DNA of 64,000 nucleotides from a virus. Below the pieces are notes generated by a model. That model ran no database searches, was not told the origin of the DNA, and worked only from the letters and a program-made list of their open reading frames with translations. Shown piece by piece: positions 1 to 64,000 of the stretch. The translations under genes were made by a program, and so were the position numbers. Position 1 is the stretch's first letter; each line of letters opens with the position of its first letter. Location: positions 1-64,000 of IMG/VR virus record IMGVR_UViG_3300012199_000001. One strand, written 5' to 3'.

Positions 1-245
1 AGCTCGTACACACGGCGCGACACCTGCTCGTCAGAGTAAGCTTGTGAGAGACGGATGAGTGCCCCACGCAGACAGTTGGCAGCAGCGACAGGCAGGCGCT
101 TCTCGTGGGCTGCCATGTCCTCTTTGAGTTGGTTGAGTGTGATATCGAGACGATGCACTAATTCGTCTCGTGGCATCGGAAATTGTGCCATATCGCGCCG
201 TGTGCAGTCATCGATGAAACGGTTGTGTTCTGATAACTCGCTCAT
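1..245 (-). CDS. hypothetical protein, partial at window edge
   Basis: An open frame begins with ATG at 245 and runs off the left edge of the window. About 81 residues are visible, starting MSELSEHNRFIDDCTRRDMA; they are hydrophilic and probably helical. A strong ribosome site (GGAGGTGAG) lies just before the start, inside the end of the upstream gene. It is the most downstream visible member of a tightly packed leftward run of small genes. No family is recognised. Confidence 0.7.
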   Translation of the reverse strand, partial: MSELSEHNRFIDDCTRRDMAQFPMPRDELVHRLDITLNQLKEDMAAHEKRLPVAAANCLRGALIRLSQAYSDEQVSRRVYE

Positions 246-246
246 C

Positions 247-426
247 TCACCTCCGAAAGTCCAGCAGCTCTTCCAGGATTAGGAGCGCCAGTGTGACGAC
301 CGATCCACCGACAACGATCCAGATATAGGACGCCTCCACGAGTCTGAATGCCAGCAACACGGCTGCGATGATGGTAAGGCAGGTGGTGATGTAGGCGTGC
401 GGTTGCCGCCGGGGTCTATGCCTCAT
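247..426 (-). CDS. small two-TM membrane protein
   Basis: The 59-residue product starts MRHRPRRQPHAYITTC. Two hydrophobic segments (about residues 11-30 and 36-55) follow a basic N-terminus, so it is probably an inner-membrane protein. Its ATG overlaps the stop of the upstream gene (ATGA), and AGGAGTG upstream serves as ribosome site. The next gene starts one base after its stop. Function is unknown; small membrane proteins of this kind are common in phage early operons. Confidence 0.65.
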   Translation of the reverse strand: MRHRPRRQPHAYITTCLTIIAAVLLAFRLVEASYIWIVVGGSVVTLALLILEELLDFRR

Positions 427-566
427 GTGCGGTCACTCCTCCTGCCATACAGCACGCCTAAGCAATAGAAGCAATGTGCCGTCGTTGCCATGAGCAGGAT
501 GAGCAGCAGGGCAAAGGCGGGACGCGGTAGACGCTGGCCTGCATTGTATTTGTGTTGGTTGTGCAT
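423..566 (-). CDS. small one-TM protein
   Basis: The 47-residue product starts MHNQHKYNAGQRLPRP and has one hydrophobic segment (about residues 17-36) and a basic C-terminus. The start is the ATG of a TAATG overlap with the upstream gene, and the stop overlaps the next start (ATGA), so translation is probably coupled through this run. An upstream in-frame start would extend it, but the overlap geometry favours this shorter form. Function unknown. Confidence 0.6.
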   Translation of the reverse strand: MHNQHKYNAGQRLPRPAFALLLILLMATTAHCFYCLGVLYGRRSDRT

Positions 567-697
567 TACGTCCAATCCTTTCGTTTGCCATAGCGTATGC
601 CGACAAGCACACCGAAGATGCACCAGGCGATCATCATGGCAATATTGCCAGCCTGCCAGTAGAGAGCCGCGTCCAGCGGAATGATCAGGTACGTCAT
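566..697 (-). CDS. small membrane protein
   Basis: The 43-residue product (MTYLIIPLDAALYWQAGNIA...) has one or two hydrophobic segments and ends in a basic tail, GIRYGKRKDW. An AGAGGTG ribosome site precedes the ATG. The gene overlaps both neighbours by one to four bases, which supports a translationally coupled operon. No family recognised. Confidence 0.6.
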   Translation of the reverse strand: MTYLIIPLDAALYWQAGNIAMMIAWCIFGVLVGIRYGKRKDWT

Positions 698-885
698 GAT
701 TGCACCTCTTTTTGTTCGCGCGGATGTACCTGTGTTGTCCACTTGAGAATGGCGCTCACGATGGCATGCCCGATGCCACAGCATGACGCGCCTTCTCGAC
801 ATTCATAACAGTGTGCACTGTGGTAGCGATACTGATCGTAGAGCGTCTGTATCATGCGCTCTACCTGATCTTGTGAATATTCCAC
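694..885 (-). CDS. cysteine-rich small protein
   Basis: The 63-residue product starts with GTG (MEYSQDQVERMIQTLYDQYR) after the ribosome site AAAGGAG. The middle contains HCYECREGASCCGIGH, a compact Cys/His cluster that could hold one zinc ion. The gene overlaps the next start by ATGA. It is unlike any family I can name; a small metal-binding early protein is the most that can be said. Confidence 0.6.
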   Translation of the reverse strand: MEYSQDQVERMIQTLYDQYRYHSAHCYECREGASCCGIGHAIVSAILKWTTQVHPREQKEVQS

Positions 886-886
886 G

Positions 887-1027
887 CTACTCCTTTGGCT
901 CGGTTTTGCGAGAGTCTTCGCTGTGATGTCCGTCCCAAAAGCCGAAGCAATAGCCTGCTACAAAGACGGCTATGCCCAGAAGCAGGCCGATAATTCCGAT
1001 TGTAATCAGGCTTATCATCATCATCAT
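887..1027 (-). CDS. small one-TM protein
   Basis: The 46-residue product begins with four consecutive methionine codons after GAGGAGGAAGC. It has one long hydrophobic helix (about residues 5-30) ending in FWDGHH, then a charged tail. The four in-frame ATGs make the exact start ambiguous by up to three codons. It overlaps the upstream gene by ATGA. Probably a single-pass membrane protein of unknown role. Confidence 0.6.
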   Translation of the reverse strand: MMMMISLITIGIIGLLLGIAVFVAGYCFGFWDGHHSEDSRKTEPKE

Positions 1028-1284
1028 GCTTCCTCCTCTCCGAGAGGGGTGATAATCCGATAATCGTTCTCGTGCTTCCCGCCGAACCAGACCAGGACTG
1101 GCAGCACACCGAGAAACTTGTAACTCCCGATGAGCGAGCGATGACCACGCCAACAGATCACTACCCAGAGAAGCAGGCCGGGGAAGAGATGGAACTCCCA
1201 GGCTGCGACGGTGCGGAACTCTGGCATTTGCTCCGCGATCATATGCGCCACTTTGCGCTTCTGCGCAGAGGCGTATTCTATCAT
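1024..1284 (-). CDS. putative membrane protein, 86 aa
   Basis: The start chosen is the ATG at 1284, preceded by AGAGGT at six bases, giving MIEYASAQKRKVAHMIAEQM. Residues about 30-48 and 55-70 are hydrophobic (LFPGLLLWVVICW and FLGVLPVLVWF), separated by a basic loop. This suggests a two-helix membrane protein with a charged C-terminus. The frame stays open far upstream, but only into the structured non-coding segment. Function unknown. Confidence 0.55.
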   Translation of the reverse strand: MIEYASAQKRKVAHMIAEQMPEFRTVAAWEFHLFPGLLLWVVICWRGHRSLIGSYKFLGVLPVLVWFGGKHENDYRIITPLGEEEA

Positions 1285-1313
1285 GTAAATACCTCTATCA
1301 CTCTTTATGTGCT

Positions 1314-1707
1314 TTCGGCGAGAAAACCACGAAGTCTTCAGCTTCGTGGTTGAATCGCCATCTGTATCCTTGTTTGCGAGAGCAAGGATACAGACAGTGA
1401 TCCAAAAAACTCCGCTTGCGCGGGTGGTGCGTATCTCCATCCTGTTACCAGATGGAGAATCCGACTTCACCTCGACACAGTTAAAGAGGCTTGTTAAACC
1501 TGAAGCACAGGGCTTTACCCAATGACCCAACTTAACCTCAGATGACAGATGCAAGAGCCTGGTGCGTCAGCTCAAGGTGTCCTGACTTCTCGAACGTAGC
1601 CTCTGTTTCTAGAGACTGAGTCTGGTGAACCTGGGCTTCTAAAGAAAACAAGCAGAAGTCACCCTCTCTTTAGAAGCCGCTAAGTCTTTAGCTTAGCGGT
1701 GATTCAC
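1314..1707. mobile_element. hairpin-rich segment, candidate non-autonomous IS200/IS605-like remnant
   Basis: About 390 bp without a credible gene. Both ends carry stem-loops with the same loop core: CCACGAAG-tcttcag-CTTCGTGG near 1327-1349 and CCGCTAAG-tctttag-CTTAGCGG near 1677-1699. Between them are further perfect stems: an 11-bp pair around 1371-1392, an 8-bp pair around 1434-1457 and a 12-bp pair (GGCTTCTAAAGA/TCTTTAGAAGCC) around 1633-1677. Matching subterminal hairpins and a right end reading GTGATTCAC resemble IS200/IS605 ends. No transposase or TnpB is present, so this may be a MITE-like remnant or an omega-RNA-like structured RNA. Confidence 0.45.
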
Positions 1708-1934
1708 GTAGTCACATGTTCTATACTCTGTGGTGTGCAGTACAACGGTTCTCGGCTCTGCTCATCGATGCCTAGCGAGGTGATTGCGTTACGACGCAGT
1801 AGGACATCAAGAGCAAGGTCCACATCTTCGCGGCTCCACCCGGTGAGACGACCGATCTCATTGGCTGTGATCGGCTGGAAGGAGCAAATGCACGCGAGAA
1901 TCTGCTCGGTCACGTCTGCAAACTGGTTGCTCAT
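1704..1934 (-). CDS. small winged-helix-like DNA-binding protein
   Basis: The 76-residue product (MSNQFADVTEQILACICSFQ) has a helix-turn-helix pattern at about residues 20-48 (ITANEIGRLTGWSREDVDLA) followed by LDVLLRRNAI, which is typical of short winged-helix regulators. AGGAGG and AGAGG lie just upstream of the ATG. The last codons run into the right end of the hairpin-rich segment, so the natural C-terminus may have been altered by an insertion. Probably an early transcription regulator; target unknown. Confidence 0.6.
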   Translation of the reverse strand: MSNQFADVTEQILACICSFQPITANEIGRLTGWSREDVDLALDVLLRRNAITSLGIDEQSREPLYCTPQSIEHVTT

Positions 1935-1978
1935 CCTCTTCTATCCCTCCTGTGCATAGTGCTAGCATGATGTATGGC

Positions 1979-2398
1979 TCACGTTGTATGTTCAACCTTT
2001 GCTACATGACCACCTTGTGTGTGAGTATTGCCACAGGCAGGACAGGACCCGGAGCCATCAGGAAAGTAGCCCTCTTCGTCCTTCTCTTTGCCATTATTTA
2101 CCGCAATCTCCTCGTAATCCCATCGTTCCCAGTAGTATGTCCGCGAACCATCGGGAAATTGCCAGTACCAGCAGCAGGGATGTGCGCAGGGTTGTTCAAA
2201 GAAGACGCGTTTTCCTTCACGGCGGGCCACTGTGACCTCTCCTGGGATGAAGCGTAACCCTCGGCTCAAGTCCTCCACATCAGAGTAGGGGAATGTTTGT
2301 CCAACATCACCGCCACCACTCATGGCATTGCTCATAAACCCGAGCATGATCGTCTCGTCCATCTGCGAATATTTGTCTTTGCGTGGATCGTCTTTCAC
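1979..2398 (-). CDS. hypothetical protein with C-terminal zinc ribbon
   Basis: A GTG start at 2398 sits five bases after AGGAGGAG, giving a 139-residue protein beginning VKDDPRKDKYSQMDET. Residues about 80-105 are rich in aromatic and acidic residues (RTYYWERWDYEE). The C-terminus has CPACGNTHTQGGHVAKVEH, which could be a half zinc ribbon, and CAHPCC lies further upstream in the protein. Function is unknown. Confidence 0.6.
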   Translation of the reverse strand: MKDDPRKDKYSQMDETIMLGFMSNAMSGGGDVGQTFPYSDVEDLSRGLRFIPGEVTVARREGKRVFFEQPCAHPCCWYWQFPDGSRTYYWERWDYEEIAVNNGKEKDEEGYFPDGSGSCPACGNTHTQGGHVAKVEHTT

Positions 2399-2408
2399 GG
2401 TTCTCCTC

Positions 2409-2624
2409 CTATGCGACTTGTCCAAATGTTTTGCTGAACTTTTGTTGCTCTTTGCGCTGCTCTATAGCCTGATAATACGCTTCCCATTCCCGCCGCCAGT
2501 CAACGAGTGTTACCAGTGCGCGGCAACCGGGGCGTGCACAGACATAGGTGTGACGCCCGGTGCTATTGTGAATGGCTGGCTCTATGCTGGCCTGGCGCAT
2601 GCAGCACTCGCAGCAGCCTTTCAT
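2409..2624 (-). CDS. small zinc-finger-like protein
   Basis: The 71-residue product starts MKGCCECCMRQASIEPA and has a second cysteine pair, CARPGC, at about residues 29-34. A CCxCC...CxxxxC arrangement suggests a zinc-binding domain. The C-terminal half is a charged helix. The ATG overlaps the upstream stop (ATGA) and the stop lies 11 bp before the next start. Confidence 0.6.
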   Translation of the reverse strand: MKGCCECCMRQASIEPAIHNSTGRHTYVCARPGCRALVTLVDWRREWEAYYQAIEQRKEQQKFSKTFGQVA

Positions 2625-2878
2625 GCTTTGGTGCCGGTGCCTTCCATCAGTTTGTCCAGTGTTGCACGTCTCACACGGTATGCCTGGCGTGCTCCTCTGT
2701 GTGGCAGTGTGATTGCGTGGAGTGCACCTGATTTAATCCAGCGCCGCACCGTTGTATCATCAACGCGTAAATGGCGTGCAACTTCGCTTACCGTGAGTAA
2801 GTCATCATTGGTGTCGCGTCCGTTCTTGCGTCCTTTACGCGATTGCTGTTCTGTCTCATAGCTCAAAGTATTTTTCAT
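2621..2878 (-). CDS. MerR/excisionase-type helix-turn-helix protein
   Basis: The 85-residue product contains LLTVSEVARHLRVDDTTVRR followed by WIKSGALHAI. This is the hallmark of the HTH_17/excisionase family: winged helix-turn-helix proteins that bind DNA as small regulators or recombination directionality factors. The basic RKGRKNGRD N-terminus could contact the DNA backbone. AAGGAGAAC precedes the ATG. No integrase gene is in view, so a regulatory role is as likely as an excisionase role. Confidence 0.7.
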   Translation of the reverse strand: MKNTLSYETEQQSRKGRKNGRDTNDDLLTVSEVARHLRVDDTTVRRWIKSGALHAITLPHRGARQAYRVRRATLDKLMEGTGTKA

Positions 2879-3243
2879 GAATGTTCTCCTTTTTGTTTGT
2901 TAATTATGTTGGCAACATCTGCCAACTGTTCTGTAATCTCAAATGACATAGTTGCAAAATGGTTGAAATGGCAATCAAACAGGATATAGCAATCTGCCAT
3001 AGTGACGGTATAGGTATTGAGCCGATAATCCCATCCATACACTTCCATCTCGATTTCAGCCTCATCGATTGCGCCTGGATGCCACTCCAGTACTTCGCAG
3101 GCCACGTGGAACATATGTGCGATATCGGTAAGTGTTGGCGTGGCTGGTACTGGATCGCTTTGTGGTGCAGGTTCCATGCGCTGATAGTCGATCTTTTCCA
3201 TGAGAGTTGTTACATCGTCAAGCAATTCTTTGCGCTCAAGCAT
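2875..3243 (-). CDS. hypothetical acidic protein
   Basis: The 122-residue product starts MLERKELLDDVTTLMEKIDY. The first third is acidic and proline-rich (PAPQSDPVPATP), and the rest alternates hydrophobic and acidic residues, with a His/Cys-containing stretch (DCYILFDCHFNHF). GAGAGGAGACAGCT lies upstream. It overlaps the HTH gene by ATGA. No family recognised. Confidence 0.6.
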   Translation of the reverse strand: MLERKELLDDVTTLMEKIDYQRMEPAPQSDPVPATPTLTDIAHMFHVACEVLEWHPGAIDEAEIEMEVYGWDYRLNTYTVTMADCYILFDCHFNHFATMSFEITEQLADVANIINKQKGEHS

Positions 3244-3259
3244 AGCTGTCTCCTCTCGG

Positions 3260-3367
3260 CTAGCGCATGGCGTACGGAATATGCGGGAAAAACCACCGTA
3301 TCGCCAGGATACCGCAAAGCAGCAGCCATATTACGACGGTCGGCCAGAAATGTTCGTCTTCAACCAT
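3260..3367 (-). CDS. 35-aa membrane peptide
   Basis: The short frame MVEDEHFWPTVVIWLLLCGI is preceded by AGAGGAGAATAT. The ATG overlaps the end of the upstream gene and the stop lies 16 bp before the next start. One transmembrane helix (about residues 8-27) is followed by RWFFPHIPYAMR. Its position in the coupled operon and its good ribosome site make it a probable gene despite the size. Confidence 0.5.
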   Translation of the reverse strand: MVEDEHFWPTVVIWLLLCGILAIRWFFPHIPYAMR

Positions 3368-3560
3368 ATATTCTCCTCTCTGCCATAGCACTCATTTTGC
3401 CCACATAGCCCGAGCGTATCCGCTTTCCCTCGCGCCAGTAGGCATACCAGTACGGGCCATGTCCCTGTCCACTACGGCAGGTCTTGCAGCATGATTTGCC
3501 ACAGGTGCGGTACTGCAATTGATAGGTGATGTGCGTGTCTGTAGGTAGTGGCTTGCCCAT
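3360..3560 (-). CDS. DUF6788-like small zinc protein
   Basis: The 66-residue product has the pattern YQLQYRTCGKSCCKTCRSG followed by GHGPYWYAYWREGKRIRSGY. Small proteins with CGK...C.C..G.GHGPYWY.YWREGG are known as DUF6788-type proteins, often near phage or integrated-element genes. Three or four cysteines probably bind zinc. AGAGGAGCATAGCA precedes the ATG. Biochemical role unknown. Confidence 0.6.
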   Translation of the reverse strand: MGKPLPTDTHITYQLQYRTCGKSCCKTCRSGQGHGPYWYAYWREGKRIRSGYVGKMSAMAERRIYG

Positions 3561-3562
3561 TG

Positions 3563-3988
3563 CTATGCTCCTCTGCGCAGCTTGAGTTTGATAGACAATG
3601 GGAGCCCGAGCCAGCCAGGATCGGTGAGCGGCTGTGTATCCCGCAAGTGAATCGGCAAGTCCTGCTGTCGTAGCGGCTGCGTGGTTCGCAGATGGACAGG
3701 TAACGGCACCTCGTACTCGGTATCATCCTGTGCTTCGCCTGTGAGTGATGGATTTGCAAGCAGGTTGACAATGATATCGGCGTCCAACTGCCGATAAGAG
3801 TCCCATGCCTGGCCGAGTCCCTGGCACCTGCGCCAATCTAGTGCCCGGCGTTTCTGCTCTCCAAACAGATGAGCCAGCGACTCGACAATGCTTTCTTTTG
3901 CTGAGTTAAAATGTCCCGGATCGAAAGGTTGATCCCTGCCGATGGACCACAGGCTTTTTTTGAGTGATATCCTGGTAGGCTTCTTCAT
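3563..3988 (-). CDS. hypothetical protein with an internal 13-residue duplication
   Basis: The ATG at 3988 follows GAGGAGACTGAGG and gives 141 residues (MKKPTRISLKKSLWSIGRDQ). Near residues 108-131 the sequence LPVHLRTTQPL is echoed by LPIHLRDTQPL, a short tandem duplication. The first 83 bp overlap the end of the upstream gene in another frame. That is unusually long, so a later start is possible, although no good one exists. Function unknown. Confidence 0.5.
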   Translation of the reverse strand: MKKPTRISLKKSLWSIGRDQPFDPGHFNSAKESIVESLAHLFGEQKRRALDWRRCQGLGQAWDSYRQLDADIIVNLLANPSLTGEAQDDTEYEVPLPVHLRTTQPLRQQDLPIHLRDTQPLTDPGWLGLPLSIKLKLRRGA

Positions 3989-4553
3989 CCTCAGTCTCCT
4001 CGCTGGCACAGAGGATCTGGTCACATGCCAGTGTATTGTCGCAGCACAACTTAATCGGACCGTACCTGTCCCAAATCTCGTCTGTGATCTGGTACAAATC
4101 ACGCAACTCGCATAATGTCTTCTCATGCAGATATGCGGTAGTCACACGCGTTTGGTCGTACTTACGGTAATGTGCTTCTGTTTTCTCGATGATGAGATCG
4201 GGCAAGTTGGGAAGCAGGACAAATGGCTCTAGCACCACATGCTCCTGTTTTGCCGACGATCCAGCACTTGGCAGTTCGTGTTCGGTTGGTATCTCCTCGA
4301 TGGTGTTGATTGGTAATTTGGCGGCGGGTAGATGAAGATTGTAGTCCGTGTGCTGCTTTGTGGGCTGATTTGCGAACTGGCGCTTGCGACGCTCGCGCTC
4401 TTGCTCACGACGCTCCATGCGCTCTAGACGGTACCTCAGTGCTGCAATTTCCTGTCGCAGCTCTGACACTTCTTCGCGCCAGATGCTGCGTGCTCTCGCG
4501 GAGGATTCAGAATATGGCGGCACCATACGTGGCGTATTGATATTGATCGCCAT
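3906..4553 (-). CDS. hypothetical coiled-coil protein
   Basis: The start at 4553 (MAININTPRMVPPYSESSAR) follows GAGAAGAGG and is the first gene of the leftward early operon. Residues about 23-60 (EEVSELRQEIAALRYRLERM then EQERERRKRQ) form a clear coiled coil; the rest is acidic. It has 215 residues. Its tail overlaps the next gene by 83 bp across an A7 run (C AAAAAAA G). The downstream gene is in the +1, not the -1, frame, so I do not propose programmed frameshifting. Confidence 0.6.
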   Translation of the reverse strand: MAININTPRMVPPYSESSARARSIWREEVSELRQEIAALRYRLERMERREQERERRKRQFANQPTKQHTDYNLHLPAAKLPINTIEEIPTEHELPSAGSSAKQEHVVLEPFVLLPNLPDLIIEKTEAHYRKYDQTRVTTAYLHEKTLCELRDLYQITDEIWDRYGPIKLCCDNTLACDQILCASEETEDEEAYQDITQKKPVVHRQGSTFRSGTF

Positions 4554-4983
4554 AGAAATAGCCTCTTCTCTCACGTGCCTCACGGAATGTTTCGTGGGCG
4601 CAAAAATCCCTAATGGGATCACAAAAGTTGAGGGTCGCCGGTTGGGGTAGTACTCTTACCATCCACTACCCCGCAAATACGTTCTCATCAATTGATGTAT
4701 CTCTTTATATAAATTTAATGCAAGTGTCTGTTCTCTGTGCTTATCTCTCAATTGATGAAGTAATGATCATAGAATAGTCCACATTCCATAGACACGTCAA
4801 GTGTTTTGTTGTCCTGGGAACGTTCTCTTTTTCTTCAAGCAACGAAAATGAAAATTCTGTAATCATTACAACTTTGTAAGGAAGCAAGCACATATGGGCT
4901 GGTAGAGTAGTGATAGGTCAGTGATCATGGTAAGATGAGAAACGAATTCACGTGACGTGAATTCGTGAGAGTGAGGAGAAACC
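4554..4983. promoter_or_regulatory. divergent control region between leftward operon and HTH regulator
   Basis: This 430-bp A/T-rich gap separates the leftward early operon from the rightward regulator. It holds a perfect 12-bp palindrome CATCAATTGATG (4686-4697) and a second TCAATTGATG copy (4748-4757), about 60 bp apart. A third, longer palindrome lies immediately before the regulator. No gene is seen. The leftward promoter is probably the TTGCAT near 4717-4722, but its -10 box is poor. Confidence 0.5.
4942..4966. promoter_or_regulatory. 25-bp palindromic operator before HTH regulator
   Basis: ACGAATTCACGT and ACGTGAATTCGT form a perfect 12-bp inverted repeat around one central G. It lies 17 bp before the regulator's ATG, where a bound dimer would block transcription or translation initiation. 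By analogy with phage repressors, this is a likely autoregulatory site for the HTH protein at 4984; that is inference. Confidence 0.6.
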
Positions 4984-5442
4984 ATGCTACCATCAGATGA
5001 GCATGGAACTCAAGTGTCACCACAGGAAGAGAAGCAAGAACGCAACATTTCAGTGTTTGGACATTATCTGAGGGCTATGTGTGCGTACCTCCAGGTGAGC
5101 CAGGTGCACCTCGCAACTGAGGCGGGACTCACCAAGAAGGCAATTACCAGATTTACTGGTCCATCTTCAGGCGTGGATAATTACCCTGCACCCGAAACAC
5201 TGAAAAGTCTTCTTGTGGCGATGGAGTCCATTGCTGCAAGCAAGAAGCGCCCGCTTCCGTGCGGTTGGCATCTTGAGTTCCTTCTGTCTCCACAAGCAGA
5301 AAAAGCCGATGGCTTGCTCTACCTAACTTACTTCCGAGAGCATGTGATGTTAGAGGAAGACTTGGAGAGAGCCGAGGCGTTGATTTTTTCGATGAGACAG
5401 ACTATCGATATAGTACGGGGGCGCTCCCGGTCAGAAAAGTAA
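4984..5442 (+). CDS. XRE-like HTH transcription regulator, candidate repressor
   Basis: The 152-residue product has a central helix-turn-helix-like segment, FGHYLRAMCAYLQVSQVHLA then TEAGLTKKAITRF (residues about 25-57), and a helical C-terminus rich in Leu/Glu (LEEDLERAEALIFSMRQTI) that could dimerise. GTGAGGAGAAACC precedes the ATG. It is transcribed away from the leftward early operon and starts right after a 25-bp palindrome. That arrangement fits an autoregulated phage repressor. The HTH is less canonical than in Cro/CI proteins. Confidence 0.6.
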   Translation: MLPSDEHGTQVSPQEEKQERNISVFGHYLRAMCAYLQVSQVHLATEAGLTKKAITRFTGPSSGVDNYPAPETLKSLLVAMESIAASKKRPLPCGWHLEFLLSPQAEKADGLLYLTYFREHVMLEEDLERAEALIFSMRQTIDIVRGRSRSEK

Positions 5443-5781
5443 CGTCCTTCGACCGGAAGCAACCAGCAATACAAGAAGGCACGCTGCGTATGTGACGTGC
5501 TCGTGATGAGTGTCGTGCTTTGTGTCTCTGCGATACAGAGTACGCCTCCCCATGTCAAAATGCAAGCATGCAGATAGACACAAATCCACATTTTAAATAC
5601 AAATGTGACACATCGCACATAACAAATATTTTCCATTGCATCCTCTTCATAGGCCGCTTCCTTGACGATTGTAGGATTATAAGCCCACTGGTGCAGCCTC
5701 CATGCCTGAGTGTGCCCACTATGCGACGAGTCGATAGGTTTGATAGCCTAGCTGGAAACAAAGGGAAGGTAAGCGGGATGG
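5443..5781. other. intergenic region between two regulator genes
   Basis: These 339 bp between the two rightward HTH genes contain no convincing open frame. The segment is locally A/T-rich (5580-5640) and has short palindromes such as GCATGC near 5567. No clear sigma70 promoter or terminator is recognised, although a promoter for the downstream gene would be expected here. Confidence 0.4.
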
Positions 5782-5994
5782 ATGATACGGTTGAAAGTAC
5801 GAGAGAAGGCGAAAGTACTAGGAGTGAGCCAGCGGCAATTGATACGGCGATCCGGGCTGGACATCAAAGTCATCCAGCGTGTGTTCCGCGATCCGCACGC
5901 CAACATCACCATGATCACGCTGGACCGGATCGCGCAGGCCCTCGGCGTCGATGCGAGCGAGTTGATTGAGAGTGAGCACGAGGAGGAGAAATAA
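5782..5994 (+). CDS. Cro/CI-type HTH protein
   Basis: This 70-residue protein is almost entirely one HTH_XRE domain: VREKAKVLGVSQRQLIRRSG, LDIKVIQRVF, then MITLDRIAQALGVDASELIE. That is the standard five-helix Cro/C1 fold, which binds operator DNA as a dimer. The ATG at 5782 is used because the ATG three bases earlier is out of frame. The gene converges on the terminator of the second leftward operon. It could be the Cro-like antagonist of the regulator at 4984. Confidence 0.75.
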   Translation: MIRLKVREKAKVLGVSQRQLIRRSGLDIKVIQRVFRDPHANITMITLDRIAQALGVDASELIESEHEEEK

Positions 5995-6011
5995 CTTGTG
6001 TAACGTGGAGG

Positions 6012-6042
6012 CAAAAGAAAAGCCGCCCGGTGAAAGGCGGCT
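6012..6042 (-). terminator. rho-independent terminator of second leftward operon
   Basis: On the minus strand AGCCGCC-tttcaccg-GGCGGCT is followed by TTTCTTTT. It lies just beyond the stop of the last leftward gene (6067-6243) and before the converging HTH gene. Confidence 0.75.
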
Positions 6043-6066
6043 GGCTGAGAGTTGAAATGATGGAGA

Positions 6067-6243
6067 CTACTCATCCACCGGGCCAGTGTAGGTAATGTCA
6101 AGCACCGTACCATCTGGCTTGACGAGATGAACAGTGTCAAAGTTGCCTGTTTCCAGGTCATTCGATAACACGTCGGCGGTTGTGCCATCTGGCAACGTTC
6201 CGTAGAATGCATTCAGGTCTTCCAAGCTGTTAATGGTCTCCAT
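6067..6243 (-). CDS. hypothetical acidic protein, 58 aa
   Basis: METINSLEDLNAFYGTLPDG is the N-terminus of a 58-residue acidic protein whose later part alternates as in a beta strand (TVHLVKPDGTVLDITY). AAAGGGAAC precedes the ATG. It is the last gene before the operon terminator. No family recognised. Confidence 0.55.
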   Translation of the reverse strand: METINSLEDLNAFYGTLPDGTTADVLSNDLETGNFDTVHLVKPDGTVLDITYTGPVDE

Positions 6244-6257
6244 ATCTGTTCCCTTTC

Positions 6258-6623
6258 TTAGTTTGCGTGATATCGATTCAACTCTGCGATATCAGCGGAA
6301 TCATTATCGAAACTGATATCGCGCATTCTCTTATCGTCCCAGATCGCGCGGTGCAGGTCTGTCAGAGGACCAAAGACAATTGGCGCGATGAATGCATAAA
6401 TCTCTGCCTCTGGCTTGTCTTGCCAGTTCACATCGCTCTGACTCACGGCTTTCGAGACTGCGTGCTCACGTATGGATGGTCCACCATAGCCGCCAGCCAT
6501 GCGGTATGCAGCGTAGGCGACGCTATTAGCAAACGCTGCATGTTTTTGTGGGCTTGCAGTGGGGTAGTGCTTTTTGCCCCACTGCATCGCAGTCTCTAAC
6601 GTCTGATGAAAACTCTCGCTCAT
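6258..6623 (-). CDS. hypothetical protein, 121 aa
   Basis: MSESFHQTLETAMQWGKKHY begins a 121-residue protein that looks largely helical, with SVAYAAYRMAGGYGG at about residues 34-48. Its start overlaps the upstream stop (ATGA). No domain recognised. Confidence 0.6.
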   Translation of the reverse strand: MSESFHQTLETAMQWGKKHYPTASPQKHAAFANSVAYAAYRMAGGYGGPSIREHAVSKAVSQSDVNWQDKPEAEIYAFIAPIVFGPLTDLHRAIWDDKRMRDISFDNDSADIAELNRYHAN

Positions 6624-6847
6624 GTGTTTCCGCGCTTTTTCTTGATTTCCTTTGCGTGGAAGAAATTCTCTGGCGTCATGTCGGGCTGCTGATCGCGCCA
6701 GTACTGTTCATCTGGATGAAGCTCATAGAAGAGCTGAACGCTTTCCTCCGTCTCCAGGTCGGTCAACCCCTCTGGGTCTTCTTCTTCTTTGGCTGCCAGT
6801 TCGTTGTATCTGGCTAGCCGATCCAGATGCTTTTTCTCTTCTGACAT
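6620..6847 (-). CDS. hypothetical charged helical protein, 75 aa
   Basis: The product is highly charged (MSEEKKHLDRLARYNELAAK, then EEEDPEGLTDLETEESVQLF) and probably helical with coiled-coil tendency. CAGGAGAAAGTCC precedes the ATG. It overlaps the downstream gene by four bases. Unknown function. Confidence 0.6.
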   Translation of the reverse strand: MSEEKKHLDRLARYNELAAKEEEDPEGLTDLETEESVQLFYELHPDEQYWRDQQPDMTPENFFHAKEIKKKRGNT

Positions 6848-6868
6848 GGACTTTCTCCTGTGGTGTGT

Positions 6869-7201
6869 TTATCGTCCTGGTCTTGATGGACGGGCGGGAC
6901 GGTCTCCCATTGGACGATGAAACGAGCGTTGGCGATGCTCGCGTCTGCGTGGCTCTGAGGCGACAGAAACAGAAGCAACCTCTTCTCCTTCTACGGGATC
7001 ATGTTGGCAAGAGCCAGAATGCACCTTATCGTGGCAGCACACTTGCTCAGACACGACAAGGCATGGATCATGCTGACAGAATCCACACCATGTGGAACCG
7101 GGGCAATTGCAATAGCCGTAACGAACTACGTTATGGCAGCACACCTGCCCAGAATCGACGAGACAAGGATCAGTTTTGCAGCTTCCACAGTATGTATTCA
7201 T
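6869..7201 (-). CDS. cysteine-rich repeat protein
   Basis: The ATG at 7201 follows AAAGGAAACC and gives 110 residues. The first 65 residues hold a tandem cysteine module: CGSCKTDPCLVDSGQVCCH is repeated as CGFCQHDPCLVVSEQVCCH, with CNCPGSTWC between and a partial third copy, SGSCQHDP. Each module has CxxCxxxPC...CCH, enough ligands for one or more zinc ions. The last 40 residues are Arg/Pro-rich and probably disordered. I know no family with this repeat. Confidence 0.6.
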   Translation of the reverse strand: MNTYCGSCKTDPCLVDSGQVCCHNVVRYGYCNCPGSTWCGFCQHDPCLVVSEQVCCHDKVHSGSCQHDPVEGEEVASVSVASEPRRREHRQRSFHRPMGDRPARPSRPGR

Positions 7202-7308
7202 AATGGTTTCCTTTCTGGGCCTGAGCCCAACTCTTTTTTGCTTCAAGCGTAGCCGATCCACGCCTGAATTACATCAGAACTCTTGCTGAATATCTCAGAA
7301 GAAGTTCT

Positions 7309-7327
7309 GAAAAACCGCCTTTGCGGC
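7309..7327 (-). terminator. weak rho-independent terminator
   Basis: On the minus strand CCGC-aaag-GCGG is followed by TTTTTC, immediately after the stop of the 82-aa gene. The stem is only four or five pairs, so it probably attenuates rather than stops transcription of the downstream genes. Confidence 0.4.
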
Positions 7328-7331
7328 AATA

Positions 7332-7580
7332 CTACTGTGTATACCAACCATCTACCTCGGTAGTTCGTGGATGGGGAGCCATAGGCACATCGGCAACCTT
7401 TGTGTAGCCATGCTCAGTTAGCCACTCTTCAGGGTTATTGCCTTGATACAGTGGTTGCCGATAACCACTGATGTTGTGCTCCGTCGCTGGCTCTAATTGT
7501 TGACCATCTAGAAACTCTTCGATATCATCCAGACTCACGACTGGAGATACAAGGACTTCTCGTGGCAATTCCTTGCTCAT
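7332..7580 (-). CDS. hypothetical acidic protein, 82 aa
   Basis: MSKELPREVLVSPVVSLDDI begins an acidic protein with NNPEEWLTEHGYTKVADV in its second half. GGGAAGAGAGAACAC precedes the ATG. It sits alone between a short gap and a weak terminator in the second leftward operon. No family recognised. Confidence 0.6.
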   Translation of the reverse strand: MSKELPREVLVSPVVSLDDIEEFLDGQQLEPATEHNISGYRQPLYQGNNPEEWLTEHGYTKVADVPMAPHPRTTEVDGWYTQ

Positions 7581-7597
7581 GTGTTGTTCTCTCTTCC

Positions 7598-7783
7598 CTA
7601 GCTTGTCGTCCAGAGGGCCTCTGCAATAATGCTTCGGCCTTCAACTTTTATCCGCCCGATCTCCGAGCCCTGAAAAACAATATATATCCACCCGTTCTTT
7701 TCTCGGGCAGAAAGGCTACTCACCACGCTGCGCCACGTGGGATGAGCCTTCGTGAAGGCTCGAATGGCTTCATCTGCTGTCAT
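7598..7783 (-). CDS. hypothetical protein, 61 aa
   Basis: The ATG at 7783 follows AGAGGAGAAACC, giving MTADEAIRAFTKAHPTWRSV. A longer in-frame start exists but has no ribosome site. The product looks like a small alpha/beta domain (ARE KNGWIYIVFQGSEIGRIK). Function unknown. Confidence 0.55.
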   Translation of the reverse strand: MTADEAIRAFTKAHPTWRSVVSSLSAREKNGWIYIVFQGSEIGRIKVEGRSIIAEALWTTS

Positions 7784-7805
7784 CTTGGTTTCTCCTCTGG
7801 GGCAA

Positions 7806-7991
7806 TTAAGCTCCCGATTTGTCAAGCAGCCTCATACCCTTGTAGAGGCGCTCTATATCTTTCGTTTTCATGTGTTGTGCTTCTTGCCTGCGCACTTCTG
7901 CATAATAGCAGTCGGGCTCATGAGTGAAGTTCCATGCCCGAACGTGCTGTGAGGGATGCCGGTGTGCGCACGTACACTTTGACTTGTACAT
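7806..7991 (-). CDS. small Cys/His protein, 61 aa
   Basis: The N-terminus MYKSKCTCAHRHPSQHVRAW and the later HEPDCYY provide three Cys and several His residues, enough for a small zinc site. The C-terminal half is a basic helix (KTKDIERLYKGMRLLDKSG). AGAAGGAGAAAC precedes the ATG. Unknown function. Confidence 0.55.
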   Translation of the reverse strand: MYKSKCTCAHRHPSQHVRAWNFTHEPDCYYAEVRRQEAQHMKTKDIERLYKGMRLLDKSGA

Positions 7992-8029
7992 GTTTCTCCT
8001 TCTCTCGGGCAGGCGATCTGCCCCAAGTG

Positions 8030-8281
8030 CTACTTGCGAGGCGTCCAGCCATCCTCGCCTGCAAATCTCACTATGCTCGCCAGTGGATCAGCACCAGGAT
8101 AATCATATCCATAGTAGACACTGGTGCTACATGCTGGCTGACGGTAACGATCATCATTCTTGAAATCTTCGTAGTATCCAGCACTGATGTTGGCCTTGCT
8201 GACCGTGTATGTGCCAGAGATTTCGCCGTCTACGTGCTTGCTTGCGCATCCTGCTGATTGAAGTGCTTCGTGTAGTTTCAT
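8030..8281 (-). CDS. hypothetical protein, 83 aa
   Basis: MKLHEALQSAGCASKHVDGE begins an 83-residue protein rich in Tyr, Asp and Gly (VYYGYDYPGADP). AGAGGAGAACCC precedes the ATG. It is the first gene after the operator-linked promoter at 8327-8355 and so opens the second leftward operon. No family recognised. Confidence 0.6.
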   Translation of the reverse strand: MKLHEALQSAGCASKHVDGEISGTYTVSKANISAGYYEDFKNDDRYRQPACSTSVYYGYDYPGADPLASIVRFAGEDGWTPRK

Positions 8282-8326
8282 TGGGTTCTCCTCTCAACTG
8301 ACTCAACACTCGTTCTTGATATTCTT

Positions 8327-8355
8327 AATTTACCATATCCTACGATATTTGTCAA
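8327..8355 (-). promoter_or_regulatory. leftward sigma70 promoter with embedded operator
   Basis: On the minus strand TTGACA (8355-8350) and TAAATT (8332-8327) are separated by exactly 17 bp. The spacer contains ATCGTAGGATATGG. The same motif, inverted, recurs 18 bp upstream, so ATCCTACGATATTT (8337-8350) and AAATATCGTAGGAT (8369-8382) form a perfect 14-bp inverted repeat. It drives the 8281-to-6067 operon. Confidence 0.75.
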
Positions 8356-8390
8356 GGGTATTTTAATGAAATATCGTAGGATGCAGAAAA

Positions 8391-8708
8391 TTAGTTTTCA
8401 CTTCTCTTCTTTGGTCTTCCGGGCGCTTCGTGAGGCAGTTCTACCTTATAAAGATCGGACATGGCAAAGTAGAGCGCCTGTCCAGCTCGCTTCGAGTGTT
8501 TCTCATCTCGGCTGATCAGTGCTCCATTCTTGTCAAAGACGTAAGGCTTTAGTTTGCCATTTCTGACCAGCAGATGGACAGTGTCAACAGAGATATTGTC
8601 CTTGCCCATTCTTTCGGCGATTACCTTTGCAGCGCCTCTGGTGTCGCGTATGTCGCGTGCTGAGAGCGTGGCTGGTGGCCTTGTCGGTGTAGTGGTTTCA
8701 TTGCTCAT
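8391..8708 (-). CDS. candidate switch regulator, 105 aa
   Basis: MSNETTTPTRPPATLSARDI opens a 105-residue basic protein. Residues about 17-60 look like a HTH_17-type DNA-binding unit (AAKVIAERMGKDNISVDTVH then LLVRNGKLKPY), and the tail GRPKKRSEN is basic. It lies between two promoter clusters that share one operator, and its own promoter overlaps a copy of that operator. The geometry suggests it is the operator-binding protein and represses itself; no experiment supports this yet. Confidence 0.55.
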   Translation of the reverse strand: MSNETTTPTRPPATLSARDIRDTRGAAKVIAERMGKDNISVDTVHLLVRNGKLKPYVFDKNGALISRDEKHSKRAGQALYFAMSDLYKVELPHEAPGRPKKRSEN

Positions 8709-8734
8709 CGGGCTCTCCTCTCGTGTTTTTTCAT

Positions 8735-8763
8735 AGGATACCCGATTTTTGAAGAAATTGCAA
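8735..8763 (-). promoter_or_regulatory. leftward promoter of the switch regulator
   Basis: On the minus strand TTGCAA (8763-8758) and TATCCT (8740-8735) are spaced by 17 bp. The -10 region reads as part of an operator variant (TCATAGGATA on the plus strand), so the regulator could repress its own gene. Confidence 0.6.
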
Positions 8764-8791
8764 GATGCTACGAAATTATGTGGTAAAAGCC

Positions 8792-8820
8792 TTGACTTTC
8801 ATCGTAGGATATGGTATTAT
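8792..8820 (+). promoter_or_regulatory. rightward promoter of the replication/recombination operon
   Basis: TTGACT (8792-8797) and TATTAT (8815-8820) are separated by 17 bp. The spacer contains ATCGTAGGATATGG, identical over 14 bp to the spacer of the leftward promoter at 8327-8355. A degenerate upstream half-site (ATGCTACGAAATTA, 8765-8778) repeats the inverted arrangement. One protein could therefore silence both operons. Confidence 0.75.
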
Positions 8821-8881
8821 TCTTATGTGAGGAGGAACAAGAAACCTTGAATAATCCGCCTCCCCACAGGAGAACAAGAGA

Positions 8882-9358
8882 ATGATAAAGCAATCGACAA
8901 AGACACGCAAGAGCAGCAAGGCCAAAAGTGTTACGATCATCGCCCGCTATTTCATTAAGCGCAACGGGCATGTTGTGTACCGTGTCCGCTCATCGAATGG
9001 CGTTGACACCTACTGCACTACGATTATCAACGGGCAAGCGACCGGCTGCACCTGTCCCGCCGTAAAACCCTGTTACCATATGACGCAATTGGAGAAGATT
9101 GAGTGCGAACGCGCCGAGCGTATCGCTGCTCAATCTGAGCAGGCCAACGAGAAGAAGTTGGCAGAGCGTAAATTGGAAGAGTCCTATAGAGAGCTGGCTC
9201 AGGCCCAACTCGAATGGGCGGAGCACTGGGCACCGCTCCTGGGGATCACGGTGGACGCGTTGCTCGCTATGGGCATCGGTGAATATCGCCCGCTGATCGA
9301 GGCATATGAGGATGGACGCAACCGCTACAACAATATGGCGCTCGCATTAGGATGGTAG
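8882..9358 (+). CDS. SWIM-type zinc-finger protein
   Basis: The 158-residue product carries CTCPAVKPCYH (Cys56, Cys58, Cys64, His66), the CxCxnCxH signature of SWIM zinc fingers, preceded by the usual beta-rich region (VYRVRSSNGVDTYCTTIING). The C-terminal half is a long helix (ECERAERIAAQSEQANEKK). SWIM domains bind DNA or protein and occur in recombination and repair proteins. It is the first gene of the rightward operon, after AGGAGAACAAGAG. Confidence 0.7.
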   Translation: MIKQSTKTRKSSKAKSVTIIARYFIKRNGHVVYRVRSSNGVDTYCTTIINGQATGCTCPAVKPCYHMTQLEKIECERAERIAAQSEQANEKKLAERKLEESYRELAQAQLEWAEHWAPLLGITVDALLAMGIGEYRPLIEAYEDGRNRYNNMALALGW

Positions 9359-9413
9359 GACAGTAGGTAGTACGATAGATCGGCGAGCCGAAGCCCGCCG
9401 GGAGGAGTGAGAG

Positions 9414-10097
9414 ATGAGCAACAATATATTCAATCCATCAGAACATTTGATACAGTTGAAAAGCCGCGACGGATCTAAGGACTACTTACCCGTGCAATGG
9501 CGGCTCGTTTGGTTTCGTGAGCAGTGCCCTCTCGGTACTATCGATACCGAGGAGATGGAAGTCGATACGGAGCGCGAGGTAGAGGCCGAGGCGTTTGTCT
9601 GGAATAACGAGAAGCGCAAATCTGAGAAGATCATCAAACGCGCAAAGGGCTACGCTCGCTATAAAGCCATTGTGACTGATGGCAAGGGTGGCCGCGCAAC
9701 TGGCACAAAGTCAGAGAATGCTGCGAACTTCGCTGATTATGTTGAAAAAGCTGAAACAGGAAGTATAGGGCGTGCGCTGGCAGCTCTCGGTTATGGTACT
9801 CAGTTTACTGGCGATGAGTTCAACGAAGCGCATCGTATTGTGGATGCTCCAGTCGAATTTTCCGCCGCCTCCAATGGTCATAGCAACGGCAGCATGCCCG
9901 TTACCACGTCTACCCCAGAGGTCTCAACCGATCAGGCGCTCATCACGGAGCGTCAGTTGAATAGCATTCGCAAACTATCCCAGACTCTTCGCAAGAATGA
10001 GCCACAGGATTTAGAGAAGATGTCTTCTCAAGCGGCGGGGTCGCTGATCCAGCAATTGACTACCGAATATAAGCAGAGGCAGGCACAAGCCTCCTAG
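9414..10097 (+). CDS. putative single-strand DNA-annealing protein (Rad52/Erf-like)
   Basis: The 227-residue product has YLPVQWRLVWFRE near residues 24-36 and VEKAETGSIGRALAALGYG at residues 110-128. The ETGxIGRALAxxGYG element is typical of phage annealing proteins of the Rad52-like group, which pair complementary single strands during phage recombination. The C-terminus (ITERQLNSIRKLSQTLRK) is a separate helical segment after a Ser/Asn-rich linker. GGGAGGAGTGAG precedes the ATG. The assignment rests on motif recall. Confidence 0.6.
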   Translation: MSNNIFNPSEHLIQLKSRDGSKDYLPVQWRLVWFREQCPLGTIDTEEMEVDTEREVEAEAFVWNNEKRKSEKIIKRAKGYARYKAIVTDGKGGRATGTKSENAANFADYVEKAETGSIGRALAALGYGTQFTGDEFNEAHRIVDAPVEFSAASNGHSNGSMPVTTSTPEVSTDQALITERQLNSIRKLSQTLRKNEPQDLEKMSSQAAGSLIQQLTTEYKQRQAQAS

Positions 10098-10142
10098 CAC
10101 AGTGGCCCACCGGGAGCCAGCAATCCCGGTAAGGAGAACATC

Positions 10143-10613
10143 ATGGCAGTCGCAGGCTATAACGTCGTACCAGATGAAAATGATGAGCATGTGGTTGGTG
10201 TTGAGTTGGAGAGAGCCAACGAATACCATATGGGGAAAGCCTGCATCTACATGGATCAAGAAGAGATCCACCTCGACTACTACGAACTGTGTGCGCTGAT
10301 CGGTCAGGCCAAATTCGTCCGTCTGGAGATGGAATGGAATATGGCGACCTACGCGCATGCGAGAGAAGGCAGTCAGGGAAAATCTCATCTTGTCCGCAAG
10401 GGAGATGCGAAGCTAGAGCGATCACACTTCACGATAGAGCCAGTTGCCTGCAAGTTCGAGAAGTCGCTGTGCGGGCGTCCCGCTCCGGAGTGGCACTATC
10501 CCCCAACTCCGAGAGGATGGGATATCGATCCAGTGCTCGGTGATCCTGAGCACATGAATATCTGTAAGCGTTGCTATGAGGCATGGAAAAAGCAGCCAGC
10601 AGTCGAGAAGTAG
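10143..10613 (+). CDS. hypothetical protein with C-terminal cysteine pair
   Basis: The 156-residue product starts MAVAGYNVVPDENDEHVVGV. Its last third holds CKFEKSLCGRP and ICKRCYEAW, spaced like a zinc ribbon. AAGGAGAACATC precedes the ATG. Neighbouring an annealing protein suggests DNA metabolism, but no family is recognised. Confidence 0.6.
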   Translation: MAVAGYNVVPDENDEHVVGVELERANEYHMGKACIYMDQEEIHLDYYELCALIGQAKFVRLEMEWNMATYAHAREGSQGKSHLVRKGDAKLERSHFTIEPVACKFEKSLCGRPAPEWHYPPTPRGWDIDPVLGDPEHMNICKRCYEAWKKQPAVEK

Positions 10614-10659
10614 CGCGTTCGGGGCAGGCTTCGGCTTGCCCAATTCACAAGGAGTCGGG

Positions 10660-11013
10660 ATGATGAGAGAGGATCAACACCTCTGGCAGTTAGAAATAGC
10701 GTATACCGTGCAATGTGTTCGTTGTTTTCAGCGAGAGGAAGTTATCAAGCCGATGCCAGGGCAAGCGATAGACGCACTTGCCTTCGTTGGTTGGACTGCC
10801 AACGCCGCCGGTCCCTGGTGTCCTGAGTGTAAGACACTTCTGTACGCGAGGCGTGGGCGCAAGCATAGCCTCTGTGTTGGCGATCAGGTATGTCAGGATA
10901 CCTCGCGCACTCTCCTCGGCCACATCGTCCAGTTAGGCGACGGATACGCTGAAGTCAGGCGCTCCGATGGCATCCAGGTCTATTGTACGGCTGAGCTAGT
11001 CAAGGTGAAATAG
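10660..11013 (+). CDS. zinc-ribbon protein, 117 aa
   Basis: The ATG at 10660 follows AAGGAGTCGGG. Residues include CVRCFQREEV and, about 30 residues later, CPEC, forming a CxxC...CxxC ribbon. The C-terminal half is predicted beta-rich (GHIVQLGDGYAEVRRSDGIQ). Upstream in-frame starts exist but lack a ribosome site. Unknown function. Confidence 0.55.
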   Translation: MMREDQHLWQLEIAYTVQCVRCFQREEVIKPMPGQAIDALAFVGWTANAAGPWCPECKTLLYARRGRKHSLCVGDQVCQDTSRTLLGHIVQLGDGYAEVRRSDGIQVYCTAELVKVK

Positions 11014-11060
11014 GCATTGCCACAAAGAGCCGTTTAACGAAGAAAGAAAGGATAGAGAGT

Positions 11061-11414
11061 ATGAATCAGCAAGAGGACAGTATTCGTTTTGTTCGCTGCC
11101 AGCGCTGCAATCTCTCCATGCGAGTACGCGTGAGACAGGGGAATCCAGATGCACGCCTGATGCGCTTCTCAGCAAGCGGTGAGGGCTATTGTGCAAGTTG
11201 TGCCGCTGCCCAGTTTTTGCAGAGTATTGAACATATCAAGCGCATGATCGACGAGAAACGCGAGACGCTCCTCTCAGAATCGATGCAGGTGCAATTTGCC
11301 GGTCTCATGCAGTCTGGCAATGCCGATGCAAAGCCAGTAGAAATTGACTGGCAAAGCGTCCATGATCACTGGGAGCTTCCCTTTGCCAAGCAACGCAAAT
11401 CACGTAGATCCTAA
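11061..11414 (+). CDS. zinc-ribbon protein, 117 aa
   Basis: CQRCNLSMRVRVR and CASCAA (residues about 13-50) make a CxxC...CxxC zinc ribbon, followed by a helical segment (QSIEHIKRMIDEKRETLLSE). GAAAGGATAGAGAGT precedes the ATG. It is similar in size and layout to the gene upstream but not obviously a duplicate. Function unknown. Confidence 0.55.
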   Translation: MNQQEDSIRFVRCQRCNLSMRVRVRQGNPDARLMRFSASGEGYCASCAAAQFLQSIEHIKRMIDEKRETLLSESMQVQFAGLMQSGNADAKPVEIDWQSVHDHWELPFAKQRKSRRS

Positions 11415-11431
11415 AACGAAAGGAGCATATT

Positions 11432-12199
11432 ATGATCGTCTGGTCCTACGGTGGTGGAACTCAATCCATTGCCATAGCCCTGCTGGTAGCTATCGGCAAA
11501 CTGCCTAAGCCTGATATGATCGTTTTTGCCGATACAGGCAGGGAGGCAACAGAAACTTTTGAGTATACAAAATCCTATGTTTCACCGCTCCTGGCATCGT
11601 TAGGATTGCATATCGAGACTGCCAGCCATGATCTCTCAAAAGTCGATTTGTACAAGGTGACGGAGAAGAAGGAAACGCTGCTCCTTCCTGCGTTCACGCA
11701 GGAAGGAAAACTTTCAAATTTCTGCTCTAATGAGTGGAAGTTGAGGGTTGTACGTCGGTACATTCGTAGCAAAGGTGTGGAGCACTGTATCAATTGGCTA
11801 GGCATGTCTACAGACGAGGTAGAGCGCCTTCATCCATCGGATGTGAAATGGTGTGTCACACACTGGCCTCTCTGTGATATGCCGGTATCTGCTGGCTATG
11901 GTGTCCAGATGAGTCGCGCCGCCTGCAAGCAGTTGATCCTTGACTATGGATGGCCTGCTCCTCCAAAGTCATCGTGCTGGATGTGTCCTCACCGGCGTAA
12001 TAAGCAGTGGCAACGGCTCAAGTTGTACTATCCTGCCGACTTTGAGAAGGCTGTACAACTTGACAAGGAAATACGAGCAAGGGACCAGCAAGGCGGGGTA
12101 TGGCTGCACGATTCTCACCAGCCACTGGACGAAGTGGATTTTTCTAAAGAAGATCAACCTGGACTATTCGGATGTGATAGCGGGTTTTGCTGGACGTAG
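11432..12199 (+). CDS. PP-loop ATPase, PAPS-reductase-like protein
   Basis: SYGGGTQS at residues 5-12 is a PP-loop (SGGxxS/T type) that binds the phosphates of ATP in the adenine-nucleotide alpha-hydrolase fold. DMIVFADTGREATETFEY matches the second strand of PAPS-reductase-like proteins. Cysteines in SNFCSNEW, KSSCWMCPH and CDSGFCW could bind a metal. Phage versions are common and their substrates unknown; a role in nucleotide or DNA modification is possible. The length, 255 residues, is normal for the family. Confidence 0.7.
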   Translation: MIVWSYGGGTQSIAIALLVAIGKLPKPDMIVFADTGREATETFEYTKSYVSPLLASLGLHIETASHDLSKVDLYKVTEKKETLLLPAFTQEGKLSNFCSNEWKLRVVRRYIRSKGVEHCINWLGMSTDEVERLHPSDVKWCVTHWPLCDMPVSAGYGVQMSRAACKQLILDYGWPAPPKSSCWMCPHRRNKQWQRLKLYYPADFEKAVQLDKEIRARDQQGGVWLHDSHQPLDEVDFSKEDQPGLFGCDSGFCWT

Positions 12200-12232
12200 T
12201 TGTTTACACCATAAAGAAAGAGGAGATAAGTC

Positions 12233-12634
12233 ATGCTGGAATACAAAGACACCATCATTCGCATCACGACACAAGATTTAACAACCGATCAGCCTGCTAC
12301 CAAAGAGTATCCAGGCAAGGAAGCGGTTGGAACTGGCATAGGCTACTGGATTGGAGAGGAGGAGCCACCGGAGCGCACGTTTTACGCGCTCACTCACCTA
12401 CCAACGGGTTACAGGATGTTTACGGATTTCATCTTCAGCGAGCAAGCTGTGCAATTGATTATCGAGAAAATAGCACCGTTAATCGATTGGAACCGTCCGC
12501 TGGAGCAACTGATAGCTGATCCTGGGTACAAGGGGGTCATAGCAAAGGTGTCCCAGATCACGGCAGATGTCATATGGGACCATGCTGAGTCCATCGGCTT
12601 TGTCGGTGCGGATGGGCGCATCTGGAGCGTGTGA
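12233..12634 (+). CDS. hypothetical protein, 133 aa
   Basis: MLEYKDTIIRITTQDLTTDQ begins a 133-residue protein of mixed alpha/beta character, ending DHAESIGFVGADGRIW. AGAGGAGATAAGTC precedes the ATG. It lies 33 bp after the PP-loop gene. No domain recognised. Confidence 0.6.
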   Translation: MLEYKDTIIRITTQDLTTDQPATKEYPGKEAVGTGIGYWIGEEEPPERTFYALTHLPTGYRMFTDFIFSEQAVQLIIEKIAPLIDWNRPLEQLIADPGYKGVIAKVSQITADVIWDHAESIGFVGADGRIWSV

Positions 12635-12697
12635 GCACAATATACCAGAGGAGGAGGTGGCACTCCCGCTCTGGCGATGAAAGGACGGAACCCTTCC

Positions 12698-13234
12698 ATG
12701 CAAGGAATCTTAACACCTGATGGTGCGGTACGCATAGAGCGTATCTACCATTTTAACGCTTATTATAATGCACTGGACGAACGTTGGTGTGGGCGTGGGA
12801 AGCACTGGGCTGATCCACTGGACTTCCATGAGAAATGTCAGTGGTGCCGAGAGTGCCGAGAGTCCTATCGCAAAGAACGCTACGACCCAGAAGCAAAGCG
12901 GCGCGCAAACTTTCGCTACAACTACGGGATGGATAGTCGAGTCTACGATCAACTCTTCCAGTTTCAGGGAGGCGTCTGTGCGATCTGTGGGCGTCCACCA
13001 GAGTATCGGAAGATCGGGAGGGCGCGGACACCCAATAAAAGCCTGACACTGGATCACTGCCACCGTACCAAGTTGCTGCGCGGACTGCTGTGTTATGAAT
13101 GCAATCTGGCTATTGGCTGGATGCGCGATAACGTGGAGAACATTGACAAAATGCGCGCATATATCGAGAATAATGGCGTGGAAGGCTTCTATGAGCCGGA
13201 CATTTTAGAGGAAGATGCATCGAATTGCCACTAA
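12698..13234 (+). CDS. recombination endonuclease VII family protein
   Basis: Residues in the second half read CAICGRPP, then SLTLDHCHRT, then LRGLLCYECNLAIGWMRDN. This is the His-Me finger with two CxxC zinc pairs that defines phage endonuclease VII, which cleaves Holliday junctions and branched DNA before packaging. A further Cys-rich segment (CQWCRECRESYRKERYDPEA) precedes it. The ATG at 12698 has AAAGGACGG nine bases upstream; an ATG at 12677 would add seven residues. It fits beside the annealing protein in a recombination operon. Confidence 0.8.
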   Translation: MQGILTPDGAVRIERIYHFNAYYNALDERWCGRGKHWADPLDFHEKCQWCRECRESYRKERYDPEAKRRANFRYNYGMDSRVYDQLFQFQGGVCAICGRPPEYRKIGRARTPNKSLTLDHCHRTKLLRGLLCYECNLAIGWMRDNVENIDKMRAYIENNGVEGFYEPDILEEDASNCH

Positions 13235-13341
13235 GCGCGTACTGTTGGTAATACAATGAACTACGCTTAGTTGCAGTTACGGTACCAATGAGTCAGCATG
13301 ATATAGCATGTAGTGCAGTTTGTACAGGAAGAGAGAAACAG

Positions 13342-13614
13342 ATGAGCGAAGACGAAATGATGCAGATAATTGAGCAAGTGGTTGCGCAATCTGATCAGCA
13401 GCGTACACAGAGTGAGAGAGAGGCATATATCAGCAAGGTTGCAAGCCGTGTAAGCCTGGGAGCATGGAATGAAATAGCAAATAGCTATGACGCTATTCCT
13501 GAGCCTACCCGCTCTGCTCTCATCAAGTGGCAGAAAGAGAATCGTGATCGTGTCTCTTTCCAGATTGGTGAACTGGTACGTCTCCTCTTGCGCAAAGAAT
13601 TGTTGGGCGAGTAA
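13342..13614 (+). CDS. hypothetical acidic helical protein, 90 aa
   Basis: MSEDEMMQIIEQVVAQSDQQ begins a helical protein. AGGAAGAGAGAAACAG precedes the ATG at 13342, which is preferred over the ATG at 13288. The middle has RVSLGAWNEIANSYD. No family recognised. Confidence 0.55.
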   Translation: MSEDEMMQIIEQVVAQSDQQRTQSEREAYISKVASRVSLGAWNEIANSYDAIPEPTRSALIKWQKENRDRVSFQIGELVRLLLRKELLGE

Positions 13615-13700
13615 GATGCCATGCGCATTCTCGCGTGCTGAGAATGCACATGCAGACGCGATAGAGCACGCGTTTGGATTGGATGAGTGAGGAGAAACCG

Positions 13701-14057
13701 ATGAGCGAAGCATTCAAATGGGTAGAATTGACGACAGTACAGAGAGACATTCTTATCGCACAACATGTGACAAAGATACAGCATGAATGGGCTATAAGTA
13801 TTGTGAAGGGTAATACGCTAGAAGAAACAAACAGTGCGCCGAAGTATTCAACCGACATGAATGCTGCGTGGCTGGTAGTAGAGCATTTTCGCAACCAGCG
13901 TTTTGATGTCCATGTAGCATCGGCTCCGCTTCAATATGATGTGCTCATTGCTTCTCGCAGATGGGAATGGAAACGTTTTGAAGCCAGCGCAGAGTCAGCA
14001 CCAGAAGCCATTTGCCTTGCTGCACTCCGGGCCGTAGGCGTCGAAATTGTCGTCTGA
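13701..14057 (+). CDS. phage ABA-sandwich domain-like protein
   Basis: The ATG at 13701 has GAGGAGAAACC before it. The segment PKYSTDMNAAWLVVEHF and the later SAPEAICLAALRAVG match the pattern of the phage ABA-sandwich family (small alpha-beta-alpha phage proteins: YSTD..AAW.VVE ... APxAICRAALxAV). It has 118 residues. The role of the family is unknown. Confidence 0.6.
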   Translation: MSEAFKWVELTTVQRDILIAQHVTKIQHEWAISIVKGNTLEETNSAPKYSTDMNAAWLVVEHFRNQRFDVHVASAPLQYDVLIASRRWEWKRFEASAESAPEAICLAALRAVGVEIVV

Positions 14058-14117
14058 TGACTTCCGTAAAGTGTCCTTTGTGGCAATTCACGACAACATG
14101 AAATGAGGTGAAACGAC

Positions 14118-14393
14118 ATGAGTGAGATGACGTTGATCGACATTCTCACGGGCGTCGGTCAACTTTGTGAGTATCAGACGAGTGTAGGGGTATGGGAACC
14201 TGTCTACATTATGGCTTTCATTGGTGCAGCGAAGCCAGAGGATGAGTATGTTGAGCTGACGTATCTCATCGGTGGTGGAAAATGGAAAGTCTCTGCTCCC
14301 CACTGGCCGCATCTCCTGAGAAAAGCAACGATGAGCAGGGCTGAGTATCTAGCAAAGCACAAGGAGGAGACCAATGGCAAATCTTCAGATTAG
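14118..14393 (+). CDS. hypothetical protein, 91 aa
   Basis: MSEMTLIDILTGVGQLCEYQ opens a beta-rich small protein (VWEPVYIMAFIGAAKPEDEY). GAGGTGAAACGAC precedes the ATG. It overlaps the next gene by 20 bp. No family recognised. Confidence 0.55.
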   Translation: MSEMTLIDILTGVGQLCEYQTSVGVWEPVYIMAFIGAAKPEDEYVELTYLIGGGKWKVSAPHWPHLLRKATMSRAEYLAKHKEETNGKSSD

Positions 14394-14613
14394 CGGCGAG
14401 CACATCCTGAAATATCCCGATATCGCCGCCTTTCTCCATGAGCACAACATCGCTATCCGTGATGTACGCTATGTGGAGGTGGAGCAGAAGCGGCGTGTAC
14501 CAGGATCATTTCAGGAGCATGGCACAGCACGCAATGAGATTGAGGCAACGGTCATATTACACGACGATGCAAGATGGCCGATCCCATTAGAGCGGCTTAC
14601 CTATAACGGATAA
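14374..14613 (+). CDS. hypothetical protein, 79 aa
   Basis: MANLQISGEHILKYPDIAAF begins a 79-residue protein; the ATG follows AAGGAGGAGACCA within the end of the previous gene. It is the last gene before a strong terminator. Unknown function. Confidence 0.55.
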   Translation: MANLQISGEHILKYPDIAAFLHEHNIAIRDVRYVEVEQKRRVPGSFQEHGTARNEIEATVILHDDARWPIPLERLTYNG

Positions 14614-14680
14614 CTTTACTTTTTCCTCCTCGAAGCGTCAAGATCAGTAGTGCAGAGGCATCGGCGCGGAGTCAGCGATC

Positions 14681-14737
14681 CTGCACACAAAGGAGCTGCT
14701 ACGAACGCACGTAGCAGCTCCTTTGTGTGCAGTTTTG
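14681..14737 (+). terminator. strong rho-independent terminator
   Basis: A perfect 23-bp stem (arms 14681-14703 and 14710-14732, six-base loop AACGCA) is followed by TTTTG. It closes the 8882-14613 transcription unit. Such a long perfect stem is unusual for a terminator. Confidence 0.85.
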
Positions 14738-14766
14738 CCGATCTCCGAAAATTGGTTCATTTTCCA

Positions 14767-14795
14767 TTGCATTGTATTTGTATTCGTGATACAAT
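14767..14795 (+). promoter_or_regulatory. sigma70 promoter of the second rightward unit
   Basis: TTGCAT (14767-14772) and TACAAT (14790-14795) are spaced by 17 bp. An ATTGTAT...ATACAAT inverted repeat spans the spacer and could be an operator. It drives the genes from 14850 onward, 55 bp downstream. Confidence 0.75.
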
Positions 14796-14849
14796 ATCCA
14801 TGTACCAAGAATGAGGTACAGAAGATAGTGCGAAAGGGAAAGAGAAACC

Positions 14850-15257
14850 ATGAAGTTTATCGTTGAGACGGGTTCGGAGAGCCATACCACCAGTTCTGCA
14901 TCATTGCAAGCCAAGTTTGTTGGTGGAGAGCATGACGGCAAGTATCTTTATGAAGTGAAGAAATTTCAGATCAAAGCAGATTGGGACAAGAATAACGATC
15001 ATCATAGCCGGTGGGTTCTTACTCAATATGAATTGCCTGAAGGGACAGAGGTTGTTGTCATTGGAAAAGGGCGAACAGGCCCGCGTGGAGTGAGCAAGCA
15101 TGAGTTCCACCGCATCTATCGCCTGGATAGCACGGCTGAAGTCATTGAGGAGCAGATTGATACAGGATTGCGCCAATGCGTTTTGAAGGGACGTATGGTG
15201 CTCGTGCGTGATCTGATTGCAGAGCATACAGATGTAAATACTGAAGAAGGATTCTAA
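14850..15257 (+). CDS. hypothetical protein, 135 aa
   Basis: MKFIVETGSESHTTSSASLQ begins a 135-residue protein with a mixed fold and acidic tail. GAAAGGGAAAGAGAAACC precedes the ATG. It is the first gene after the 14.77-kb promoter. No family recognised. Confidence 0.6.
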   Translation: MKFIVETGSESHTTSSASLQAKFVGGEHDGKYLYEVKKFQIKADWDKNNDHHSRWVLTQYELPEGTEVVVIGKGRTGPRGVSKHEFHRIYRLDSTAEVIEEQIDTGLRQCVLKGRMVLVRDLIAEHTDVNTEEGF

Positions 15258-15258
15258 G

Positions 15259-15504
15259 ATGCCAGCAAAACGGCACAATAAGAACGCAGCAGGGAAACGG
15301 GTTAATCGGGAGCGTATCCCAATTAACCTCAGTGTCTCAGAGGGGAATGGGTTGCTTGACCTCTTCTCTGAGTACTTATTCCGTCAGGGTATAGAGCCAA
15401 CCACAGAGAATATTAAACAACTTGCCTCTGATTGGGCGTATCACTATTGGGGCGAACGTCTCAAGCGCGAGATTGAAATGAATGAAGGAGCTATCATCAT
15501 ATGA
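15259..15504 (+). CDS. hypothetical basic protein, 81 aa
   Basis: MPAKRHNKNAAGKRVNRERI is a basic, probably flexible N-terminus. The rest is helical (LLDLFSEYLFRQGIEP). It starts one base after the upstream stop and overlaps the next gene by ATGA, so the three genes are probably translated together. Confidence 0.55.
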   Translation: MPAKRHNKNAAGKRVNRERIPINLSVSEGNGLLDLFSEYLFRQGIEPTTENIKQLASDWAYHYWGERLKREIEMNEGAIII

Positions 15505-15977
15505 AACTGATCATCTTTGATGTCGATGGGACTTTGACCACCACGAAGAGTGGCGCGACCTTCCGCAAGACCGCCGACGATTGGCAATGGCTCCCAGGTC
15601 GAGTCGAGAAGTGCCAGCAGTTGCGTGGCAAGGGCATAAAAATTGCCCTCGCCAGTAATCAGGCTGGTGTAGCATTCCCTTGGTCAAAGTTTAACGAGGA
15701 GGAGATAGCATTTGAGATCGGTACAGTAGCGTATGAGGTAAGCGCGTCGTATACGGGGATTTGCTACTCGACACCGAATGAGAAAGCCCTCCCACAGTAT
15801 CACAATGCCAATGATACACGTCGCAAGCCTGGACCCGGCATGCTGTTAGAGGCGATAGCGGCATGCGGGACAGTGCCAGATGAGACATTGATGGTTGGAG
15901 ATCGCGACGAGGATGAAGCTGCGGCCCGCGCAGCTTGCGCGAGTTTCATGCACGCTGCCCAATTCTTTGCAGAATAA
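15501..15977 (+). CDS. HAD-superfamily phosphatase
   Basis: IIFDVDGTLTT (residues 4-14) is HAD motif I with nucleophile Asp7 and Asp9. ALASNQAG is motif II, RRKPGPGML supplies the motif III lysine, and MVGDRDEDEAAA (about residues 131-142) is motif IV. It therefore hydrolyses a phosphomonoester with Mg2+. The 158-residue size and RKPGPGML resemble histidinol-phosphatase/PNKP-type phosphatases, so a nucleotide or DNA 3'-phosphate substrate is plausible in a phage. Confidence 0.8.
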   Translation: MKLIIFDVDGTLTTTKSGATFRKTADDWQWLPGRVEKCQQLRGKGIKIALASNQAGVAFPWSKFNEEEIAFEIGTVAYEVSASYTGICYSTPNEKALPQYHNANDTRRKPGPGMLLEAIAACGTVPDETLMVGDRDEDEAAARAACASFMHAAQFFAE

Positions 15978-16091
15978 AACCTGCACTCCCTGCCGGATTT
16001 TTCGTTACACTGGAAACTAGAGGAGATTTCCGACAAAATAGCGGAAGTGGCAAGGTAGACTAGAGAGAGAAACCCAAGAAAGGATTACATC

Positions 16092-17120
16092 ATGACAAAC
16101 ACAGAACCCCTTCATATTACGTTAAACGGCATGTTGAGCCAACGAGTTGATCCCACTACGTGGGCAAAGATCAAGGCGTACATGCGCTACTATGATGAGG
16201 ACCTCATTGAAGAGATGGATTGGTTTGGGACGCAGCCTGGCTGGCATGTGACGAACGAGGCTGAAGTAGAACGCATTCTGGGCATTCCTGAAGAGTGGCA
16301 TGTAGTGCCCCGTCGCGTCAAGGCAAAGCAAGAAGAGGCGGAGCGCAAAGAGCAAAAAATCCGCGAAGAGCAGGAATCGAGAGCGCGCATAGCGCGCAAA
16401 AAGTCAGGGTATGTTGCATGGCAGGAGCAAACGCTTGCTGGTCTAGAGCGGTTCCATGCATGGTTTGAAGACTTCCCGCAATTGGAGTGGGTAGAGGTCG
16501 CCTCTTTTGACAAAGAAGCTGGATGGCATGACACTGGAGATCGCTGGGGTAAGGCGATCTGGAATGGTGATGTCATTTATAAGCGTTCCTACGGGAACAC
16601 AACTAGCTACTATACCACCCGATCCAATGCTGTGATGCTTGCACGACTGGCTATTGCTGGATGGAAAAAGTATTATCCAACCGATGTTGAGATCGCCCGT
16701 CAGGTCCTCGTAAAACACGATAATGACTGCATCGGTGACGACCCTGCCCGTATTATTGTCGAAGAAGACGGACTCCAGCATTTTATCGATATTGCCAAGC
16801 AGGAACCCTGGTATCTCATTGCCCGTGGTTCCAAAGATGAGGACATAGAAACGGCTCAAAAGTATGGGTTGCCGTATGTTCTCCTGTCGCGAGGAAAGAG
16901 CATCTACAGCCGAGATGTTTCACGCACGACCCAGGAAACCTTCAAACAGCGTATCGATAAGCATTTTGGTACAAGATACACGCGTCATAGCGCCGTATAT
17001 TATCTTCCAGATGGGGGCAAATGGTTCGTGAGCGAAGGCCATTCCAGTGCGCATGCGGTTCCCGCTCCTGATCTCGCAGACCTCTTTCCCGAACTGATGA
17101 GGGAGGTGCATCATGCATAA
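16092..17120 (+). CDS. hypothetical protein, 342 aa, with coiled-coil segment
   Basis: This large, well-expressed-looking protein (GAAAGGATTACATC before the ATG) starts MTNTEPLHITLNGMLSQRVD. Residues about 76-105 are a charged helix (KQEEAERKEQKIREEQESRA). The middle is rich in Trp and Tyr (YKRSYGNTTSYYTTRSNAVM), and the C-terminal half has YGLPYVLLSRGKSIYSRD. No domain is recognised. It overlaps the next gene by eight bases. Confidence 0.65.
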   Translation: MTNTEPLHITLNGMLSQRVDPTTWAKIKAYMRYYDEDLIEEMDWFGTQPGWHVTNEAEVERILGIPEEWHVVPRRVKAKQEEAERKEQKIREEQESRARIARKKSGYVAWQEQTLAGLERFHAWFEDFPQLEWVEVASFDKEAGWHDTGDRWGKAIWNGDVIYKRSYGNTTSYYTTRSNAVMLARLAIAGWKKYYPTDVEIARQVLVKHDNDCIGDDPARIIVEEDGLQHFIDIAKQEPWYLIARGSKDEDIETAQKYGLPYVLLSRGKSIYSRDVSRTTQETFKQRIDKHFGTRYTRHSAVYYLPDGGKWFVSEGHSSAHAVPAPDLADLFPELMREVHHA

Positions 17121-17670
17121 AATCCAGGTTGGACAACTCTACAAAGAAGGTCAGACTTCGTGGCCCGAAGTCGTTGAATGGAACTGGACGCAGAGTGCCA
17201 ACGAGTTGCGGTTGTTCTTCCGCAATCCAGATCCGCAGGAAATACAAGCGGTGAAGACTGGCAAGGTTGAATTCGGCTTGGTGATAGAGCAGGATATCAT
17301 TCTCTTGCTTTTCCGCTTCCTGCCAGCACAGAAAGGTCAACATGGTATCCGGTGGTCTGATGCTCCATACAGCTATCACTTTCTGCCAGAGGATCGAAGA
17401 GGGTTGCCGCCACAAGAATTAGGGGCAGAAAAACGAGCGCTGCTACAGATTGTGTTGGTCAATGCCAGCACAGGAATTACACTCGTTATTCGTGCTGTGA
17501 GCTTGTCTCATGAGTTCACGAAGCAACTCTATCAGGCAATTCATGAGCAAGCCGGGAAGTCATTTGATAAAGTGACATATGATCGGCAATTGCGCTGGCT
17601 CTACGCTACCTATCCAGACTCTAGGCAATTGCTTCAAAAGGCAGTTGTACGATGTGAGGGAGGAAGTTAA
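17113..17670 (+). CDS. hypothetical protein, 185 aa
   Basis: MHKIQVGQLYKEGQTSWPEV begins a protein with alternating strands (NELRLFFRNPDPQEIQAVKT, EFGLVIEQDIILLLFRF) and a helical C-terminus. It is coupled to the upstream gene and is followed within five bases by the first of two terminators. Function unknown. Confidence 0.6.
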   Translation: MHKIQVGQLYKEGQTSWPEVVEWNWTQSANELRLFFRNPDPQEIQAVKTGKVEFGLVIEQDIILLLFRFLPAQKGQHGIRWSDAPYSYHFLPEDRRGLPPQELGAEKRALLQIVLVNASTGITLVIRAVSLSHEFTKQLYQAIHEQAGKSFDKVTYDRQLRWLYATYPDSRQLLQKAVVRCEGGS

Positions 17671-17674
17671 CTAC

Positions 17675-17706
17675 AAAAAGGCCCTAGCGGTATGCTAGGG
17701 CCTTTT
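17675..17706. terminator. bidirectional rho-independent terminator
   Basis: GGCCCTAGC-ggtat-GCTAGGGCC is flanked by A5 on the left and T4 on the right, so it can end transcription from either side. It closes the rightward operon. Confidence 0.85.
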
Positions 17707-17714
17707 CATGCGCA

Positions 17715-17762
17715 CAAAAGCACCGAGCCGGTTGTGTCTGAATACGCCGCTCGGTGCTTTTG
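17715..17762. terminator. second bidirectional terminator, end of late operon
   Basis: AAAAGCACCGAG pairs with CTCGGTGCTTTT around a 23-base interior that itself has CCG/CCG. On the minus strand it follows the last late gene (17789) and ends in T4. Confidence 0.8.
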
Positions 17763-17788
17763 TTTCTGTCAGTGCTACGCGCTCAGGC

Positions 17789-18022
17789 TCAGTTGAGACG
17801 CGTCACGTGCGCACCCTTTGGCACTTTAAGTACCTGTTGAGGTCCACCATGCTCGCGGTAGAAGATATCTTCCCCAACTTGGTGCGTCACTTCTCCACGC
17901 GTGGTTTGTCCACCGTGGGTAATCTGTATCTGATCTCCTGCGTGATACTTCTCATCCTCGTTCGGGGTCGGTGTCTTTCCCGGCTTTTCGTGCTCATGCT
18001 CATGTGGTGGTTGTTTCATCAT
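17789..18022 (-). CDS. histidine-rich small protein, 77 aa
   Basis: The ATG at 18022 follows AGGAGGAAAAC, giving MMKQPPHEHEHEKPGKTPTP. The His/Pro-rich N-terminus is likely disordered; the C-terminal half (YHAGDQIQITHGGQTTRGEV) looks like a small SH3-like barrel. It is the last gene of the late operon, beyond the lysis genes. Function unknown. Confidence 0.55.
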   Translation of the reverse strand: MMKQPPHEHEHEKPGKTPTPNEDEKYHAGDQIQITHGGQTTRGEVTHQVGEDIFYREHGGPQQVLKVPKGAHVTRLN

Positions 18023-18167
18023 CGTTATGTTTTCCTCCTGAAATACATCTTTAGGAGCGCCCCTACGCGCTCTCAGCCAGTATATCATGAATGCTGGACG
18101 CTTGTCATCTTTCCGTCACATGCTGTTGACAGGTAGAAGCAACGGCGCGCGTCTTCCGCGCATGTGT

Positions 18168-18932
18168 CTACTGGATCGTCTGGATTGTCCAGAAGTCCGC
18201 CGATAACCCTCCATCAAGTAGATACTGATAAGGCAGGTAGAAATAGCCTTGGTCACCCCACTGAGCGGTCCATGAATTTCTGCATATCCAAACCTGCTTA
18301 TCATCCTGGTAGCCAACGCACAAACAGGCATGCCCTCCGATGGTTGGCTCGTTCGATCCTGGCATTGGCACAATCCCGGTTTGTGCTACAGACTGGCTCT
18401 CAAAACTCTCGTAGACGGAGAACCCAAATACGAATGGGAGGCCACTAGCAAGGCATGCCTTCATCTGGTTGAGGCTGCGTGCAATGCGCTGATAGGAGAG
18501 TGCGCGATGATGTGATGCTTCCTGATAACAGATAATCGGTGGCATGACCGCGAACCTGGGAATATCGTAGGGCCATAGCATCTCGGTGCAGACTCCCTGC
18601 CTATTCACGCATTTGATACCATCTCTGATGTATGCGCCGCTATCCACGCTCGTTGTGCCCTCTCGTGCGCGCTCACAGTAGTAAATGAACAGACGCGACG
18701 GTGGAAACTCTGGCAACCCCTGCTTCCTCTGATCGAACGCGAGAGCCCCCGCAATGGCGTTGGAGGTGCAGCTCCCCAGATTGCCTTGCGAATACACGAG
18801 AGGGCATTGTGGACGCAAATCCACGCTCGCTGGCAATGCTTGTAGGAGCGGACCCGGCGCGGCATAGAGGTGATCCCTATGATCTGGGTTATCCCGGTGC
18901 CAGCCCATACCGTAATTGTGTAGTATAGTCAT
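18168..18932 (-). CDS. papain-family (C1A) cysteine protease
   Basis: The full catalytic set is present: Gln49 in YSQGNLGSCTSNA with nucleophile Cys55, GGHAC with His201, and RNSWTAQWGDQGYFYLP with Asn219. Residues 36-45 (SVDLRPQCPL) match the start of mature papain-like enzymes. There is no signal peptide or long propeptide, so the enzyme would be active in the cytoplasm or released at lysis. It sits directly beside the holin-like and amidase genes, which suggests a role in lysis or in cleaving a cell-surface protein; that role is inference. Confidence 0.8.
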   Translation of the reverse strand: MTILHNYGMGWHRDNPDHRDHLYAAPGPLLQALPASVDLRPQCPLVYSQGNLGSCTSNAIAGALAFDQRKQGLPEFPPSRLFIYYCERAREGTTSVDSGAYIRDGIKCVNRQGVCTEMLWPYDIPRFAVMPPIICYQEASHHRALSYQRIARSLNQMKACLASGLPFVFGFSVYESFESQSVAQTGIVPMPGSNEPTIGGHACLCVGYQDDKQVWICRNSWTAQWGDQGYFYLPYQYLLDGGLSADFWTIQTIQ

Positions 18933-18991
18933 AAAAATATCTCCTTATTTGATGCGCGTGAAAGATGCATGGCTCGCGACGACGCAGTAGC

Positions 18992-19381
18992 TCATAACGG
19001 TTTATCTGGCAATCTGATCGGCTTTGGATCTACTGAGCGGATCTGCCCTGGTAGTGGAGGCATTTGCTGTGCTGGTGGATCACCTCTCAGATAGCCCTGA
19101 AGTGGTCTGAAGGTCTCCACTTGCAAGGTAGTTGCCAGCGTCAAGACATAGCCCACGTCAACAACAGCATTGCCTGTTAGCTTCCCCTGTGCCAGTGCCG
19201 TTATAATCGCCACGATGAGAATAGAGGTACCGCTGATAGCCGCATTTCGTCGCATAATCACGGTATTCTGTTCAGGTGTATTCGTCGCTGGTGTGGGACG
19301 CTGAAGATAGTAGCTCGCGCCGAATGCGATAAATGGCAAGAGTGCTATCCCGTAGGGAAGAAGCTGCAATAATGATTGCAT
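18992..19381 (-). CDS. holin-like membrane protein
   Basis: The ATG at 19381 follows AAGAGGTGTTCC. The 129-residue product has hydrophobic segments at about residues 5-24 (QLLPYGIALLPFIAFGASYY), 46-65 (ISGTSILIVAIITALAQG) and 72-86, then a polar tail ending IRLPDKP. Size, membrane pattern and position next to an amidase fit a holin, which opens the inner membrane at lysis. No sequence family can be named. Confidence 0.55.
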   Translation of the reverse strand: MQSLLQLLPYGIALLPFIAFGASYYLQRPTPATNTPEQNTVIMRRNAAISGTSILIVAIITALAQGKLTGNAVVDVGYVLTLATTLQVETFRPLQGYLRGDPPAQQMPPLPGQIRSVDPKPIRLPDKPL

Positions 19382-19391
19382 GGAACACCTC

Positions 19392-20219
19392 TTATTTGCC
19401 ACTTTTTTGCGCACGCAGGGCAAGCAGTTCTTTCCCAATATATTCACGGATGACCCCTGTCCTTGCTGTCCATCCAAGCATTGAGAAGCGAAACACCTGC
19501 TGTGTGCCACCTCCGAGTGTTGCGTTGCCGATCTCTAGCGGATTTTGCGCGTGCTCCCTTTCTAGCGGCCAATCGTTCTGGTCCCAATCGTTGGCGAGCA
19601 CATAATTCCTAAATCCGTCCCTGACTAGCATGCCGTTGGGAGCGGTCAGGATACTCCCGTTATCCTTCCAACCATCGGGTACATTGCTCATCGATGATCC
19701 TCCCTTCAAGTAGTCCCACAACTCATTCCAGGGAAATGCAGGACCAGGACAGTGCGCACGATTTGCCGGGTCAATTGATGCATGCGATTTGATGTGATCT
19801 GGGGCAATCCCGTACTTCTTACTCAAGTAGGCGATCAGCTTAAATGAGGTCTGCTTCTGGGCATCAGAGAGTTGCAGACTATTGGTGAGGTCATTTTCGT
19901 GTTCGACAGAAATTGTGTGCTTATTGAGGTTGTCTCCACCAAACTGATCCCAGAACGTGTCGTGACCCGGCATAATGCAGCAATTAGCCCCGGCACCATC
20001 TTGTTCTTGCACGTACTGCGCAACAACCCCGTTGCGGTCTATGCCATAGTGTGATGAAACCATGTCCGCATTTGACCGAAAGTAATCTCCTAACTGCTGT
20101 GCGGTTTGATTCGGATTCCCTCCAGTTCCATGCACAACAATGGCAGAGTGCGTGTTCTGGTTGGTAAACACTCTGCTCCTATCTACGTAATATTCAATAG
20201 CATCAGGATAATCTGACAT
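19392..20219 (-). CDS. N-acetylmuramoyl-L-alanine amidase (endolysin)
   Basis: The N-terminal 165 residues form an Amidase_2 (PGRP-like) domain: AIVVHGTGG with zinc ligand His30, VEHEND at 105-110, and HIKSHASIDPANRAHCPGP with His146 and Cys157. It would cut the amide bond between N-acetylmuramate and L-Ala in peptidoglycan. The C-terminal 110 residues contain two similar segments (GSILTAPNGMLVRDGF and later a Trp-rich part) that may bind the cell wall. No signal peptide is visible, so release depends on a holin. Confidence 0.85.
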   Translation of the reverse strand: MSDYPDAIEYYVDRSRVFTNQNTHSAIVVHGTGGNPNQTAQQLGDYFRSNADMVSSHYGIDRNGVVAQYVQEQDGAGANCCIMPGHDTFWDQFGGDNLNKHTISVEHENDLTNSLQLSDAQKQTSFKLIAYLSKKYGIAPDHIKSHASIDPANRAHCPGPAFPWNELWDYLKGGSSMSNVPDGWKDNGSILTAPNGMLVRDGFRNYVLANDWDQNDWPLEREHAQNPLEIGNATLGGGTQQVFRFSMLGWTARTGVIREYIGKELLALRAQKSGK

Positions 20220-20234
20220 ACGTGTTGTCTCCTT

Positions 20235-20927
20235 TTATACAGGTGTATCGCGTGTGGGAGGCGGCACATCCGCCTCTCGACTCAGCAGTTCTGCCTCCTC
20301 CTCCAAAACCATCTTGCTTACCGCAGGTCGAGTGAATAGTAGGTATTTGAGCATGACGAGCACTACTATGCCTACAATGAAGAATATTTTGATGATAAGT
20401 AGCTGTATTTTTCGAGCATCGGCGTTTTGCTGTATCAGGGTGATCGCCTGATACATCGCTGTGATGTATGGGCGGTCATGCAGCAGCACGATATTCACCT
20501 GGACTGGATCGGGACCAGTAGGGCTATCAGCATTGGCGAGAAGGCTCTTGAGCGCCGTTACCATCTGCTGATAGTCTGAGTTTGCCGTGCCTAAAGCAAT
20601 CCTGACGTTATCGGGAGGATTGCCAGGCAACCCAAGAGACACGTCACCGACAATGAGACCCGCTTGCACCTGCTGAAACACAGGCAGTATCGTTTGCAAG
20701 TCGCTTACAGCCTGGGAACGAAACGTAATTGGCCGATATGCCAGAACAAGCACATCACGCGAAAGAAATATGCTGCGTGTCAGTTGCAAATCGGCCTGCC
20801 GCTGGATAACCGGGTCATCATTGCCGTTGGTGATAGGCAGGATTTCTAGCCCTACCATGACGACCAACAGAAAGATCGTTAGGGCAAGTGTGGCAACCAT
20901 ATATGCGCGTAATACCTTCGCTTTCAA
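20235..20927 (-). CDS. membrane-anchored protein of the lysis region
   Basis: Hydrophobic segments at residues about 9-31 (YMVATLALTIFLLVVMVGLE) and 181-200 (LIIKIFFIVGIVVLVMLKYL) flank a 145-residue, probably extracytoplasmic, helical domain. The C-terminus is acidic and cytoplasmic. This resembles the sensor halves of signalling proteins and also some spanin-like lysis proteins. Its place between the amidase and the coiled-coil/TM protein suggests a lysis or superinfection-exclusion role, unproven. Confidence 0.55.
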   Translation of the reverse strand: MKAKVLRAYMVATLALTIFLLVVMVGLEILPITNGNDDPVIQRQADLQLTRSIFLSRDVLVLAYRPITFRSQAVSDLQTILPVFQQVQAGLIVGDVSLGLPGNPPDNVRIALGTANSDYQQMVTALKSLLANADSPTGPDPVQVNIVLLHDRPYITAMYQAITLIQQNADARKIQLLIIKIFFIVGIVVLVMLKYLLFTRPAVSKMVLEEEAELLSREADVPPPTRDTPV

Positions 20928-20938
20928 AATATCCTCCT

Positions 20939-21283
20939 CTAGTGAAAAATGTGTGCCGCATACGCAGTGATAATGCTCACTGCAAGCAGCACAACAGTAG
21001 AGACAACACTTATGAGAAAGCGTATCTGCACAGCAGCCGTTGCCTTTTCCTGAGCTTCATAGCGTTCCCTTGCCTCTTTATCCTGTACCTCTTGCTTACT
21101 CTTCATCTCAATCACATCACGCTCCATGCGTGTAAGCGACGATTGGATATTTTGCAGTTGCAAGTCATTCTCACGGACTGGTACATATGACTTGAGTTGT
21201 ACCTGCACATCTTTCAACTGCTGCTCAAGCAGAGTAATGCGATAGAGTAGTGCTGATGCCGATTCTTGCGATGGCTGTTGCAT
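20939..21283 (-). CDS. XhlA-like coiled-coil protein with C-terminal TM helix
   Basis: A long coiled coil (YRITLLEQQLKDVQVQLKSY, IQSSLTRMERDVIEMKSKQE) is followed by one C-terminal membrane helix (FLISVVSTVVLLAVSIITAY). This matches the architecture of XhlA-type haemolysin/holin-accessory proteins of phages. The ATG at 21283 is eight bases after the upstream stop. It is the first gene of the lysis cassette. Confidence 0.55.
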   Translation of the reverse strand: MQQPSQESASALLYRITLLEQQLKDVQVQLKSYVPVRENDLQLQNIQSSLTRMERDVIEMKSKQEVQDKEARERYEAQEKATAAVQIRFLISVVSTVVLLAVSIITAYAAHIFH

Positions 21284-21290
21284 TTCGTCG

Positions 21291-24200
21291 TCACGTCCTC
21301 CCTTGTGTGAAATCGAGGCCCGAAGCAATCAGTTTTGCCAGGCTGGCCTTCTTCGGTAGCTCTGAACATGTGACCTTGTACCACCAGAGTTGTGTATCTC
21401 CGGTATGTTTCTTGAGCGTGCTTTCAACCTGAGTGATCAGAAACTGTCCATCCCAGATGCCTTGCTCCGGCAGGAAGATCGTCAACATCTGACCGATAGC
21501 GAGACCATTACGTGTTGTGTCAAAGATGAGTGTGCGGCCCGCGTTGGCGTAGCGCGCAATCAGTTGGGTTGCTAGCGTCTGTGCCGCAGATAACGTGAGC
21601 CCCTGTCCGGTGTAGTCCTGCACATCCTCGATGATGCCACTACCACCTTCAATGGCCTTGCGTGCAATCTGCTCAGTCGTATCGTCAACGGTGACATTGA
21701 CCTCGTAGAATCCGGTGTAATTCGGGACCGAGAGCTGATCGCTGGATTGCAAGATAATCTGGCCCGCATCCTGCTCGATTACAGGATCGTTGAGGGCATA
21801 GTAGTAACCTGATCCAGTTGTGCCCTTGAGTCCTACAGTCTGCGTGGTTCCGTTGAGGATGATCGTCGGAGCCGAAGCGATAGGATACCCGAGGGTAAAT
21901 GTACGTGTGCTACCATCTCCAGTAAACAAGGCGCTTGAGACGATAGGGGCAAGGACACCCAGGAGGGTCTGCCGATTGCGGTAGAGATCGTTGGATACGT
22001 CAAGCTCCAGATTGCTCGTGACCTCCAGATCAACTACATTGACGAGCCCTGCCGGTGCTGATTGGAGTATCCACGGTGCCGCAATCGCATTGATCCCGCC
22101 GAACACAAGGTTCCTGTTCTGATCAAAGTACCAACTGAAATTGCTCTGCTTCGCTACATCGTCAATGTTCTTGCTCACAAAGGAGGAGTTATAGGTAACA
22201 CTCGGGATTGTTACCCCTGGATTGATCTGGGGCGTGAATGCATAGGTTGTCAGATCCTGCACCTGCGGAGTCGCTGTAGGATCAGTGGTAGTCAGGGTGA
22301 GTTGTGTATACACAAATTGCCCTGTGACGATATCGCCTGATGGGTTCCCAGTCACTACATCCCCTTGCGGCGTCATCCAAAGTTGATAATACCTGCTACC
22401 AACTGCCCCTCCGTTGTTATAGAACCCCATCTTCCCTGCGCTAAGCGGAGAGCCATCGGTATAGGTGAGCAACTGTACCCCATCTGCATAGACCGTAATC
22501 ACGCCTGCCAGCATGGAGACTCTGAACCTATGATAGGTACCTCTCGTGAAGGATGCTATGTAGCTGTTCGTGCTCACTCCTACCGTATAGGTGATAGGAG
22601 CTGTGGCGAGTTGTGTTTGCACGTTGGCTGCAACTTTGTAGAGTGTTATGGTATTAGGCGTCCCGGCGCTTGCCTGGGTATCGCCTATCAGGAGGTAGTA
22701 GAAGTTGTTGGCATCGATGTAGCGCCATACGAGCCCTCCTGCATCGCTCTGATCAGTGTCTGCGAAGAAGTCCACATCGGCACGAGAGAGGGCATTGGAC
22801 ACATAGAGGGCATTTGTGCCTCCTGTGGCAGTGACTCTGCTATTAGCAGTATCATAGGTCCATGCCGCAGCTACCCCGCCTGTCCTGAATGTGCTGGTAT
22901 AGTTTGCGGCAGAATTTAACGCGAAGGTATCCACTGTAGGAGTAGGCTGAGAGTAGATCCCTGGCAGGCTTCCTCCGTTGTTAGAAGTTTCATCCGTCCA
23001 GTTGACTCCATCAGCACTCGTCTTTACCGTGAGCGTCGTGCTTGCAGGAGTGAGCGCATTCCAGGCGATTCCTGTCGCGCCCACTCTCGGCACGAGAGTG
23101 GCAAGCGATAATGCAGGATCAGGGAATTGGGTTGCTCGGAAGTGATCGAATGATGTCGTACCTGTACCACTAGTATAGAGTGCTAGTTTCCCGCTAGCAA
23201 GCCTGGGGCTCATCAAGAGCACTCTGCATTGTAGCGCCTTTGTGACCGATGGCGGAAAGACCCTTGCCCTGATTTGCAGCGAAACTGACTTCGTTGTACG
23301 CACAAGGAACCGAAGCTGAAGCGATTTTGTGGATTTTGTAACAATCCTTGCCCTTGCCTGAAGGACCCTGGTTGCTGTCACCCGCATGGCAACACGTGCC
23401 TGAAGCGTAAGGGATCTCGTTACTCGCTCTAGAAATCGGACCTGTACAGATTTCGATAACTTCGTGCTTATTCGCGCCCTTGCCTGAAGGACCCTGGTTG
23501 CCAGCACACGAAGCAGTATGCGAGCACTCAGTGTTCTGACGTAGGCAATCATCTTTAGGCGAACCTGCAAAATCAGGGTCCTCTGTACCCGAATAAGTGC
23601 TCTTGCAGGCAACGTTTTTGTAACCTGCGTTCGTTCAACAAAGCGAAAAACAAGCGATTTGGTAGTGGATACCTTCTGCAAGACAAAACGAGAAACAAGC
23701 GTGACCGTGTTCGTAACACGTATCCTGGTGCGGGACTGAAGAACCTTTGTGACCTGTGTGCGTTCGAGGAAGCGCGCCCCCAAGGACTTGCTAAGCTTCG
23801 TTGCTATATTCGCCCTGGATTGCAGTACTTTGACCGGGGCTTGTACCCTCTCAACAAATCGAGACTGAAGGGACTTTGTAGCAGTTACTCTCTCTACGAA
23901 GCGCGAGACAAGCGTTTTGCTCACGGTCACACGTTCGAGGAAGCGTGTTCCCAAAGACTTGCTGAGCTTCGTTGCAATCCTTGTGCGGGCCACCAGGGTT
24001 TTTGTTGCCTGCACACTCTCGACAAAACGGGTCTGTAGCGTTTTTGAGACCTTCGCGATTTGCAGAACAAAGCGGATTCCCAGTGTCTTCGTGACGATAG
24101 TAGGCAATGCATCAGCCATGAGCGGAGCTGAAAGCACGACCCAGGTGTCACTTGCGCCAAGTGTCCAGTTTGTAGCGGTACTAGAGAAGATACCTGGGGC

Positions 24201-24758
24201 ATCTCCCATCGCGCCATCGTCAGAGGTTGCATCAGCCCAGCGTAGAGTCATGCCTGTCCCGGCTGAGAATGCGCCTGCCCCACCATCGCCACCCATCGAG
24301 ACCATTACCATTGAGGAGTCCGTATTGGCAACAGTGACGGTTGCAGCAGTGCCTGTTCCAGTCGCACTATTGGAAGGGCCGAATGGATTGGCTAATTGAC
24401 TGGCATTCGAGTAGGAGATCGCGCCCGCTGCAACTGGGGTTGATGCCGATTGACTGACAACGATAGCATGCGTCCCTGTGGATGGAGCAACACGATACCA
24501 TAGCTCAACACGCGCACTCCCATTGGTTGCATTCGATATCTTGGTGAGCGCCTCTGAAGTATTCCAGGTAACGCCGGTCACAGTCGTTGTCGCACTACTA
24601 ACAAGCACGCCAACGACGAGCACGCGGTTATTGCCTGTACCCATCACATGGTTCCAGGTGATAGAGGCCGCAGTGACCGTTGTGCCCTTCGAGAACGCAT
24701 CGAAAAGCGGGGGAAGAGGCGTTGTCCCGGTGAAAGGACGGATATTCCATCTAGGCAT
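21291..24758 (-). CDS. large tail-tip/fibre protein with 14-residue repeat array
   Basis: The 1155-residue product has four zones. Residues 1-215 are a Ser/Thr/Gly-rich beta domain (NNRVLVVGVLVSSATTTVTG). Residues about 222-515 are a tandem array of roughly 20 copies of a 14-residue unit, KxLxxRFxERVxxT. Residues about 590-830 contain a lectin/LamG-like fold (YHRFRVSMLAGVITVYADG). The C-terminal 300 residues (SNFSWYFDQNRNLVFGGINA onward) resemble a baseplate-hub module. It is probably a receptor-binding or tail-tip protein. GAGAAAGGACG precedes the ATG. Confidence 0.65.
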   Translation of the reverse strand: MPRWNIRPFTGTTPLPPLFDAFSKGTTVTAASITWNHVMGTGNNRVLVVGVLVSSATTTVTGVTWNTSEALTKISNATNGSARVELWYRVAPSTGTHAIVVSQSASTPVAAGAISYSNASQLANPFGPSNSATGTGTAATVTVANTDSSMVMVSMGGDGGAGAFSAGTGMTLRWADATSDDGAMGDAPGIFSSTATNWTLGASDTWVVLSAPLMADALPTIVTKTLGIRFVLQIAKVSKTLQTRFVESVQATKTLVARTRIATKLSKSLGTRFLERVTVSKTLVSRFVERVTATKSLQSRFVERVQAPVKVLQSRANIATKLSKSLGARFLERTQVTKVLQSRTRIRVTNTVTLVSRFVLQKVSTTKSLVFRFVERTQVTKTLPARALIRVQRTLILQVRLKMIAYVRTLSARILLRVLATRVLQARARISTKLSKSVQVRFLERVTRSLTLQARVAMRVTATRVLQARARIVTKSTKSLQLRFLVRTTKSVSLQIRARVFPPSVTKALQCRVLLMSPRLASGKLALYTSGTGTTSFDHFRATQFPDPALSLATLVPRVGATGIAWNALTPASTTLTVKTSADGVNWTDETSNNGGSLPGIYSQPTPTVDTFALNSAANYTSTFRTGGVAAAWTYDTANSRVTATGGTNALYVSNALSRADVDFFADTDQSDAGGLVWRYIDANNFYYLLIGDTQASAGTPNTITLYKVAANVQTQLATAPITYTVGVSTNSYIASFTRGTYHRFRVSMLAGVITVYADGVQLLTYTDGSPLSAGKMGFYNNGGAVGSRYYQLWMTPQGDVVTGNPSGDIVTGQFVYTQLTLTTTDPTATPQVQDLTTYAFTPQINPGVTIPSVTYNSSFVSKNIDDVAKQSNFSWYFDQNRNLVFGGINAIAAPWILQSAPAGLVNVVDLEVTSNLELDVSNDLYRNRQTLLGVLAPIVSSALFTGDGSTRTFTLGYPIASAPTIILNGTTQTVGLKGTTGSGYYYALNDPVIEQDAGQIILQSSDQLSVPNYTGFYEVNVTVDDTTEQIARKAIEGGSGIIEDVQDYTGQGLTLSAAQTLATQLIARYANAGRTLIFDTTRNGLAIGQMLTIFLPEQGIWDGQFLITQVESTLKKHTGDTQLWWYKVTCSELPKKASLAKLIASGLDFTQGRT
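23214..24095 (-). repeat. array of 14-residue (42-bp) coding repeats
   Basis: Within the large tail protein, units such as KSLGTRFLERVTVS, KTLVSRFVERVTAT, KSLQSRFVERVQAP and KSLGARFLERTQVT follow one another with near-constant length. Conserved positions are Lys1, Leu3, Arg6 and Arg10. Alternating hydrophobic and basic residues suggest a solenoid or fibrous beta structure. DNA similarity between copies is moderate, so the array is old or under selection. Confidence 0.7.
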
Positions 24759-24793
24759 TATTCGTCCTTTCTCGGCACGCTATCCATGCAGTG

Positions 24794-25291
24794 CTACTTC
24801 CCAACTATTGACGCACTAAAGGTAAACGAAGGTGAGGTGCCTGTAACGACCCAGCGTAACCGGATGGTATTTCCCAGAGATTGCGCAATAACACAGCCTG
24901 AACCAATCGAGGTACTTGTCTGACTCACAACTGTTATTGCGGCGTTGGTCTGCCATAGGGGGTAGTAAATACCGTCAAGCCCTTTTCGATCAACGAACAG
25001 CGTAAGCGTAGGTGCCGTACCGCTAACGACAGTAATGTTGACATCGACGCTTACCTCCGTATAAGGACCTACTGCAAGATCAGCACTATTCCCGTTGGCA
25101 GTCTGCGCCGCGCTAGCCTGGTTAAGCACTGTGCCAGGAGCACGGTGTAGCGTGAGTGGCGCAGAGACGTTACTTGAGCCATCAGTGTTAGTGATCGATG
25201 ATGACTGTGCTGCCGTAAGCCCTGTGCCTGGCACATACCCCTGTGCGATAGGGATGCTGCCGGAGTCCTTGACTGATGCCCCAAATGCCAT
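24794..25291 (-). CDS. virion protein, paralogous to the next
   Basis: The 165-residue product is Ser/Thr/Gly-rich with alternating strands and ends PSFTFSASIVGK. The gene upstream ends VDFNLSIIGK, and both have a pattern of surface strands (ADLAVGPYTEVSVDVNITVV versus ASLAVGDLTELAIDMWVTA). They are probably related minor tail or decoration proteins. GGGAGAGACGTT precedes the ATG. Confidence 0.55.
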   Translation of the reverse strand: MAFGASVKDSGSIPIAQGYVPGTGLTAAQSSSITNTDGSSNVSAPLTLHRAPGTVLNQASAAQTANGNSADLAVGPYTEVSVDVNITVVSGTAPTLTLFVDRKGLDGIYYPLWQTNAAITVVSQTSTSIGSGCVIAQSLGNTIRLRWVVTGTSPSFTFSASIVGK

Positions 25292-25319
25292 AACGTCTCT
25301 CCCTTGTTACTATATGAGA

Positions 25320-25703
25320 CTACTTGCCTATGATGGAGAGATTGAAATCGACAGTAATGCCGTTCGCATTTGTCATCATGATTTTGACATGATCTCCAAA
25401 TGACCACTGATTGATGGCTGCGCCGTAGCTCTTGTTAAACGCCCCTGTTGCAGGTGCTCCCGCGCCCCAGTCGCAATAAAGCATGGGCACGGGCTCAAGG
25501 AGGAGGCAGTTATTCCCGTTTGCATCTACCCGGTAAACCTGAAAGGAGAATGTGTAGTACCCGTTCGAGTCAACTGTCCCGCCTGTTGCAGCGGTTACCC
25601 ACATATCAATGGCTAATTCTGTAAGATCTCCTACCGCAAGACTTGCCGTGCTATAGGATGTAAGACCGCTTTGTGTTGTCGATAAAACAGTGCGAGCTGC
25701 CAT
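25320..25703 (-). CDS. virion protein, 127 aa
   Basis: MAARTVLSTTQSGLTSYSTA begins an all-beta-looking protein whose strand layout and C-terminus match the preceding 165-aa protein, suggesting gene duplication. AGAAAGATACGGGGTGC lies before the ATG. It is in the tail-tip part of the late operon and is probably a minor tail or decoration protein. Confidence 0.55.
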   Translation of the reverse strand: MAARTVLSTTQSGLTSYSTASLAVGDLTELAIDMWVTAATGGTVDSNGYYTFSFQVYRVDANGNNCLLLEPVPMLYCDWGAGAPATGAFNKSYGAAINQWSFGDHVKIMMTNANGITVDFNLSIIGK

Positions 25704-25724
25704 GAATGCACCCCGTATCTTTCT

Positions 25725-27062
25725 CTACTCTTCGCTAAATTCAACATATACATTAAATGACCCAGAAGCGCCAAGAAGCGCTCCTGATAGAATTGCTATA
25801 TATTGCGTTGTCCCACGTAATGTAGGCGCTTGCCCTGGTCGAACCCCGAACTCCCAGTCGATGTCTTCGCCTGATGTTGTCGCGGTTGCGTTACAGTAGA
25901 GTTTCTGCGTTCTCAAGTTTCCGACCAGTGTCCCGGCTGTTGGGGCAACTGTGTAGGTAGACGCAACCGCTGTTCCGGCAGCGTTTGTACTATCGTGAGG
26001 AGTGATTGTTGGCGCAGTCCCCGTTGTCCCGCCTGAAGGCGCGGCAGACCATTTCGCGAGGGATACATCCACGGTAATGCTTGTGCCTGCCGTTCCGCTT
26101 ACATGGACTCTCAGGATACGAATGGTTTTTGTTGCGCTCCCTTGCAGAACAAATATTGTCCCAGTTGTTGTAATCTGAGCAATGTTTGTCGCAGATGCAG
26201 AGTAGGTTGGTTTCGCACCGTCGTTCGAGGGAGTTGTCTGCACGCTTCCCCCAGCCGTGACGGTGGCCTGTCGCCAGGGATACACTCCATCGGAGATCTG
26301 AAAGCTGTTTTTTGCGGTGTCAGCTAACGTGACCGTGTTAACGGTAAGCACACCGCTAGAGGCAGGCGCAGATGAACCTGCAATTGCGGTAAACTTGATT
26401 GGCAGGATATTAACATCAGGGCCGTTAGCTCCGGTAAGCGTTGAGGCAACAACATTGTCCTGGTTGTCAATACACCAGTAGATGTTGTCTCCTTTATAGT
26501 AGATGAAGTACTTGTGGACGTTGGCATCCTGCGGCTGCTTGCTATTGCCAGTTGAGGTAGACAGGTCCTGCACCGCAACACGTGCGCCTGACTGGTACGT
26601 GACGGCAATCATCTTGCCTGCCGTCGTGACCTCGTACCCGCAGGCATTGGTGAGTGGGGCCGCAGCCGTTGGAGATCCAGGCGAAGTTCCGAGACCCCAG
26701 AAAAAATACTGGTTGACGAGGATAGGGAAGGCAAGATTGATGCCAGTGTAGAACATGAGCCAGCCAGGGTTTACAGGCGCAAAGGTTGCTACGCTCTCCA
26801 AATAGGAGTACCCCGAAATCGTAGTGCCAGTGCCCAACTGTGTATTTGTAAGAGCATTTGACGCAGCCACGCCTCCTCCCGAGGCCGTTGGGGCCTTCCA
26901 CCTATTGGTGATATCCAATGTGGCTGTGTCAAAGCCATCCTGAAAGAGCTGTGTTGGCTCTAGCGCAACACGCGCATAGCCTGGTGCAAACACGGTTGTT
27001 CCAAAGTTGGACCCAGGATCAACGAGACTAAATGGGCTAGGGGTCTGTGATGGGACTGGCAT
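25725..27062 (-). CDS. tail or baseplate virion protein, 445 aa
   Basis: The protein has an N-terminal concanavalin-like beta region (residues about 40-240, with HKYFIYYKGDNIYWCIDNQD) and a C-terminal Ig-like region (TIRILRVHVSGTAGTSITVD, YCNATATTSGEDIDWEFGV). This composition is typical of phage surface proteins. Its start codon follows a hairpin that contains the ribosome site (AAAGGATGG), part of the shared late leader. Exact role unknown. Confidence 0.6.
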   Translation of the reverse strand: MPVPSQTPSPFSLVDPGSNFGTTVFAPGYARVALEPTQLFQDGFDTATLDITNRWKAPTASGGGVAASNALTNTQLGTGTTISGYSYLESVATFAPVNPGWLMFYTGINLAFPILVNQYFFWGLGTSPGSPTAAAPLTNACGYEVTTAGKMIAVTYQSGARVAVQDLSTSTGNSKQPQDANVHKYFIYYKGDNIYWCIDNQDNVVASTLTGANGPDVNILPIKFTAIAGSSAPASSGVLTVNTVTLADTAKNSFQISDGVYPWRQATVTAGGSVQTTPSNDGAKPTYSASATNIAQITTTGTIFVLQGSATKTIRILRVHVSGTAGTSITVDVSLAKWSAAPSGGTTGTAPTITPHDSTNAAGTAVASTYTVAPTAGTLVGNLRTQKLYCNATATTSGEDIDWEFGVRPGQAPTLRGTTQYIAILSGALLGASGSFNVYVEFSEE

Positions 27063-27142
27063 AAGAAAAGGCCATCCTTTCTTAAAGATGGCCTGCGCCT
27101 CTGGGGCTGTGGCTCTATAGATGATGATATCTTATTCTGCTG
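27063..27142 (-). promoter_or_regulatory. late-gene leader with SD-masking hairpin, copy 1
   Basis: On the minus strand a conserved block (AATAAGATAT, AGAGCCACAGCCCCAGAGGC, AGGCCATC) is followed by GGCCATC-tttaagaaag-GATGGCC-TTTTC and then ATG. The Shine-Dalgarno AAAGGATGG is inside the stem. It looks like a terminator, yet the gene starts within 10 bases, so it is more likely a translational switch. Related leaders lie before the tail-tube and protease genes. Confidence 0.6.
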
Positions 27143-27177
27143 CTATTATACGACGTGTGAGAAGGAGAGGTCGTATG

Positions 27178-27687
27178 TTAGGAGAGGCGTACTCCTACCA
27201 CTTCCAGGCTAATTGCTCCCACATCAGTCACACCTTCCCTCCACCGCTTAAAGCCAAGAACAGTTGTCTTGTGATCAATGTATAACTTCTGTTCTAGTCC
27301 ATCCCATATGACTGCTGTGCAATCCCCCGTTTCCTTATTGTCCACACGCCCAATGATCTGCGCGGTGGTGAAGCGTTCACTACCAAAAAGGGAGGAGAAG
27401 CCTCGGTGCAGTTGAAATGCAGTATATGGCTCAGAGACAAGCAGGTGAGCATGCCCTTGTGGAGTACAGAGAATGAGCTCCTTTATATGGGCAACATCAC
27501 CAGTTGCGGTAAGATCCTCTAGCCACTCTATCTTGCGCCTGCGTGCAACTATCTTGCCGGTTCTAGGATGCATAGTGTGCTCAACCTTCGTCCCCAGTTC
27601 AGAGACTTCTTTTCCCGATGTAAGCAGCACCTTCCAATAAGATTGGCCGGTAAAAATGGTTTTCGCAACAGGCAGGATGATATTCAC
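27178..27687 (-). CDS. hypothetical protein, 169 aa
   Basis: A GTG start at 27687 follows AGGAGGAGTATACC. MNIILPVAKTIFTGQSYWKV begins a protein with acidic and basic strands and KLYIDHKTTVLGFKRWREGV near the C-terminus. It is transcribed divergently from a small gene 50 bp away and lies at the edge of the accessory cluster. Not recognisably a virion protein. Confidence 0.6.
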   Translation of the reverse strand: MNIILPVAKTIFTGQSYWKVLLTSGKEVSELGTKVEHTMHPRTGKIVARRRKIEWLEDLTATGDVAHIKELILCTPQGHAHLLVSEPYTAFQLHRGFSSLFGSERFTTAQIIGRVDNKETGDCTAVIWDGLEQKLYIDHKTTVLGFKRWREGVTDVGAISLEVVGVRLS

Positions 27688-27737
27688 TATGGTATACTCC
27701 TCCTACTATATGAGTCTGAGAAAGCCGGAGGAACACG

Positions 27738-27971
27738 ATGCCGGACGATCAAAAGATTTCCCGCTACCTGATATGGAGTATGCTCGGATATATACCAGAT
27801 CCGTGTCCTGAGTACTGGGAGGAGCTGACACAATTGGTAGCTGAACAGCACGAAAGGGATAGCAAAACGACGAGCTATATCAAAGGCAAGTGGAACAACA
27901 AGTTTCCTCTCACCTCTCTGCTGGATGAGAGAAAGCAGCAGAAGAAGCCTGAAGAAAGCAGCGACAAATAA
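27738..27971 (+). CDS. hypothetical protein, 77 aa
   Basis: MPDDQKISRYLIWSMLGYIP begins a small helical protein with a lysine/glutamate-rich tail. GCCGGAGGAACACG precedes the ATG. It is on the opposite strand to the late genes and lies 45 bp before two tRNA genes, so it belongs to the accessory insert. Confidence 0.55.
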   Translation: MPDDQKISRYLIWSMLGYIPDPCPEYWEELTQLVAEQHERDSKTTSYIKGKWNNKFPLTSLLDERKQQKKPEESSDK

Positions 27972-28015
27972 CCTGCAAGGTTGCTCTAGAAACAGCTTCA
28001 TGTTAAACTGTGCAA

Positions 28016-28096
28016 GGTAGTGACGCCAACGGTGGTAAACTGTCTTGAAAACAGTGGGGTATAACAGCCTAGCGGGTTCGACTCCTGTCACTACCG
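28016..28096 (+). tRNA. tRNA-Ser (anticodon TGA)
   Basis: Acceptor arms GGTAGTG/CACTACC pair fully; discriminator is G. The anticodon arm ACTGT-CTTGAAA-ACAGT exposes TGA (codon UCA). The T arm is GCGGG-TTCGACT-CCTGT, and a long variable arm fits a serine tRNA. The D arm is short (GCC...GGT with six loop bases), so function may be reduced. CCA is not encoded. Confidence 0.8.
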
Positions 28097-28104
28097 CTTC
28101 ATCT

Positions 28105-28188
28105 GGTAGGCATGCAGAGCGGCTTATGCAGCAGACTGCTAATCTGTAAAGGATAACACCTTGGTTGGTTCGACTCCAACGCCTACCG
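28105..28188 (+). tRNA. tRNA-Ser (anticodon GCT)
   Basis: Acceptor arms GGTAGGC/GCCTACC, D arm GCA...TGC, anticodon arm GCAGA-CTGCTAA-TCTGT (anticodon GCT, codons AGC/AGU), variable stem AAGG/CCTT and T arm GTTGG-TTCGACT-CCAAC are all complete. Discriminator G fits serine. It lies eight bases after the first tRNA and probably shares its transcript. Confidence 0.92.
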
Positions 28189-28247
28189 TTTCCACTTCTA
28201 CATCCTCTAAACAGAAGAGATAAACAAGCGCAAAATAGTCCATAAAC

Positions 28248-28276
28248 TTGCCTGGGGAGCCGTATTGTGGTACAAT
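28248..28276 (+). promoter_or_regulatory. promoter of HNH endonuclease gene 1
   Basis: TTGCCT and TACAAT are spaced by exactly 17 bp. About 20 bp downstream a leader hairpin (28296-28328; GGU/ACC, UGG/CCA, GGG/CCC) lies between the promoter and the ribosome site GGAGG. Confidence 0.7.
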
Positions 28277-28358
28277 AGAGGTAGAGATTATTGTCGGTCT
28301 GGAGGGTGTTGATAGCGCCCCCCAAACCTAAATCGCAGCCTGATTGGAGGCCATGATT

Positions 28359-29225
28359 ATGTTTGAATTCTACCATAACGAGCGATCCCCTGCGTCCAAA
28401 CTTTGCGCTAAATGCAAAGCGACAAAGCCTCTCGATGAGTATTCCCAACGAAAAGACGGCAAACATGAAGCACGTTGTAAGGAGTGCATACGAGAAGCTG
28501 ACAGAGAACGGAACCATAAACGCCGTCCGCGAAAGACACCCATTCTTCCAAAGTCCACCAAAGAGGGATATAAGATATGCAACACATGCTTGATCGAAAA
28601 ATCCCACAATGAGTTTTCCCCTGATTCTGCTCAGAAGGATGGCTATACTGGACGTTGCAAGGAATGTAGGGGCAATCGTTATCAATCGCTGCCAGAAGAA
28701 GAAAAAGAACGTATTCGCAGGCAGGATGTAGAAAGCCGCAGGCCACGAAAAGAACTGATTAATGCTCGTGATCGTCTGCGCCATAATACTGATGAACACA
28801 ATGCAAAGCGAAGAGAGCAGATGGCGCGGAAAAAGGCTACTGATGATAATTTTCAAGAAGCCGTGCGTCAGGCTCAAACCGAGTGGAGAAAGAATAATCC
28901 TCTGTATACTCGCGAATCTAATCGTCGTCACAAGATTAGGCAAAAAACAGCGAGGTCTGGTGGACGTATAAGCTATAAGCGCATTCTTGAGCGAGATGGC
29001 TACTTTTGCTATATCTGTGAGAAGGATATAGATTCGACTATTAAATCTAGCGATCCTGCTGGCCTTGTCTTCGATCACAAAATACCTCTTCACCCAAGAA
29101 AGGGTGAGCCTAAAGGGGAGCATACGCTTGACAATATTCATCCCGCACATAAATTGTGCAATGAAAGAAAGTTGAACAGGCAATTCGATAACCTACCAGC
29201 ATGGGATCGCAGAGGGGTTGATTGA
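28359..29225 (+). CDS. free-standing HNH endonuclease with tandem zinc ribbons
   Basis: The ATG at 28359 lies eight bases after GGAGG. Two CxxC...CxxC ribbons come first (CAKCKATKPLDEYSQRKDG..CKEC and CNTCLIEKSHNEFSP..CKEC), then a basic helical linker, then the HNH core: CYICEKDI, LVFDHKIPLHP, TLDNIHPAHKLCNERK. The His in FDHKIP is the likely general base. It is transcribed against the late operon and ends about 60 bp from a group I intron, as expected of a homing endonuclease. Confidence 0.8.
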   Translation: MFEFYHNERSPASKLCAKCKATKPLDEYSQRKDGKHEARCKECIREADRERNHKRRPRKTPILPKSTKEGYKICNTCLIEKSHNEFSPDSAQKDGYTGRCKECRGNRYQSLPEEEKERIRRQDVESRRPRKELINARDRLRHNTDEHNAKRREQMARKKATDDNFQEAVRQAQTEWRKNNPLYTRESNRRHKIRQKTARSGGRISYKRILERDGYFCYICEKDIDSTIKSSDPAGLVFDHKIPLHPRKGEPKGEHTLDNIHPAHKLCNERKLNRQFDNLPAWDRRGVD

Positions 29226-29287
29226 ATTTCCCCTTTGCGACTCATGCATGTTATAACCGTCAAACCCATTGATACTGGAAACCTAGT

Positions 29288-29504
29288 CATGCTTGTTGCT
29301 CACCTATTGCTAGGCGGGGTCTGTGATTTCTCCAGACCTCCCTGGTTTCTTTTTACGCTATAGCCAGGGATCGGAACATATCTTCGCTTTCGCGCCTGCG
29401 TGTGTTCTCTACGGACTCCGCGCCTTTCGGGTTGGTTGCCTCGGTATTGTCCTTGCGTTAGGAGTTTCACCGATATAGCAGGTTCTTCGAGAGAGCTTGT
29501 TAAG
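29288..29504 (-). ncRNA. group I intron, copy 2
   Basis: On the minus strand the core elements are in order: P4 TATCGGT with ATACCGA, P5 TCCT-aacgca-AGGA, P7 GAACA (in GTAGAGAACAC) with TGTTC (in AAGATATGTTCC), P8 CGC-GAAA-GCG, P9 CCCTGG/CCAGGG, then GTCTG/CAGAC and CCTA-GCAA-TAGG. P1 pairs GAGAGT with GCTCTC and places the U.G at 29505, so the intron begins at 29504. The 3' end (G at 29288) is by analogy with copy 1. The 5' exon ends four bases after a stop codon. Confidence 0.75.
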
Positions 29505-29508
29505 ACTC

Positions 29509-29543
29509 TCAAGCGGCAATCAGTTTACCGGCAGTAATGTACC
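29509..29543 (-). CDS. predicted exon 2 of virion protein
   Basis: Removing the upstream intron (29544-29761) joins ATG T to GG TAC ATT and adds WYITAGKLIAA before a TGA at 29511-29509. This is the longest of the three frames in this interval and reads smoothly on from IKCIAPVM. The splice phase depends on the predicted U.G at 29762 and the final intron G at 29544. Confidence 0.5.
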
Positions 29544-29761
29544 CATTTTGTTACTCGCTACTACTAGCGGGGCAGATTGTTTCCACCTGCCTCTCTGGTT
29601 TCTTTGCTAGGTTATCGCCAGAGTTCGGACTATGACATCGCTTTCGCGTCTCGCGTTTAGTCTCTACGGTGTCCTCCCCTATTCAGGCTTGGTTCCCTCG
29701 GCGTTGTCTTCCTCAAGAGTTTCACCGATACAGCGAGATTTGCAAATTATGCAGCTTTACT
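29544..29761 (-). ncRNA. group I intron, copy 1
   Basis: The 218-nt element has P4 TATCGGT with ACGCCGA, P5 TCTT-gagg-AAGA, P7 GACTA (GTAGAGACTAA) with TAGTC (GTCATAGTCC), P8 CGC-GAAA-GCG, P9 CTCTGG/CCAGAG, GCAGGT/ATCTGC and CGCTA-gtag-TAGCG. P1 is ATGT^AG with CTGCAT, placing the splice-site U.G at 29762. Every stem that differs from copy 2 changes on both sides. It has no internal open frame. It should self-splice with a guanosine cofactor. Confidence 0.85.
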
Positions 29762-30509
29762 ACATAACTGGGGCAATACATTTAATACCCGTCATTCCAG
29801 GCCCCGTGTACCAGGCCATGACAGTATACCAAAAGCCCGCTGTTACGGCTTTTGGTATCGCCACACTCTGTATATATCCGGTTGCGGCCTGCAATTGTTG
29901 CCAGGTTGCCATCCAGGAAGCGGCAGTTGTGTTTGCGGCAGCGGCAGTACCCGTTGTAACTGCAAGGGTCCCGGCTGCATTGGCTGCTGGCGTCTCCTGA
30001 GTGCCTGCTGCATTCACCCCAGACCCGTAGGCATTGGCTTTAATGTAGCTTGTAACAGGGGCTGTTCCGGTATCAGGGTTTGCGCCATTGACGAACGAGG
30101 TGCCATCACCACCTGCACCTGCACTTGGCTGAGTACCAGGAGAGGCGGCAGGCAGCGTGTTATCCTTCCAAGCTGAGAGGATATTGGCTGCGGCAAATGT
30201 GCCGGTTGCGTCCCAGTTTATACGCCATTGCATGTAATGCGCCGATGTGCCGTCATATGCAGCAACCTTCACGCCGCCTGAAGCGTCAGCGCCGAAGTAG
30301 CCCCACATCTCGGGAATCGTTGATGTGCTTCCTGGACGCAGGAAAGTGGGCCATGAGGCCGACGCAATACTTGCGCCTCCCGCTCCTGTACCACACAGGC
30401 GAAGCTCGTAATTTGCAGTCGCGAACAACATGTCTGTCCATGTCGGTGTTGCGTCAGGTGTACTTGATGCCGTATTTACTTGCGACTTGATGAGTGTGAA
30501 ATCGCTGAT
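29762..30509 (-). CDS. virion protein, exon 1 (intron-interrupted)
   Basis: The frame encodes a Gly/Ala/Thr-rich protein (KISDFTLIKSQVNTASSTPD ... FWYTVMAWYTGPGMTGIK). It runs into TAG exactly two bases inside the predicted group I intron, as intron-interrupted phage genes do. The start is unresolved: AGAAAGAGG lies eight bases before an ATC codon at 30509, and the first in-frame ATG is at 30431. Insertion of the HNH gene upstream may have removed the original start. It is probably a minor tail protein. Confidence 0.6.
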
Positions 30510-30536
30510 TTTGGGTACCTCTTTCTCTGTGTGAAC

Positions 30537-30565
30537 TGGCTTTATAAGCCGATTTATGTTATAAT
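30537..30565 (+). promoter_or_regulatory. promoter of HNH endonuclease gene 2
   Basis: A perfect TATAAT (30560-30565) lies 17 bp after a weak -35, TGGCTT. It is followed by a strong leader hairpin at 30584-30612 (CCTCGG/CCGAGG and GAGTG/CACTC), in the same position as in the first HNH gene. Confidence 0.6.
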
Positions 30566-30645
30566 AAACAGGACAATAAAATACCTCGGCGAGTGCGCTA
30601 ACACTCCCGAGGCGTGACGATAAGATCAGTAAAGGAAACCTTACC

Positions 30646-31410
30646 GTGAGTGAAATTATACCGAAGGTTTGTATTAAGTGCAAACAGCCCTTCCCTGCTA
30701 CTCGTGAATTCTTCTTTGCAGACAAGAAGACCAAAGATCATTTGAACGGGCGCTGCAAAAAATGCTCCAAGATACGTGACATGAAACCCCCTGATGGTTT
30801 TAAGCGCTGCACTGGATGTGGTCAAGATTTGCCGCGAACTCCTGAATACTTCCATGCTCATCGTAGTCAATCCGATGGGTTTCGTAGTCAGTGTAAAACT
30901 TGCAGGCAGGAGAAGCCTTGGAGACCGCCTGATCAGCATTCCCGTGACAATATCAACGAGCGACAACGTGCGTATAGGCTGCGTCGTATTGAGATTGCGC
31001 GAGAATATCAGCATCGCTACGAGGCATCTGACCGTGGGCGTGAGACGCATAGTGCTTATAGGGCAAGTCACTCTGAAGCTATACGAGAACGTCAGCGTCG
31101 TTATTATGCGTCTGATCATGGCCGCGAACGTTTCAGATCTGCACGGCGTAGAAGACGTGCGCGCAAACACAATGCTCTTGGCACACACACACCTGAAGAT
31201 ATCCAGGCGCAATACGAGCGGCAAAAGGGACGTTGCTATTATTGCAACGTTCAGGTTCAGTGGGGGCAGCACCACATCGAGCACGTTGTCCCGTTGTCGC
31301 GTGGAGGCGCGGATGATATGAGTAACATTGTGATTGCCTGTAAGCCATGCAATCTGAAGAAGCATAATAAACTTCCGCACGAATGGCCCGAAGGCGGACG
31401 TTTGTTGTAG
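30646..31410 (+). CDS. free-standing HNH endonuclease with tandem zinc ribbons
   Basis: The GTG start follows AAGGAAACC. The architecture repeats that of the gene at 28359: two ribbons (CIKCKQPFPATREFFFADKK..CKKC and CTGCGQDLPRTPEYFHAHRS..CKTC), an Arg-rich helical linker (YRLRRIEIAREYQHRYEASD) and an HNH core, CYYCNVQVQWGQHHIEHVVP then SNIVIACKPCNLKKHNK. It is transcribed against the late genes. It is a probable homing endonuclease, related in layout but not closely in sequence to the first. Confidence 0.8.
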   Translation: MSEIIPKVCIKCKQPFPATREFFFADKKTKDHLNGRCKKCSKIRDMKPPDGFKRCTGCGQDLPRTPEYFHAHRSQSDGFRSQCKTCRQEKPWRPPDQHSRDNINERQRAYRLRRIEIAREYQHRYEASDRGRETHSAYRASHSEAIRERQRRYYASDHGRERFRSARRRRRARKHNALGTHTPEDIQAQYERQKGRCYYCNVQVQWGQHHIEHVVPLSRGGADDMSNIVIACKPCNLKKHNKLPHEWPEGGRLL

Positions 31411-31418
31411 TTTTGCAA

Positions 31419-31447
31419 TAGCATCTCCCATAATAAGCGAGATGCTA
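31419..31447. other. stem-loop after HNH gene 2
   Basis: TAGCATCTC and GAGATGCTA form a perfect 9-bp stem nine bases after the stop of the HNH gene. Neither strand has a good T-run after it, so it may stabilise mRNA or be a weak terminator. The remaining spacer to 31508 holds nothing recognisable. Confidence 0.4.
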
Positions 31448-31508
31448 CCAACTCCTACTGTACTTTCTACCAAAATTCTATTCACCCCTTTCTATACATT
31501 TATTGCAC

Positions 31509-31700
31509 CTATAAACCGAAGGCAATTTTGATACAGACGATCAGGCAGATGACCGCTGCGAGAAACCACAGGAGCCATGCAAATCCTCCCCCTGCTCTGG
31601 CCTGATAGCCTGGGATGGCATACCCTATCAGACAAATCAGCAGAGCTACAAAGACGAGTGCAAAGTGCGCGGTCAGGATGTTCTCAAAAAAAGTTGCCAT
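31509..31700 (-). CDS. small two-TM membrane protein
   Basis: The 63-residue product has two hydrophobic helices (FALVFVALLICLIGYAIPGY and WLLWFLAAVICLIVCIKI) around a short glycine-rich turn. It lies between the tail-protein gene and the HNH insert. The size would allow a second holin or a small membrane modulator; no family is recognised. Confidence 0.6.
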   Translation of the reverse strand: MATFFENILTAHFALVFVALLICLIGYAIPGYQARAGGGFAWLLWFLAAVICLIVCIKIAFGL

Positions 31701-31716
31701 GCTACCTCCTGATCAA

Positions 31717-34700
31717 TCAGTAGTCATTTGCTACGACGCTCCATTGCGGAGTTGTTGGCGACATTACGCCGTTGCTCACTCCTGGCTCAAGCGACCCTGC
31801 GACCCACACCTTTCCGAATAATTGAGCAGGCCATGACCCAATCACACGGAAGCGCGCATAGTAGTAGGTGCCGGTAGGAATGACTGCTACAGCGGTTGAG
31901 AGTGTAGTAGCAACACCTCCGATCTTCTTGATAATCGAGACTCCTGTCGTGCTCACTGCCAGCCTGTAGAAGTTGTTGGCATCAACGTAGCGCACCTCAG
32001 GACCACCCTGGATCGTTGAGGCTGATAATTGTTCGCGCACCGTTGTCTCCATATCAGTCCCAGTACGGCTCCCTAGCACCATATGCACATCACCAGTCGT
32101 ATTGGTGATCGTGGCTTCGTTGGAGGCGATAGCATCAGTGCCAGTGCCAGTCTTGACCCACGTCTGAGTATCCTGTGCTGTACCCCATCCAGACTGATTA
32201 CCGCGTACTGTATTATCGATCCCGAGTGGTGCGGTTGAGCGCGTACCTGTCACAGAGGGGTATGCGCCGCAGACGCGTATGTAGAGTCCTGAGACAATGG
32301 GACTGACCAGAAATCCGGTAGCAGCGAGGATGACCTGGATGGTAAGCGATTTGCCAACAGTGCTCGTTCCAACAGGCAGACCTGGAATGATGGCATCGGG
32401 TGTCACTGCTCCATTCGTACATTGTTGCCAGGTTGTGCCACCGTTGAGGGAGGCCATCACTGCGATAGTGGACTGAGTATTGCCGCGCAAGTTGATTTCC
32501 GACCAGCAGATTTGTGTATTACCGCAGGTTCCTAGACTGTTCAGGCTGATTGCTGGTGAGGTCCAGAGACCGGCAAAGGTATTCGTCACGCTGAAGTTGG
32601 CGATTTTTGCAGTGCCTGCACTAGAGTTTTGTGCATAGGTGCGCAGTCCGATATTCCCGGCAGCAGTATAGGTATTGTCGAGGATATCAATGATGGGCGA
32701 GGAGCCGCCATTCCAGTAGACGGTATGCCTATTCTGCCCAACAACCAGCTTGAGGTGATAGGTGACATTGTTGGTAATCGTTTCGGCTATTTTTTTGATA
32801 ACGGTGAATGGCCCTGATGAATTTAGCCCTGGTGTAGATGGGGGGTTATTGTAGCCGAACCCGAGTGTGACAGAAGGCCCGCCTGCTCCACTTCCCTGCT
32901 GAATGCTCACATAATAGGCGAAGCTATTGTTAGGAGATCCCCAGTAGGTTTGTCTGTACAGAAAACCTACTTCGTTTTGCAGAGGGCTCCCTCCGCCATT
33001 GAGAGTAAAGTCTGCTTCAGCAGTAAAGTTCTGGACAGCCGCAATAAAGTTGAAGCGTGACGCAGACCATGCGTTCCCGCTCGATCCTCCTGTCGATGGT
33101 GTTGATACCGTGTATGCCCCTCCTGAAACAGATTGAGTTGGATTACTCGCATTCGTATTCCCAGGAACCCAGGTCATATTACCGAGATTTGCCCAACTAT
33201 AGGAGGTAGTGCCCAGAACTAAATCCCCATTTGCGTTAGGCGCTGTCCCTTGCTCAGTTCCAGTGTTCCACGCAGCAGTCGATCCATAGAGGGTCACGCT
33301 GTCAGCGGTGGAAGCATTCACCGCTGAAGCGATGGAGATGTTGACGGAGAGGAGCGACGGAATAGCCGTTGGGTCCTGTCCGCCTGAGAAGGTCTCTAAC
33401 AGGTAGAGCGAGAGGCCAGTCACATTTGCCCCTGCTGGAAGTCCCGGTAACGGTTGGTTGTTTGTGCAGGGGAGCCAGGTGGTTCCATCGTAACTGGCAA
33501 AAATATCTGTACTGCCAGCGACAGTCGCGCCACCAGGACTTCCCAGGATTACCCCAGGCCCAACTGTTGGGATGGTTGCTATCCAGGTGAGGAGCGAGCT
33601 TTTTACCAGTTTTACTACATCGATGCTATAGGCAGGAGAGATACGTGAGCATATTGCTGGATCATAGACTGGAACCACCGTAACAAATGTCGCAGCCGTG
33701 ATATACGCACCTATCGACGCAACTACGGGCGGATTAAGTGTAGGGGTCGTCTGAGTTGTCCCAAAGAAGGGAGTACCTGAATGGCTCCCGAGATAGCAGT
33801 TTTTGATATAGATATCAAAGACGCCTGCAATGTTTGCTGCATTGAAGATTGCAACTCCAGTAATGACTTTTCCCGAGAGGATACCAAGGTTGATTTGACG
33901 TGTGTACCACGTGTCTCGTGCATGATCAGAGAGATCCTGAATAGGCGATCCGGAGACGAGATTCTGATCCCAGACCCCCACATCAAAGTTTGTATCTAGC
34001 GACCCTAGATACTCAGTTAGGGCCGTCCCGTCGTTGAAATAGAGTTCAACCCCTCCTTCCTGCGATGGAGAGGAGGAGGCAATCCAGATATCGTAGAAGA
34101 GGGTATCATTAACCCCGATGGTATAGCTACCAGTCCAGATCATTGCATCGACACGATTATCCGCAACTGCCGCATCGACGGTAATAACGCCGAAATGGGA
34201 CTCATCGATCTTGACCTTGCTCTTGAGTTTTGGCTGATAGAGTTGAGTGACCGTCGATGAAACCGTTGTTGAAAAGGGCAGGGTCGCACCTGAAGAAAAG
34301 GGCAGGGTCGCAGAAGTTGAGAAGGGCAGGGATGCACCTGTTGAGAAGGGCAGGGTTGGGTTCGTCGAAAACGAGGTGTTCACTGTTGTATTCAGGTTTC
34401 CTGTGGGATTGAGCGTTACTCCACTTCCACTGAAGGTTGCACTTTCGCCAGGGCTCCCACTAGAAATAGAGATGTTTCCAGACGGTGTATAGCTTGTAGA
34501 GGTGTTCAGCGATACGTTCAGGTTTCCTGATGGATTTGCGCTCACTGTACCACTCGCGTTCCCGCTGACCGTGCCGCTTGCCGTACCGCTCACTGTACCA
34601 CTCGCGTTCCCGCTGACCGTGCCACTGGCACTCCCGCTTGCCGTACCACTTGCCGTTTGCTGAGCTTGAGCAAACTCGACGCCATAGGCAAAGGAGAGGG

Positions 34701-35316
34701 TTGACTGCATCTTGATCGCGTTGACGGTTGTTGGCTTGAGTGCATTTGCCGAGGCACTCATGTTTGCCAATGTGCCAGTTGCAAATTGCGCTGTTGTACT
34801 CTCTGCAATCGAGAGGTCAGCGCCTGCTGGAGTCAGTTCGAGGTCTCCATCCCCTGCCAGGGATCGCCCAGTTGTCCCACTCAAGATGCCCATGTTGAAA
34901 TCGGCTGGAGTACTATCGTAGTTGAGTGCAAAGTTTTGACCAATACCTTCAGCGAGCAACACGTCATTTAACTGATCAACTACAAGCTTTCCCGCTGGCT
35001 GCGGCGTTGTGTAGACACGCGTATAGGTTCGTTTGCCTGCTGCATAGACTCCCCATCCAACACAATCGATACTATGCAGGATTGCGCCTGATGGATAATA
35101 AGGGGTCTCCTTATCGGAGTTGATGACTCCATCAAAGATCGTCCCGCGCACCGGATCAGTAAGCAGCACCTGCTCACCCTTCACAAAATGCGTTGTTCCC
35201 GCATAATCAATGATGTCACATTTGAAACGATGCCGCTCATCTAACGTTTCTATATTATCAAATTGATCTTCGATCATCGTATAAGACATATTGCCAATTG
35301 TTAGCATTGTAGCCAT
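31717..35316 (-). CDS. large tail protein with low-complexity repeats
   Basis: The 1199-residue product follows the tape measure gene, the usual place of distal-tail/baseplate-hub proteins. Residues 1-130 (EDQFDNIETLDERHRFKCDI...) resemble a distal tail domain. Residues about 220-265 repeat SGTASGTV and SGNASGTV, and residues about 318-352 repeat LPFSTGAS, LPFSTSAT and LPFSSGAT. Several jelly-roll/concanavalin-like regions follow (YHLKLVVGQNRHTVYWNGGS, VRYVDANNFYRLAVST). Its YVDANNFYRL motif is shared with the tail-tip protein at 21-25 kb. Confidence 0.65.
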   Translation of the reverse strand: MATMLTIGNMSYTMIEDQFDNIETLDERHRFKCDIIDYAGTTHFVKGEQVLLTDPVRGTIFDGVINSDKETPYYPSGAILHSIDCVGWGVYAAGKRTYTRVYTTPQPAGKLVVDQLNDVLLAEGIGQNFALNYDSTPADFNMGILSGTTGRSLAGDGDLELTPAGADLSIAESTTAQFATGTLANMSASANALKPTTVNAIKMQSTLSFAYGVEFAQAQQTASGTASGSASGTVSGNASGTVSGTASGTVSGNASGTVSANPSGNLNVSLNTSTSYTPSGNISISSGSPGESATFSGSGVTLNPTGNLNTTVNTSFSTNPTLPFSTGASLPFSTSATLPFSSGATLPFSTTVSSTVTQLYQPKLKSKVKIDESHFGVITVDAAVADNRVDAMIWTGSYTIGVNDTLFYDIWIASSSPSQEGGVELYFNDGTALTEYLGSLDTNFDVGVWDQNLVSGSPIQDLSDHARDTWYTRQINLGILSGKVITGVAIFNAANIAGVFDIYIKNCYLGSHSGTPFFGTTQTTPTLNPPVVASIGAYITAATFVTVVPVYDPAICSRISPAYSIDVVKLVKSSLLTWIATIPTVGPGVILGSPGGATVAGSTDIFASYDGTTWLPCTNNQPLPGLPAGANVTGLSLYLLETFSGGQDPTAIPSLLSVNISIASAVNASTADSVTLYGSTAAWNTGTEQGTAPNANGDLVLGTTSYSWANLGNMTWVPGNTNASNPTQSVSGGAYTVSTPSTGGSSGNAWSASRFNFIAAVQNFTAEADFTLNGGGSPLQNEVGFLYRQTYWGSPNNSFAYYVSIQQGSGAGGPSVTLGFGYNNPPSTPGLNSSGPFTVIKKIAETITNNVTYHLKLVVGQNRHTVYWNGGSSPIIDILDNTYTAAGNIGLRTYAQNSSAGTAKIANFSVTNTFAGLWTSPAISLNSLGTCGNTQICWSEINLRGNTQSTIAVMASLNGGTTWQQCTNGAVTPDAIIPGLPVGTSTVGKSLTIQVILAATGFLVSPIVSGLYIRVCGAYPSVTGTRSTAPLGIDNTVRGNQSGWGTAQDTQTWVKTGTGTDAIASNEATITNTTGDVHMVLGSRTGTDMETTVREQLSASTIQGGPEVRYVDANNFYRLAVSTTGVSIIKKIGGVATTLSTAVAVIPTGTYYYARFRVIGSWPAQLFGKVWVAGSLEPGVSNGVMSPTTPQWSVVANDY
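34262..34670 (-). repeat. two coding repeat tracts in the tail protein
   Basis: At 34262-34362 a 24-bp DNA unit encoding LPFSTxAx recurs four or five times. At about 34540-34670 an 18-to-36-bp unit encoding SGNASGTV/SGTASGTV recurs, with near-identical DNA copies, so this tract could change length by slippage. Confidence 0.65.
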
Positions 35317-35372
35317 ATTGCGCTGCCCCCTTCCCTAAAATATAATGCTATGTGCATGGTTACATCTAATAC

Positions 35373-38300
35373 TCAAATCGACCTAACATTTCCTTGCACC
35401 CGAACTTCTCGCTGTTGATATTGCATAGCAACCTTGCCGATAACCTTGCCATCAACCTGCATGTAGATCACCATAGGTTGTCCTTGAGAAGATGCTGAGA
35501 TGCCTGCTGCCGTTGAGGGTGAAGCACTGATCGTTGGAGAAAGAAGTGCTCCAGAAAGAACGCTTGCGACCTTCCCTGTCACAGCAGAGAGTCCCGGCAT
35601 GCCAGCCTGCATACCTCCTGTGATGTTCTCCATAAAGTGCTTGCCCCAGAGATCGTCGTCCTTGAGTGGACCTTCCTTTGGTTTGCTATGTCCGAGTACT
35701 GCGGCTATTTGAGCGGCAGTCGCAGCAAGAGACGCCTGTACGCCAGAAATCGCACTTGCTACCCCGGCCTGAAATTGATGAATAGCCCCCTGCCATGCGC
35801 CGCCTTTCAAATCATCCAACGCCCACTGGAACTCTGTACGAGAAGTTGCAAAAGCATTACTTGCTAGTTTTGACTCATTGACCATTTTGCTGTATGACGC
35901 ACTCACTGTTTGTGCTGCTGATTGCGCGGAGCCTGCCATTTGTGACGAGTTCTGCACAATCGTTGTCTTCAGTGTCGAATGCGCAGATGCTGTCTGCTGG
36001 GAGGAAGAGACAACTTGCTGATTGGCATTGGTAATAGTCTGTCCGGTTGTTTGTGCACCAGAGGCGGCACCTTGCATCGCAGACTGAATAGTAGACATTG
36101 AGGACTGCACCTGCGATGCAACCGCAGGTGCCTGCGTCCCTATTGCACCGAGGGCCGCACCAGTTGCCGCAGATGAAACCTGTACGTTGTTGCTGATGGC
36201 AGACATGGCTGACGAGACATTTGTTCCTGCCTGAGACAGTTTGTTTTGCATGCTCGTAACACCATTTGTTACGTCATTATTCATCTTATTCATTGAACCG
36301 GAAATGCTGCCTGCAAGTGCATCTGTCGCAAGAGTTACTTTCGGGGTATTGTTGGTAATGCCTGATGCAAACATAGTCATCATGTTTGGCATCCACTTGT
36401 CAGAGGTGGAGAGAGGCCCTTCCTTTGCGGGAGAGCTTATGCCTAGAAAGTTTTTAATGGCCGTTCCTACGTTGGAGACAGCATCAGTTACCCAGTGAAC
36501 TGCACCAGTGATTGAGTCTGCGAAGCCTTTGATCAGGTTGGTTCCCCAGGTTTTTAGCTCATTCAAGCGATCTGTTCCCCAGGTTGTTATCCACTTCCCG
36601 ATACCTGTGAGGATACTCATGATGGATGCAGGTATTTTGCCGAACCAGCCGATGATTGCGTTGATCATATCTGGAATAATAGAATGCCCAACAAGATCGT
36701 TATAGAGGTTGGTGAAGAAGGTTACTACCCCCTGCACGAAGCCAGAGACAAATCCTATGATAGCATTGAAGGCACCTGAAAAGATGCCAATCATGGTATT
36801 CATGATGCCCAGTCCCATGTCTACTATGCCCTGCCAGATGACTCCCAGATCGTCTCCGAGCTTGCTCCACTTTCCTGTAAAAAGATCATAGAAAAATGTC
36901 AGTATTCCCATAACAGTCTGTACAAATCCGCTGATAAACTGGATGACCCCGCCTAGTGCCTGAATGATCCCTTGGAGGAGCCCTCCCAATCCTTTGATAA
37001 CTCCTGTAATGACCCCAACTAGGAGTCCGAGCGCGACGAGCAGTACCCCTCCGATGAACTTTGCTAGATCTGCCAGGAAGGGTAGAGCAGGCTTAATCGC
37101 CGCCATCAGATGATCCCAGGCGGGTTTTACCTGGGTCTCGAAGGTTTCTGCAAGTTGTTTAAAGACCGGCTGAAGGGATGAGCTGATTGCATTGATTACC
37201 TGGGAAAGAATGCTGATATATACTTTTACTGCCCCTGCCAATACCTCCCAGATGACCTTGATTACTCCAGAAGTTGCTATCCATTTCGTCATTGCCGCCT
37301 CTAGCTGAAATATTCCTATGATGAGACCTGCGATAAAGAGTCCCACAGGCTTGAGGGTAATTGCGAGGTTGAGCAGGGCTGGCAAGAGTTGCGATTGAAC
37401 AGTCTTCCAGATCGATTGAAATGCAGTGATTGCGCCTTCCACACTCTGCTTGAGAACGGAAAACTGATCCTTGATAATACCCACAACCGCCTGAATAATA
37501 GGTGCAAGATCCTTTGCGGCCTTACCAGAGGTGATCCACCTTGTTATCGCGATAACGATGTTATCAATAAACAGGACAACCGAGGTCGCACCCTGAATCA
37601 AAGCCTTGAGTCCTGCAATCAAGCTATCCCAGACGGTTTTGAGGATGTGACTCTGGACAATCCACTTGCCAAATTCAGTCACAATCTTAGCGACAGCTCC
37701 GATGAGCCCTGCAATAATGAGGCCGCTCAATACCTTCAGATCGTCTCCGAGCCCCCGAACAGTAATCTTAAAGTAGTTCCACGCGGGAATGATTTGAGAT
37801 TGAAAGGTTTGTGACATATAGGTGAAGGCAGGTCGCAGAAAGTTGACAATATTTCCAAATATACCTGTAATCACAGACCAGATGTTTTTTGCCGCAGTAG
37901 CGATAGGGCTCAGTGCCTGGGGAACTTTATTCGCGGCCTTTGCCGCTGCCGTAGGAATCTGATCGAGAAGCTTATTCATAGCATCGACAGCAGCCGTAGC
38001 AGGCGAAACGTCCGGCATAATCTTGGATAGTGCAGCCTTTGTCTTTGCAGCGACCGTTGCGGCATGTACAGGAAGAGCATTGAGTGCATTCCCTAGCGCA
38101 CTGGTCGCGCCAGTAAGGGATGACGCTTTGCTCGCAAGATCCTTTGCCAGTCCGCTAGTCAGGGTGTCACTCACACATTTACTGGCGGTAGCGGCATGAG
38201 TAGTGCAAAGATCATTGAGTTTGGCTCCGACCCCTGTAATCGCCGACTGGAGACCTCCTAGCGCAGGAGAAACGGTGTTCCCAGTCCCCTTTGCAGCAGC

Positions 38301-39968
38301 ATTCCCTCCCTGCGCATTCACCCCTTCAGTCACAGATACCTTGAGTTGGTCACCATCGGCTGTTTGTAATTGTCCAGAGTTGATAAGCGCCCCTGGCGAG
38401 AACTGCCGTCCCACCTGACTAATAATCTGTGTTGTTGCATCAGTGATATGGTGGATGCCTAACTTCATGCCACTGGCAACACCCTGGACCAGTCCTTCGC
38501 CCCATTTCAGAATATTCTGCCCTGGCCCTTTGCGAGCAGGAGAGGCGAATCCGAGATAGGCTTCGATTTCGGTTACGACTCCGACAACAATGTTGATGAT
38601 ATCGGAGAGAACGCTCATTACTCCATTGCCGAAGCCCGCCATGAAATTTTTGCCCCAGGCCACTGCTGATGCTGCAAGATTATCAAAGATAGGCCCAACC
38701 ACCGACCAGACTTGTGAGACGACATTGCCAAATTGTGTCAGGATATCGATTACCCACTGGACAGCAGTGACGACGGCACCCAACGCATTCTCGACAAAAT
38801 GCGTCCTCTCTTCCCACGCAGTAAAACTGGTGATAACATTCGTAATCCATCCCACAACTTTGCCAAAAATAGGCAGCAGCTCATTTCCTAGCGTGATCAG
38901 TAGTGCATCACTTGCAGCCTTCATGCGCGACATCTGGAAGTTGAACCCCTCTGAGGCCACAGCGAATGACATCGCAAGGGCTCCCTGCGAATGGTTGAGC
39001 GCGTCGAGATTGCTTGAATACGCCTTGACTCCAGTAGAAAGGGCATCGAATGCCTTGAGCGCTGTTGCGTTATTGCTCATGAGGGCGAGCAGCTTCTGCT
39101 TGTTCCCGTCAGTAATCTGGTTGAGGTAGGCCATTTTATCAGCCAGGTTCATTGAACTATATGCCTGCTCGTTAAAGGCGATGCCAAGCTTCTTTGCGTG
39201 TGCCGCTAATACATCCGTCTTAATGGCAACGGAGGTAAACAGGTTTGATAGATACGTCTGCGCTTTTTGCGCGTTAAACCCCTCATTCGTCATCGTGGAA
39301 AGTGCGGCACTTGCCTCAGTGAATGAGACGCCCGTTCCCTGGATGCTCACTGCAAGCTTAGAAATGACGTTCTTGTACTGATCCCACTGCATATTGCCTA
39401 ACTGGACAGTCTTGTCCATAATATCGAATATGTTGGTCATGCGTGCAGTATTGGTTGCGGCGTTATCCGTTGCCAACCCAAGTGCGTTAAACACGCCGAC
39501 AGCCGCATTCGCAACCGCTGTACCATCAACAGTTGTTCCTGCAACTGCCTGAAATGACATCTTTAGGGTGTCGAGAGCAATAGCAGATTTTGCTGCCTGA
39601 TCAGTGATACCGCTAAATGCTGAGAGGATCGGGTAGAGCGCTTCAGCCAAATCGGTTGGTGAGCGCCCTACGGCAACCGACATATCCATGATAGACTTCG
39701 TGACTTTATCGACCTGATCTTTGGCGAGACCTGCATGAGCGACATTGGAAAGCATCGCTTGCTGAAAATCACCTGCCGCCTTCGTTGCTGCAATACCTAT
39801 GCCTGCAATAGCAACACCTGCCGCCGCTGCCGCACCAACAACAGCCCCCAGGATGCCATCTCCTGCGAGCCCTTTCAGCCCGTCAGCGATAGCTTTAACG
39901 ACAGACGTAGCTCCGTCAACAGCAGTGATATTCAAAAAGAGGCTTAAAGCACTATCCCCTGCTGCCAT
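35373..39968 (-). CDS. tail tape measure protein
   Basis: The 1531-residue product has an N-terminal hydrophobic segment (residues about 35-62), then the TP901-type core: FQQAMLSNVAHAGLAKDQVD, MSVAVGRSPTDLAEALYPIL and LSTMTNEGFNAQKAQTYLSN. Many membrane-like or coiled segments and repeated GLKAxIQG stretches follow, and YLGFASPARKGPG and FLGISSPAKEGPL occur at intervals. At about 0.15 nm per residue it predicts a tail near 230 nm. AAAGGATGCTTG precedes the ATG; 17 bp overlap the chaperone frame. Confidence 0.9.
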   Translation of the reverse strand: MAAGDSALSLFLNITAVDGATSVVKAIADGLKGLAGDGILGAVVGAAAAAGVAIAGIGIAATKAAGDFQQAMLSNVAHAGLAKDQVDKVTKSIMDMSVAVGRSPTDLAEALYPILSAFSGITDQAAKSAIALDTLKMSFQAVAGTTVDGTAVANAAVGVFNALGLATDNAATNTARMTNIFDIMDKTVQLGNMQWDQYKNVISKLAVSIQGTGVSFTEASAALSTMTNEGFNAQKAQTYLSNLFTSVAIKTDVLAAHAKKLGIAFNEQAYSSMNLADKMAYLNQITDGNKQKLLALMSNNATALKAFDALSTGVKAYSSNLDALNHSQGALAMSFAVASEGFNFQMSRMKAASDALLITLGNELLPIFGKVVGWITNVITSFTAWEERTHFVENALGAVVTAVQWVIDILTQFGNVVSQVWSVVGPIFDNLAASAVAWGKNFMAGFGNGVMSVLSDIINIVVGVVTEIEAYLGFASPARKGPGQNILKWGEGLVQGVASGMKLGIHHITDATTQIISQVGRQFSPGALINSGQLQTADGDQLKVSVTEGVNAQGGNAAAKGTGNTVSPALGGLQSAITGVGAKLNDLCTTHAATASKCVSDTLTSGLAKDLASKASSLTGATSALGNALNALPVHAATVAAKTKAALSKIMPDVSPATAAVDAMNKLLDQIPTAAAKAANKVPQALSPIATAAKNIWSVITGIFGNIVNFLRPAFTYMSQTFQSQIIPAWNYFKITVRGLGDDLKVLSGLIIAGLIGAVAKIVTEFGKWIVQSHILKTVWDSLIAGLKALIQGATSVVLFIDNIVIAITRWITSGKAAKDLAPIIQAVVGIIKDQFSVLKQSVEGAITAFQSIWKTVQSQLLPALLNLAITLKPVGLFIAGLIIGIFQLEAAMTKWIATSGVIKVIWEVLAGAVKVYISILSQVINAISSSLQPVFKQLAETFETQVKPAWDHLMAAIKPALPFLADLAKFIGGVLLVALGLLVGVITGVIKGLGGLLQGIIQALGGVIQFISGFVQTVMGILTFFYDLFTGKWSKLGDDLGVIWQGIVDMGLGIMNTMIGIFSGAFNAIIGFVSGFVQGVVTFFTNLYNDLVGHSIIPDMINAIIGWFGKIPASIMSILTGIGKWITTWGTDRLNELKTWGTNLIKGFADSITGAVHWVTDAVSNVGTAIKNFLGISSPAKEGPLSTSDKWMPNMMTMFASGITNNTPKVTLATDALAGSISGSMNKMNNDVTNGVTSMQNKLSQAGTNVSSAMSAISNNVQVSSAATGAALGAIGTQAPAVASQVQSSMSTIQSAMQGAASGAQTTGQTITNANQQVVSSSQQTASAHSTLKTTIVQNSSQMAGSAQSAAQTVSASYSKMVNESKLASNAFATSRTEFQWALDDLKGGAWQGAIHQFQAGVASAISGVQASLAATAAQIAAVLGHSKPKEGPLKDDDLWGKHFMENITGGMQAGMPGLSAVTGKVASVLSGALLSPTISASPSTAAGISASSQGQPMVIYMQVDGKVIGKVAMQYQQREVRVQGNVRSI

Positions 39969-40580
39969 CAAGCATCCTTTGCCGTTTCATATCGTGCTCC
40001 TGCTGTTCGTGCATTTCTGCTTCAGCCTGCCATTTCGCCACCAGGCGTATGTGATGCCTGAGCACTTTGATCATTGGCGTTGCCATGTATCCGTGATACC
40101 CTCCAAACATCGTATAGAGTTCAGCCTCTATGATTTCAGCAGGGACAGACTCGTCAAGCTTGAGCTTTCCACTGTATGCCCGTTTGCAGAGTCCAAAAAA
40201 GCTTCCTGTTCCTCCTCTGTCATTGCCGTCGCTAACCCGTCGATCACCTCTAGAATGGCGTTGCTGTAGTTTGCAGGAAGACGACGAATATTGCTGTAAT
40301 TGACAGGCACTTTTTGCCCATTCTGTACAAATGTCCAATCCTGGATCATGCGATCCAGCAGAGCAAAGCGACCCTTGCCCATCTGCACTTCAACATTTCC
40401 CTTTTTCCCTGACTGTCCGTATTGGTTGGTGACGTACTCCTGATCAGCAACCGTGACGGTTCCCTTAATCAGTGCCTGCTCATGCGCCTCCCAACGCCAC
40501 TTCCTGCGAAATAGTGCTGCCGCTTCAGCATCACTAGGATCAGGGATAACAATATTTGCAACATCGTCAAATGCGCCCAT
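39952..40580 (-). CDS. tail assembly chaperone GT fusion via -1 frameshift
   Basis: Frame 0 from the ATG at 40580 reaches the heptamer T TTT TTG at 40200-40194 in the correct X XXY YYZ phase. A -1 shift continues as GLCKRAYSGKLKLDESVPAE to a stop at 39952, giving 129 + 80 residues. Long-tailed phages produce such G and GT chaperones just upstream of the tape measure to coat it during assembly. Gene order, overlap and slippery site all fit. Confidence 0.85.
40128..40580 (-). CDS. tail assembly chaperone G
   Basis: The unshifted product has 150 residues (MGAFDDVANIVIPDPSDAEA). AGAGAAAAGAGACAGAG lies before the ATG. Its C-terminal EEEQEAFLDSANGH spans the slippery site. It is the abundant, short form of the chaperone. 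Confidence 0.75.
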   Translation of the reverse strand: MGAFDDVANIVIPDPSDAEAAALFRRKWRWEAHEQALIKGTVTVADQEYVTNQYGQSGKKGNVEVQMGKGRFALLDRMIQDWTFVQNGQKVPVNYSNIRRLPANYSNAILEVIDGLATAMTEEEQEAFLDSANGHTVESSSLTSLSLLKS

Positions 40581-40614
40581 AACTCTCTGTCTCTTTTCTC
40601 TTGTTAATGTGCTT

Positions 40615-42225
40615 TTACGTGGTGTACGAAGGTGGTTGCGTAGAAACAACTACCAGCCGATATGCGGCCCCTATCTCCGAGGAATATTCACATCTCCAAA
40701 GAATTTTGGCGGTTACGATGCCCTTCGAGGGGTCGCTCGTTGGATCAAAGGTACCATCAGTGCGAATAGGCAATGTCCATGTCCACGACTTGAAGTAGTT
40801 CGTACCACCCGTTGTGCCTATGTATTGCCCGAGAAATTGAAAACTCAAGTACTGCTTCAAGTTTTGCCTGAATTGTTCCCATTGCAGCATGTCGATGAAG
40901 TTGATGGTCAAATCTGCAAGGCATTCTCTTTTTCCGGTGTAGGCTCTGTTGAAGTTCTGTGAGTTGTTGAATGTCCAGTGCTCTTCATCGGGGGTCTTGA
41001 TATCGACCTTGAGTTCCTGCACGTCGCCATAGTTGGTGGTCAGGGGAGTACCTGTAATCGCATCCATGAACATCAGGGTCTGCCAGCCAACAAGGGGCAT
41101 ATCATTCAGGTTCGCGCCAATAGCAGCAATGCGGTTCACACCAGAAAGAGGGGTAGTTGTCCGATCCCCTATTGGGAGCTTATCCTGCGCCTTCCCTTTT
41201 AGAGTGATCGTGGCTTCTGAATTGACCTTGATGTCAAACGAGCCGTCTGTGGCGAAGCAAAAGGGATGAGTCCATGAACCAGCGCCATCGAACCACTCTA
41301 CGGCTGCCGTGTATTTTGCGCCACTGGAGAGGAAGGTGTATGACCAGCCGAAGACTCCTGTGATCGCAACGGTTGCCGCTGTCGTCACATTGGTAACACC
41401 TGATGCATTCACCGCTGTATAGATATTCGATGAGTAGTAGGTGCCTGCCGCAGGAATAGAGATTGACTCAGCGACGTTAGCTGTGCCCCCCACTGTTCCA
41501 GTAATCGTAACTGTGCCTGCTACGGTGAATGCAGTCACCGTGAGAATGAGGCGCATACCTGGAGCAGTTGGCTGAGAGGTAAGTGACTGTGTTGCCGAAA
41601 GAGGTGCCGCAGCCAGGAGCGATGTAGGAACTGCTGGTATTGACGCAGTAGTAGTAGGAGCCCCCATCATCATATACGGCCACCAGAGGCTTAAATCGCC
41701 GTACACGTCCTGCTTGATCTCATCGATGGTGGTCTCATTGGTCAATACCAGGATTTTCTTGTCGCGCTCAATAAGGGCATTGTGCTCATTTGGGCTGTAT
41801 ACCTTTGGCTTGCGCGTAGACTTCATACTTGATGGAAGCTGAAATTTGCCAGCTTGAATGGCATAGATAACAATCGTGCCGTTGGTGAGTCCAGTAGTAG
41901 TGACGTTTGTGATCGCGGTATAGGCATTCGCTGAAACGTACTCGTTGCTGGCAAGCTGAGCTGATTGCGTCTGCTGTGCAGTTGGTGCAGCAATGTTGTA
42001 TGTTTCCGTGTTTCCAGGCGTCCCAGTCCCGGTAATAGTAACTGTACCCGAGGTAGTCCAGTTCGTAATCCTGATAAAGTAGCGCACCCCTGTAGAGCCA
42101 ACAGGAGCGGTAATGCCTGTCAGCGTGGCAATAACGGGGGTTGAGGCGAGCGCCAGTTGCATGCCGCTGGTCGCCTCTAGCATGATGTTGCAGGTCCCCT
42201 TGGCGGAAGTTCCAGTTATGGGCAT
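40615..42225 (-). CDS. major tail tube protein with Ig-like insertions
   Basis: This 536-residue protein lies directly upstream of the G/GT genes, where the tail tube gene is expected. Two beta domains of similar sequence (VRYFIRITNWTTSGTVTITG at about residue 47 and MRLILTVTAFTVAGTVTITG at about 228) look like inserted Ig-like modules. The C-terminal part (VQELKVDIKTPDEEHWTFNN onward) resembles tube proteins. The start codon is within a hairpin that also hides AGGAGGGG, part of the shared late leader. Confidence 0.7.
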   Translation of the reverse strand: MPITGTSAKGTCNIMLEATSGMQLALASTPVIATLTGITAPVGSTGVRYFIRITNWTTSGTVTITGTGTPGNTETYNIAAPTAQQTQSAQLASNEYVSANAYTAITNVTTTGLTNGTIVIYAIQAGKFQLPSSMKSTRKPKVYSPNEHNALIERDKKILVLTNETTIDEIKQDVYGDLSLWWPYMMMGAPTTTASIPAVPTSLLAAAPLSATQSLTSQPTAPGMRLILTVTAFTVAGTVTITGTVGGTANVAESISIPAAGTYYSSNIYTAVNASGVTNVTTAATVAITGVFGWSYTFLSSGAKYTAAVEWFDGAGSWTHPFCFATDGSFDIKVNSEATITLKGKAQDKLPIGDRTTTPLSGVNRIAAIGANLNDMPLVGWQTLMFMDAITGTPLTTNYGDVQELKVDIKTPDEEHWTFNNSQNFNRAYTGKRECLADLTINFIDMLQWEQFRQNLKQYLSFQFLGQYIGTTGGTNYFKSWTWTLPIRTDGTFDPTSDPSKGIVTAKILWRCEYSSEIGAAYRLVVVSTQPPSYTT

Positions 42226-42306
42226 AGCCCCTCCTGTTGTTTACAGAAATGGCCTATGCCTCTAGGGACTATGGCTCTTGTTTATGTGCTATATCTTATT
42301 TCTTTG
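42226..42306 (-). promoter_or_regulatory. late-gene leader with SD-masking hairpin, copy 2
   Basis: The minus strand reads AATAAGATAT, AGAGCCATAGTCCCTAGAGG, CATAGGCCATTTCTG, then CAGGAGGGGCTATG. CCATTTCTG can pair with CAGGAGGGG, and GGCATAG with CTATGCC, covering both the ribosome site and the start codon. More than 40 of about 55 positions match the leader before the 27062 gene. Confidence 0.6.
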
Positions 42307-42568
42307 CCTGTGACTCTTGTGCGAGAGGAGAAGATACAGACAGAGTGCTTGTTTTGGCGATTGCTGAAGCTTTCTCCTGTAGGGGTTCAGTGTTACTGGT
42401 AGTCGTATTTGTTCCTGTCGCGTCAGGCTGAGCCAGGACTTTGCGCAGACGCACATCCACAACGGTCATCGTATCTTCATCGATATCTACTTCCTGCCCC
42501 GCATGCCATTCTCCAGGGATACCAGGGATCGTGCCTGTTTCATTGAATGTCCAGGTTTGTTTCTTCAA
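42296..42568 (-). CDS. small protein upstream of tail tube
   Basis: MKKQTWTFNETGTIPGIPGE begins a 90-residue protein whose first half (EWHAGQEVDIDEDTMTVVDV) resembles small phage proteins with a short beta domain, and whose second half is a low-complexity Ser/Thr/Ala tail. Its stop codon lies inside the conserved late leader. ATGA overlap with the upstream gene. Possibly a head-tail joining or decoration protein. Confidence 0.55.
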   Translation of the reverse strand: MKKQTWTFNETGTIPGIPGEWHAGQEVDIDEDTMTVVDVRLRKVLAQPDATGTNTTTSNTEPLQEKASAIAKTSTLSVSSPLAQESQAKK

Positions 42569-42870
42569 GACGCCTCTCCTTCCTCAAGTAGCCTGAGTTG
42601 CGGATGCCTCATGCGATCCGCGACCCTGCGTGTGATTTCATCGAATTCGGCATTGGTGAAGGTTGGTTCAATACGAGAAGGAGCTGCTATCTCGCCTTCG
42701 ATTTCGCAAACATCCACAACCAATCGCGCTTCATAGACATGATTATTCACATCTACTGCTACCCAATCCACGCGCTTGATATGCGGGATTTGTTCATCAG
42801 TATCAGCATCGTAGGCTACTGCCATAAATGGCAATCCGTTAAATTTGATCTTGATACGTTTAGGTATCAT
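42565..42870 (-). CDS. hypothetical head-tail region protein, 101 aa
   Basis: The ATG at 42870 is in a TGATG overlap with the upstream stop. The product MIPKRIKIKFNGLPFMAVAY is acidic, with a C-terminal helical region (TNAEFDEITRRVADRMRHPQ). Its place between connector and tail-tube genes suggests a tail terminator or completion accessory role, without sequence support. Confidence 0.55.
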   Translation of the reverse strand: MIPKRIKIKFNGLPFMAVAYDADTDEQIPHIKRVDWVAVDVNNHVYEARLVVDVCEIEGEIAAPSRIEPTFTNAEFDEITRRVADRMRHPQLRLLEEGEAS

Positions 42871-43349
42871 CAAGAGATCACCCCCGGTGGTGGAACCACC
42901 CACTCGCTCCGAGTCATAATCTTGACTCGATATCCGCGTAACCACTGCTCGTCGCGTCGTACATCAAGATAGGCTCCTGACTTAGGCCGGATTTGCGCGT
43001 GATACACATTGCCTGCGTTCCCAATCGTTGCATGCTTCATAATCGGCTGCACTATTGCATCTCGAATTGCATAAATTTGTCGCGCATAGAGAGCCGTGTC
43101 CTTAGATACAAGTGCGAGTAGCATCCAATCCTGTTCATCTGTCACATAACCACCAAAGGTCTTATGCTGGCTATCATCATCTGTGCCATAGATTTCCAGG
43201 CATGCACCACCATTTGCTACAAGATTCGTAATGTCCTTAATTTCTTCAATTTGCGCCAGTGCAAAACTTTGACCAGACCCCCAGGTCAATGCCGACATAT
43301 AGCCCTGTATGGCATCTAAAATTGCTGGTGTATTGGGTTGTGAAGCCAT
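42870..43349 (-). CDS. putative tail terminator/completion protein
   Basis: The ATG at 43349 follows GGAGGTGCACTG. The 159-residue product (MASQPNTPAILDAIQGYMSA) has the length and gene position of tail terminator proteins that cap the tube: after the HK97-gp10-like gene, before the tube gene. QIYAIRDAIVQPIMKHATIG resembles the helix of such proteins. Assignment is by position. Confidence 0.5.
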   Translation of the reverse strand: MASQPNTPAILDAIQGYMSALTWGSGQSFALAQIEEIKDITNLVANGGACLEIYGTDDDSQHKTFGGYVTDEQDWMLLALVSKDTALYARQIYAIRDAIVQPIMKHATIGNAGNVYHAQIRPKSGAYLDVRRDEQWLRGYRVKIMTRSEWVVPPPGVIS

Positions 43350-43365
43350 CAGTGCACCTCCACTA

Positions 43366-43791
43366 TCATACCGGCATCCCCATTTTCGCAAAGGCTTCGG
43401 CTGCGGCCAGCCCCATTCTTTGCAGAATTTGATCGGTGTTCTGTTCCAGCGCAAGCACTAAATATGGCTTACCTGCTTCGTCATAGGTTCTTCCCAGACT
43501 ATCGGTTCCAACAAATCCATCCTCCATACGGCGGCCATAGGGAGCGCCTACACCTACCTGTACCGCCATTGGACCATCGAGTATCGTCATGATCGTGGAA
43601 GCCAGTTGCCCGGTCGGATTGGTAAACGCAGTCCATGTATTCGCGACCGCCGCCTGCACAATGATGTCACCAATCTGCGGCATAGCTACGCTCATCTCAA
43701 GATCGAGAAAAGCGCCAAATTGTGCAAGTTTGACAATTGCCCCAAGTGAGGCCGGGTCAAATGCCACATTGATGAGTGGTTCACCTGCCAT
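43366..43791 (-). CDS. HK97 gp10-like head-tail joining protein
   Basis: The ATG at 43791 (MAGEPLINVAFDPASLGAIV) follows AAGAGGTAC. AVANTWTAFTNPTGQLASTI and the later PYGRRMEDGFVGTDSLGR with PYLVLALE match the style of HK97 gp10-like neck proteins, in which a Gly/Arg-rich loop follows 'PYA..IE.G'. It lies in the expected place after the connector genes. Confidence 0.6.
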   Translation of the reverse strand: MAGEPLINVAFDPASLGAIVKLAQFGAFLDLEMSVAMPQIGDIIVQAAVANTWTAFTNPTGQLASTIMTILDGPMAVQVGVGAPYGRRMEDGFVGTDSLGRTYDEAGKPYLVLALEQNTDQILQRMGLAAAEAFAKMGMPV

Positions 43792-43792
43792 A

Positions 43793-44119
43793 TTATGTAC
43801 CTCTTTGCCTAACGCATATCCAATTCCAAGATCCGGTGAGCGGATTTGGTTCAGGATCACTGACAATCAAATATTTGCGGAGTGTGCCTGTTACCGCGTC
43901 ATTGGTTACCTGATCCACCACATAATCGCGGAAGAGGATCAGTTGCGGATTTCCCATCGGCAGCAGGAATGTGAATGCCCGATAGGTAAAATGCGGGTCA
44001 CTCCCCGCATAGGTAGCAGCTTCAGCAGCCTCAAGCTTGTCCATTTGTACCGTAATGTTGCTTGCAACGGGATTTGCTACTCCCGCTCGCGTCACATTTG
44101 CGCGTATAAATTCTGACAT
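43793..44119 (-). CDS. putative head closure protein
   Basis: MSEFIRANVTRAGVANPVAS begins a 108-residue beta-rich protein (HFTYRAFTFLLPMGNPQLIL then FRDYVVDQV). Head-closure (stopper) proteins of siphophages are of this size and lie between the connector and gp10-like genes; YLIVSDPEPNPLTGSWNWIC is typical of that class. Based mainly on position. Confidence 0.5.
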   Translation of the reverse strand: MSEFIRANVTRAGVANPVASNITVQMDKLEAAEAATYAGSDPHFTYRAFTFLLPMGNPQLILFRDYVVDQVTNDAVTGTLRKYLIVSDPEPNPLTGSWNWICVRQRGT

Positions 44120-44120
44120 G

Positions 44121-45023
44121 CTAATGCATCTCCACCGCGTACTTTGCTAATATCTTCAGTGCTCGCTTGATCAAAATAGACTCGCCTGTCATATCGCCAC
44201 GCAAAACAGCCGAGATATGCACGCCTCCACTGCCGATGTCAGGTGCTCCAATCGGGTTATTGCGCTTGGCAAGCAGATCAGACGTTGCCAGGATTGCCGC
44301 CTCCTTCAAGTCTGGAGGTAGCGCACTGTAGACATAGCCAGCCTGGTAGGTAAGAAACAAATCGGCCTCTGTGTTGCGATCAAACGGCACCTGCACCAGG
44401 TTGGTCGGCTGTCCTCCACCTTGCCCTGGAAGCGGTTTAAGCACGCGAATGCTACAGAGCCGCTTGTTGCCATCGAATGAGATCGTCGTGGTGTCATAGC
44501 CCACGCTGGACTGCGCAGCCGTCGTAATCGATAGCGCTGAAACACCAACCACAGGCCAGTGACGCGGGCGAAAGGTCAGGCTACCACGATTGTTGATGCA
44601 GGCGCGCGACGTTGGCATGGTGAGCTGTTCAGCGGTGTAGGTGGACAGCAGCAGTGATTGGTAACATTCTTTCTCCATCCAACCAGAAGCCGCGATGATC
44701 TGAGCCGCCAAACTTCCGAGCACTCCATCGGTGCAATACGGCGTCCCGTTCGCATGCGCATACGTCGTTGCCGTTGTGGTAATGCTGGTTGCTCCTACCG
44801 CTGCCGTAGTCGTTGCCGTGAGCACCTCCGTAGAAGATCCATCAAACACTGTAATCTGATCATCGACATTCACCTGCACTGTCAGATTGGGGCGTACAGG
44901 TAGTGCGGTCACACCGGGGGCAAGCGTGCCATTGAGCCGCCCAGAGTTCCCTATCAGGCTGGCCCACTCTAGACCAGATGTTGCCTGTTTCCAATCAACC
45001 CAGGAGATGTAGGTGTTCACCAT
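44121..45023 (-). CDS. head-tail connector (adaptor) protein
   Basis: The 300-residue product has an N-terminal beta domain (residues about 30-90) and a later helical part: YSALPPDLKEAAILATSDLL, then KRNNPIG and a C-terminal KRALKILAKYA. The pattern 'PPDLKEAA...' is typical of gp6-like adaptor proteins that sit under the portal. It is longer than usual (about 100-200) because of the extra N-terminal domain. Confidence 0.6.
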   Translation of the reverse strand: MVNTYISWVDWKQATSGLEWASLIGNSGRLNGTLAPGVTALPVRPNLTVQVNVDDQITVFDGSSTEVLTATTTAAVGATSITTTATTYAHANGTPYCTDGVLGSLAAQIIAASGWMEKECYQSLLLSTYTAEQLTMPTSRACINNRGSLTFRPRHWPVVGVSALSITTAAQSSVGYDTTTISFDGNKRLCSIRVLKPLPGQGGGQPTNLVQVPFDRNTEADLFLTYQAGYVYSALPPDLKEAAILATSDLLAKRNNPIGAPDIGSGGVHISAVLRGDMTGESILIKRALKILAKYAVEMH

Positions 45024-45049
45024 GTGCTAAACGCGCCTCCAACTCAATG

Positions 45050-45412
45050 TCATGGTGCCTCTTCTGGCAAATCATCAAGCAAGAAGATTTCTCGAATGTA
45101 CGTAGTATGGAGCCAATGGCTCTTGACGCGTGGCGGCTTCATGCGTTCAGCGCCCTTAATCGGGATGAAAAAATTATCGATGGTAGGATCGAGAATGGCA
45201 CGTACCAGGGACACAGGCAACTGCTCATTCAAGCAGCGCACACCATCAGCGTCACTCCCACTAATGAGCAGTTGCACGTTGAGCATGCTTTCCCCTTGCC
45301 CACCGGCTATCGCAAGTTGCTGCAATGCCTTTGGTGTCTTTGGGGCTGGTGCCTCTCTTTCCTCCGCTCTAAGAGGAGCAGGCGTATCCCTCTGTGCTGC
45401 TTTCGCCTTCAA
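45050..45412 (-). CDS. hypothetical protein, 120 aa
   Basis: A TTG start at 45412 follows AAAGGATACATTGA. The N-terminus is Ala/Pro/Glu-rich and probably disordered (APLRAEEREAPAPKTPKALQ), and the rest mixed (LVRAILDPTIDNFFIPIKGA). It lies between the capsid and connector genes. No family recognised. Confidence 0.5.
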   Translation of the reverse strand: MKAKAAQRDTPAPLRAEEREAPAPKTPKALQQLAIAGGQGESMLNVQLLISGSDADGVRCLNEQLPVSLVRAILDPTIDNFFIPIKGAERMKPPRVKSHWLHTTYIREIFLLDDLPEEAP

Positions 45413-45438
45413 TCAATGTATCCTTTCGCGGTCGCTGC

Positions 45439-45741
45439 CTACGAGCCACCAAGTTGCTTGAGACGCACGTCAATGCTAGCCAGATGCGTCTCCGTTTGTG
45501 CCGCCACGAAGTTGCCAACACGTGACGTGGCCGTAGTCGTGCGCGTGACGTTGTGTGCTGTCGTACCACCTCCGAACTTATACATGTGGAGCAAATCTAC
45601 ATAGCTCGTGAGTAATGCCATTGTGGCATCATCAATAGTGCCTGCTCCTGCATCTGCAACCGTCTCAACCAATGCACGTTTGAGAGCAAGTGCCCTGGCT
45701 GCAACATTTGGCTGTCCGTCAATGACTGAACCTATGGACAT
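45439..45741 (-). CDS. hypothetical protein, 100 aa
   Basis: MSIGSVIDGQPNVAARALAL begins a mostly helical protein (TSYVDLLHMYKFGGG). It follows the terminator after the capsid gene. It may be a decoration or head-assembly factor by position only. Confidence 0.5.
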   Translation of the reverse strand: MSIGSVIDGQPNVAARALALKRALVETVADAGAGTIDDATMALLTSYVDLLHMYKFGGGTTAHNVTRTTTATSRVGNFVAAQTETHLASIDVRLKQLGGS

Positions 45742-45758
45742 ATGGATTACTCGCTTTC

Positions 45759-45796
45759 AGAAAGGGATGGATGGGTGTAACCATCTCATCCATCCC
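45759..45796 (-). terminator. terminator after the major capsid gene
   Basis: On the minus strand GGGATGGATG pairs with CATCCATCCC and is followed by TTTCT. Reading through at a set rate would make capsid transcripts more abundant than tail transcripts. Confidence 0.65.
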
Positions 45797-45828
45797 TGTA
45801 CTCATCCATTCACGCTATATACGTCTCA

Positions 45829-47523
45829 TCACACGCCGACTGCTGGCTGTATACCTGAAACGAGTCCCCAACCACCCTGGAATTGGTTCACAAGTGCCTC
45901 GTCCACAAAGATGCCAAAGCCCCATGTCTGAGTATTAGCTTGAGTAGGCGGATAATCAATACTTGTGTAGTCCTGATTCACCATCATGCGGAATGGTGGA
46001 TCTTGTACATCAGGTGCAGGAAATGGAATAGAGAAGGAACCGGCAACAATGGTTCCTTGCGGTAGGTAGGGTAACGTGACAACCTGCATGGTCGTACCCG
46101 TTACCTGATTCAATATGTGGGTCACTTTCTGACCTGCAACAAGGCTCCGAATGCCGCCTGCGCTCTGTGGTTCCGCCAAAACACGAAAATTGCTCGCAGT
46201 GCCAATCAGGTTATCGATGGTGACGGCTTCAACTGGAGAGACGAACAGATGTGTTGGGTCGGCCATCGCCTGAGAGAACATCTTGCGAAGCAGAAGTTGG
46301 ATGTCCTGTAGTGCAAGCAGTCCAGTCGTTGCGGCAGGCTGCACGATCACGCTTGTCATGCCTTGCTCTCCCACGCTCAGGCCAGTACCTGCGTTGGGAT
46401 TGAGGTAGCAGAGGCTTACCATGCCATCAAAGACATTGGTTGCAACGGTGGAGGTATTGCCAGCCGTGACCACCGCGCTATAGGCCACACCAGAAGTTGC
46501 AATCGTCGTGAGCAGGGCCGTGACACCCATCGTGCCGACATAATCGGCAGGCTGTGCCGGGAGACCCGTTGGCGTAAAGTTCGTGGTGATTTGACGATAC
46601 ATCGCTGTGTTTGCAGGCTGTGTCGCCCCGGTGCCCACATAGACATTGTACCCGGTTGCACCAATCACGCCTGAGAAGGTGATGGAGATGGAACTGGTTG
46701 CACCGGTAGTGGTGACTGATTTGGCCGTCGCGGAATAGGCCAGTGTCTCACCTGCCGCATTGGTTGCGGTAATCAGTATCCAGTACGTCAATGCCGCAAG
46801 GGAACCGCCCGTGGTGCTCCCAGTGAGCAGAGGAGGAAGCGGAGGCCAGAGTTTTGCAGCCCCATTGATGATCCAGTTTTCCTCTTGCAATTTGAGCGCA
46901 TACACCAGCTCAACTTTGCGCCTTGCCAGCATATCACCTTCTAATGCCCGTGAGCGCCATTGCGCCTGGAACGTTACACTGTTGTATTCAGCAATGGTCT
47001 GGTACGCAGATTGATAGTTGTTCAGGGTATACACAGGGCTATCAATGGTTGTACTACCGTCCGTCGTGCCGCCCCAGTGTGTCTGCGAGAACGGGCCTTG
47101 CTGGTTGAAGATGGAAAGCACGCTTTTCCAGTGCTCTATATCAGTACCGCGTCCAACCATGCGCGGGGTTAACTGTACCATTGGCGCTTGAACGGGAAAG
47201 ATGACCTTTGCCGGGGTCTCAAGCACGTATGGAGTAAATCCGGTTGAGGTGGTAATGGCACGTTGTACGTCACCTTGTGCCTGACCCACCGTATCGGCAA
47301 TCAGTTTAGAACTGAATGGGCCAATCTGGTCGCGGCGCATTGGGACAATCGAACGTGTCTCCTCTGCTGTTTGTAGCATGTCGCCATAACGATGCATGTC
47401 AAGCGTGCGGATATAATTCATGCTCTCCGCTGCCATGCGTGGATCAGGCCGGTACGCATTGGCGCTCACAATCGCATCAGGCGGTGACTGCTCGCGGTGA
47501 ATAACCGCTGGGGCGTCTCCCAT
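45829..47523 (-). CDS. major capsid protein with inserted fibronectin/Ig-like domain
   Basis: The ATG at 47523 follows GGGGAGATAAGATA. The N-terminal part (VQRAITTSTGFTPYVLETPA) and the C-terminal part (QGGWGLVSGIQPAVGV) suit a phage capsid protein. Between residues about 250 and 345 lies an fn3/Ig-like domain (TYWILITATNAAGETLAYSA, GATGYNVYVGTG). Such inserts project from capsids. No N-terminal delta domain is obvious, but the neighbouring protease suggests processing. It has 564 residues. Confidence 0.75.
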   Translation of the reverse strand: MGDAPAVIHREQSPPDAIVSANAYRPDPRMAAESMNYIRTLDMHRYGDMLQTAEETRSIVPMRRDQIGPFSSKLIADTVGQAQGDVQRAITTSTGFTPYVLETPAKVIFPVQAPMVQLTPRMVGRGTDIEHWKSVLSIFNQQGPFSQTHWGGTTDGSTTIDSPVYTLNNYQSAYQTIAEYNSVTFQAQWRSRALEGDMLARRKVELVYALKLQEENWIINGAAKLWPPLPPLLTGSTTGGSLAALTYWILITATNAAGETLAYSATAKSVTTTGATSSISITFSGVIGATGYNVYVGTGATQPANTAMYRQITTNFTPTGLPAQPADYVGTMGVTALLTTIATSGVAYSAVVTAGNTSTVATNVFDGMVSLCYLNPNAGTGLSVGEQGMTSVIVQPAATTGLLALQDIQLLLRKMFSQAMADPTHLFVSPVEAVTIDNLIGTASNFRVLAEPQSAGGIRSLVAGQKVTHILNQVTGTTMQVVTLPYLPQGTIVAGSFSIPFPAPDVQDPPFRMMVNQDYTSIDYPPTQANTQTWGFGIFVDEALVNQFQGGWGLVSGIQPAVGV

Positions 47524-47530
47524 GATTATC

Positions 47531-49285
47531 TTATCTCCCCCCGTTCTGACCGACGCGTTTGCGTTCAAGGTACAGCACGGCATCTATTTGCTGATTTTTA
47601 TTTAAAATGCCTGCCCGCGAAAGTTGCTCAACCATGCGCGTCTCCATTGTGAGTGGATCGGCGTAGGGATCAGGGCTGGGCTGGTTGTGAAGTGCGGCAG
47701 AATTGATCAGTGGGCCACCTGGCATCGGCTGTGCAGCTATGCGCTCGACTAAATCTTTTACCCCGGTCAAAACCGAGCGTACTTCATCCAGTTCGGCTAA
47801 CTTCTGCTCAAAAGCCCCAAGTCGGCGTGTCAATTCAGGATCAGACAGTTGCGTGATAGTGGTAGGCATGGGTGTATCGGTTGTGGCAAGCCGCGCGGCA
47901 ATGCCATTCATACGGGTAACAATCGGTGACATGTGGCGTGTGATCTGGACTTCCACATACTTCATGATGCCAGTACCAGAACCGTCTCCTCCTGCTGCAT
48001 CATGGTCGGTATCCAGGCTTGAAATGATATCGATATCGCCATCGCCATCGGGGTCAAGGACGCGAAGCGCAGATTGGCACTCGTCGCAAGGACAATTTGC
48101 CAGTTGCTCACGCAGTCCCGCCAGCACGTGATCGCGAGATTTATGCATGGAGGACATCGTACCCGCACCAACACGCGCGCCAACACGTGTGACATCTGGG
48201 GTTGCTTGCTGTGGTGCCGCATCCGCCTCTTCCGAAAAATCAAGCACATCGGTTGCCATGCCGTCAGCGCGCACAACCTTTACATCACAGCCAGGGCAGG
48301 AGGGATTGTCAACCAGGCTGACTTCTACGAGGTCATAGCGCTCTAAAAACGGCACTTCTTTGCCGTTGTACGTGCGCTTGCCCCATTTGCCGTTACGCGC
48401 GCCAATGGAGGCACCGGCAAGCGTGCCATCAAGCACCTTCTGCCAGGTGTCTTCAGCGCCACGTGAGACACGGAGCACCACGTCGATAGCTTTCTCATCC
48501 TCAACCGGGTCCCACTTGATCGCGCGACCAACGGCCTTGGTTGGGTCATGCATTTCCCTGATGTTGCCACGCCAACGCTGAAAAGCATCCTTTGAACCGT
48601 CAAAGCCAATCACCGTTTCGTAACTGTCAAAGGCTTCGGCAGTCGCGCGAATCACCACCTCACGCTTCGCACGATCCACGCGCAAAATAGGCGCATAAAT
48701 TGTGGTTTCGGTAGGCAGCGAGCGCACAATCTCAGGGGCATCAGCCTTGTGTGTCTCCTCGCCTTTTGCCTGCCAGTTCCCATCAAGGTGCGTGTGATCA
48801 TGATGGTGGTCAGCATCGTCCTTGTGCTCATGCTTATGCTCGTGTGTCTCGTCGTCACCCTGCGAACTAAAGGCGCTGTGAGTGTGGATGTGGAGACCTG
48901 TAAACTTCGCGTGGCTTCCATCAGGATTGATGACCAGTCCTGGATCTCGTTCGCGGGTAATATCTGGGGATTGCGCAGCATCGCGTCTGCCACCGTCCTC
49001 GTCCTGCCAGGATTGAGGAAGGATAAAACCCTTTCTTTTTGCGATGCTGATAGCTTTTGCTTTGACGGCAGCGGGATCGTCTGCATGCCCGATGAGGTGA
49101 GCCGCAGCGTCTAAATGATCCTGCGTATCGATAGGAAACGACTGATCTGGCCCCGCGAAATCCGAATCATCAATGGCGTCCCGATCTTTTTGTGTAAGAG
49201 AGCGTGCAATGCCGAGGCGCTGACAGAGGGATTGAGTTGCAGGAGGATATATTTCAAGGTGTGCAAGTGTCGTATTTGTGCCCAT
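47531..49285 (-). CDS. prohead protease with fused scaffold-like C-terminus
   Basis: Residues about 190-335 match the HK97/Caudovirales prohead protease: VVIRATAEAFDSYETVIGFD, REMHDPTKAVGRAIKWD (His) and LAGASIGARNGKWGK (Ser). Before it is a segment seen in phage head proteins (DHLDAAAHLIGHADDPAAVK) and a His-rich tract (ETHEHKHEHKDDADHHHD). The C-terminal 200 residues are helical (RRLGAFEQKLAELDEVRSVL), fitting a scaffold. The ATG at 49285 follows the third late leader. Confidence 0.75.
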   Translation of the reverse strand: MGTNTTLAHLEIYPPATQSLCQRLGIARSLTQKDRDAIDDSDFAGPDQSFPIDTQDHLDAAAHLIGHADDPAAVKAKAISIAKRKGFILPQSWQDEDGGRRDAAQSPDITRERDPGLVINPDGSHAKFTGLHIHTHSAFSSQGDDETHEHKHEHKDDADHHHDHTHLDGNWQAKGEETHKADAPEIVRSLPTETTIYAPILRVDRAKREVVIRATAEAFDSYETVIGFDGSKDAFQRWRGNIREMHDPTKAVGRAIKWDPVEDEKAIDVVLRVSRGAEDTWQKVLDGTLAGASIGARNGKWGKRTYNGKEVPFLERYDLVEVSLVDNPSCPGCDVKVVRADGMATDVLDFSEEADAAPQQATPDVTRVGARVGAGTMSSMHKSRDHVLAGLREQLANCPCDECQSALRVLDPDGDGDIDIISSLDTDHDAAGGDGSGTGIMKYVEVQITRHMSPIVTRMNGIAARLATTDTPMPTTITQLSDPELTRRLGAFEQKLAELDEVRSVLTGVKDLVERIAAQPMPGGPLINSAALHNQPSPDPYADPLTMETRMVEQLSRAGILNKNQQIDAVLYLERKRVGQNGGR

Positions 49286-49345
49286 CAAAAAGACCAGTCC
49301 TCTCAAAAGACTGGCCTCCGGGTCTCTCTGCCTCTGGACCTTACA
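49286..49345 (-). promoter_or_regulatory. late-gene leader with SD-masking hairpin, copy 3
   Basis: On the minus strand CCAGAGGC and GGAGGCCAGTC are followed by CCAGTC-ttttgagag-GACTGG-TCTTTTTG and ATG. The ribosome site GAGAGGA lies in the stem. The hairpin matches the one at 27063 in shape with paired changes (CCATC/GATGG to CCAGTC/GACTGG), but the upstream block is less conserved. Confidence 0.5.
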
Positions 49346-49431
49346 TGGTATTTACTTTTTAGAAATAGATGTTATAGCAAGCATAACACATTGTTATGGA
49401 CATTGTACAGATGTGCAGACTGCAATGTCAC

Positions 49432-49968
49432 TCATAGCAGCCACGCCCAACTCCTCGGCTCGTATTCAGACGCAACGTGAGGATGAAACACACCCTGTTC
49501 GTGCAGGAGCATCATTTCGTAATCAGCACAAACCAGTTCCATCATCTGCACTTCAAAATGATAGCGTGGGTCATCTCTCCTCATCACGCCTTGCAGTTGC
49601 TCATCAGCCCATTGCTTCCAATCTATACGCTCATCGCACATGCGCAGTTCCTTTTGTACCAATGTTACAAACTGCTGATGCCCGTCGCGCGCCTCCTCTT
49701 CCGTCTCATGGCGTTGAAAAACACCAAGTTTGACGTGACCAGGGAGATTGCCGAAAGGATACACCATGCTCTCGCCGTCTATAAAGAGCATGGTCTCATA
49801 GTTGCCAAGTGGCCCGGTATAGCCTGCTTGTTCATCATACATACGCTGAATATGCTTCAGGTTGTCCAGTGTTGTAGTTGAAATAGTGTAATTGTTTCCT
49901 TTAAATCGGAAGGATGTCACGCTCACTGACCCGACGCATTCCGGTGGTATAGACTCAAATGTGTTCAT
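49432..49968 (-). CDS. hypothetical protein, 178 aa
   Basis: MNTFESIPPECVGSVSVTSF begins a mixed alpha/beta protein (NNYTISTTTLDNLKHIQRMY; ETEEEARDGHQQFVTLVQKE). It lies in the late operon between portal and protease and is not a known head gene. Function unknown. Confidence 0.6.
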   Translation of the reverse strand: MNTFESIPPECVGSVSVTSFRFKGNNYTISTTTLDNLKHIQRMYDEQAGYTGPLGNYETMLFIDGESMVYPFGNLPGHVKLGVFQRHETEEEARDGHQQFVTLVQKELRMCDERIDWKQWADEQLQGVMRRDDPRYHFEVQMMELVCADYEMMLLHEQGVFHPHVASEYEPRSWAWLL

Positions 49969-50028
49969 CCGGCTATACTACCACACTTAGGCTCATCCTC
50001 ACTCATAACATTCCCCTCAAAGTCTGTT

Positions 50029-50182
50029 TGGTGAGAGGTGAAGATTCGCACTTCACATGAAATAGTTTGCCTGTGCGTCGGTCAGGTTGCTATTCCTTGC
50101 TTCCGATTGGGTCCGACTGCCTACCCTCAAAGCTTGGTCTCCTCGAAGGAGAAAGCGTCTACCGTTTTCCGCCATCTCTCAC
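50029..50182 (-). other. structured insertion with tRNA-like ends, flanked by direct repeats
   Basis: The minus strand begins GTGAGAGATGGCGG, continues AAAACGGTAGACGC (close to a tRNA-Leu D arm), and ends GTGAAGTGCGAATCTTCAC followed by CTCTCACCA, so GAGAG pairs with CTCTC. The interior has a perfect TCTCCT-tcg-AGGAGA stem and is about 65 nt too long for a tRNA. Flanking copies of GTGTGGTAGTATnGCCG encode CGSIA on both sides. It is either a broken tRNA or an unrelated structured RNA. Confidence 0.3.
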
Positions 50183-50379
50183 ACGGCAATACTACCACAC
50201 TCTGGCTTGTCCTGCACCACTTTTTGACGCATCGCCTCCAACTCTTCCCAGGTCGTCACGTCGATACGCTGGCAGGTTCTGCACTTGATTTCGATGCCAG
50301 CACGACTCAAGACCATGAGCAGGCGATGATCGTACTCGCACTCAATACGTTGTGCGTTGGCTCCTACGGATTTTCTCAT
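50179..50379 (-). CDS. Com-like zinc-ribbon protein
   Basis: The ATG at 50379 follows GAGGAGAGC. The 66-residue product has IECEYDHRLLMVLSRAGIEI then KCRTCQRIDVTTW, the layout of Com-type proteins (zinc-ribbon translational activators of phage Mu relatives), although the first pair keeps only one Cys. The C-terminus ECGSIAV is repeated as KCGSIAG 200 bp further on, beyond a structured insertion. Confidence 0.6.
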   Translation of the reverse strand: MRKSVGANAQRIECEYDHRLLMVLSRAGIEIKCRTCQRIDVTTWEELEAMRQKVVQDKPECGSIAV

Positions 50380-50389
50380 GCTCTCCTCA

Positions 50390-50620
50390 TTAATTTTTCC
50401 ATCGGTCGCACACTGTCTCGTAGCCTCTATGCGACACAGGTATACTTGTACGGCACGTCCCTTTTGACGTATAGAGAATGCATTCGTTTGTGTAGTAGGT
50501 ATAGGGCTGCTGGTGGAACTGGAGGCAATTCTTTGCAAACCAGACTTGATACCAGATAGCACCTACCACAATCGTAAGGACGATAGCCACTACACCAGCA
50601 ATCATCAGATATGTTTTCAA
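50390..50620 (-). CDS. small membrane-anchored Cys protein, 76 aa
   Basis: A TTG start follows GAGGGATGAA. An N-terminal membrane helix (MIAGVVAIVLTIVVGAIWYQ) is followed by an outside-facing domain with four cysteines (NCLQFHQQPYTYYTNEC, GTC, VC), which could form disulphides. Role unknown; it lies between the portal and Com-like genes. Confidence 0.55.
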   Translation of the reverse strand: MKTYLMIAGVVAIVLTIVVGAIWYQVWFAKNCLQFHQQPYTYYTNECILYTSKGTCRTSIPVSHRGYETVCDRWKN

Positions 50621-50631
50621 TTCATCCCTCG

Positions 50632-52776
50632 CTAGACTGCATTCTCACTCCCTAAAAAAAGCGTGTCCCTTTCTTTTGCCCGGTCGAACACGACACGCAC
50701 ATCACCTATCGTGCGACACTCTTCTAGCTCACGAGCAATGCGAGCATGCATATCCGCTGGAATGAGCGTGGAGGTGAACACGCGTACCGGTCGCTCTGCT
50801 TTTACGTCATGGACAGCACATGACCGCCATCGATTGAGTTCGAGGACGATATCGCGTGGCGTCGTGCCTGGACTCTCTGTTTGTACTTCAGCTTGATCTC
50901 TTGCCTGCGCTTGCTTTTCGATGAGATGTAAAATCTCTGCGAGAGTATAGCGCCGCTCACCCGCTTGGCTCGTATTCCCCTGCGCTTGCTCCCCATGCTC
51001 TGCTGCTGTCGGATTTGTTTTCGCCTGTTGTGCTTCAATGTCATCGTCTGGTAGTTCCTCCTCAAAATCAGCACTCTGTGCTGATCGTTGCATCTGCTGT
51101 ACGACTTGTGGCCGCAGGTTCTCGGCACGATCCAACCGTGTGAGGATCTCCTGCACCTGTGCCATGAGGCGAGCAACGGCAGGACTCTCTTTCTCACCTT
51201 CGCTTTTACCACCGCTGGCTTCCTCTGGTGGTGCGTCACTACCTGCTACTGGTTGCTGTAGTTGCGGATTAGCAGCCATGTCAAACCCGGCCAGTTTCGC
51301 GGCATTTTGCGCGTCTCGCATGGCTGGATTAGCCATATCGTCGAGAAAGACCGGACCGTCCTTGCCCATGAAGACGCGCCCGATGTACGGGGCATCCGGT
51401 TCCTCTGGAAGTTTCAGCAACTTGGCGGCATTGGTGAGGCCGAGGATACCCGCCCCCACAAGTTGCGTATAGGTTGCAGCTTGTGCTTGTGTATCTTCGT
51501 TTTCCTCGTAGCCCTTAAAAGACACAATGAAACGCTTCTCACCAAAATACTTCTGCAAGATCATGGTAAACAGACGTGCATAGCGCTTCATGAGTGGACC
51601 CATCGCGCGCCGGTACACAACATTCTCCTGACTGTCACCAGTAGAGCGGTTCACATCATCGGTAAAGGCAAGTTCCGCCATAGTCAGGCCATGACAGGCT
51701 GCGGCAACATTCAAGACGAACTGATCAAGCTCCATGTGAATGTCGTCAGAGTCCGTGACCGCCTTATACTCGAAGCCGCGCGGCAAGACCTTCAGACGAG
51801 CGCGCAGTTCATCGTTGCCAGCCATCACGTTGTTGAGTTGCATCTCCCAGGCTTCAATCTCCTCTTGTGACCACTGCACATCCATCGTCGGCGAAATAAA
51901 GCCGGGTGGCAGCGTGCCATCGGTGAAATGTGCCAGATCCTTCGTCTGTTTTCGGAGCGCCACATTGATGTTGAGGATAATGCGCTCAGTACGTGAGCGG
52001 CCATACACACTATCAGTTCGCTCCGTCTCTTTGATGTAGATCAGGTCATCGGAGGTAAGCAGGCAGGCAGGCACACCATGCACAAATTGCTCGTAAGCCG
52101 GGAATGGTGCTTGTGGCTTGCGTCCACGATCATCAACAAGCGGCTTCACCATTTGGGCGTCGATCAGATCCAGGCTGTAGAGGCGTCCAGCCCTATCCTT
52201 GCGTGGATAGATAGCAACCGCATCGATCTCCAGTTGATCTTTCACGGCCATCTGTATCCAGGAATGCAAGTCATGATCTCGGTCAGGGTAAGCGAAGAAC
52301 TCTTTGTAGGTTTCGATGTCATCCTCATACATCGAAATATCCCCATCCTCTCCAATGAGGCTAGGGATCGGGGTAATATCTAGCTCTAGTTGCGAGATAT
52401 AATCAAACCAGACCTGCTGGCACATCTGAATGCCGTAGTACATCGTGGAGAGCGCCCGTAAATCCGCAAAGCTGTATATTTCCGTAGAACGTGGCAACTG
52501 CCCGATATTGTACCCAACGGTGTAATCATATACGCGAGGTCCCGATTTTGGCACAAGTCCGGGGACTGGCCTAAGCGGAGCACCAGGGGAGTACATGGCA
52601 TCCTGATTTGCTTGCGGACCCATGTTCTGATACATGGCCTGAATCACTTTGTCATTGATTGGAGTGAAGTTCGTCGCGCCTTCCTTAATATGTGGAACCC
52701 TTGCGGCACGTTGCTCTTGCGGCATATTCTGCGTTATCACACTCTTCGATTGCGAACGTCTACGGCGTCTGCTCAT
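50632..52776 (-). CDS. portal protein
   Basis: The ATG at 52776 follows AAGGTGGATATG. The 714-residue product has the portal core: DRDHDLHSWIQMAVKDQLEI, DDLIYIKETERTDSVYGRSR, WSQEEIEAWEMQLNNVMAGN and ELAFTDDVNRSTGDSQENVV. It forms the dodecameric ring at one capsid vertex through which DNA is packaged. The C-terminal 200 residues are low-complexity and charged. It lies, as usual, downstream of the terminase. Confidence 0.9.
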   Translation of the reverse strand: MSRRRRRSQSKSVITQNMPQEQRAARVPHIKEGATNFTPINDKVIQAMYQNMGPQANQDAMYSPGAPLRPVPGLVPKSGPRVYDYTVGYNIGQLPRSTEIYSFADLRALSTMYYGIQMCQQVWFDYISQLELDITPIPSLIGEDGDISMYEDDIETYKEFFAYPDRDHDLHSWIQMAVKDQLEIDAVAIYPRKDRAGRLYSLDLIDAQMVKPLVDDRGRKPQAPFPAYEQFVHGVPACLLTSDDLIYIKETERTDSVYGRSRTERIILNINVALRKQTKDLAHFTDGTLPPGFISPTMDVQWSQEEIEAWEMQLNNVMAGNDELRARLKVLPRGFEYKAVTDSDDIHMELDQFVLNVAAACHGLTMAELAFTDDVNRSTGDSQENVVYRRAMGPLMKRYARLFTMILQKYFGEKRFIVSFKGYEENEDTQAQAATYTQLVGAGILGLTNAAKLLKLPEEPDAPYIGRVFMGKDGPVFLDDMANPAMRDAQNAAKLAGFDMAANPQLQQPVAGSDAPPEEASGGKSEGEKESPAVARLMAQVQEILTRLDRAENLRPQVVQQMQRSAQSADFEEELPDDDIEAQQAKTNPTAAEHGEQAQGNTSQAGERRYTLAEILHLIEKQAQARDQAEVQTESPGTTPRDIVLELNRWRSCAVHDVKAERPVRVFTSTLIPADMHARIARELEECRTIGDVRVVFDRAKERDTLFLGSENAV

Positions 52777-53048
52777 CATATCCACCTTATCTGATTATTC
52801 TCAACAAAGTAGTGGGCAGCGCATGGGGTTGCAATGCTACCGAAGCAGCGCAATGATGGAGAGAGGGTGATGGTGCCATCTGCGTTTTCTGTGACCTCGT
52901 GATTGATAAGGCTTGCCTTCCCGCCACATGCAGGGCAGGCAATATACCATGTGGTCTCGGTCGGGAATGGGCGTCCCACTTCACCGGGCTTGTACGCCAT
53001 AAGGCTTCTATCGTCGCGTATGACTGTGACTTGTGTGAGTCTATCCAT
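52776..53048 (-). CDS. zinc-ribbon-like hypothetical protein
   Basis: The 90-residue product has YIACPACGGKASLI and, later, LRCFGSIATPCAAHYFV, a CxxC...C...CxxH arrangement for zinc. It overlaps the portal start by one base and the upstream stop by one base. Unknown function; small zinc proteins of this kind often sit near the terminase. Confidence 0.6.
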   Translation of the reverse strand: MDRLTQVTVIRDDRSLMAYKPGEVGRPFPTETTWYIACPACGGKASLINHEVTENADGTITLSPSLRCFGSIATPCAAHYFVENNQIRWI

Positions 53049-53329
53049 CAGCGGTACTCCGGTCTGTGAGCATAGATGTCAGGTGAAAGATGTGTATCTG
53101 CATCGACAATAGAGACAGCGTATGCCGCTCGCTTATCCACTTCTTCTTGAGACACAATGACGAGCGGTGTCTGATCAAGTCTGCATATCCTGTTCATCGC
53201 TTCGTCAAGTTTCTGTTGAGCCGCCAGGAGGCCGATTGCCTCAACATAGTGGTTCCATGCAATCTTGTATTCCGCTACGGCACGCTCATAGCGTTGTAAG
53301 GCTTGCTCAAACACTTCTTCAGGATACAT
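53048..53329 (-). CDS. hypothetical protein, 93 aa
   Basis: The ATG at 53329 follows AAGGAGGCG. MYPEEVFEQALQRYERAVAE opens a helical protein; the end is acidic (VSIVDADTHLSPDIYAHRPE). It overlaps the upstream gene by 11 bp. No family recognised. Confidence 0.55.
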   Translation of the reverse strand: MYPEEVFEQALQRYERAVAEYKIAWNHYVEAIGLLAAQQKLDEAMNRICRLDQTPLVIVSQEEVDKRAAYAVSIVDADTHLSPDIYAHRPEYR

Positions 53330-53801
53330 CTGATTGCGCCTCCTTGTGATAGAGAAACAGCATCGTTCCCTGTGGAAGTCTCTCACCACGGATATAGCTC
53401 GTCTCTTTCATGTGAGTCTCTGACCAGTATTGATGATTGTAGGCACTTAAAAGGATAGTGCCTGCAAATTCTCCAGGAGCATGACATCCCCAACAGCGGT
53501 TACGAAAAGAGATAGCAAAGAGACACGCGCGCAAATCATCACTATTCAGGAGCAGATAGTCAGGAACAATCCTTTGCTGCTCCCAAAACTCGACAAGAAT
53601 GGATTGAATGCCTCGCAGACTCACAACCTGCCATCCAGTCTTTTTATCAGTCTCCGTTGGCAGGGGATACGTAGCAGATTCAAACTGCGCAATAGTCTCA
53701 TCAGAGAGAGAATGATAATAGTCGGCATACTTCCCATTGAGCCACGCAAAGAAATCTTCTAATTCCGTATCACTATAGGTCTTCAGGTTGAGTGTGCTCA
53801 T
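53319..53801 (-). CDS. hypothetical protein, 160 aa
   Basis: The start is the ATG of an ATGA overlap at 53801, after GGAGATGGGC. MSTLNLKTYSDTELEDFFAW begins an alpha/beta protein with RNRCWGCHAPGEFAG in the middle. It is part of the small-gene run between terminase and portal. No family recognised. Confidence 0.55.
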   Translation of the reverse strand: MSTLNLKTYSDTELEDFFAWLNGKYADYYHSLSDETIAQFESATYPLPTETDKKTGWQVVSLRGIQSILVEFWEQQRIVPDYLLLNSDDLRACLFAISFRNRCWGCHAPGEFAGTILLSAYNHQYWSETHMKETSYIRGERLPQGTMLFLYHKEAQSDVS

Positions 53802-54043
53802 GCCCATCTCCGTTCATAATCACCACCAGACATTTTCTCGCGCCACTTCTTACCAAATGCAATCCCAACAATACCGGCCTCATCTGCTGCCATCCCTTTT
53901 ACCAATGTCAGTACGGGTATGGTGATCTGCTTGCCACATCCCATGCACTGATAGCAGTGATCGCCTGACAAACTATCGCTCCATGATGCAAGCTTCGGAT
54001 GGTTGCAGGCCTCTTCTGTTGTTGCCAAATCTCTCATGTTCAT
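53798..54043 (-). CDS. small zinc protein, 81 aa
   Basis: The ATG at 54043 overlaps the terminase stop (TGATG). ACNHPK and HCYQCMGCGKQ form a likely zinc site, followed by a small alpha/beta part (GMAADEAGIVGIAFGKKWRE). Position right after TerL suggests a packaging accessory protein, without direct evidence. Confidence 0.55.
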   Translation of the reverse strand: MNMRDLATTEEACNHPKLASWSDSLSGDHCYQCMGCGKQITIPVLTLVKGMAADEAGIVGIAFGKKWREKMSGGDYERRWA

Positions 54044-55866
54044 CACCAGAACCACTCGTTGCGTTGCTTCTGTATTTTTTCTTTTGCCGTTTCCTTGGCT
54101 GTCTGTCTGTCCGTTAGATCGGCCACAAGCGCCTGCATGCTGATACCAGCAGAAACCTCATCTGCCGCCATGCTACAGCCATCAACAATATCATCGTGCC
54201 CTCCCAGTGGAAATGTGAGCAACTCGGGCTCAACCGTGGCAAGATATGGATCACCTTGCCTGAAAAAGAACTTTCCATTCTCCATCCAGATCGCAGGGGT
54301 CGTGGCTCGTGCCACCTTGTCCTTCACCGGTTTGTACTCACGTACTGGAATAGATACACGCGATGGATCTACCCCAGGCTGTCCCACAATTTTGCAGTAG
54401 CCCTGCTTTTCCACGGCAAATTTGAAGAAGCCCGCATCACCTAGTACCTGCACCACATACCGATCAGGACCATAATAAGTAATATAGTTGTGCGTAAAGT
54501 CATCACGCACAACAAATGCTTCAACACCGGGCAATTGACGAAGTGTGCTATCCAATGCTTCAGGACTGGCTACCTCAACGATAAAATCAGTGAGATTCTT
54601 TGGCTCATTTTTGAGCTCCTGGATAAGTGCAAGCTGATAACCCACTGACTCCACTTTTAAGAAGCGTGGTTTCAGGCGATGGTAGAGCAGGCGTAAGATT
54701 TTCTGCTGCTGTGGGTTGTCCAGATGATCTCTGATTTGCTCAATGAGCAACAAATCATTCTGTGGAGTTACGTCATAGGTCTGGATAACGGTATAGTCGG
54801 CTGTTTGCTTCAATGAGATAGCCAGGTCAACGACGGTGAAGCGCCAGCAGTCAGATTTCAGGATGGAACACGTGCCCTGAGCCGTCTCTAGTAGATAGGC
54901 TTCTGGTGTCTCCGTAAAATAGCGAAACCACTGCTTTTTGAAAATGGCCCCGCCAGCAGGCACAGGCGATTGCTGGTACTGCGATGCATAGCCAATAGAT
55001 CCGAGATCGCGCTTCAATCCATCAAGTGTTGATTTACTAAATCGTTCAGGCCAAAGAAGTTCTCCTTCAACTGTCCTGGGGTCACTCCATCCAATCGAGG
55101 TAAAACACTTTCTTGAAGGATCGTATTCAGCGGGTAGGTCAAGATGCACCCAGTCAGGACGTTCTCGCAGAATATAGCCACATACGTCTTTTTCGTGGAT
55201 ACGCTGACCTACAACTGCCATTGCATCCTTCTCAGCATTATTGAGTCGGTTTGACCACACCTCGCGAAACCACAAAACCGCCGTTTCACGCTGCACATCG
55301 CTGTGAGCATCATCTGCTGAGTGAGCATCATCTATGACCAGTTTTGAGCCACCGTCACCAGTGGCTGATCCTGCAACAGATAAGGCGAGCTGGAAACCTT
55401 TCTTGTCATTCTCAAAAAGACTTTTCATCTTCTGATCGGAGGCAAGGCGGAATACATGTCCATACCTCCTCTGAAACCAGGGGTCCATGATGAGGTTGCG
55501 CCGCCGCCGATTATCACGCATGGCTAAACTTTGCTTGTAAGATGCACACAAAAACTGATCTTCTGGAAGAGTAATCCAGTCCCATACAGGCCAAACAACA
55601 GAAATCGTGGTGCTTTTTGTGTGTCGTGGGGGAATGGTTATCACGATTTTGCGTATCTGTCCCGATGTAACCGCCTGCATGTGTTCGCAGATAGCTCCAA
55701 GACACCAGCCATCAACAAATGGCACACCTGGCTCAACAAGATGCCATACATCTTTGAGAAACTGCTTGAGAGAGCGTTTCCCTAAGTCGGCACTGGCAAT
55801 ACCTTGCTCATATTCGAGTCGCACCAATCGTTTGAGGCGTTCAGGATTATCAAGAATGGTCGCCAT
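54043..55866 (-). CDS. terL: terminase large subunit
   Basis: The 607-residue ATPase-nuclease has Walker A PPRHTKST (79-86), Walker B KLVIDD (175-180), the coupling region DAMAVVGQRIHEKDVCGYIL, and a C-terminal RNase H-like nuclease with Asp in FTVVDLAIS and GGHDDIVDG near residue 578. It cuts concatemers and drives DNA into the prohead. It overlaps TerS by 17 bp. Spacing of the domains and length are normal for the family. Confidence 0.92.
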   Translation of the reverse strand: MATILDNPERLKRLVRLEYEQGIASADLGKRSLKQFLKDVWHLVEPGVPFVDGWCLGAICEHMQAVTSGQIRKIVITIPPRHTKSTTISVVWPVWDWITLPEDQFLCASYKQSLAMRDNRRRRNLIMDPWFQRRYGHVFRLASDQKMKSLFENDKKGFQLALSVAGSATGDGGSKLVIDDAHSADDAHSDVQRETAVLWFREVWSNRLNNAEKDAMAVVGQRIHEKDVCGYILRERPDWVHLDLPAEYDPSRKCFTSIGWSDPRTVEGELLWPERFSKSTLDGLKRDLGSIGYASQYQQSPVPAGGAIFKKQWFRYFTETPEAYLLETAQGTCSILKSDCWRFTVVDLAISLKQTADYTVIQTYDVTPQNDLLLIEQIRDHLDNPQQQKILRLLYHRLKPRFLKVESVGYQLALIQELKNEPKNLTDFIVEVASPEALDSTLRQLPGVEAFVVRDDFTHNYITYYGPDRYVVQVLGDAGFFKFAVEKQGYCKIVGQPGVDPSRVSIPVREYKPVKDKVARATTPAIWMENGKFFFRQGDPYLATVEPELLTFPLGGHDDIVDGCSMAADEVSAGISMQALVADLTDRQTAKETAKEKIQKQRNEWFW

Positions 55867-56428
55867 CTTGCTCCTTTCGCTCCTTCAACTGTGCAGCTAA
55901 CCCCACGACCAATTGCAAGTCCTCTTCAGAGAGATCTTCTGTATCTCTCTTCATCTCAATAGGTCCACCGTCTTTTCCTGTCACGGCTATTTGCTCAGTA
56001 GAAGCACCACGCGCCACACGCTCTAGATCTGTTGATAATTTGAGCAATTGGACAGCAGCCACCGACCCAAAGGCTTTTGCCTCAATGAGTGCCTTGATCT
56101 GTTCTATTGCACGCACCTGCTGAGTTACCCCTATTTGTGCATGACGCTCGTTCATAGCTTCGAGAGCTTTAGCACGCTTCTTGCGCTCCCTTTCAGCCTG
56201 TGCTTTGTCTCGCTCGATAACCCTCTCCTGCCAGCGGTGCTCAGTTGACCACTTTTTGAGACGCGAGAGAAGAGTTGCCTCAGTTGGTATGAGTTTAGTA
56301 CTGCCCTGGCTGTTCTGCTGTGCTGTGATCTCCCGGTGCATCGTTTGAGCAAGCAGCGCTAAGGTGCGATCTTCATGAAGATCGTAGTACCGCTCGAAGG
56401 CCAAAGATGCTTCAGGAGTCTCACGCAT
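55850..56428 (-). CDS. terS: terminase small subunit
   Basis: The ATG at 56428 follows AAGGAGGGAGCGC. The 192-residue product starts METP-like (MRETPEASLAFERYYDLHED), has a helix-turn-helix-like region (EATLLSRLKKWSTEHRWQER), then a long basic coiled coil (RDKAQAERERKKRAKALEAM). This matches small terminases of the 'phBC6A51/KilA' style with a C-terminal coil, and it lies directly upstream of TerL. Confidence 0.75.
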   Translation of the reverse strand: MRETPEASLAFERYYDLHEDRTLALLAQTMHREITAQQNSQGSTKLIPTEATLLSRLKKWSTEHRWQERVIERDKAQAERERKKRAKALEAMNERHAQIGVTQQVRAIEQIKALIEAKAFGSVAAVQLLKLSTDLERVARGASTEQIAVTGKDGGPIEMKRDTEDLSEEDLQLVVGLAAQLKERKEQDGDHS

Positions 56429-56963
56429 GCGCTCCCTCCTTTCCGTCATGCAAACGCTGAACCGTCTCGCGTGCCCTCCCCTTACGAGGTCCGATGATCG
56501 AGAATATTCTCGCCAAATCACACGGCGTGTTGGCGTAGGGATCGCTATAGGCTTCAGGAAGAATCACACCAGACTGCTGTAAATAGCGTGTGGCAAAATC
56601 GCTACAGTCCCACCTTCCCTTAACGCCCCATCTCAATTTGTTGTTTGGATTTAGAAACTTGATTATTTGGAAGATCACATCCGACCATCCATACTTCCTT
56701 CCTCGCTGCTGCATAGCCCACAACAGCCCATGTAAAACATTCGACCCGGTGGTATAGGGCGCGATATCGATGGCAACATACGTGTCTGGATCAAGCGGCA
56801 GAGGGTGAAGCGCAATCCCATCGAGACGAGCGCCAATCATATGCTCATCGTCCAGTGCTATCTCAACGTGCACATAAGGCCCATGCGTCACGAAACTGAT
56901 GAGTCGATCCCACCAGGAGCCAGTGGAGTAGAACAGCAGGATATTCCCGCGCAGATCAGGCAT
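56421..56963 (-). CDS. permuted papain-like (NlpC/YiiX type) hydrolase
   Basis: The ATG at 56963 follows GGAGGTGGTGC. GDILLFYSTG-like N-terminus (MPDLRGNILLFYSTGSWWDR) leads to THGPYVHVEIALDDEHMIGA with a catalytic His. The Cys comes later in GRWDCSDFATRYLQQSG. His-before-Cys order marks the circularly permuted NlpC/P60-like fold (YiiX group), which acts on peptides or lipids. It has 180 residues and no signal peptide. A role next to terminase is unclear. Confidence 0.7.
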   Translation of the reverse strand: MPDLRGNILLFYSTGSWWDRLISFVTHGPYVHVEIALDDEHMIGARLDGIALHPLPLDPDTYVAIDIAPYTTGSNVLHGLLWAMQQRGRKYGWSDVIFQIIKFLNPNNKLRWGVKGRWDCSDFATRYLQQSGVILPEAYSDPYANTPCDLARIFSIIGPRKGRARETVQRLHDGKEGAHA

Positions 56964-58389
56964 GCACCACCTCCTCGGCACGTTCTAGGAGCGTGGCAGC
57001 CTGTCCCGTTTCCTTCTCCCAGCGAGAGAGCACCACATTGATATAGTCTGCACTCAGTTCACACCCTATAACAGATCTATCACCCAATCTCTCAGCGGCA
57101 ATCACGCTGATACCAGAACCAAGAAATGGATCGAAGATCCAATCCCCCTCATGCCCAAATTCGGTAAAACAATAGGAAGCCAGAGCGCAGGGTTTTTGGC
57201 TCGGGTGTACTCTCTTCTGTCCATGCTCACTTGCCTTGAGCATTCCATTCCACATATGCCGAAAAATGCGTACAGCCCGATCTGCACTACACCATGCTAA
57301 TTCAGCATCAGCGAAATTGCCTGTATTCTCCTTATCCCAGACAATCCAGCACTTTGAAGGAGGGAGAGTATTCGCATAGTAGTTTGCACCCCACCAGACG
57401 TGCACCGCACCTGGAAACAATTCTAGGCAGATTTGAGAGGAGACAATAGCCGTCTCTGTGGTGTCATCACCAATAATCGGGGCATACTTGCCAACGTCCA
57501 CCACGTTCGCGGCTCCGTCGGAGCCGCGAACGGACCTGCTTCCAAAGGGCTTGGCTCCATTGGGGGAGCCAAGCCCTTTGGAAGCAGGTCCGTTCTTTTT
57601 CTCCTGCCATTCTTCAAGATAGGATTTGCCGGTCTTTCTGATGTGGGAGGCGGTGCCTCCCACATCACCGCGTGTCCGGTTTTTTACGCCGCCGAAAGGA
57701 ATATCATAGGCTTCACCGCCACCAACGGATACGTTGGTGGCGACAATAGAAATGCCGTAGGGAGGATCTGCAAAGACGAGCGAGATATGCTTCTTGCCAA
57801 TAAGTTTTTGCACAGCATCGATATTACAACTATTCATACAGGCAATGATGTGCCTGCCTAGTTGCCATACATCGCCAACCTGAACACGTGTCTGTTCCTC
57901 ATCAACTTCTTGCTCAAATTCGTCTTCCTCATCACCACCACCTCCGTACCCGGCAGGTTCATCACCGAGTGCCTCCAGCATCTGCCGCAGCGCCTCATCA
58001 TCAGTGCCGAGTGTTGCTAGGTCATACCCTGCATCCTGCTGCCCTTGCAAAAGTTGCACGAGGATGGACTCATCATCTACAGCCTCATTGGAGAGAAGGT
58101 TGTCCGCTGCAAGTATGCCATCGATATCCTCTTGCAGAGTGCTCTCGGGTAGGATATCGGCCCTCACGCGCGTTACACCGCGTTCGCGCATAGCCTGGAC
58201 AATACCATGACCAGCCACTTGTATATATTGTCCACCCGGACGCTGCCACACTACCACTGATCGGTACTGTGAGAAGCGCTCATGAGACGCCTTGAGCTTC
58301 TTGATTTGTGGATCAGGATGCTCCCGATAATTCCTGGGATGAGGCTTAATCGCCTCAATAGGAATAACACTGTTGACGATCTCAGTCAA
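56956..58389 (-). CDS. ParB-domain DNA methyltransferase with palindrome-rich insert
   Basis: Residues 1-110 form a ParB/Srx-like domain (AIKPHPRNYREHPDPQIKKL, VAGHGIVQAMRERGV). Then comes a beta-class amino-methyltransferase: LVFADPPYGISIV (catalytic motif IV, DPPY) and, near the C-terminus, DWIFDPFLGSGISVIAAERL (SAM-binding motif I). It probably methylates adenine N6 or cytosine N4 in DNA. Between the motifs, about 80 residues (GGVKNRTRGDVGGTASHIRK, NGPASKGLGSPNGAKPFG) are encoded by a series of perfect inverted repeats. Confidence 0.85.
   Translation of the reverse strand: MTEIVNSVIPIEAIKPHPRNYREHPDPQIKKLKASHERFSQYRSVVVWQRPGGQYIQVAGHGIVQAMRERGVTRVRADILPESTLQEDIDGILAADNLLSNEAVDDESILVQLLQGQQDAGYDLATLGTDDEALRQMLEALGDEPAGYGGGGDEEDEFEQEVDEEQTRVQVGDVWQLGRHIIACMNSCNIDAVQKLIGKKHISLVFADPPYGISIVATNVSVGGGEAYDIPFGGVKNRTRGDVGGTASHIRKTGKSYLEEWQEKKNGPASKGLGSPNGAKPFGSRSVRGSDGAANVVDVGKYAPIIGDDTTETAIVSSQICLELFPGAVHVWWGANYYANTLPPSKCWIVWDKENTGNFADAELAWCSADRAVRIFRHMWNGMLKASEHGQKRVHPSQKPCALASYCFTEFGHEGDWIFDPFLGSGISVIAAERLGDRSVIGCELSADYINVVLSRWEKETGQAATLLERAEEVVHA
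57504..57595. repeat. nested perfect palindromes inside the methyltransferase gene
   Basis: Arms 57504-57516 and 57520-57532 form a perfect 13-bp inverted repeat with a 3-base loop. Arms 57528-57558 and 57565-57595 form a perfect 31-bp inverted repeat with loop ATTGGG. Both are in frame and encode Gly/Ser/Lys-rich sequence. Such structures resemble in-frame palindromic elements. Confidence 0.9.
57640..57742. repeat. two further perfect inverted repeats in the same gene
   Basis: GATGTGGGAGGC-ggt-GCCTCCCACATC (57640-57666, 12-bp arms) and CGCCACCAACG-gata-CGTTGGTGGCG (57717-57742, 11-bp arms) lie within 150 bp of the larger palindromes and are also in frame. Confidence 0.9.
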
Positions 58390-58395
58390 AATGGC

Positions 58396-58656
58396 TCACC
58401 TCTTCCTCCTCAGTTCTATCCAGTCCTGCGGCGTCTCAAGCACTGGTATCCCCATCCGTCGCATCGCCGCCTCACTCTTTGCCAGCGAGCGCGCAATATC
58501 GGCCTGATCCATCTCGCCCGATGCACACAACTTTATGAGATTACGATAGCCATTGGTCAGGATCGCAAGGTGATAGGACATGCTCGGATGCGCCTTCAAC
58601 ACCTGCTGCACTTCTAGGTCTTGGGCCGATACCAAGTCAGCATCAACCATTTTCAT
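58396..58656 (-). CDS. hypothetical protein, 86 aa
   Basis: The start chosen is the ATG at 58656 (MKMVDADLVSAQDLEVQQVL) with GAGGGT close by; the ATG two codons on is an alternative. It is mostly helical, with SYHLAILTNGYRNLIKLCAS in the middle. It lies just before the methyltransferase gene. No family recognised. Confidence 0.55.
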   Translation of the reverse strand: MKMVDADLVSAQDLEVQQVLKAHPSMSYHLAILTNGYRNLIKLCASGEMDQADIARSLAKSEAAMRRMGIPVLETPQDWIELRRKR

Positions 58657-58660
58657 ACCC

Positions 58661-59323
58661 TCATTCAAGAGTTTCCTCCTCTCGCTTCGACCCAAGCACC
58701 AACGCCAGTTCGCTGATCGCATGCCAGACCAGCATCAATCTCGCCTGCTGCTCTGTGGCCTCAATCCGATGGTGGATGTAGTTGTGGATCGGCATGAGAT
58801 CGATACGAATAGAATCGATCAGGGCAAGGGCATGCTCTGTGTCTATCGCTGGCACCAGTTTGAGGTGTGCACGTACTTCCTTGACTTCAGACTGGACACT
58901 CAGCAGGACTGAGGATTGTTTGTTAAGGAGATTACGCTGATGCTCCAATTCCTTAAAACTGGCCTCGTTCACATGGTAATCAGACTCTGCAAGAAGCTCG
59001 CCATGTGCTGCAACCTGATTCTGGCCTACTTGCAAAATTGGTAGGCCGAATAGTTGCACAAAGTTCCCGACAAGCAGAAGCAGTGCATACGGGGCCGGGT
59101 CAAACGCCTGCCTACCGAGTATCTCCTGCAAGAAGATCCAGACGACGCAGCCAAAGACCAGCACATAAAAGAAATATATAGAGCCATAGGCACTGGTGAG
59201 CATGGTCGCGATACGGTTATTGAGGGTGCTACGCTTAATCTCATCATGCAAGAGGTTGACATTGGCGTGGTGCAGATCGCCTGCATGCCGACGATAGAGC
59301 AGGTCAAGATGCTTTTTGCTCAC
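58661..59323 (-). CDS. DUF1003-like membrane protein
   Basis: A GTG start at 59323 overlaps the upstream stop (GTGA) and follows GGAGGACGAGACG. Two membrane helices (IYFFYVLVFGCVVWIFLQEI and YALLLLVGNFVQLFGLPILQ) flank FDPAPYALLL, and VGQNQVAAHGELLAESDYHV follows. That is the DUF1003 pattern (DP.PF.LL ... QNRQ...D....Y..N). A coiled-coil tail completes 220 residues. Function of the family is unknown. Confidence 0.65.
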   Translation of the reverse strand: MSKKHLDLLYRRHAGDLHHANVNLLHDEIKRSTLNNRIATMLTSAYGSIYFFYVLVFGCVVWIFLQEILGRQAFDPAPYALLLLVGNFVQLFGLPILQVGQNQVAAHGELLAESDYHVNEASFKELEHQRNLLNKQSSVLLSVQSEVKEVRAHLKLVPAIDTEHALALIDSIRIDLMPIHNYIHHRIEATEQQARLMLVWHAISELALVLGSKREEETLE

Positions 59324-59448
59324 CGTCTCGTCCTCCATTGCTTCCGTGCACAGCAGTCGCAGGAGTAGAGCACAGCATACCCTGTCTGCCGAATGCGCCG
59401 ATAGCTGTGTAGCCCAATCAAGCACAGAAAACGTTTCACATGCGTCAT
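59320..59448 (-). CDS. small Cys protein, 42 aa
   Basis: GAGGTGCGGGA precedes the ATG. MTHVKRFLCLIGLHSYRRIR then YSCDCCARKQW resembles the short phage proteins of the DUF1660 type (KxxLCxxGxHxWR...CxxC), which may bind one zinc. It overlaps both neighbours by four bases. Confidence 0.5.
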   Translation of the reverse strand: MTHVKRFLCLIGLHSYRRIRQTGYAVLYSCDCCARKQWRTRR

Positions 59449-59768
59449 TCCCGCACCTCATACAGCACGCCCCTGAAACGCCTGCCATTCCACTGAAAAT
59501 CCCACTCCATCGAATCACCAGGGATTGCCACTGCGAGATACTTCGTTGGCACGCATACCCCCAACGAGAGCGACCCATTACAGCACTCTTGCCCACTGAG
59601 CACATACTCGTAGCCCTTGAAGCTGCTGGCAAAGGGATAGCCACACGTTGGGCACATCTCCACCAGGCGTTCGACAAGGCTGGCCTGCATGCGATCAGCG
59701 GGCGTTGTCGTGCGAATGCTCGTCTGTGTGTAGGGCACAAGCGTTGTCATGCGAGCGATGTCAGTCAC
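59445..59768 (-). CDS. zinc-ribbon hypothetical protein, 107 aa
   Basis: A GTG start at 59768 sits after AGGAGGTGCCTG; the ATG at 59750 is an alternative. MCPTCGYPFASSFKGYEYVL and ECCNGSLSLGVCV could together bind zinc. The C-terminal 30 residues are beta-like. No family recognised. Confidence 0.5.
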   Translation of the reverse strand: MTDIARMTTLVPYTQTSIRTTTPADRMQASLVERLVEMCPTCGYPFASSFKGYEYVLSGQECCNGSLSLGVCVPTKYLAVAIPGDSMEWDFQWNGRRFRGVLYEVRE

Positions 59769-60051
59769 CAGGCACCTCCTGATCGAACGCATCACGAAAC
59801 ACGTCAGGGATAGGTGTCTGCTGTTCAGCATGCTCCACATGCGAGAAGACAGGATCATACTTGCTATGACCAGTGCAAAACGTCGGTGCGCGGAGTTCCA
59901 GGTTCGTGACAAAGTAATGGATCTGATACCACTGCCCGCCGTGCAATGCGAGCAAAGAAGGCATGAGGAAGTGACCACAGAGCGGACAGCGTACTAAGTC
60001 CGCAGTAATCTCCACCGGAAAGCGAGCGTGGATATACGGATCGTCGCTCAC
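59761..60051 (-). CDS. zinc-ribbon hypothetical protein, 96 aa
   Basis: The product MSDDPYIHARFPVEITADLV continues with RCPLCGHFLMPSLLALHGGQ and FCTGHSKY, a CxxC plus Cys/His site. It overlaps neighbours at both ends. Function unknown. Confidence 0.55.
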   Translation of the reverse strand: MSDDPYIHARFPVEITADLVRCPLCGHFLMPSLLALHGGQWYQIHYFVTNLELRAPTFCTGHSKYDPVFSHVEHAEQQTPIPDVFRDAFDQEVPGD

Positions 60052-60287
60052 GCCGTCACCTCCTCGCTCATCCAGGTAATCTCACACTTGCCCCACTTCG
60101 ACAGCTCCTCGGTCATCTCCTCGATGTTGCGGAAGCTTGAGCGTGGCGCATAGTAGGTGTCGATGACGACGTGACCAGTACGCGCGAACTGGACACCAAC
60201 GGCGTCGTAGCGCTGGTAAGGTGTTGCGGGTCTGCGGCGCTTTGCGTTATCGAATATGACGATGAATACACGCACGTCAAAGCTCAT
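60048..60287 (-). CDS. hypothetical protein, 79 aa
   Basis: MSFDVRVFIVIFDNAKRRRP begins a small alpha/beta protein (GVQFARTGHVVIDTYYAPRS). It overlaps the upstream gene by 11 bp and the downstream one by four. No family recognised. Confidence 0.55.
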   Translation of the reverse strand: MSFDVRVFIVIFDNAKRRRPATPYQRYDAVGVQFARTGHVVIDTYYAPRSSFRNIEEMTEELSKWGKCEITWMSEEVTA

Positions 60288-60501
60288 CAGGCACCTCCTT
60301 CCTGCGTTCCCACGTGTCTATATCCTTTTGCACTTCTTTTGCAATAGCACGCATCGTATAAATATGTTCATCTATCAACGACTGTTTATCTTCTGCCTGA
60401 TACCATGCACGATTCACCATCTCGCGCAAACTTCTCAAAGCATCAAAGACCTTACCTCTTCCTCGTCGTGTTTCTGTGAGCGTATACTCGGCATCGATCA
60501 T
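60277..60501 (-). CDS. hypothetical helical protein, 74 aa
   Basis: MIDAEYTLTETRRGRGKVFD begins a protein that is helical throughout (SLREMVNRAWYQAEDKQSLI). GCAGGTGAACTCAC lies just before the ATG. It follows the DUF3102-type gene by six bases. Unknown function. Confidence 0.55.
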   Translation of the reverse strand: MIDAEYTLTETRRGRGKVFDALRSLREMVNRAWYQAEDKQSLIDEHIYTMRAIAKEVQKDIDTWERRKEVPDEL

Positions 60502-60507
60502 GTGAGT

Positions 60508-61515
60508 TCACCTGCCTTCCCACAATTGCGCAATACCAGCATCTACCACAGATGCATATGTACCATTGGAAACATATTGTTTCAGCTTTTGCAGTTCCCG
60601 CATCATATGGGTGGTCTTTTCTATGGCTTCATCCAAACGCTGCCAGGAGTCGGCATCGAAGGATTGTGTATCGACTAATGAGGGCAAGTGATTGAGAGCC
60701 ACGCGAATATTATTCGTATAATCACGCATCGCATCAGCAAACTTCACATTAATGCGATCAGCGTTCTCACCCTCCAGATTTTCAAGCATACGGGCCTGCG
60801 CTACTGCTCGCTCGTCGTGAAGTTGTTGCCGATAGCTGTCACGTTCACGCTGAAGTTGCCGATGCTTTTCTTCCAACTTGCGGATATGCTCTTGAAGATT
60901 CGGAGGAACAACTTGCTTTTCAACAACCTTCTCAACAATTTGAGGCTCCTGCTCAGCAAGTTGTTTGACTTTCTGTTCTGCCGCTAGCCGCGCTTTTTGC
61001 GCTTCTACTAATTGCTGTTTCACATAAGCCACCTGGCGATCAATGGCAGCAGTTCTTTCCAGTGCAGAACGCATCTCATCGCGTGCAATCTTCTCTGCTC
61101 TCTGGTACTCCGCAATCTCTTTAGCCTTCTTTGCGGTAATCTCACCTTCGATCTGTTTGCGCAGCAGTGCTTCATCAACAGCATTCTGAGGATTAGGAGC
61201 ATTAGCAAGTTCGTACTGAGCACTTATAGCAAAATCTAGATGCAAACAATTGTTTGCATCTAGATTTTCATAAATCTTAATAAGCCGCTCCGCATAAACA
61301 CGACTATAGCCAAAGCACGCTTGTACCCAATTTTCAAAACCCCGCTTATGACTATCTGCAAACCATTGGCGAACTTCCTTCAGTTCGCGTCCAGTTTCGA
61401 GGGCCGATTGCATAAGAACCCTTTTAATGCATAACTCTTTCTGATCGAGATATGCCCGATCATCAGGTGTCCATGCAGTATCATCAAAAAGTACTGGAGA
61501 GTTAGACATCACCAT
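60508..61515 (-). CDS. DUF3102-like coiled-coil protein
   Basis: Residues about 34-85 (SALETGRELKEVRQWFADSH ... WVQACFGYSRVYAERLIKIY) match the DUF3102 pattern (GRELxEAKxxxxHGxWxxWxxxxFGxSxRxAxRLMxx) found in phage and plasmid DNA-binding proteins. Residues about 145-240 are a long coiled coil. The ATG at 61515 follows AAGGACGTGAGC. A 38-bp perfect palindrome lies inside the coding region right after the DUF3102 domain. Confidence 0.65.
   Translation of the reverse strand: MVMSNSPVLFDDTAWTPDDRAYLDQKELCIKRVLMQSALETGRELKEVRQWFADSHKRGFENWVQACFGYSRVYAERLIKIYENLDANNCLHLDFAISAQYELANAPNPQNAVDEALLRKQIEGEITAKKAKEIAEYQRAEKIARDEMRSALERTAAIDRQVAYVKQQLVEAQKARLAAEQKVKQLAEQEPQIVEKVVEKQVVPPNLQEHIRKLEEKHRQLQRERDSYRQQLHDERAVAQARMLENLEGENADRINVKFADAMRDYTNNIRVALNHLPSLVDTQSFDADSWQRLDEAIEKTTHMMRELQKLKQYVSNGTYASVVDAGIAQLWEGR
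61231..61268. repeat. 38-bp perfect palindrome inside a coding region
   Basis: AAAATCTAGATGCAAACAA is followed directly by its reverse complement with no loop. It encodes ENLDANNCLHLDF in the DUF3102-like protein. A 19-bp-arm loopless palindrome can be a protein-binding site or a cruciform. Confidence 0.9.
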
Positions 61516-62278
61516 GCTCACGTCCTTGTTGTAAGAGCACTATTTTCGGAGTACCAGACGGTAATGGTTCCAAAATCCCGCTCGGACGCTCTTGCCAAAG
61601 TCTGTTTGCTTGCATATGATATTTGGCATCCAACGCTATACGTCTTGTCTTTGCCTCGTATTCACTGATGCCTCTCAATCCACCTGTAATACGATGTGCC
61701 TTTGCCCGCTTATTAATTTCGATGATCTCAGCAACATACATCTCACGCAAATCGAGGCATCTACTCATCTGTTCAAAGACCCAAGGGCAGGCAAACGCCT
61801 TCTGTCCTTCACGCTGTGCTTTGACCTTCTCTTCTAATATCTTGAGCGTCGTCATTAATTGCGCGAGTGAAAGTATCTGATCCAGAACTTTTTTAGGAAG
61901 ATTCTTGTAGCGCGGGGTAAAATCCTTCACCAGCCACGTAAGATAATTTGTTGGCAGTCGCGTGAATGCGCGACTCAAAAAACTGCGATCTGTTGGAGGA
62001 AAAAATTCAGCCTTGAAGCGCTTCCAGGGATAGTCGTTACAAATCTTATCCACGCGTAAGGTGATCTCATGTCCCTGATTATCAAAGTTGCCAGTTGAAA
62101 GGACAGCGGGAATACCAGCCGACTTCTCAGCCATAGCAGTATTCGACTCACTAATAACAAGAAGTACACCATCGAATTCCGCATGCTGCTCTAGCATCCC
62201 CATCAAGCGATGTTGTTCAAAGGTGATGCCATCAGGAATACGCATTATATCGCTACCTGAAGGATATTCTTCAATCAC
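61502..62278 (-). CDS. hypothetical protein, 258 aa
   Basis: A GTG start at 62278 follows AGAGGAGTGGGAAGC and overlaps the upstream stop. The N-terminal third looks alpha/beta (EFDGVLLVISESNTAMAEKS), and the rest helical with basic patches (AEIIEINKRAKAHRITGGLR). It is coupled to the DUF3102-like gene. No domain recognised. Confidence 0.6.
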   Translation of the reverse strand: MIEEYPSGSDIMRIPDGITFEQHRLMGMLEQHAEFDGVLLVISESNTAMAEKSAGIPAVLSTGNFDNQGHEITLRVDKICNDYPWKRFKAEFFPPTDRSFLSRAFTRLPTNYLTWLVKDFTPRYKNLPKKVLDQILSLAQLMTTLKILEEKVKAQREGQKAFACPWVFEQMSRCLDLREMYVAEIIEINKRAKAHRITGGLRGISEYEAKTRRIALDAKYHMQANRLWQERPSGILEPLPSGTPKIVLLQQGREHGDV

Positions 62279-62637
62279 GCTTCCCACTCCTCTTGTTCAA
62301 GTTGTTGTCTCCACTTCCGCGTACACAACCTCATACCCCTATCGCTCTGCCCACGTCGCCAACGTGCCATGCGCGCACCCGTAATCCTGATCGTCCTCGC
62401 GATATCGGAGAGCACACTGTACCCGGCTGGTGGACGTGATGCCGGTCCACGCTCCACCAACCTGTACAGTGGCCGTCCAGGCAGAAGCAAAGGAGACCCA
62501 AGAAGAGAAACAGCATCATTCCTTGTAGTATCTTGTAGCTTTTCGGACATCTCAGGCGAGATCGCACGCAGGGCATGTTGAGTTGCATCGTCGAGGCCGA
62601 TATCTTCGTCGTCATTGTTGTCGTATTCGTCGTACAT
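62275..62637 (-). CDS. hypothetical protein, 120 aa
   Basis: MYDEYDNNDDEDIGLDDATQ is an acidic N-terminus; the C-terminus is strongly basic (ITGARMARWRRGQSDRGMRL). TCGGTGAGGCTCT precedes the ATG. It is the first gene of the long leftward late operon visible after a terminator. Function unknown. Confidence 0.55.
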   Translation of the reverse strand: MYDEYDNNDDEDIGLDDATQHALRAISPEMSEKLQDTTRNDAVSLLGSPLLLPGRPLYRLVERGPASRPPAGYSVLSDIARTIRITGARMARWRRGQSDRGMRLCTRKWRQQLEQEEWEA

Positions 62638-62654
62638 AGAGCCTCACCGAACAA

Positions 62655-62699
62655 ACAAAAACGGCGTCAGAACTCTCAACTTCGAGAGTTCTGACGCCG
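62655..62699 (-). terminator. strong terminator before the late operon
   Basis: On the minus strand a perfect 16-bp stem (arms 62662-62677 and 62684-62699) is followed by TTTTTG. Only 18 bp separate it from the first late gene, with no room for a promoter. Late genes may thus depend on antitermination. Confidence 0.8.
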
Positions 62700-62731
62700 G
62701 GACTTTTATGTAGTACTGTCGCGTCAATACA

Positions 62732-62968
62732 CTATTTCTTGTTGTTGCGTTGCTGCCGCTTGCCTCTACCGCGAATGACTTTGAGAATGGCCTCAAAGGA
62801 CTTCACGATCAGATTGCCTTGAACGTCGATCCCCTGGACATCGAAACTAATGCGTGCGTGTCCAGAGTTTTGCGTCTTGACGACACCGAGTACCGCGTCA
62901 AGGTCTCTGGCAATGGGAGCAAGGTGAGGAAACTTGAGTGCTAACATTTCGTCAGTGTCTTGACTCAT
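62732..62968 (-). CDS. hypothetical protein, 78 aa, candidate regulator of late genes
   Basis: The ATG at 62968 follows AGGGAACACAC. MSQDTDEMLALKFPHLAPIA leads to a beta segment (HARISFDVQGIDVQGNLIVK) and a very basic C-terminus (VIRGRGKRQQRNNKK). It is the only gene between a good promoter and the terminator that precedes the late operon, the classical place for an antiterminator such as Q or a delayed-early activator. This is inferred from position and charge only. Confidence 0.5.
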   Translation of the reverse strand: MSQDTDEMLALKFPHLAPIARDLDAVLGVVKTQNSGHARISFDVQGIDVQGNLIVKSFEAILKVIRGRGKRQQRNNKK

Positions 62969-62998
62969 GTGTGTTCCCTGCAATCGTTGCTACTTCCA

Positions 62999-63028
62999 AG
63001 TATAGCGCCAAACGAGCAGGCGCGTCAA
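62999..63028 (-). promoter_or_regulatory. leftward sigma70 promoter
   Basis: On the minus strand TTGACG (63028-63023) and TATACT (63004-62999) are spaced by 18 bp. The spacer carries GCGCC...GGCGC, a possible operator. It drives the 78-aa gene and, if the terminator is read through, the late operon. Confidence 0.7.
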
Positions 63029-63248
63029 TGTGCAGGGAAAAGTGGCGCGAGAGAAGGGGGAGGGATGGGACAACCCGCGTACCATCCCTCAAAATGGATT
63101 TCGTATGACGACTCAGCGCCAGTATAGCGTATGCGCACACATCACACAATGCAGCCAACCATTCCTCCTACTCGGTGGTAGAGACGGACCATACCGCTTG
63201 TGTAACTTGTCCGTACGACAATGCATAAAAGAGATCAAGTACTCGTTA
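63029..63248. other. intergenic region between divergent promoters
   Basis: These 220 bp hold no credible gene. Short open frames exist on both strands but lack ribosome sites. Confidence 0.4.
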
Positions 63249-63277
63249 TTGCAGTCCTCGATCCGTTCCGTTACAAT
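63249..63277 (+). promoter_or_regulatory. rightward sigma70 promoter
   Basis: TTGCAG (63249-63254) and TACAAT (63272-63277) are spaced by 17 bp, 29 bp before the start of the 79-aa gene. Confidence 0.7.
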
Positions 63278-63306
63278 GCTGCTAACACTTGCGCAAAGGG
63301 GAAAGC

Positions 63307-63546
63307 ATGGCAATTGTAGAGGCAAGAATGCCCGATGGTCGATTGATTGAGCTGACAGAGGTAAACCTGACCAGGAGCGGGATGTTCATTATCATCACAG
63401 ATTCTAGTGGTGATCAAGCATGGATACATCGCGATGCGTGGAGTGGCGTGATTGAGGCCGTGCAGAAGCTTTTCGAGGAAGAGGAGCAATCCGCAAAAGA
63501 AGCGCTGGCACAACTGCTGGAAAGGGAGCGGGTAGAGGGAGATTAG
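63307..63546 (+). CDS. hypothetical protein, 79 aa
   Basis: The ATG at 63307 follows AAAGGGGAAAGC. MAIVEARMPDGRLIELTEVN starts a short beta segment; the C-terminal half is an acidic helix (AVQKLFEEEEQSAKEALAQL). It converges on the gene at 63543 and overlaps it by four bases. Unknown function. Confidence 0.6.
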   Translation: MAIVEARMPDGRLIELTEVNLTRSGMFIIITDSSGDQAWIHRDAWSGVIEAVQKLFEEEEQSAKEALAQLLERERVEGD

Positions 63547-63746
63547 CGGCAACAAAAAACGCCGCCGGTTCTCCCGGTCGGCGCTCGCGGCGCATTGAGC
63601 GCATCCTGCATCATCTGTACCGATGGATCAATCCCTAGCTCACTGAATTTATCCAGCAATTCATTCATCGGGTAGAATATTCCCATCGCTTCATTGCGTG
63701 ACTCTTCATCATCTTCGTCAAATGCGACTCTCCAAAATGGTGCCAT
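63543..63746 (-). CDS. hypothetical protein, 67 aa, with terminator inside its 3' end
   Basis: MAPFWRVAFDEDDEESRNEA starts a 67-residue protein; AGAGAGAAGACG precedes the ATG. The last codons (GGVFCCR) come from a terminator hairpin and its T-run, so transcripts ending at the terminator would lack the stop codon. Function unknown. Confidence 0.5.
   Translation of the reverse strand: MAPFWRVAFDEDDEESRNEAMGIFYPMNELLDKFSELGIDPSVQMMQDALNAPRAPTGRTGGVFCCR
63554..63583 (-). terminator. rho-independent terminator overlapping a coding end
   Basis: On the minus strand CGCCG-a-CCGG-gagaa-CCGG-CGGCG is followed by TTTTTT. The stop codon of the gene it would terminate lies ten bases further on. Confidence 0.75.
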
Positions 63747-63770
63747 CGTCTTCTCTCTCTCTCTTTCTGA

Positions 63771-64000
63771 CTATAATCCCATCCCATTCTTGAGGCCGAT
63801 CAGGTACGCCATTTGCTCTTGTGGATCATCTGACCAGAACTCGGCCTCCTCTAGCCATGCAGCCAGCAAATCGGCTTCAGACATGCCAGCCGTGTTGACA
63901 GTTGCCGCAAAATTGGAGGCTATCTCTGTTGGAGTATTTCCCGCAACAGGGGTCCAATCCTTGCTATCCTTGTGTGATGAACGGCTCCACAGTGTGGTCA
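63771..64000 (-). CDS. hypothetical protein, partial at window edge
   Basis: A frame open from the right edge ends with TAG at 63773-63771. The visible 75 residues include TEIASNFAATVNTAGMSEAD and WLEEAEFWSDDPQEQMAYLI, acidic and helical. No family recognised; the start lies outside the window. Confidence 0.55.
   Translation of the reverse strand, partial: TTLWSRSSHKDSKDWTPVAGNTPTEIASNFAATVNTAGMSEADLLAAWLEEAEFWSDDPQEQMAYLIGLKNGMGL

What the first reader, a model, noticed from the sequence alone, without database searches (positions are those of the whole stretch)
29288..29761. Two tandem group I introns in a phage late operon, supported by compensatory base changes
On the minus strand two elements of about 217 and 218 nt follow each other with only a 39-nt spacer. 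Both show P4, P5, P7, P8 and P9 in order. Stems that differ between copies change on both sides: P7 GAACA/TGTTC versus GACTA/TAGTC; P5 TCCT/AGGA versus TCTT/AAGA; P9 CCCTGG/CCAGGG versus CTCTGG/CCAGAG; and a further P9-type stem GTCTG/CAGAC versus GCAGGT/ATCTGC. This is strong evidence for RNA structure. Tandem, separately spliced introns at one gene end are rare.
Basis: partly seen in the sequence, partly recalled or inferred. Interest (0 to 1): 0.87.

Follow-up and report, generated by a model that had tools for sequence, protein, structure and literature searches.

The report
Paired phage self-splicing introns, 17-nt exon
Near the end of a phage structural (tail-region) gene lie two small self-splicing RNA introns separated by an exon of only 17 bases; cutting both out restores the protein ending seen in intron-free relatives, a solid but not unprecedented case of tandem group I introns.

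Summary
A covariance model built only from other phages finds exactly two hits in the 64-kb window (E about 2e-16 and 4e-16). Across 30 distinct family members the P3, P4, P5, P6 and P7 helices are 96.7% paired with 102 two-sided changes, against 24 in shuffles. The map is exon 1 ending GGGU at 29787, intron 1 at 29786-29544 (243 nt), a 17-nt exon at 29543-29527, intron 2 at 29526-29288 (239 nt), and exon 3 at 29287-29260. Splicing both out gives ...GPGMTG-GTLLPV-LGFQYQWV*, matching intron-less relatives (MTAGTLLPVEGVQYTWV*, MTGGLLMPVLYFQYTWV*); this map ranks first of 44,201 candidate splicings. The closest proven relative is the mycobacteriophage BAKA tail-gene intron (spliced in vivo, PMC3706429), which the same model finds. 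Tandem group I introns with tiny exons are known (Twort 23 nt, Coxiella 34 nt; PMC10136302). So this is a new member of a known kind, with a shorter exon than either. Splicing itself was not tested.

The parts
29787..30512 (-). exon 1 of a structural (tail-region) gene; ends ..GGA ATG ACG GGU (5' splice site after U29787)
   Evidence: about 61-65% identical to L001, L002, L003; U.G pair with the internal guide sequence
29544..29786 (-). group I intron 1 (243 nt, no ORF); P1 GGGU/GCCC, P2 UUAUGUAG/CUGCAUAA, P3 UCUCGC/GCGAGA, P7 GACUA/UAGUC, ends ..AAAAUG
   Evidence: model R1 83.3 bits, E 2e-16; Rfam RF00028 29.1 bits; MFE fold shows P1, P2, P3, P4, P5, P8, P9
29760..29762 (-). in-frame TAG inside intron 1 (P2), previously read as the end of the gene
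   Evidence: read-through of exon 1 into intron 1 gives ..MTGIKCIAPVM*, which departs from the relatives after MTG
29527..29543 (-). exon 2, 17 nt (GGTACATTACTGCCGGT), encodes GTLLPV together with the first base of exon 3
   Evidence: relatives read GTLLPV (L001) and GLLMPV (L002) at this place; best of 44,201 splicings
29288..29526 (-). group I intron 2 (239 nt, no ORF); P1 CGGU/GCCG, P2 GAGAG/CUCUC, P3 CCUGC/GCAGG, P7 GAACA/UGUUC, ends ..GCAUG
   Evidence: model R1 81.8 bits, E 4.1e-16; fold z-score -3.1
29260..29287 (-). exon 3, 28 nt, encodes LGFQYQWV and the true stop TGA
   Evidence: relatives end VEGVQYTWV* and VLYFQYTWV*
28344..29225 (+). free-standing HNH endonuclease gene, antisense, ending 34 bases from the true stop; candidate trans-acting homing enzyme (inference)
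   Evidence: Pfam HNH, PHROG endonuclease VII/HNH; absent between these genes in L001 and L002
30646..31410 (+). second free-standing HNH endonuclease gene, antisense, upstream of the interrupted gene
   Evidence: Pfam HNH E 3e-12; 62% identical gene at the same place in L003

Best explanation
Two ORF-less group I introns of one phage subfamily interrupt the end of a structural (tail-region) gene at two GGU sites 17 nt apart. In the transcript each folds into its own ribozyme. P1 pairs the exon end (GGGU or CGGU) with an internal guide (GCCC or GCCG) with U.G at the cut. Guanosine bound at P7 attacks the 5' site, and the freed exon then attacks after the terminal G. Both introns are removed and the 17-nt exon is kept, because only that gives the reading frame and C-terminus of the relatives. 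Shown by sequence: the core helices and their covariation, splice-site features, restored reading frame and intron-less alleles. Inferred: guanosine-dependent self-splicing, order of events and efficiency, and spread by homing, possibly with help in trans from the neighbouring free-standing HNH enzymes.
For: Model R1, built without the window, gives only these two hits in 64 kb and in the whole 67.6-kb record. On 30 distinct sequences, 96.7% of helix cells pair, 16 of 25 pairs change on both sides, and there are 102 two-sided cells against 24.4 +/- 4.5 in shuffles and at most 21 in slid versions. Columns 165/213 of P7 switch from G-C to A-U beside a bulged base, as expected of a group I guanosine site. 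Each exon ends in U and each intron in G. P1 shows U.G in both. P10 of intron 1 has 8 consecutive pairs, GGUACAUU with AAUGUAUU. The spliced product aligns to L001 and L002 with no gap from MTG on, and ranks first of 44,201 splicings (score 270; best one-intron 204; unspliced 97). The BAKA intron, spliced in vivo (PMC3706429), is a family member (61.4 bits) and shares the GGU| site and the AGUAACAA..G end.
Against: No RNA data. Rfam's gathering cut-off is not reached. P10 of intron 2 is poor. The splice map was refined with the relatives' protein ends in view, so one search is not fully independent of the P1 choice. The gene has ATC where relatives have the ATG start, so its expression is uncertain.
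Confidence: 0.93

Rival explanations
1. Exon skipping or a composite intron: the 5' site of intron 1 is joined to the 3' site of intron 2 and the 17-nt piece is discarded, as observed for part of the Twort orf142 transcripts.
For: Two similar introns flank a tiny exon; exon skipping is documented in such genes (PMC10136302, PMC11878797).
Against: 17 is not a multiple of three: skipping shifts the frame and gives an unrelated C-terminus running into the neighbouring region. The best one-intron join allowed in the scan scores 204 against 270. P3, P7, P9.1 and P9.2 pair poorly across the two introns, which disfavours one chimeric ribozyme.
Confidence: 0.03
2. Degenerate, non-splicing intron remnants; the gene ends at the TAG in intron 1 and the shortened protein (..MTGIKCIAPVM) is functional.
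For: The unspliced protein is only 6 residues shorter than the spliced one; the ATG start of relatives is ATC here; no RNA evidence.
Against: All core helices are intact in both, with pairing kept through two-sided changes. Exons 2 and 3 still encode the relatives' C-terminus in the right frame, which would be expected to decay if never spliced.
Confidence: 0.03
3. The elements are structured RNAs of another kind (riboswitch, attenuator) in the 3' UTR.
For: They seem to lie just after a stop codon if the TAG is taken as the gene end.
Against: Group I core with P3/P7 pseudoknot, and precise removal restores the gene.
Confidence: 0.01

Closest known systems
Mycobacteriophage BAKA/Optimus minor tail gene group I intron (265 nt, RT-PCR proven; PMC3706429)
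   Same: Same RNA subfamily (R1 61.4 bits), ORF-less, in a tail gene, 5' site GGU|, 3' end ..GGAGUAACAA..G, similar Rfam score of 28.6; free-standing HNH genes elsewhere in those genomes.
   Different: Single intron; no micro-exon.
Phage Twort orf142 (tail tube gene) introns 2 and 3, as described in PMC10136302 and PMC11878797
   Same: Two similar group I introns in a tail gene around a very short exon.
   Different: Exon of 23 nt against 17; subgroup IA2; partial exon skipping shown. The original 1999 paper was not held.
Coxiella burnetii 23S rRNA introns (as described in PMC10136302)
   Same: Two group I introns around a short exon (34 nt).
   Different: rRNA host gene and introns of different subgroups.
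T7-like phage DNA polymerase intron (K1F gp5)
   Same: Weakly found by model R1 (26.6 bits) and by Rfam.
   Different: Carries an HNH gene inside the intron; different host gene.

Membership tests
Group I intron | Conserved core P3-P4-P5-P6-P7 with P3/P7 pseudoknot | tested here: met
Group I intron | P7 with bulged base and guanosine-site pair | tested here: met
   Columns 165/213 covary G-C to A-U beside an unpaired column 166
Group I intron | P1 with U.G at the 5' splice site | tested here: met
   GGGU/GCCC and CGGU/GCCG
Group I intron | Terminal G of the intron | tested here: met
   ..AAAAUG| and ..GCAUG|
Group I intron | P10 pairing of guide with the 3' exon | tested here: inconclusive
   8 pairs in intron 1; intron 2 interrupted by mismatches; P10 is not essential in all introns
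Group I intron | Removal restores the host gene as in intron-less relatives | tested here: met
Group I intron | Rfam RF00028 curated score cut-off (a database threshold, not a biochemical feature) | tested here: not met
   29.1 bits for element 1 and no hit for element 2 against 50; a proven relative scores 28.6 and also fails
Group I intron | Guanosine-dependent self-splicing | not testable with these tools
   Needs RNA
Exon-skipping tandem group I pair (Twort type) | Skipped product | not testable with these tools
   Needs RNA; skipping would break the frame
Collaborative homing with a free-standing HNH enzyme | HNH enzyme cuts the intron insertion site | not testable with these tools
   HNH genes flank the gene, but the distant relatives of one of them, L062-L065, carry no intron of this family

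The most novel reading that the evidence does not exclude
The pair acts as a switch: the ratio of inclusion to skipping of the 17-nt exon decides between the normal C-terminus and a frame-shifted, longer one, giving two forms of the protein from one gene.
Probability: 0.05. Interest if true: 0.75.

Novelty: new member of a known kind. Interest (0 to 1): 0.42.

Why it matters
It extends a little-described subfamily of small ORF-less phage group I introns, largely missed by Rfam's cut-off, and shows two of them side by side with a 17-nt exon, shorter than the 23- and 34-nt exons cited for phage and bacterial pairs. It is a natural test of how two ribozymes share a tiny exon, since P10 of the first and P1 of the second together take up most of it. 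It also warns annotators: the gene would be called 6 residues too short, with a wrong last 8 residues.

Tried and rejected
My first map (note) took UUAUGU/GCAUAA and GAGAGU/GCUCUC as P1 and joined exon 1 directly to FQYQWV. It was rejected when relatives showed these hairpins to be P2, with P1 lying 20-25 nt further 5', and it scored lower (195 against 270). BLASTN against phage records gave only a short weak match to T7-like polymerase introns. Further scans for the host protein found only the same three phage contigs and no bacterial genome, so the host stays unknown. HNH relatives in IMG/VR had no intron of this family nearby. Inter-intron exon lengths in L014 and L046 could not be fixed from sequence alone. 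The tree joins the two window introns, but with support of only 0.67, so origin by local duplication is possible and not shown.

Full report
What was checked. The finding names two tandem group I introns at 29288-29761 on the minus strand. I read the region, ran Rfam, looked for relatives of the host protein and of the RNA, built a covariance model from the relatives alone, and tested splice maps by script.

The RNAs are group I introns. A search of IMG/VR for the P4/P5 signature of the two elements returned 58 contigs. Seventeen ORF-free cores from these, none from the window, made model R1. In the window R1 finds 29744-29625 (83.3 bits, E 2e-16) and 29489-29371 (81.8 bits, E 4e-16) and nothing else; the remaining 3.6 kb of the record adds none. 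On 31 aligned members (30 distinct), with P3, P4, P5, the base of P6 and the pseudoknotted P7 written out, 96.7% of cells pair, 16 of 25 pairs change on both sides, and every control is far below. The alignment was fitted to a structure containing P3, P4, P5 and P6, so those counts lean towards it; P7 was not in the model and still pairs in 96% of cells. The minimum-energy folds of the two introns show P1, P2, P4, P5, P8 and the P9 stems unaided.

The exon map. In relatives such as L013 the 5' splice site is CCGGU|AAACAUCAUUGCCGG, with P2 as the next hairpin. By the same anatomy intron 1 starts after GACGGGU (29787) with guide GCCC, and intron 2 after GCCGGU (29527) with guide GCCG. The ends AAAAUG and GCAUG match the family's AGUAACAA..G end. 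The intron-less relatives L001 and L002 end ..MTAGTLLPVEGVQYTWV* and ..MTGGLLMPVLYFQYTWV*. The spliced window gene reads ..MTG-GTLLPV-LGFQYQWV*, without a gap from MTG on. Among 44,201 combinations of U-ending exons and G-ending introns this map scores best. A caution: I knew the relatives' ends when I settled the map, so this is confirmation rather than blind prediction.

The middle exon. It is 17 nt. Its first 8 nt can pair with the guide region of intron 1 (P10) and its last 4-5 nt form P1 of intron 2, so most of it has a job in splicing. Because 17 is not a multiple of three, both introns must be removed and the exon kept to reach the relatives' C-terminus. Retaining intron 1 ends the protein at ..IKCIAPVM, retaining only intron 2 gives ..GTLLPVN, and skipping gives an unrelated tail. 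P3, P7, P9.1 and P9.2 cross-pair poorly between the two introns, which argues against the single large ribozyme discussed for exon skipping in PMC10136302.

Relation to what is known. The BAKA tail-gene intron, shown to splice by RT-PCR (PMC3706429), is a member of this subfamily (R1 61.4 bits), with the same GGU| site and GGAGUAACAA end, and also falls below Rfam's cut-off (28.6 bits). Tandem group I introns around 23-nt (Twort) and 34-nt (Coxiella) exons are documented (PMC10136302), a small exon lies between two introns in phage phiNIT1 (PMC11878797), and in fungal mitochondria exons of 3 bp are reported (PMC12308204). Close pairs of this same family occur in other IMG/VR phages (L023, L006, L021, L014, L046), with an exon of about 55 nt in L023 by my reading. 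So the arrangement is a new member of a known kind. The 17-nt exon is the shortest I found for phages or bacteria in the papers I could read, which is not a complete survey.

Mobility. Neither intron has an ORF of its own. Two free-standing HNH genes lie antisense, one ending 34 bases from the true stop and one just upstream of the gene. L001 and L002 lack the downstream HNH gene and the introns, and the next gene follows at once. L003 has the upstream HNH gene (62% identical), but its contig ends before the intron site. Collaborative homing (described in PMC3984707) is therefore a reasonable inference and nothing more.

Noticed in passing
window 30507-30509 (-): At the start codon of the interrupted gene the window has ATC (AAAATCAGCGATTTC) where L001, L002 and L003 have ATG; a sequencing error, a weak non-standard start or a lost start.
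   Followed up: partly
window 29826-29858: A perfect 12-bp inverted repeat with a 9-nt loop inside exon 1, about 40 nt before the first 5' splice site.
   Followed up: no
window 28016-28189 (+): A tRNA-Ser(GCT) gene (28104-28189) and a second, degenerate tRNA-like hit (28016-28095), placed with the HNH gene in an insertion absent from L001 and L002.
   Followed up: no
window 1460-1707 (-): A HEARO RNA (RF02033, 97.3 bits); whether a partner nuclease gene is present and intact was not checked.
   Followed up: no
window 57534-57589: A near-perfect hairpin of about 55 bases on both strands (it draws microRNA model hits below their cut-offs).
   Followed up: no
L046:2991-3797: Several introns of this family in one stretch, the last with a LAGLIDADG-like ORF; an even denser cluster than the window's.
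   Followed up: partly
L014:2745-3179: Two family introns with a gap of only 132 nt between cores, so the exon between them may also be very short; the splice sites could not be fixed.
   Followed up: partly
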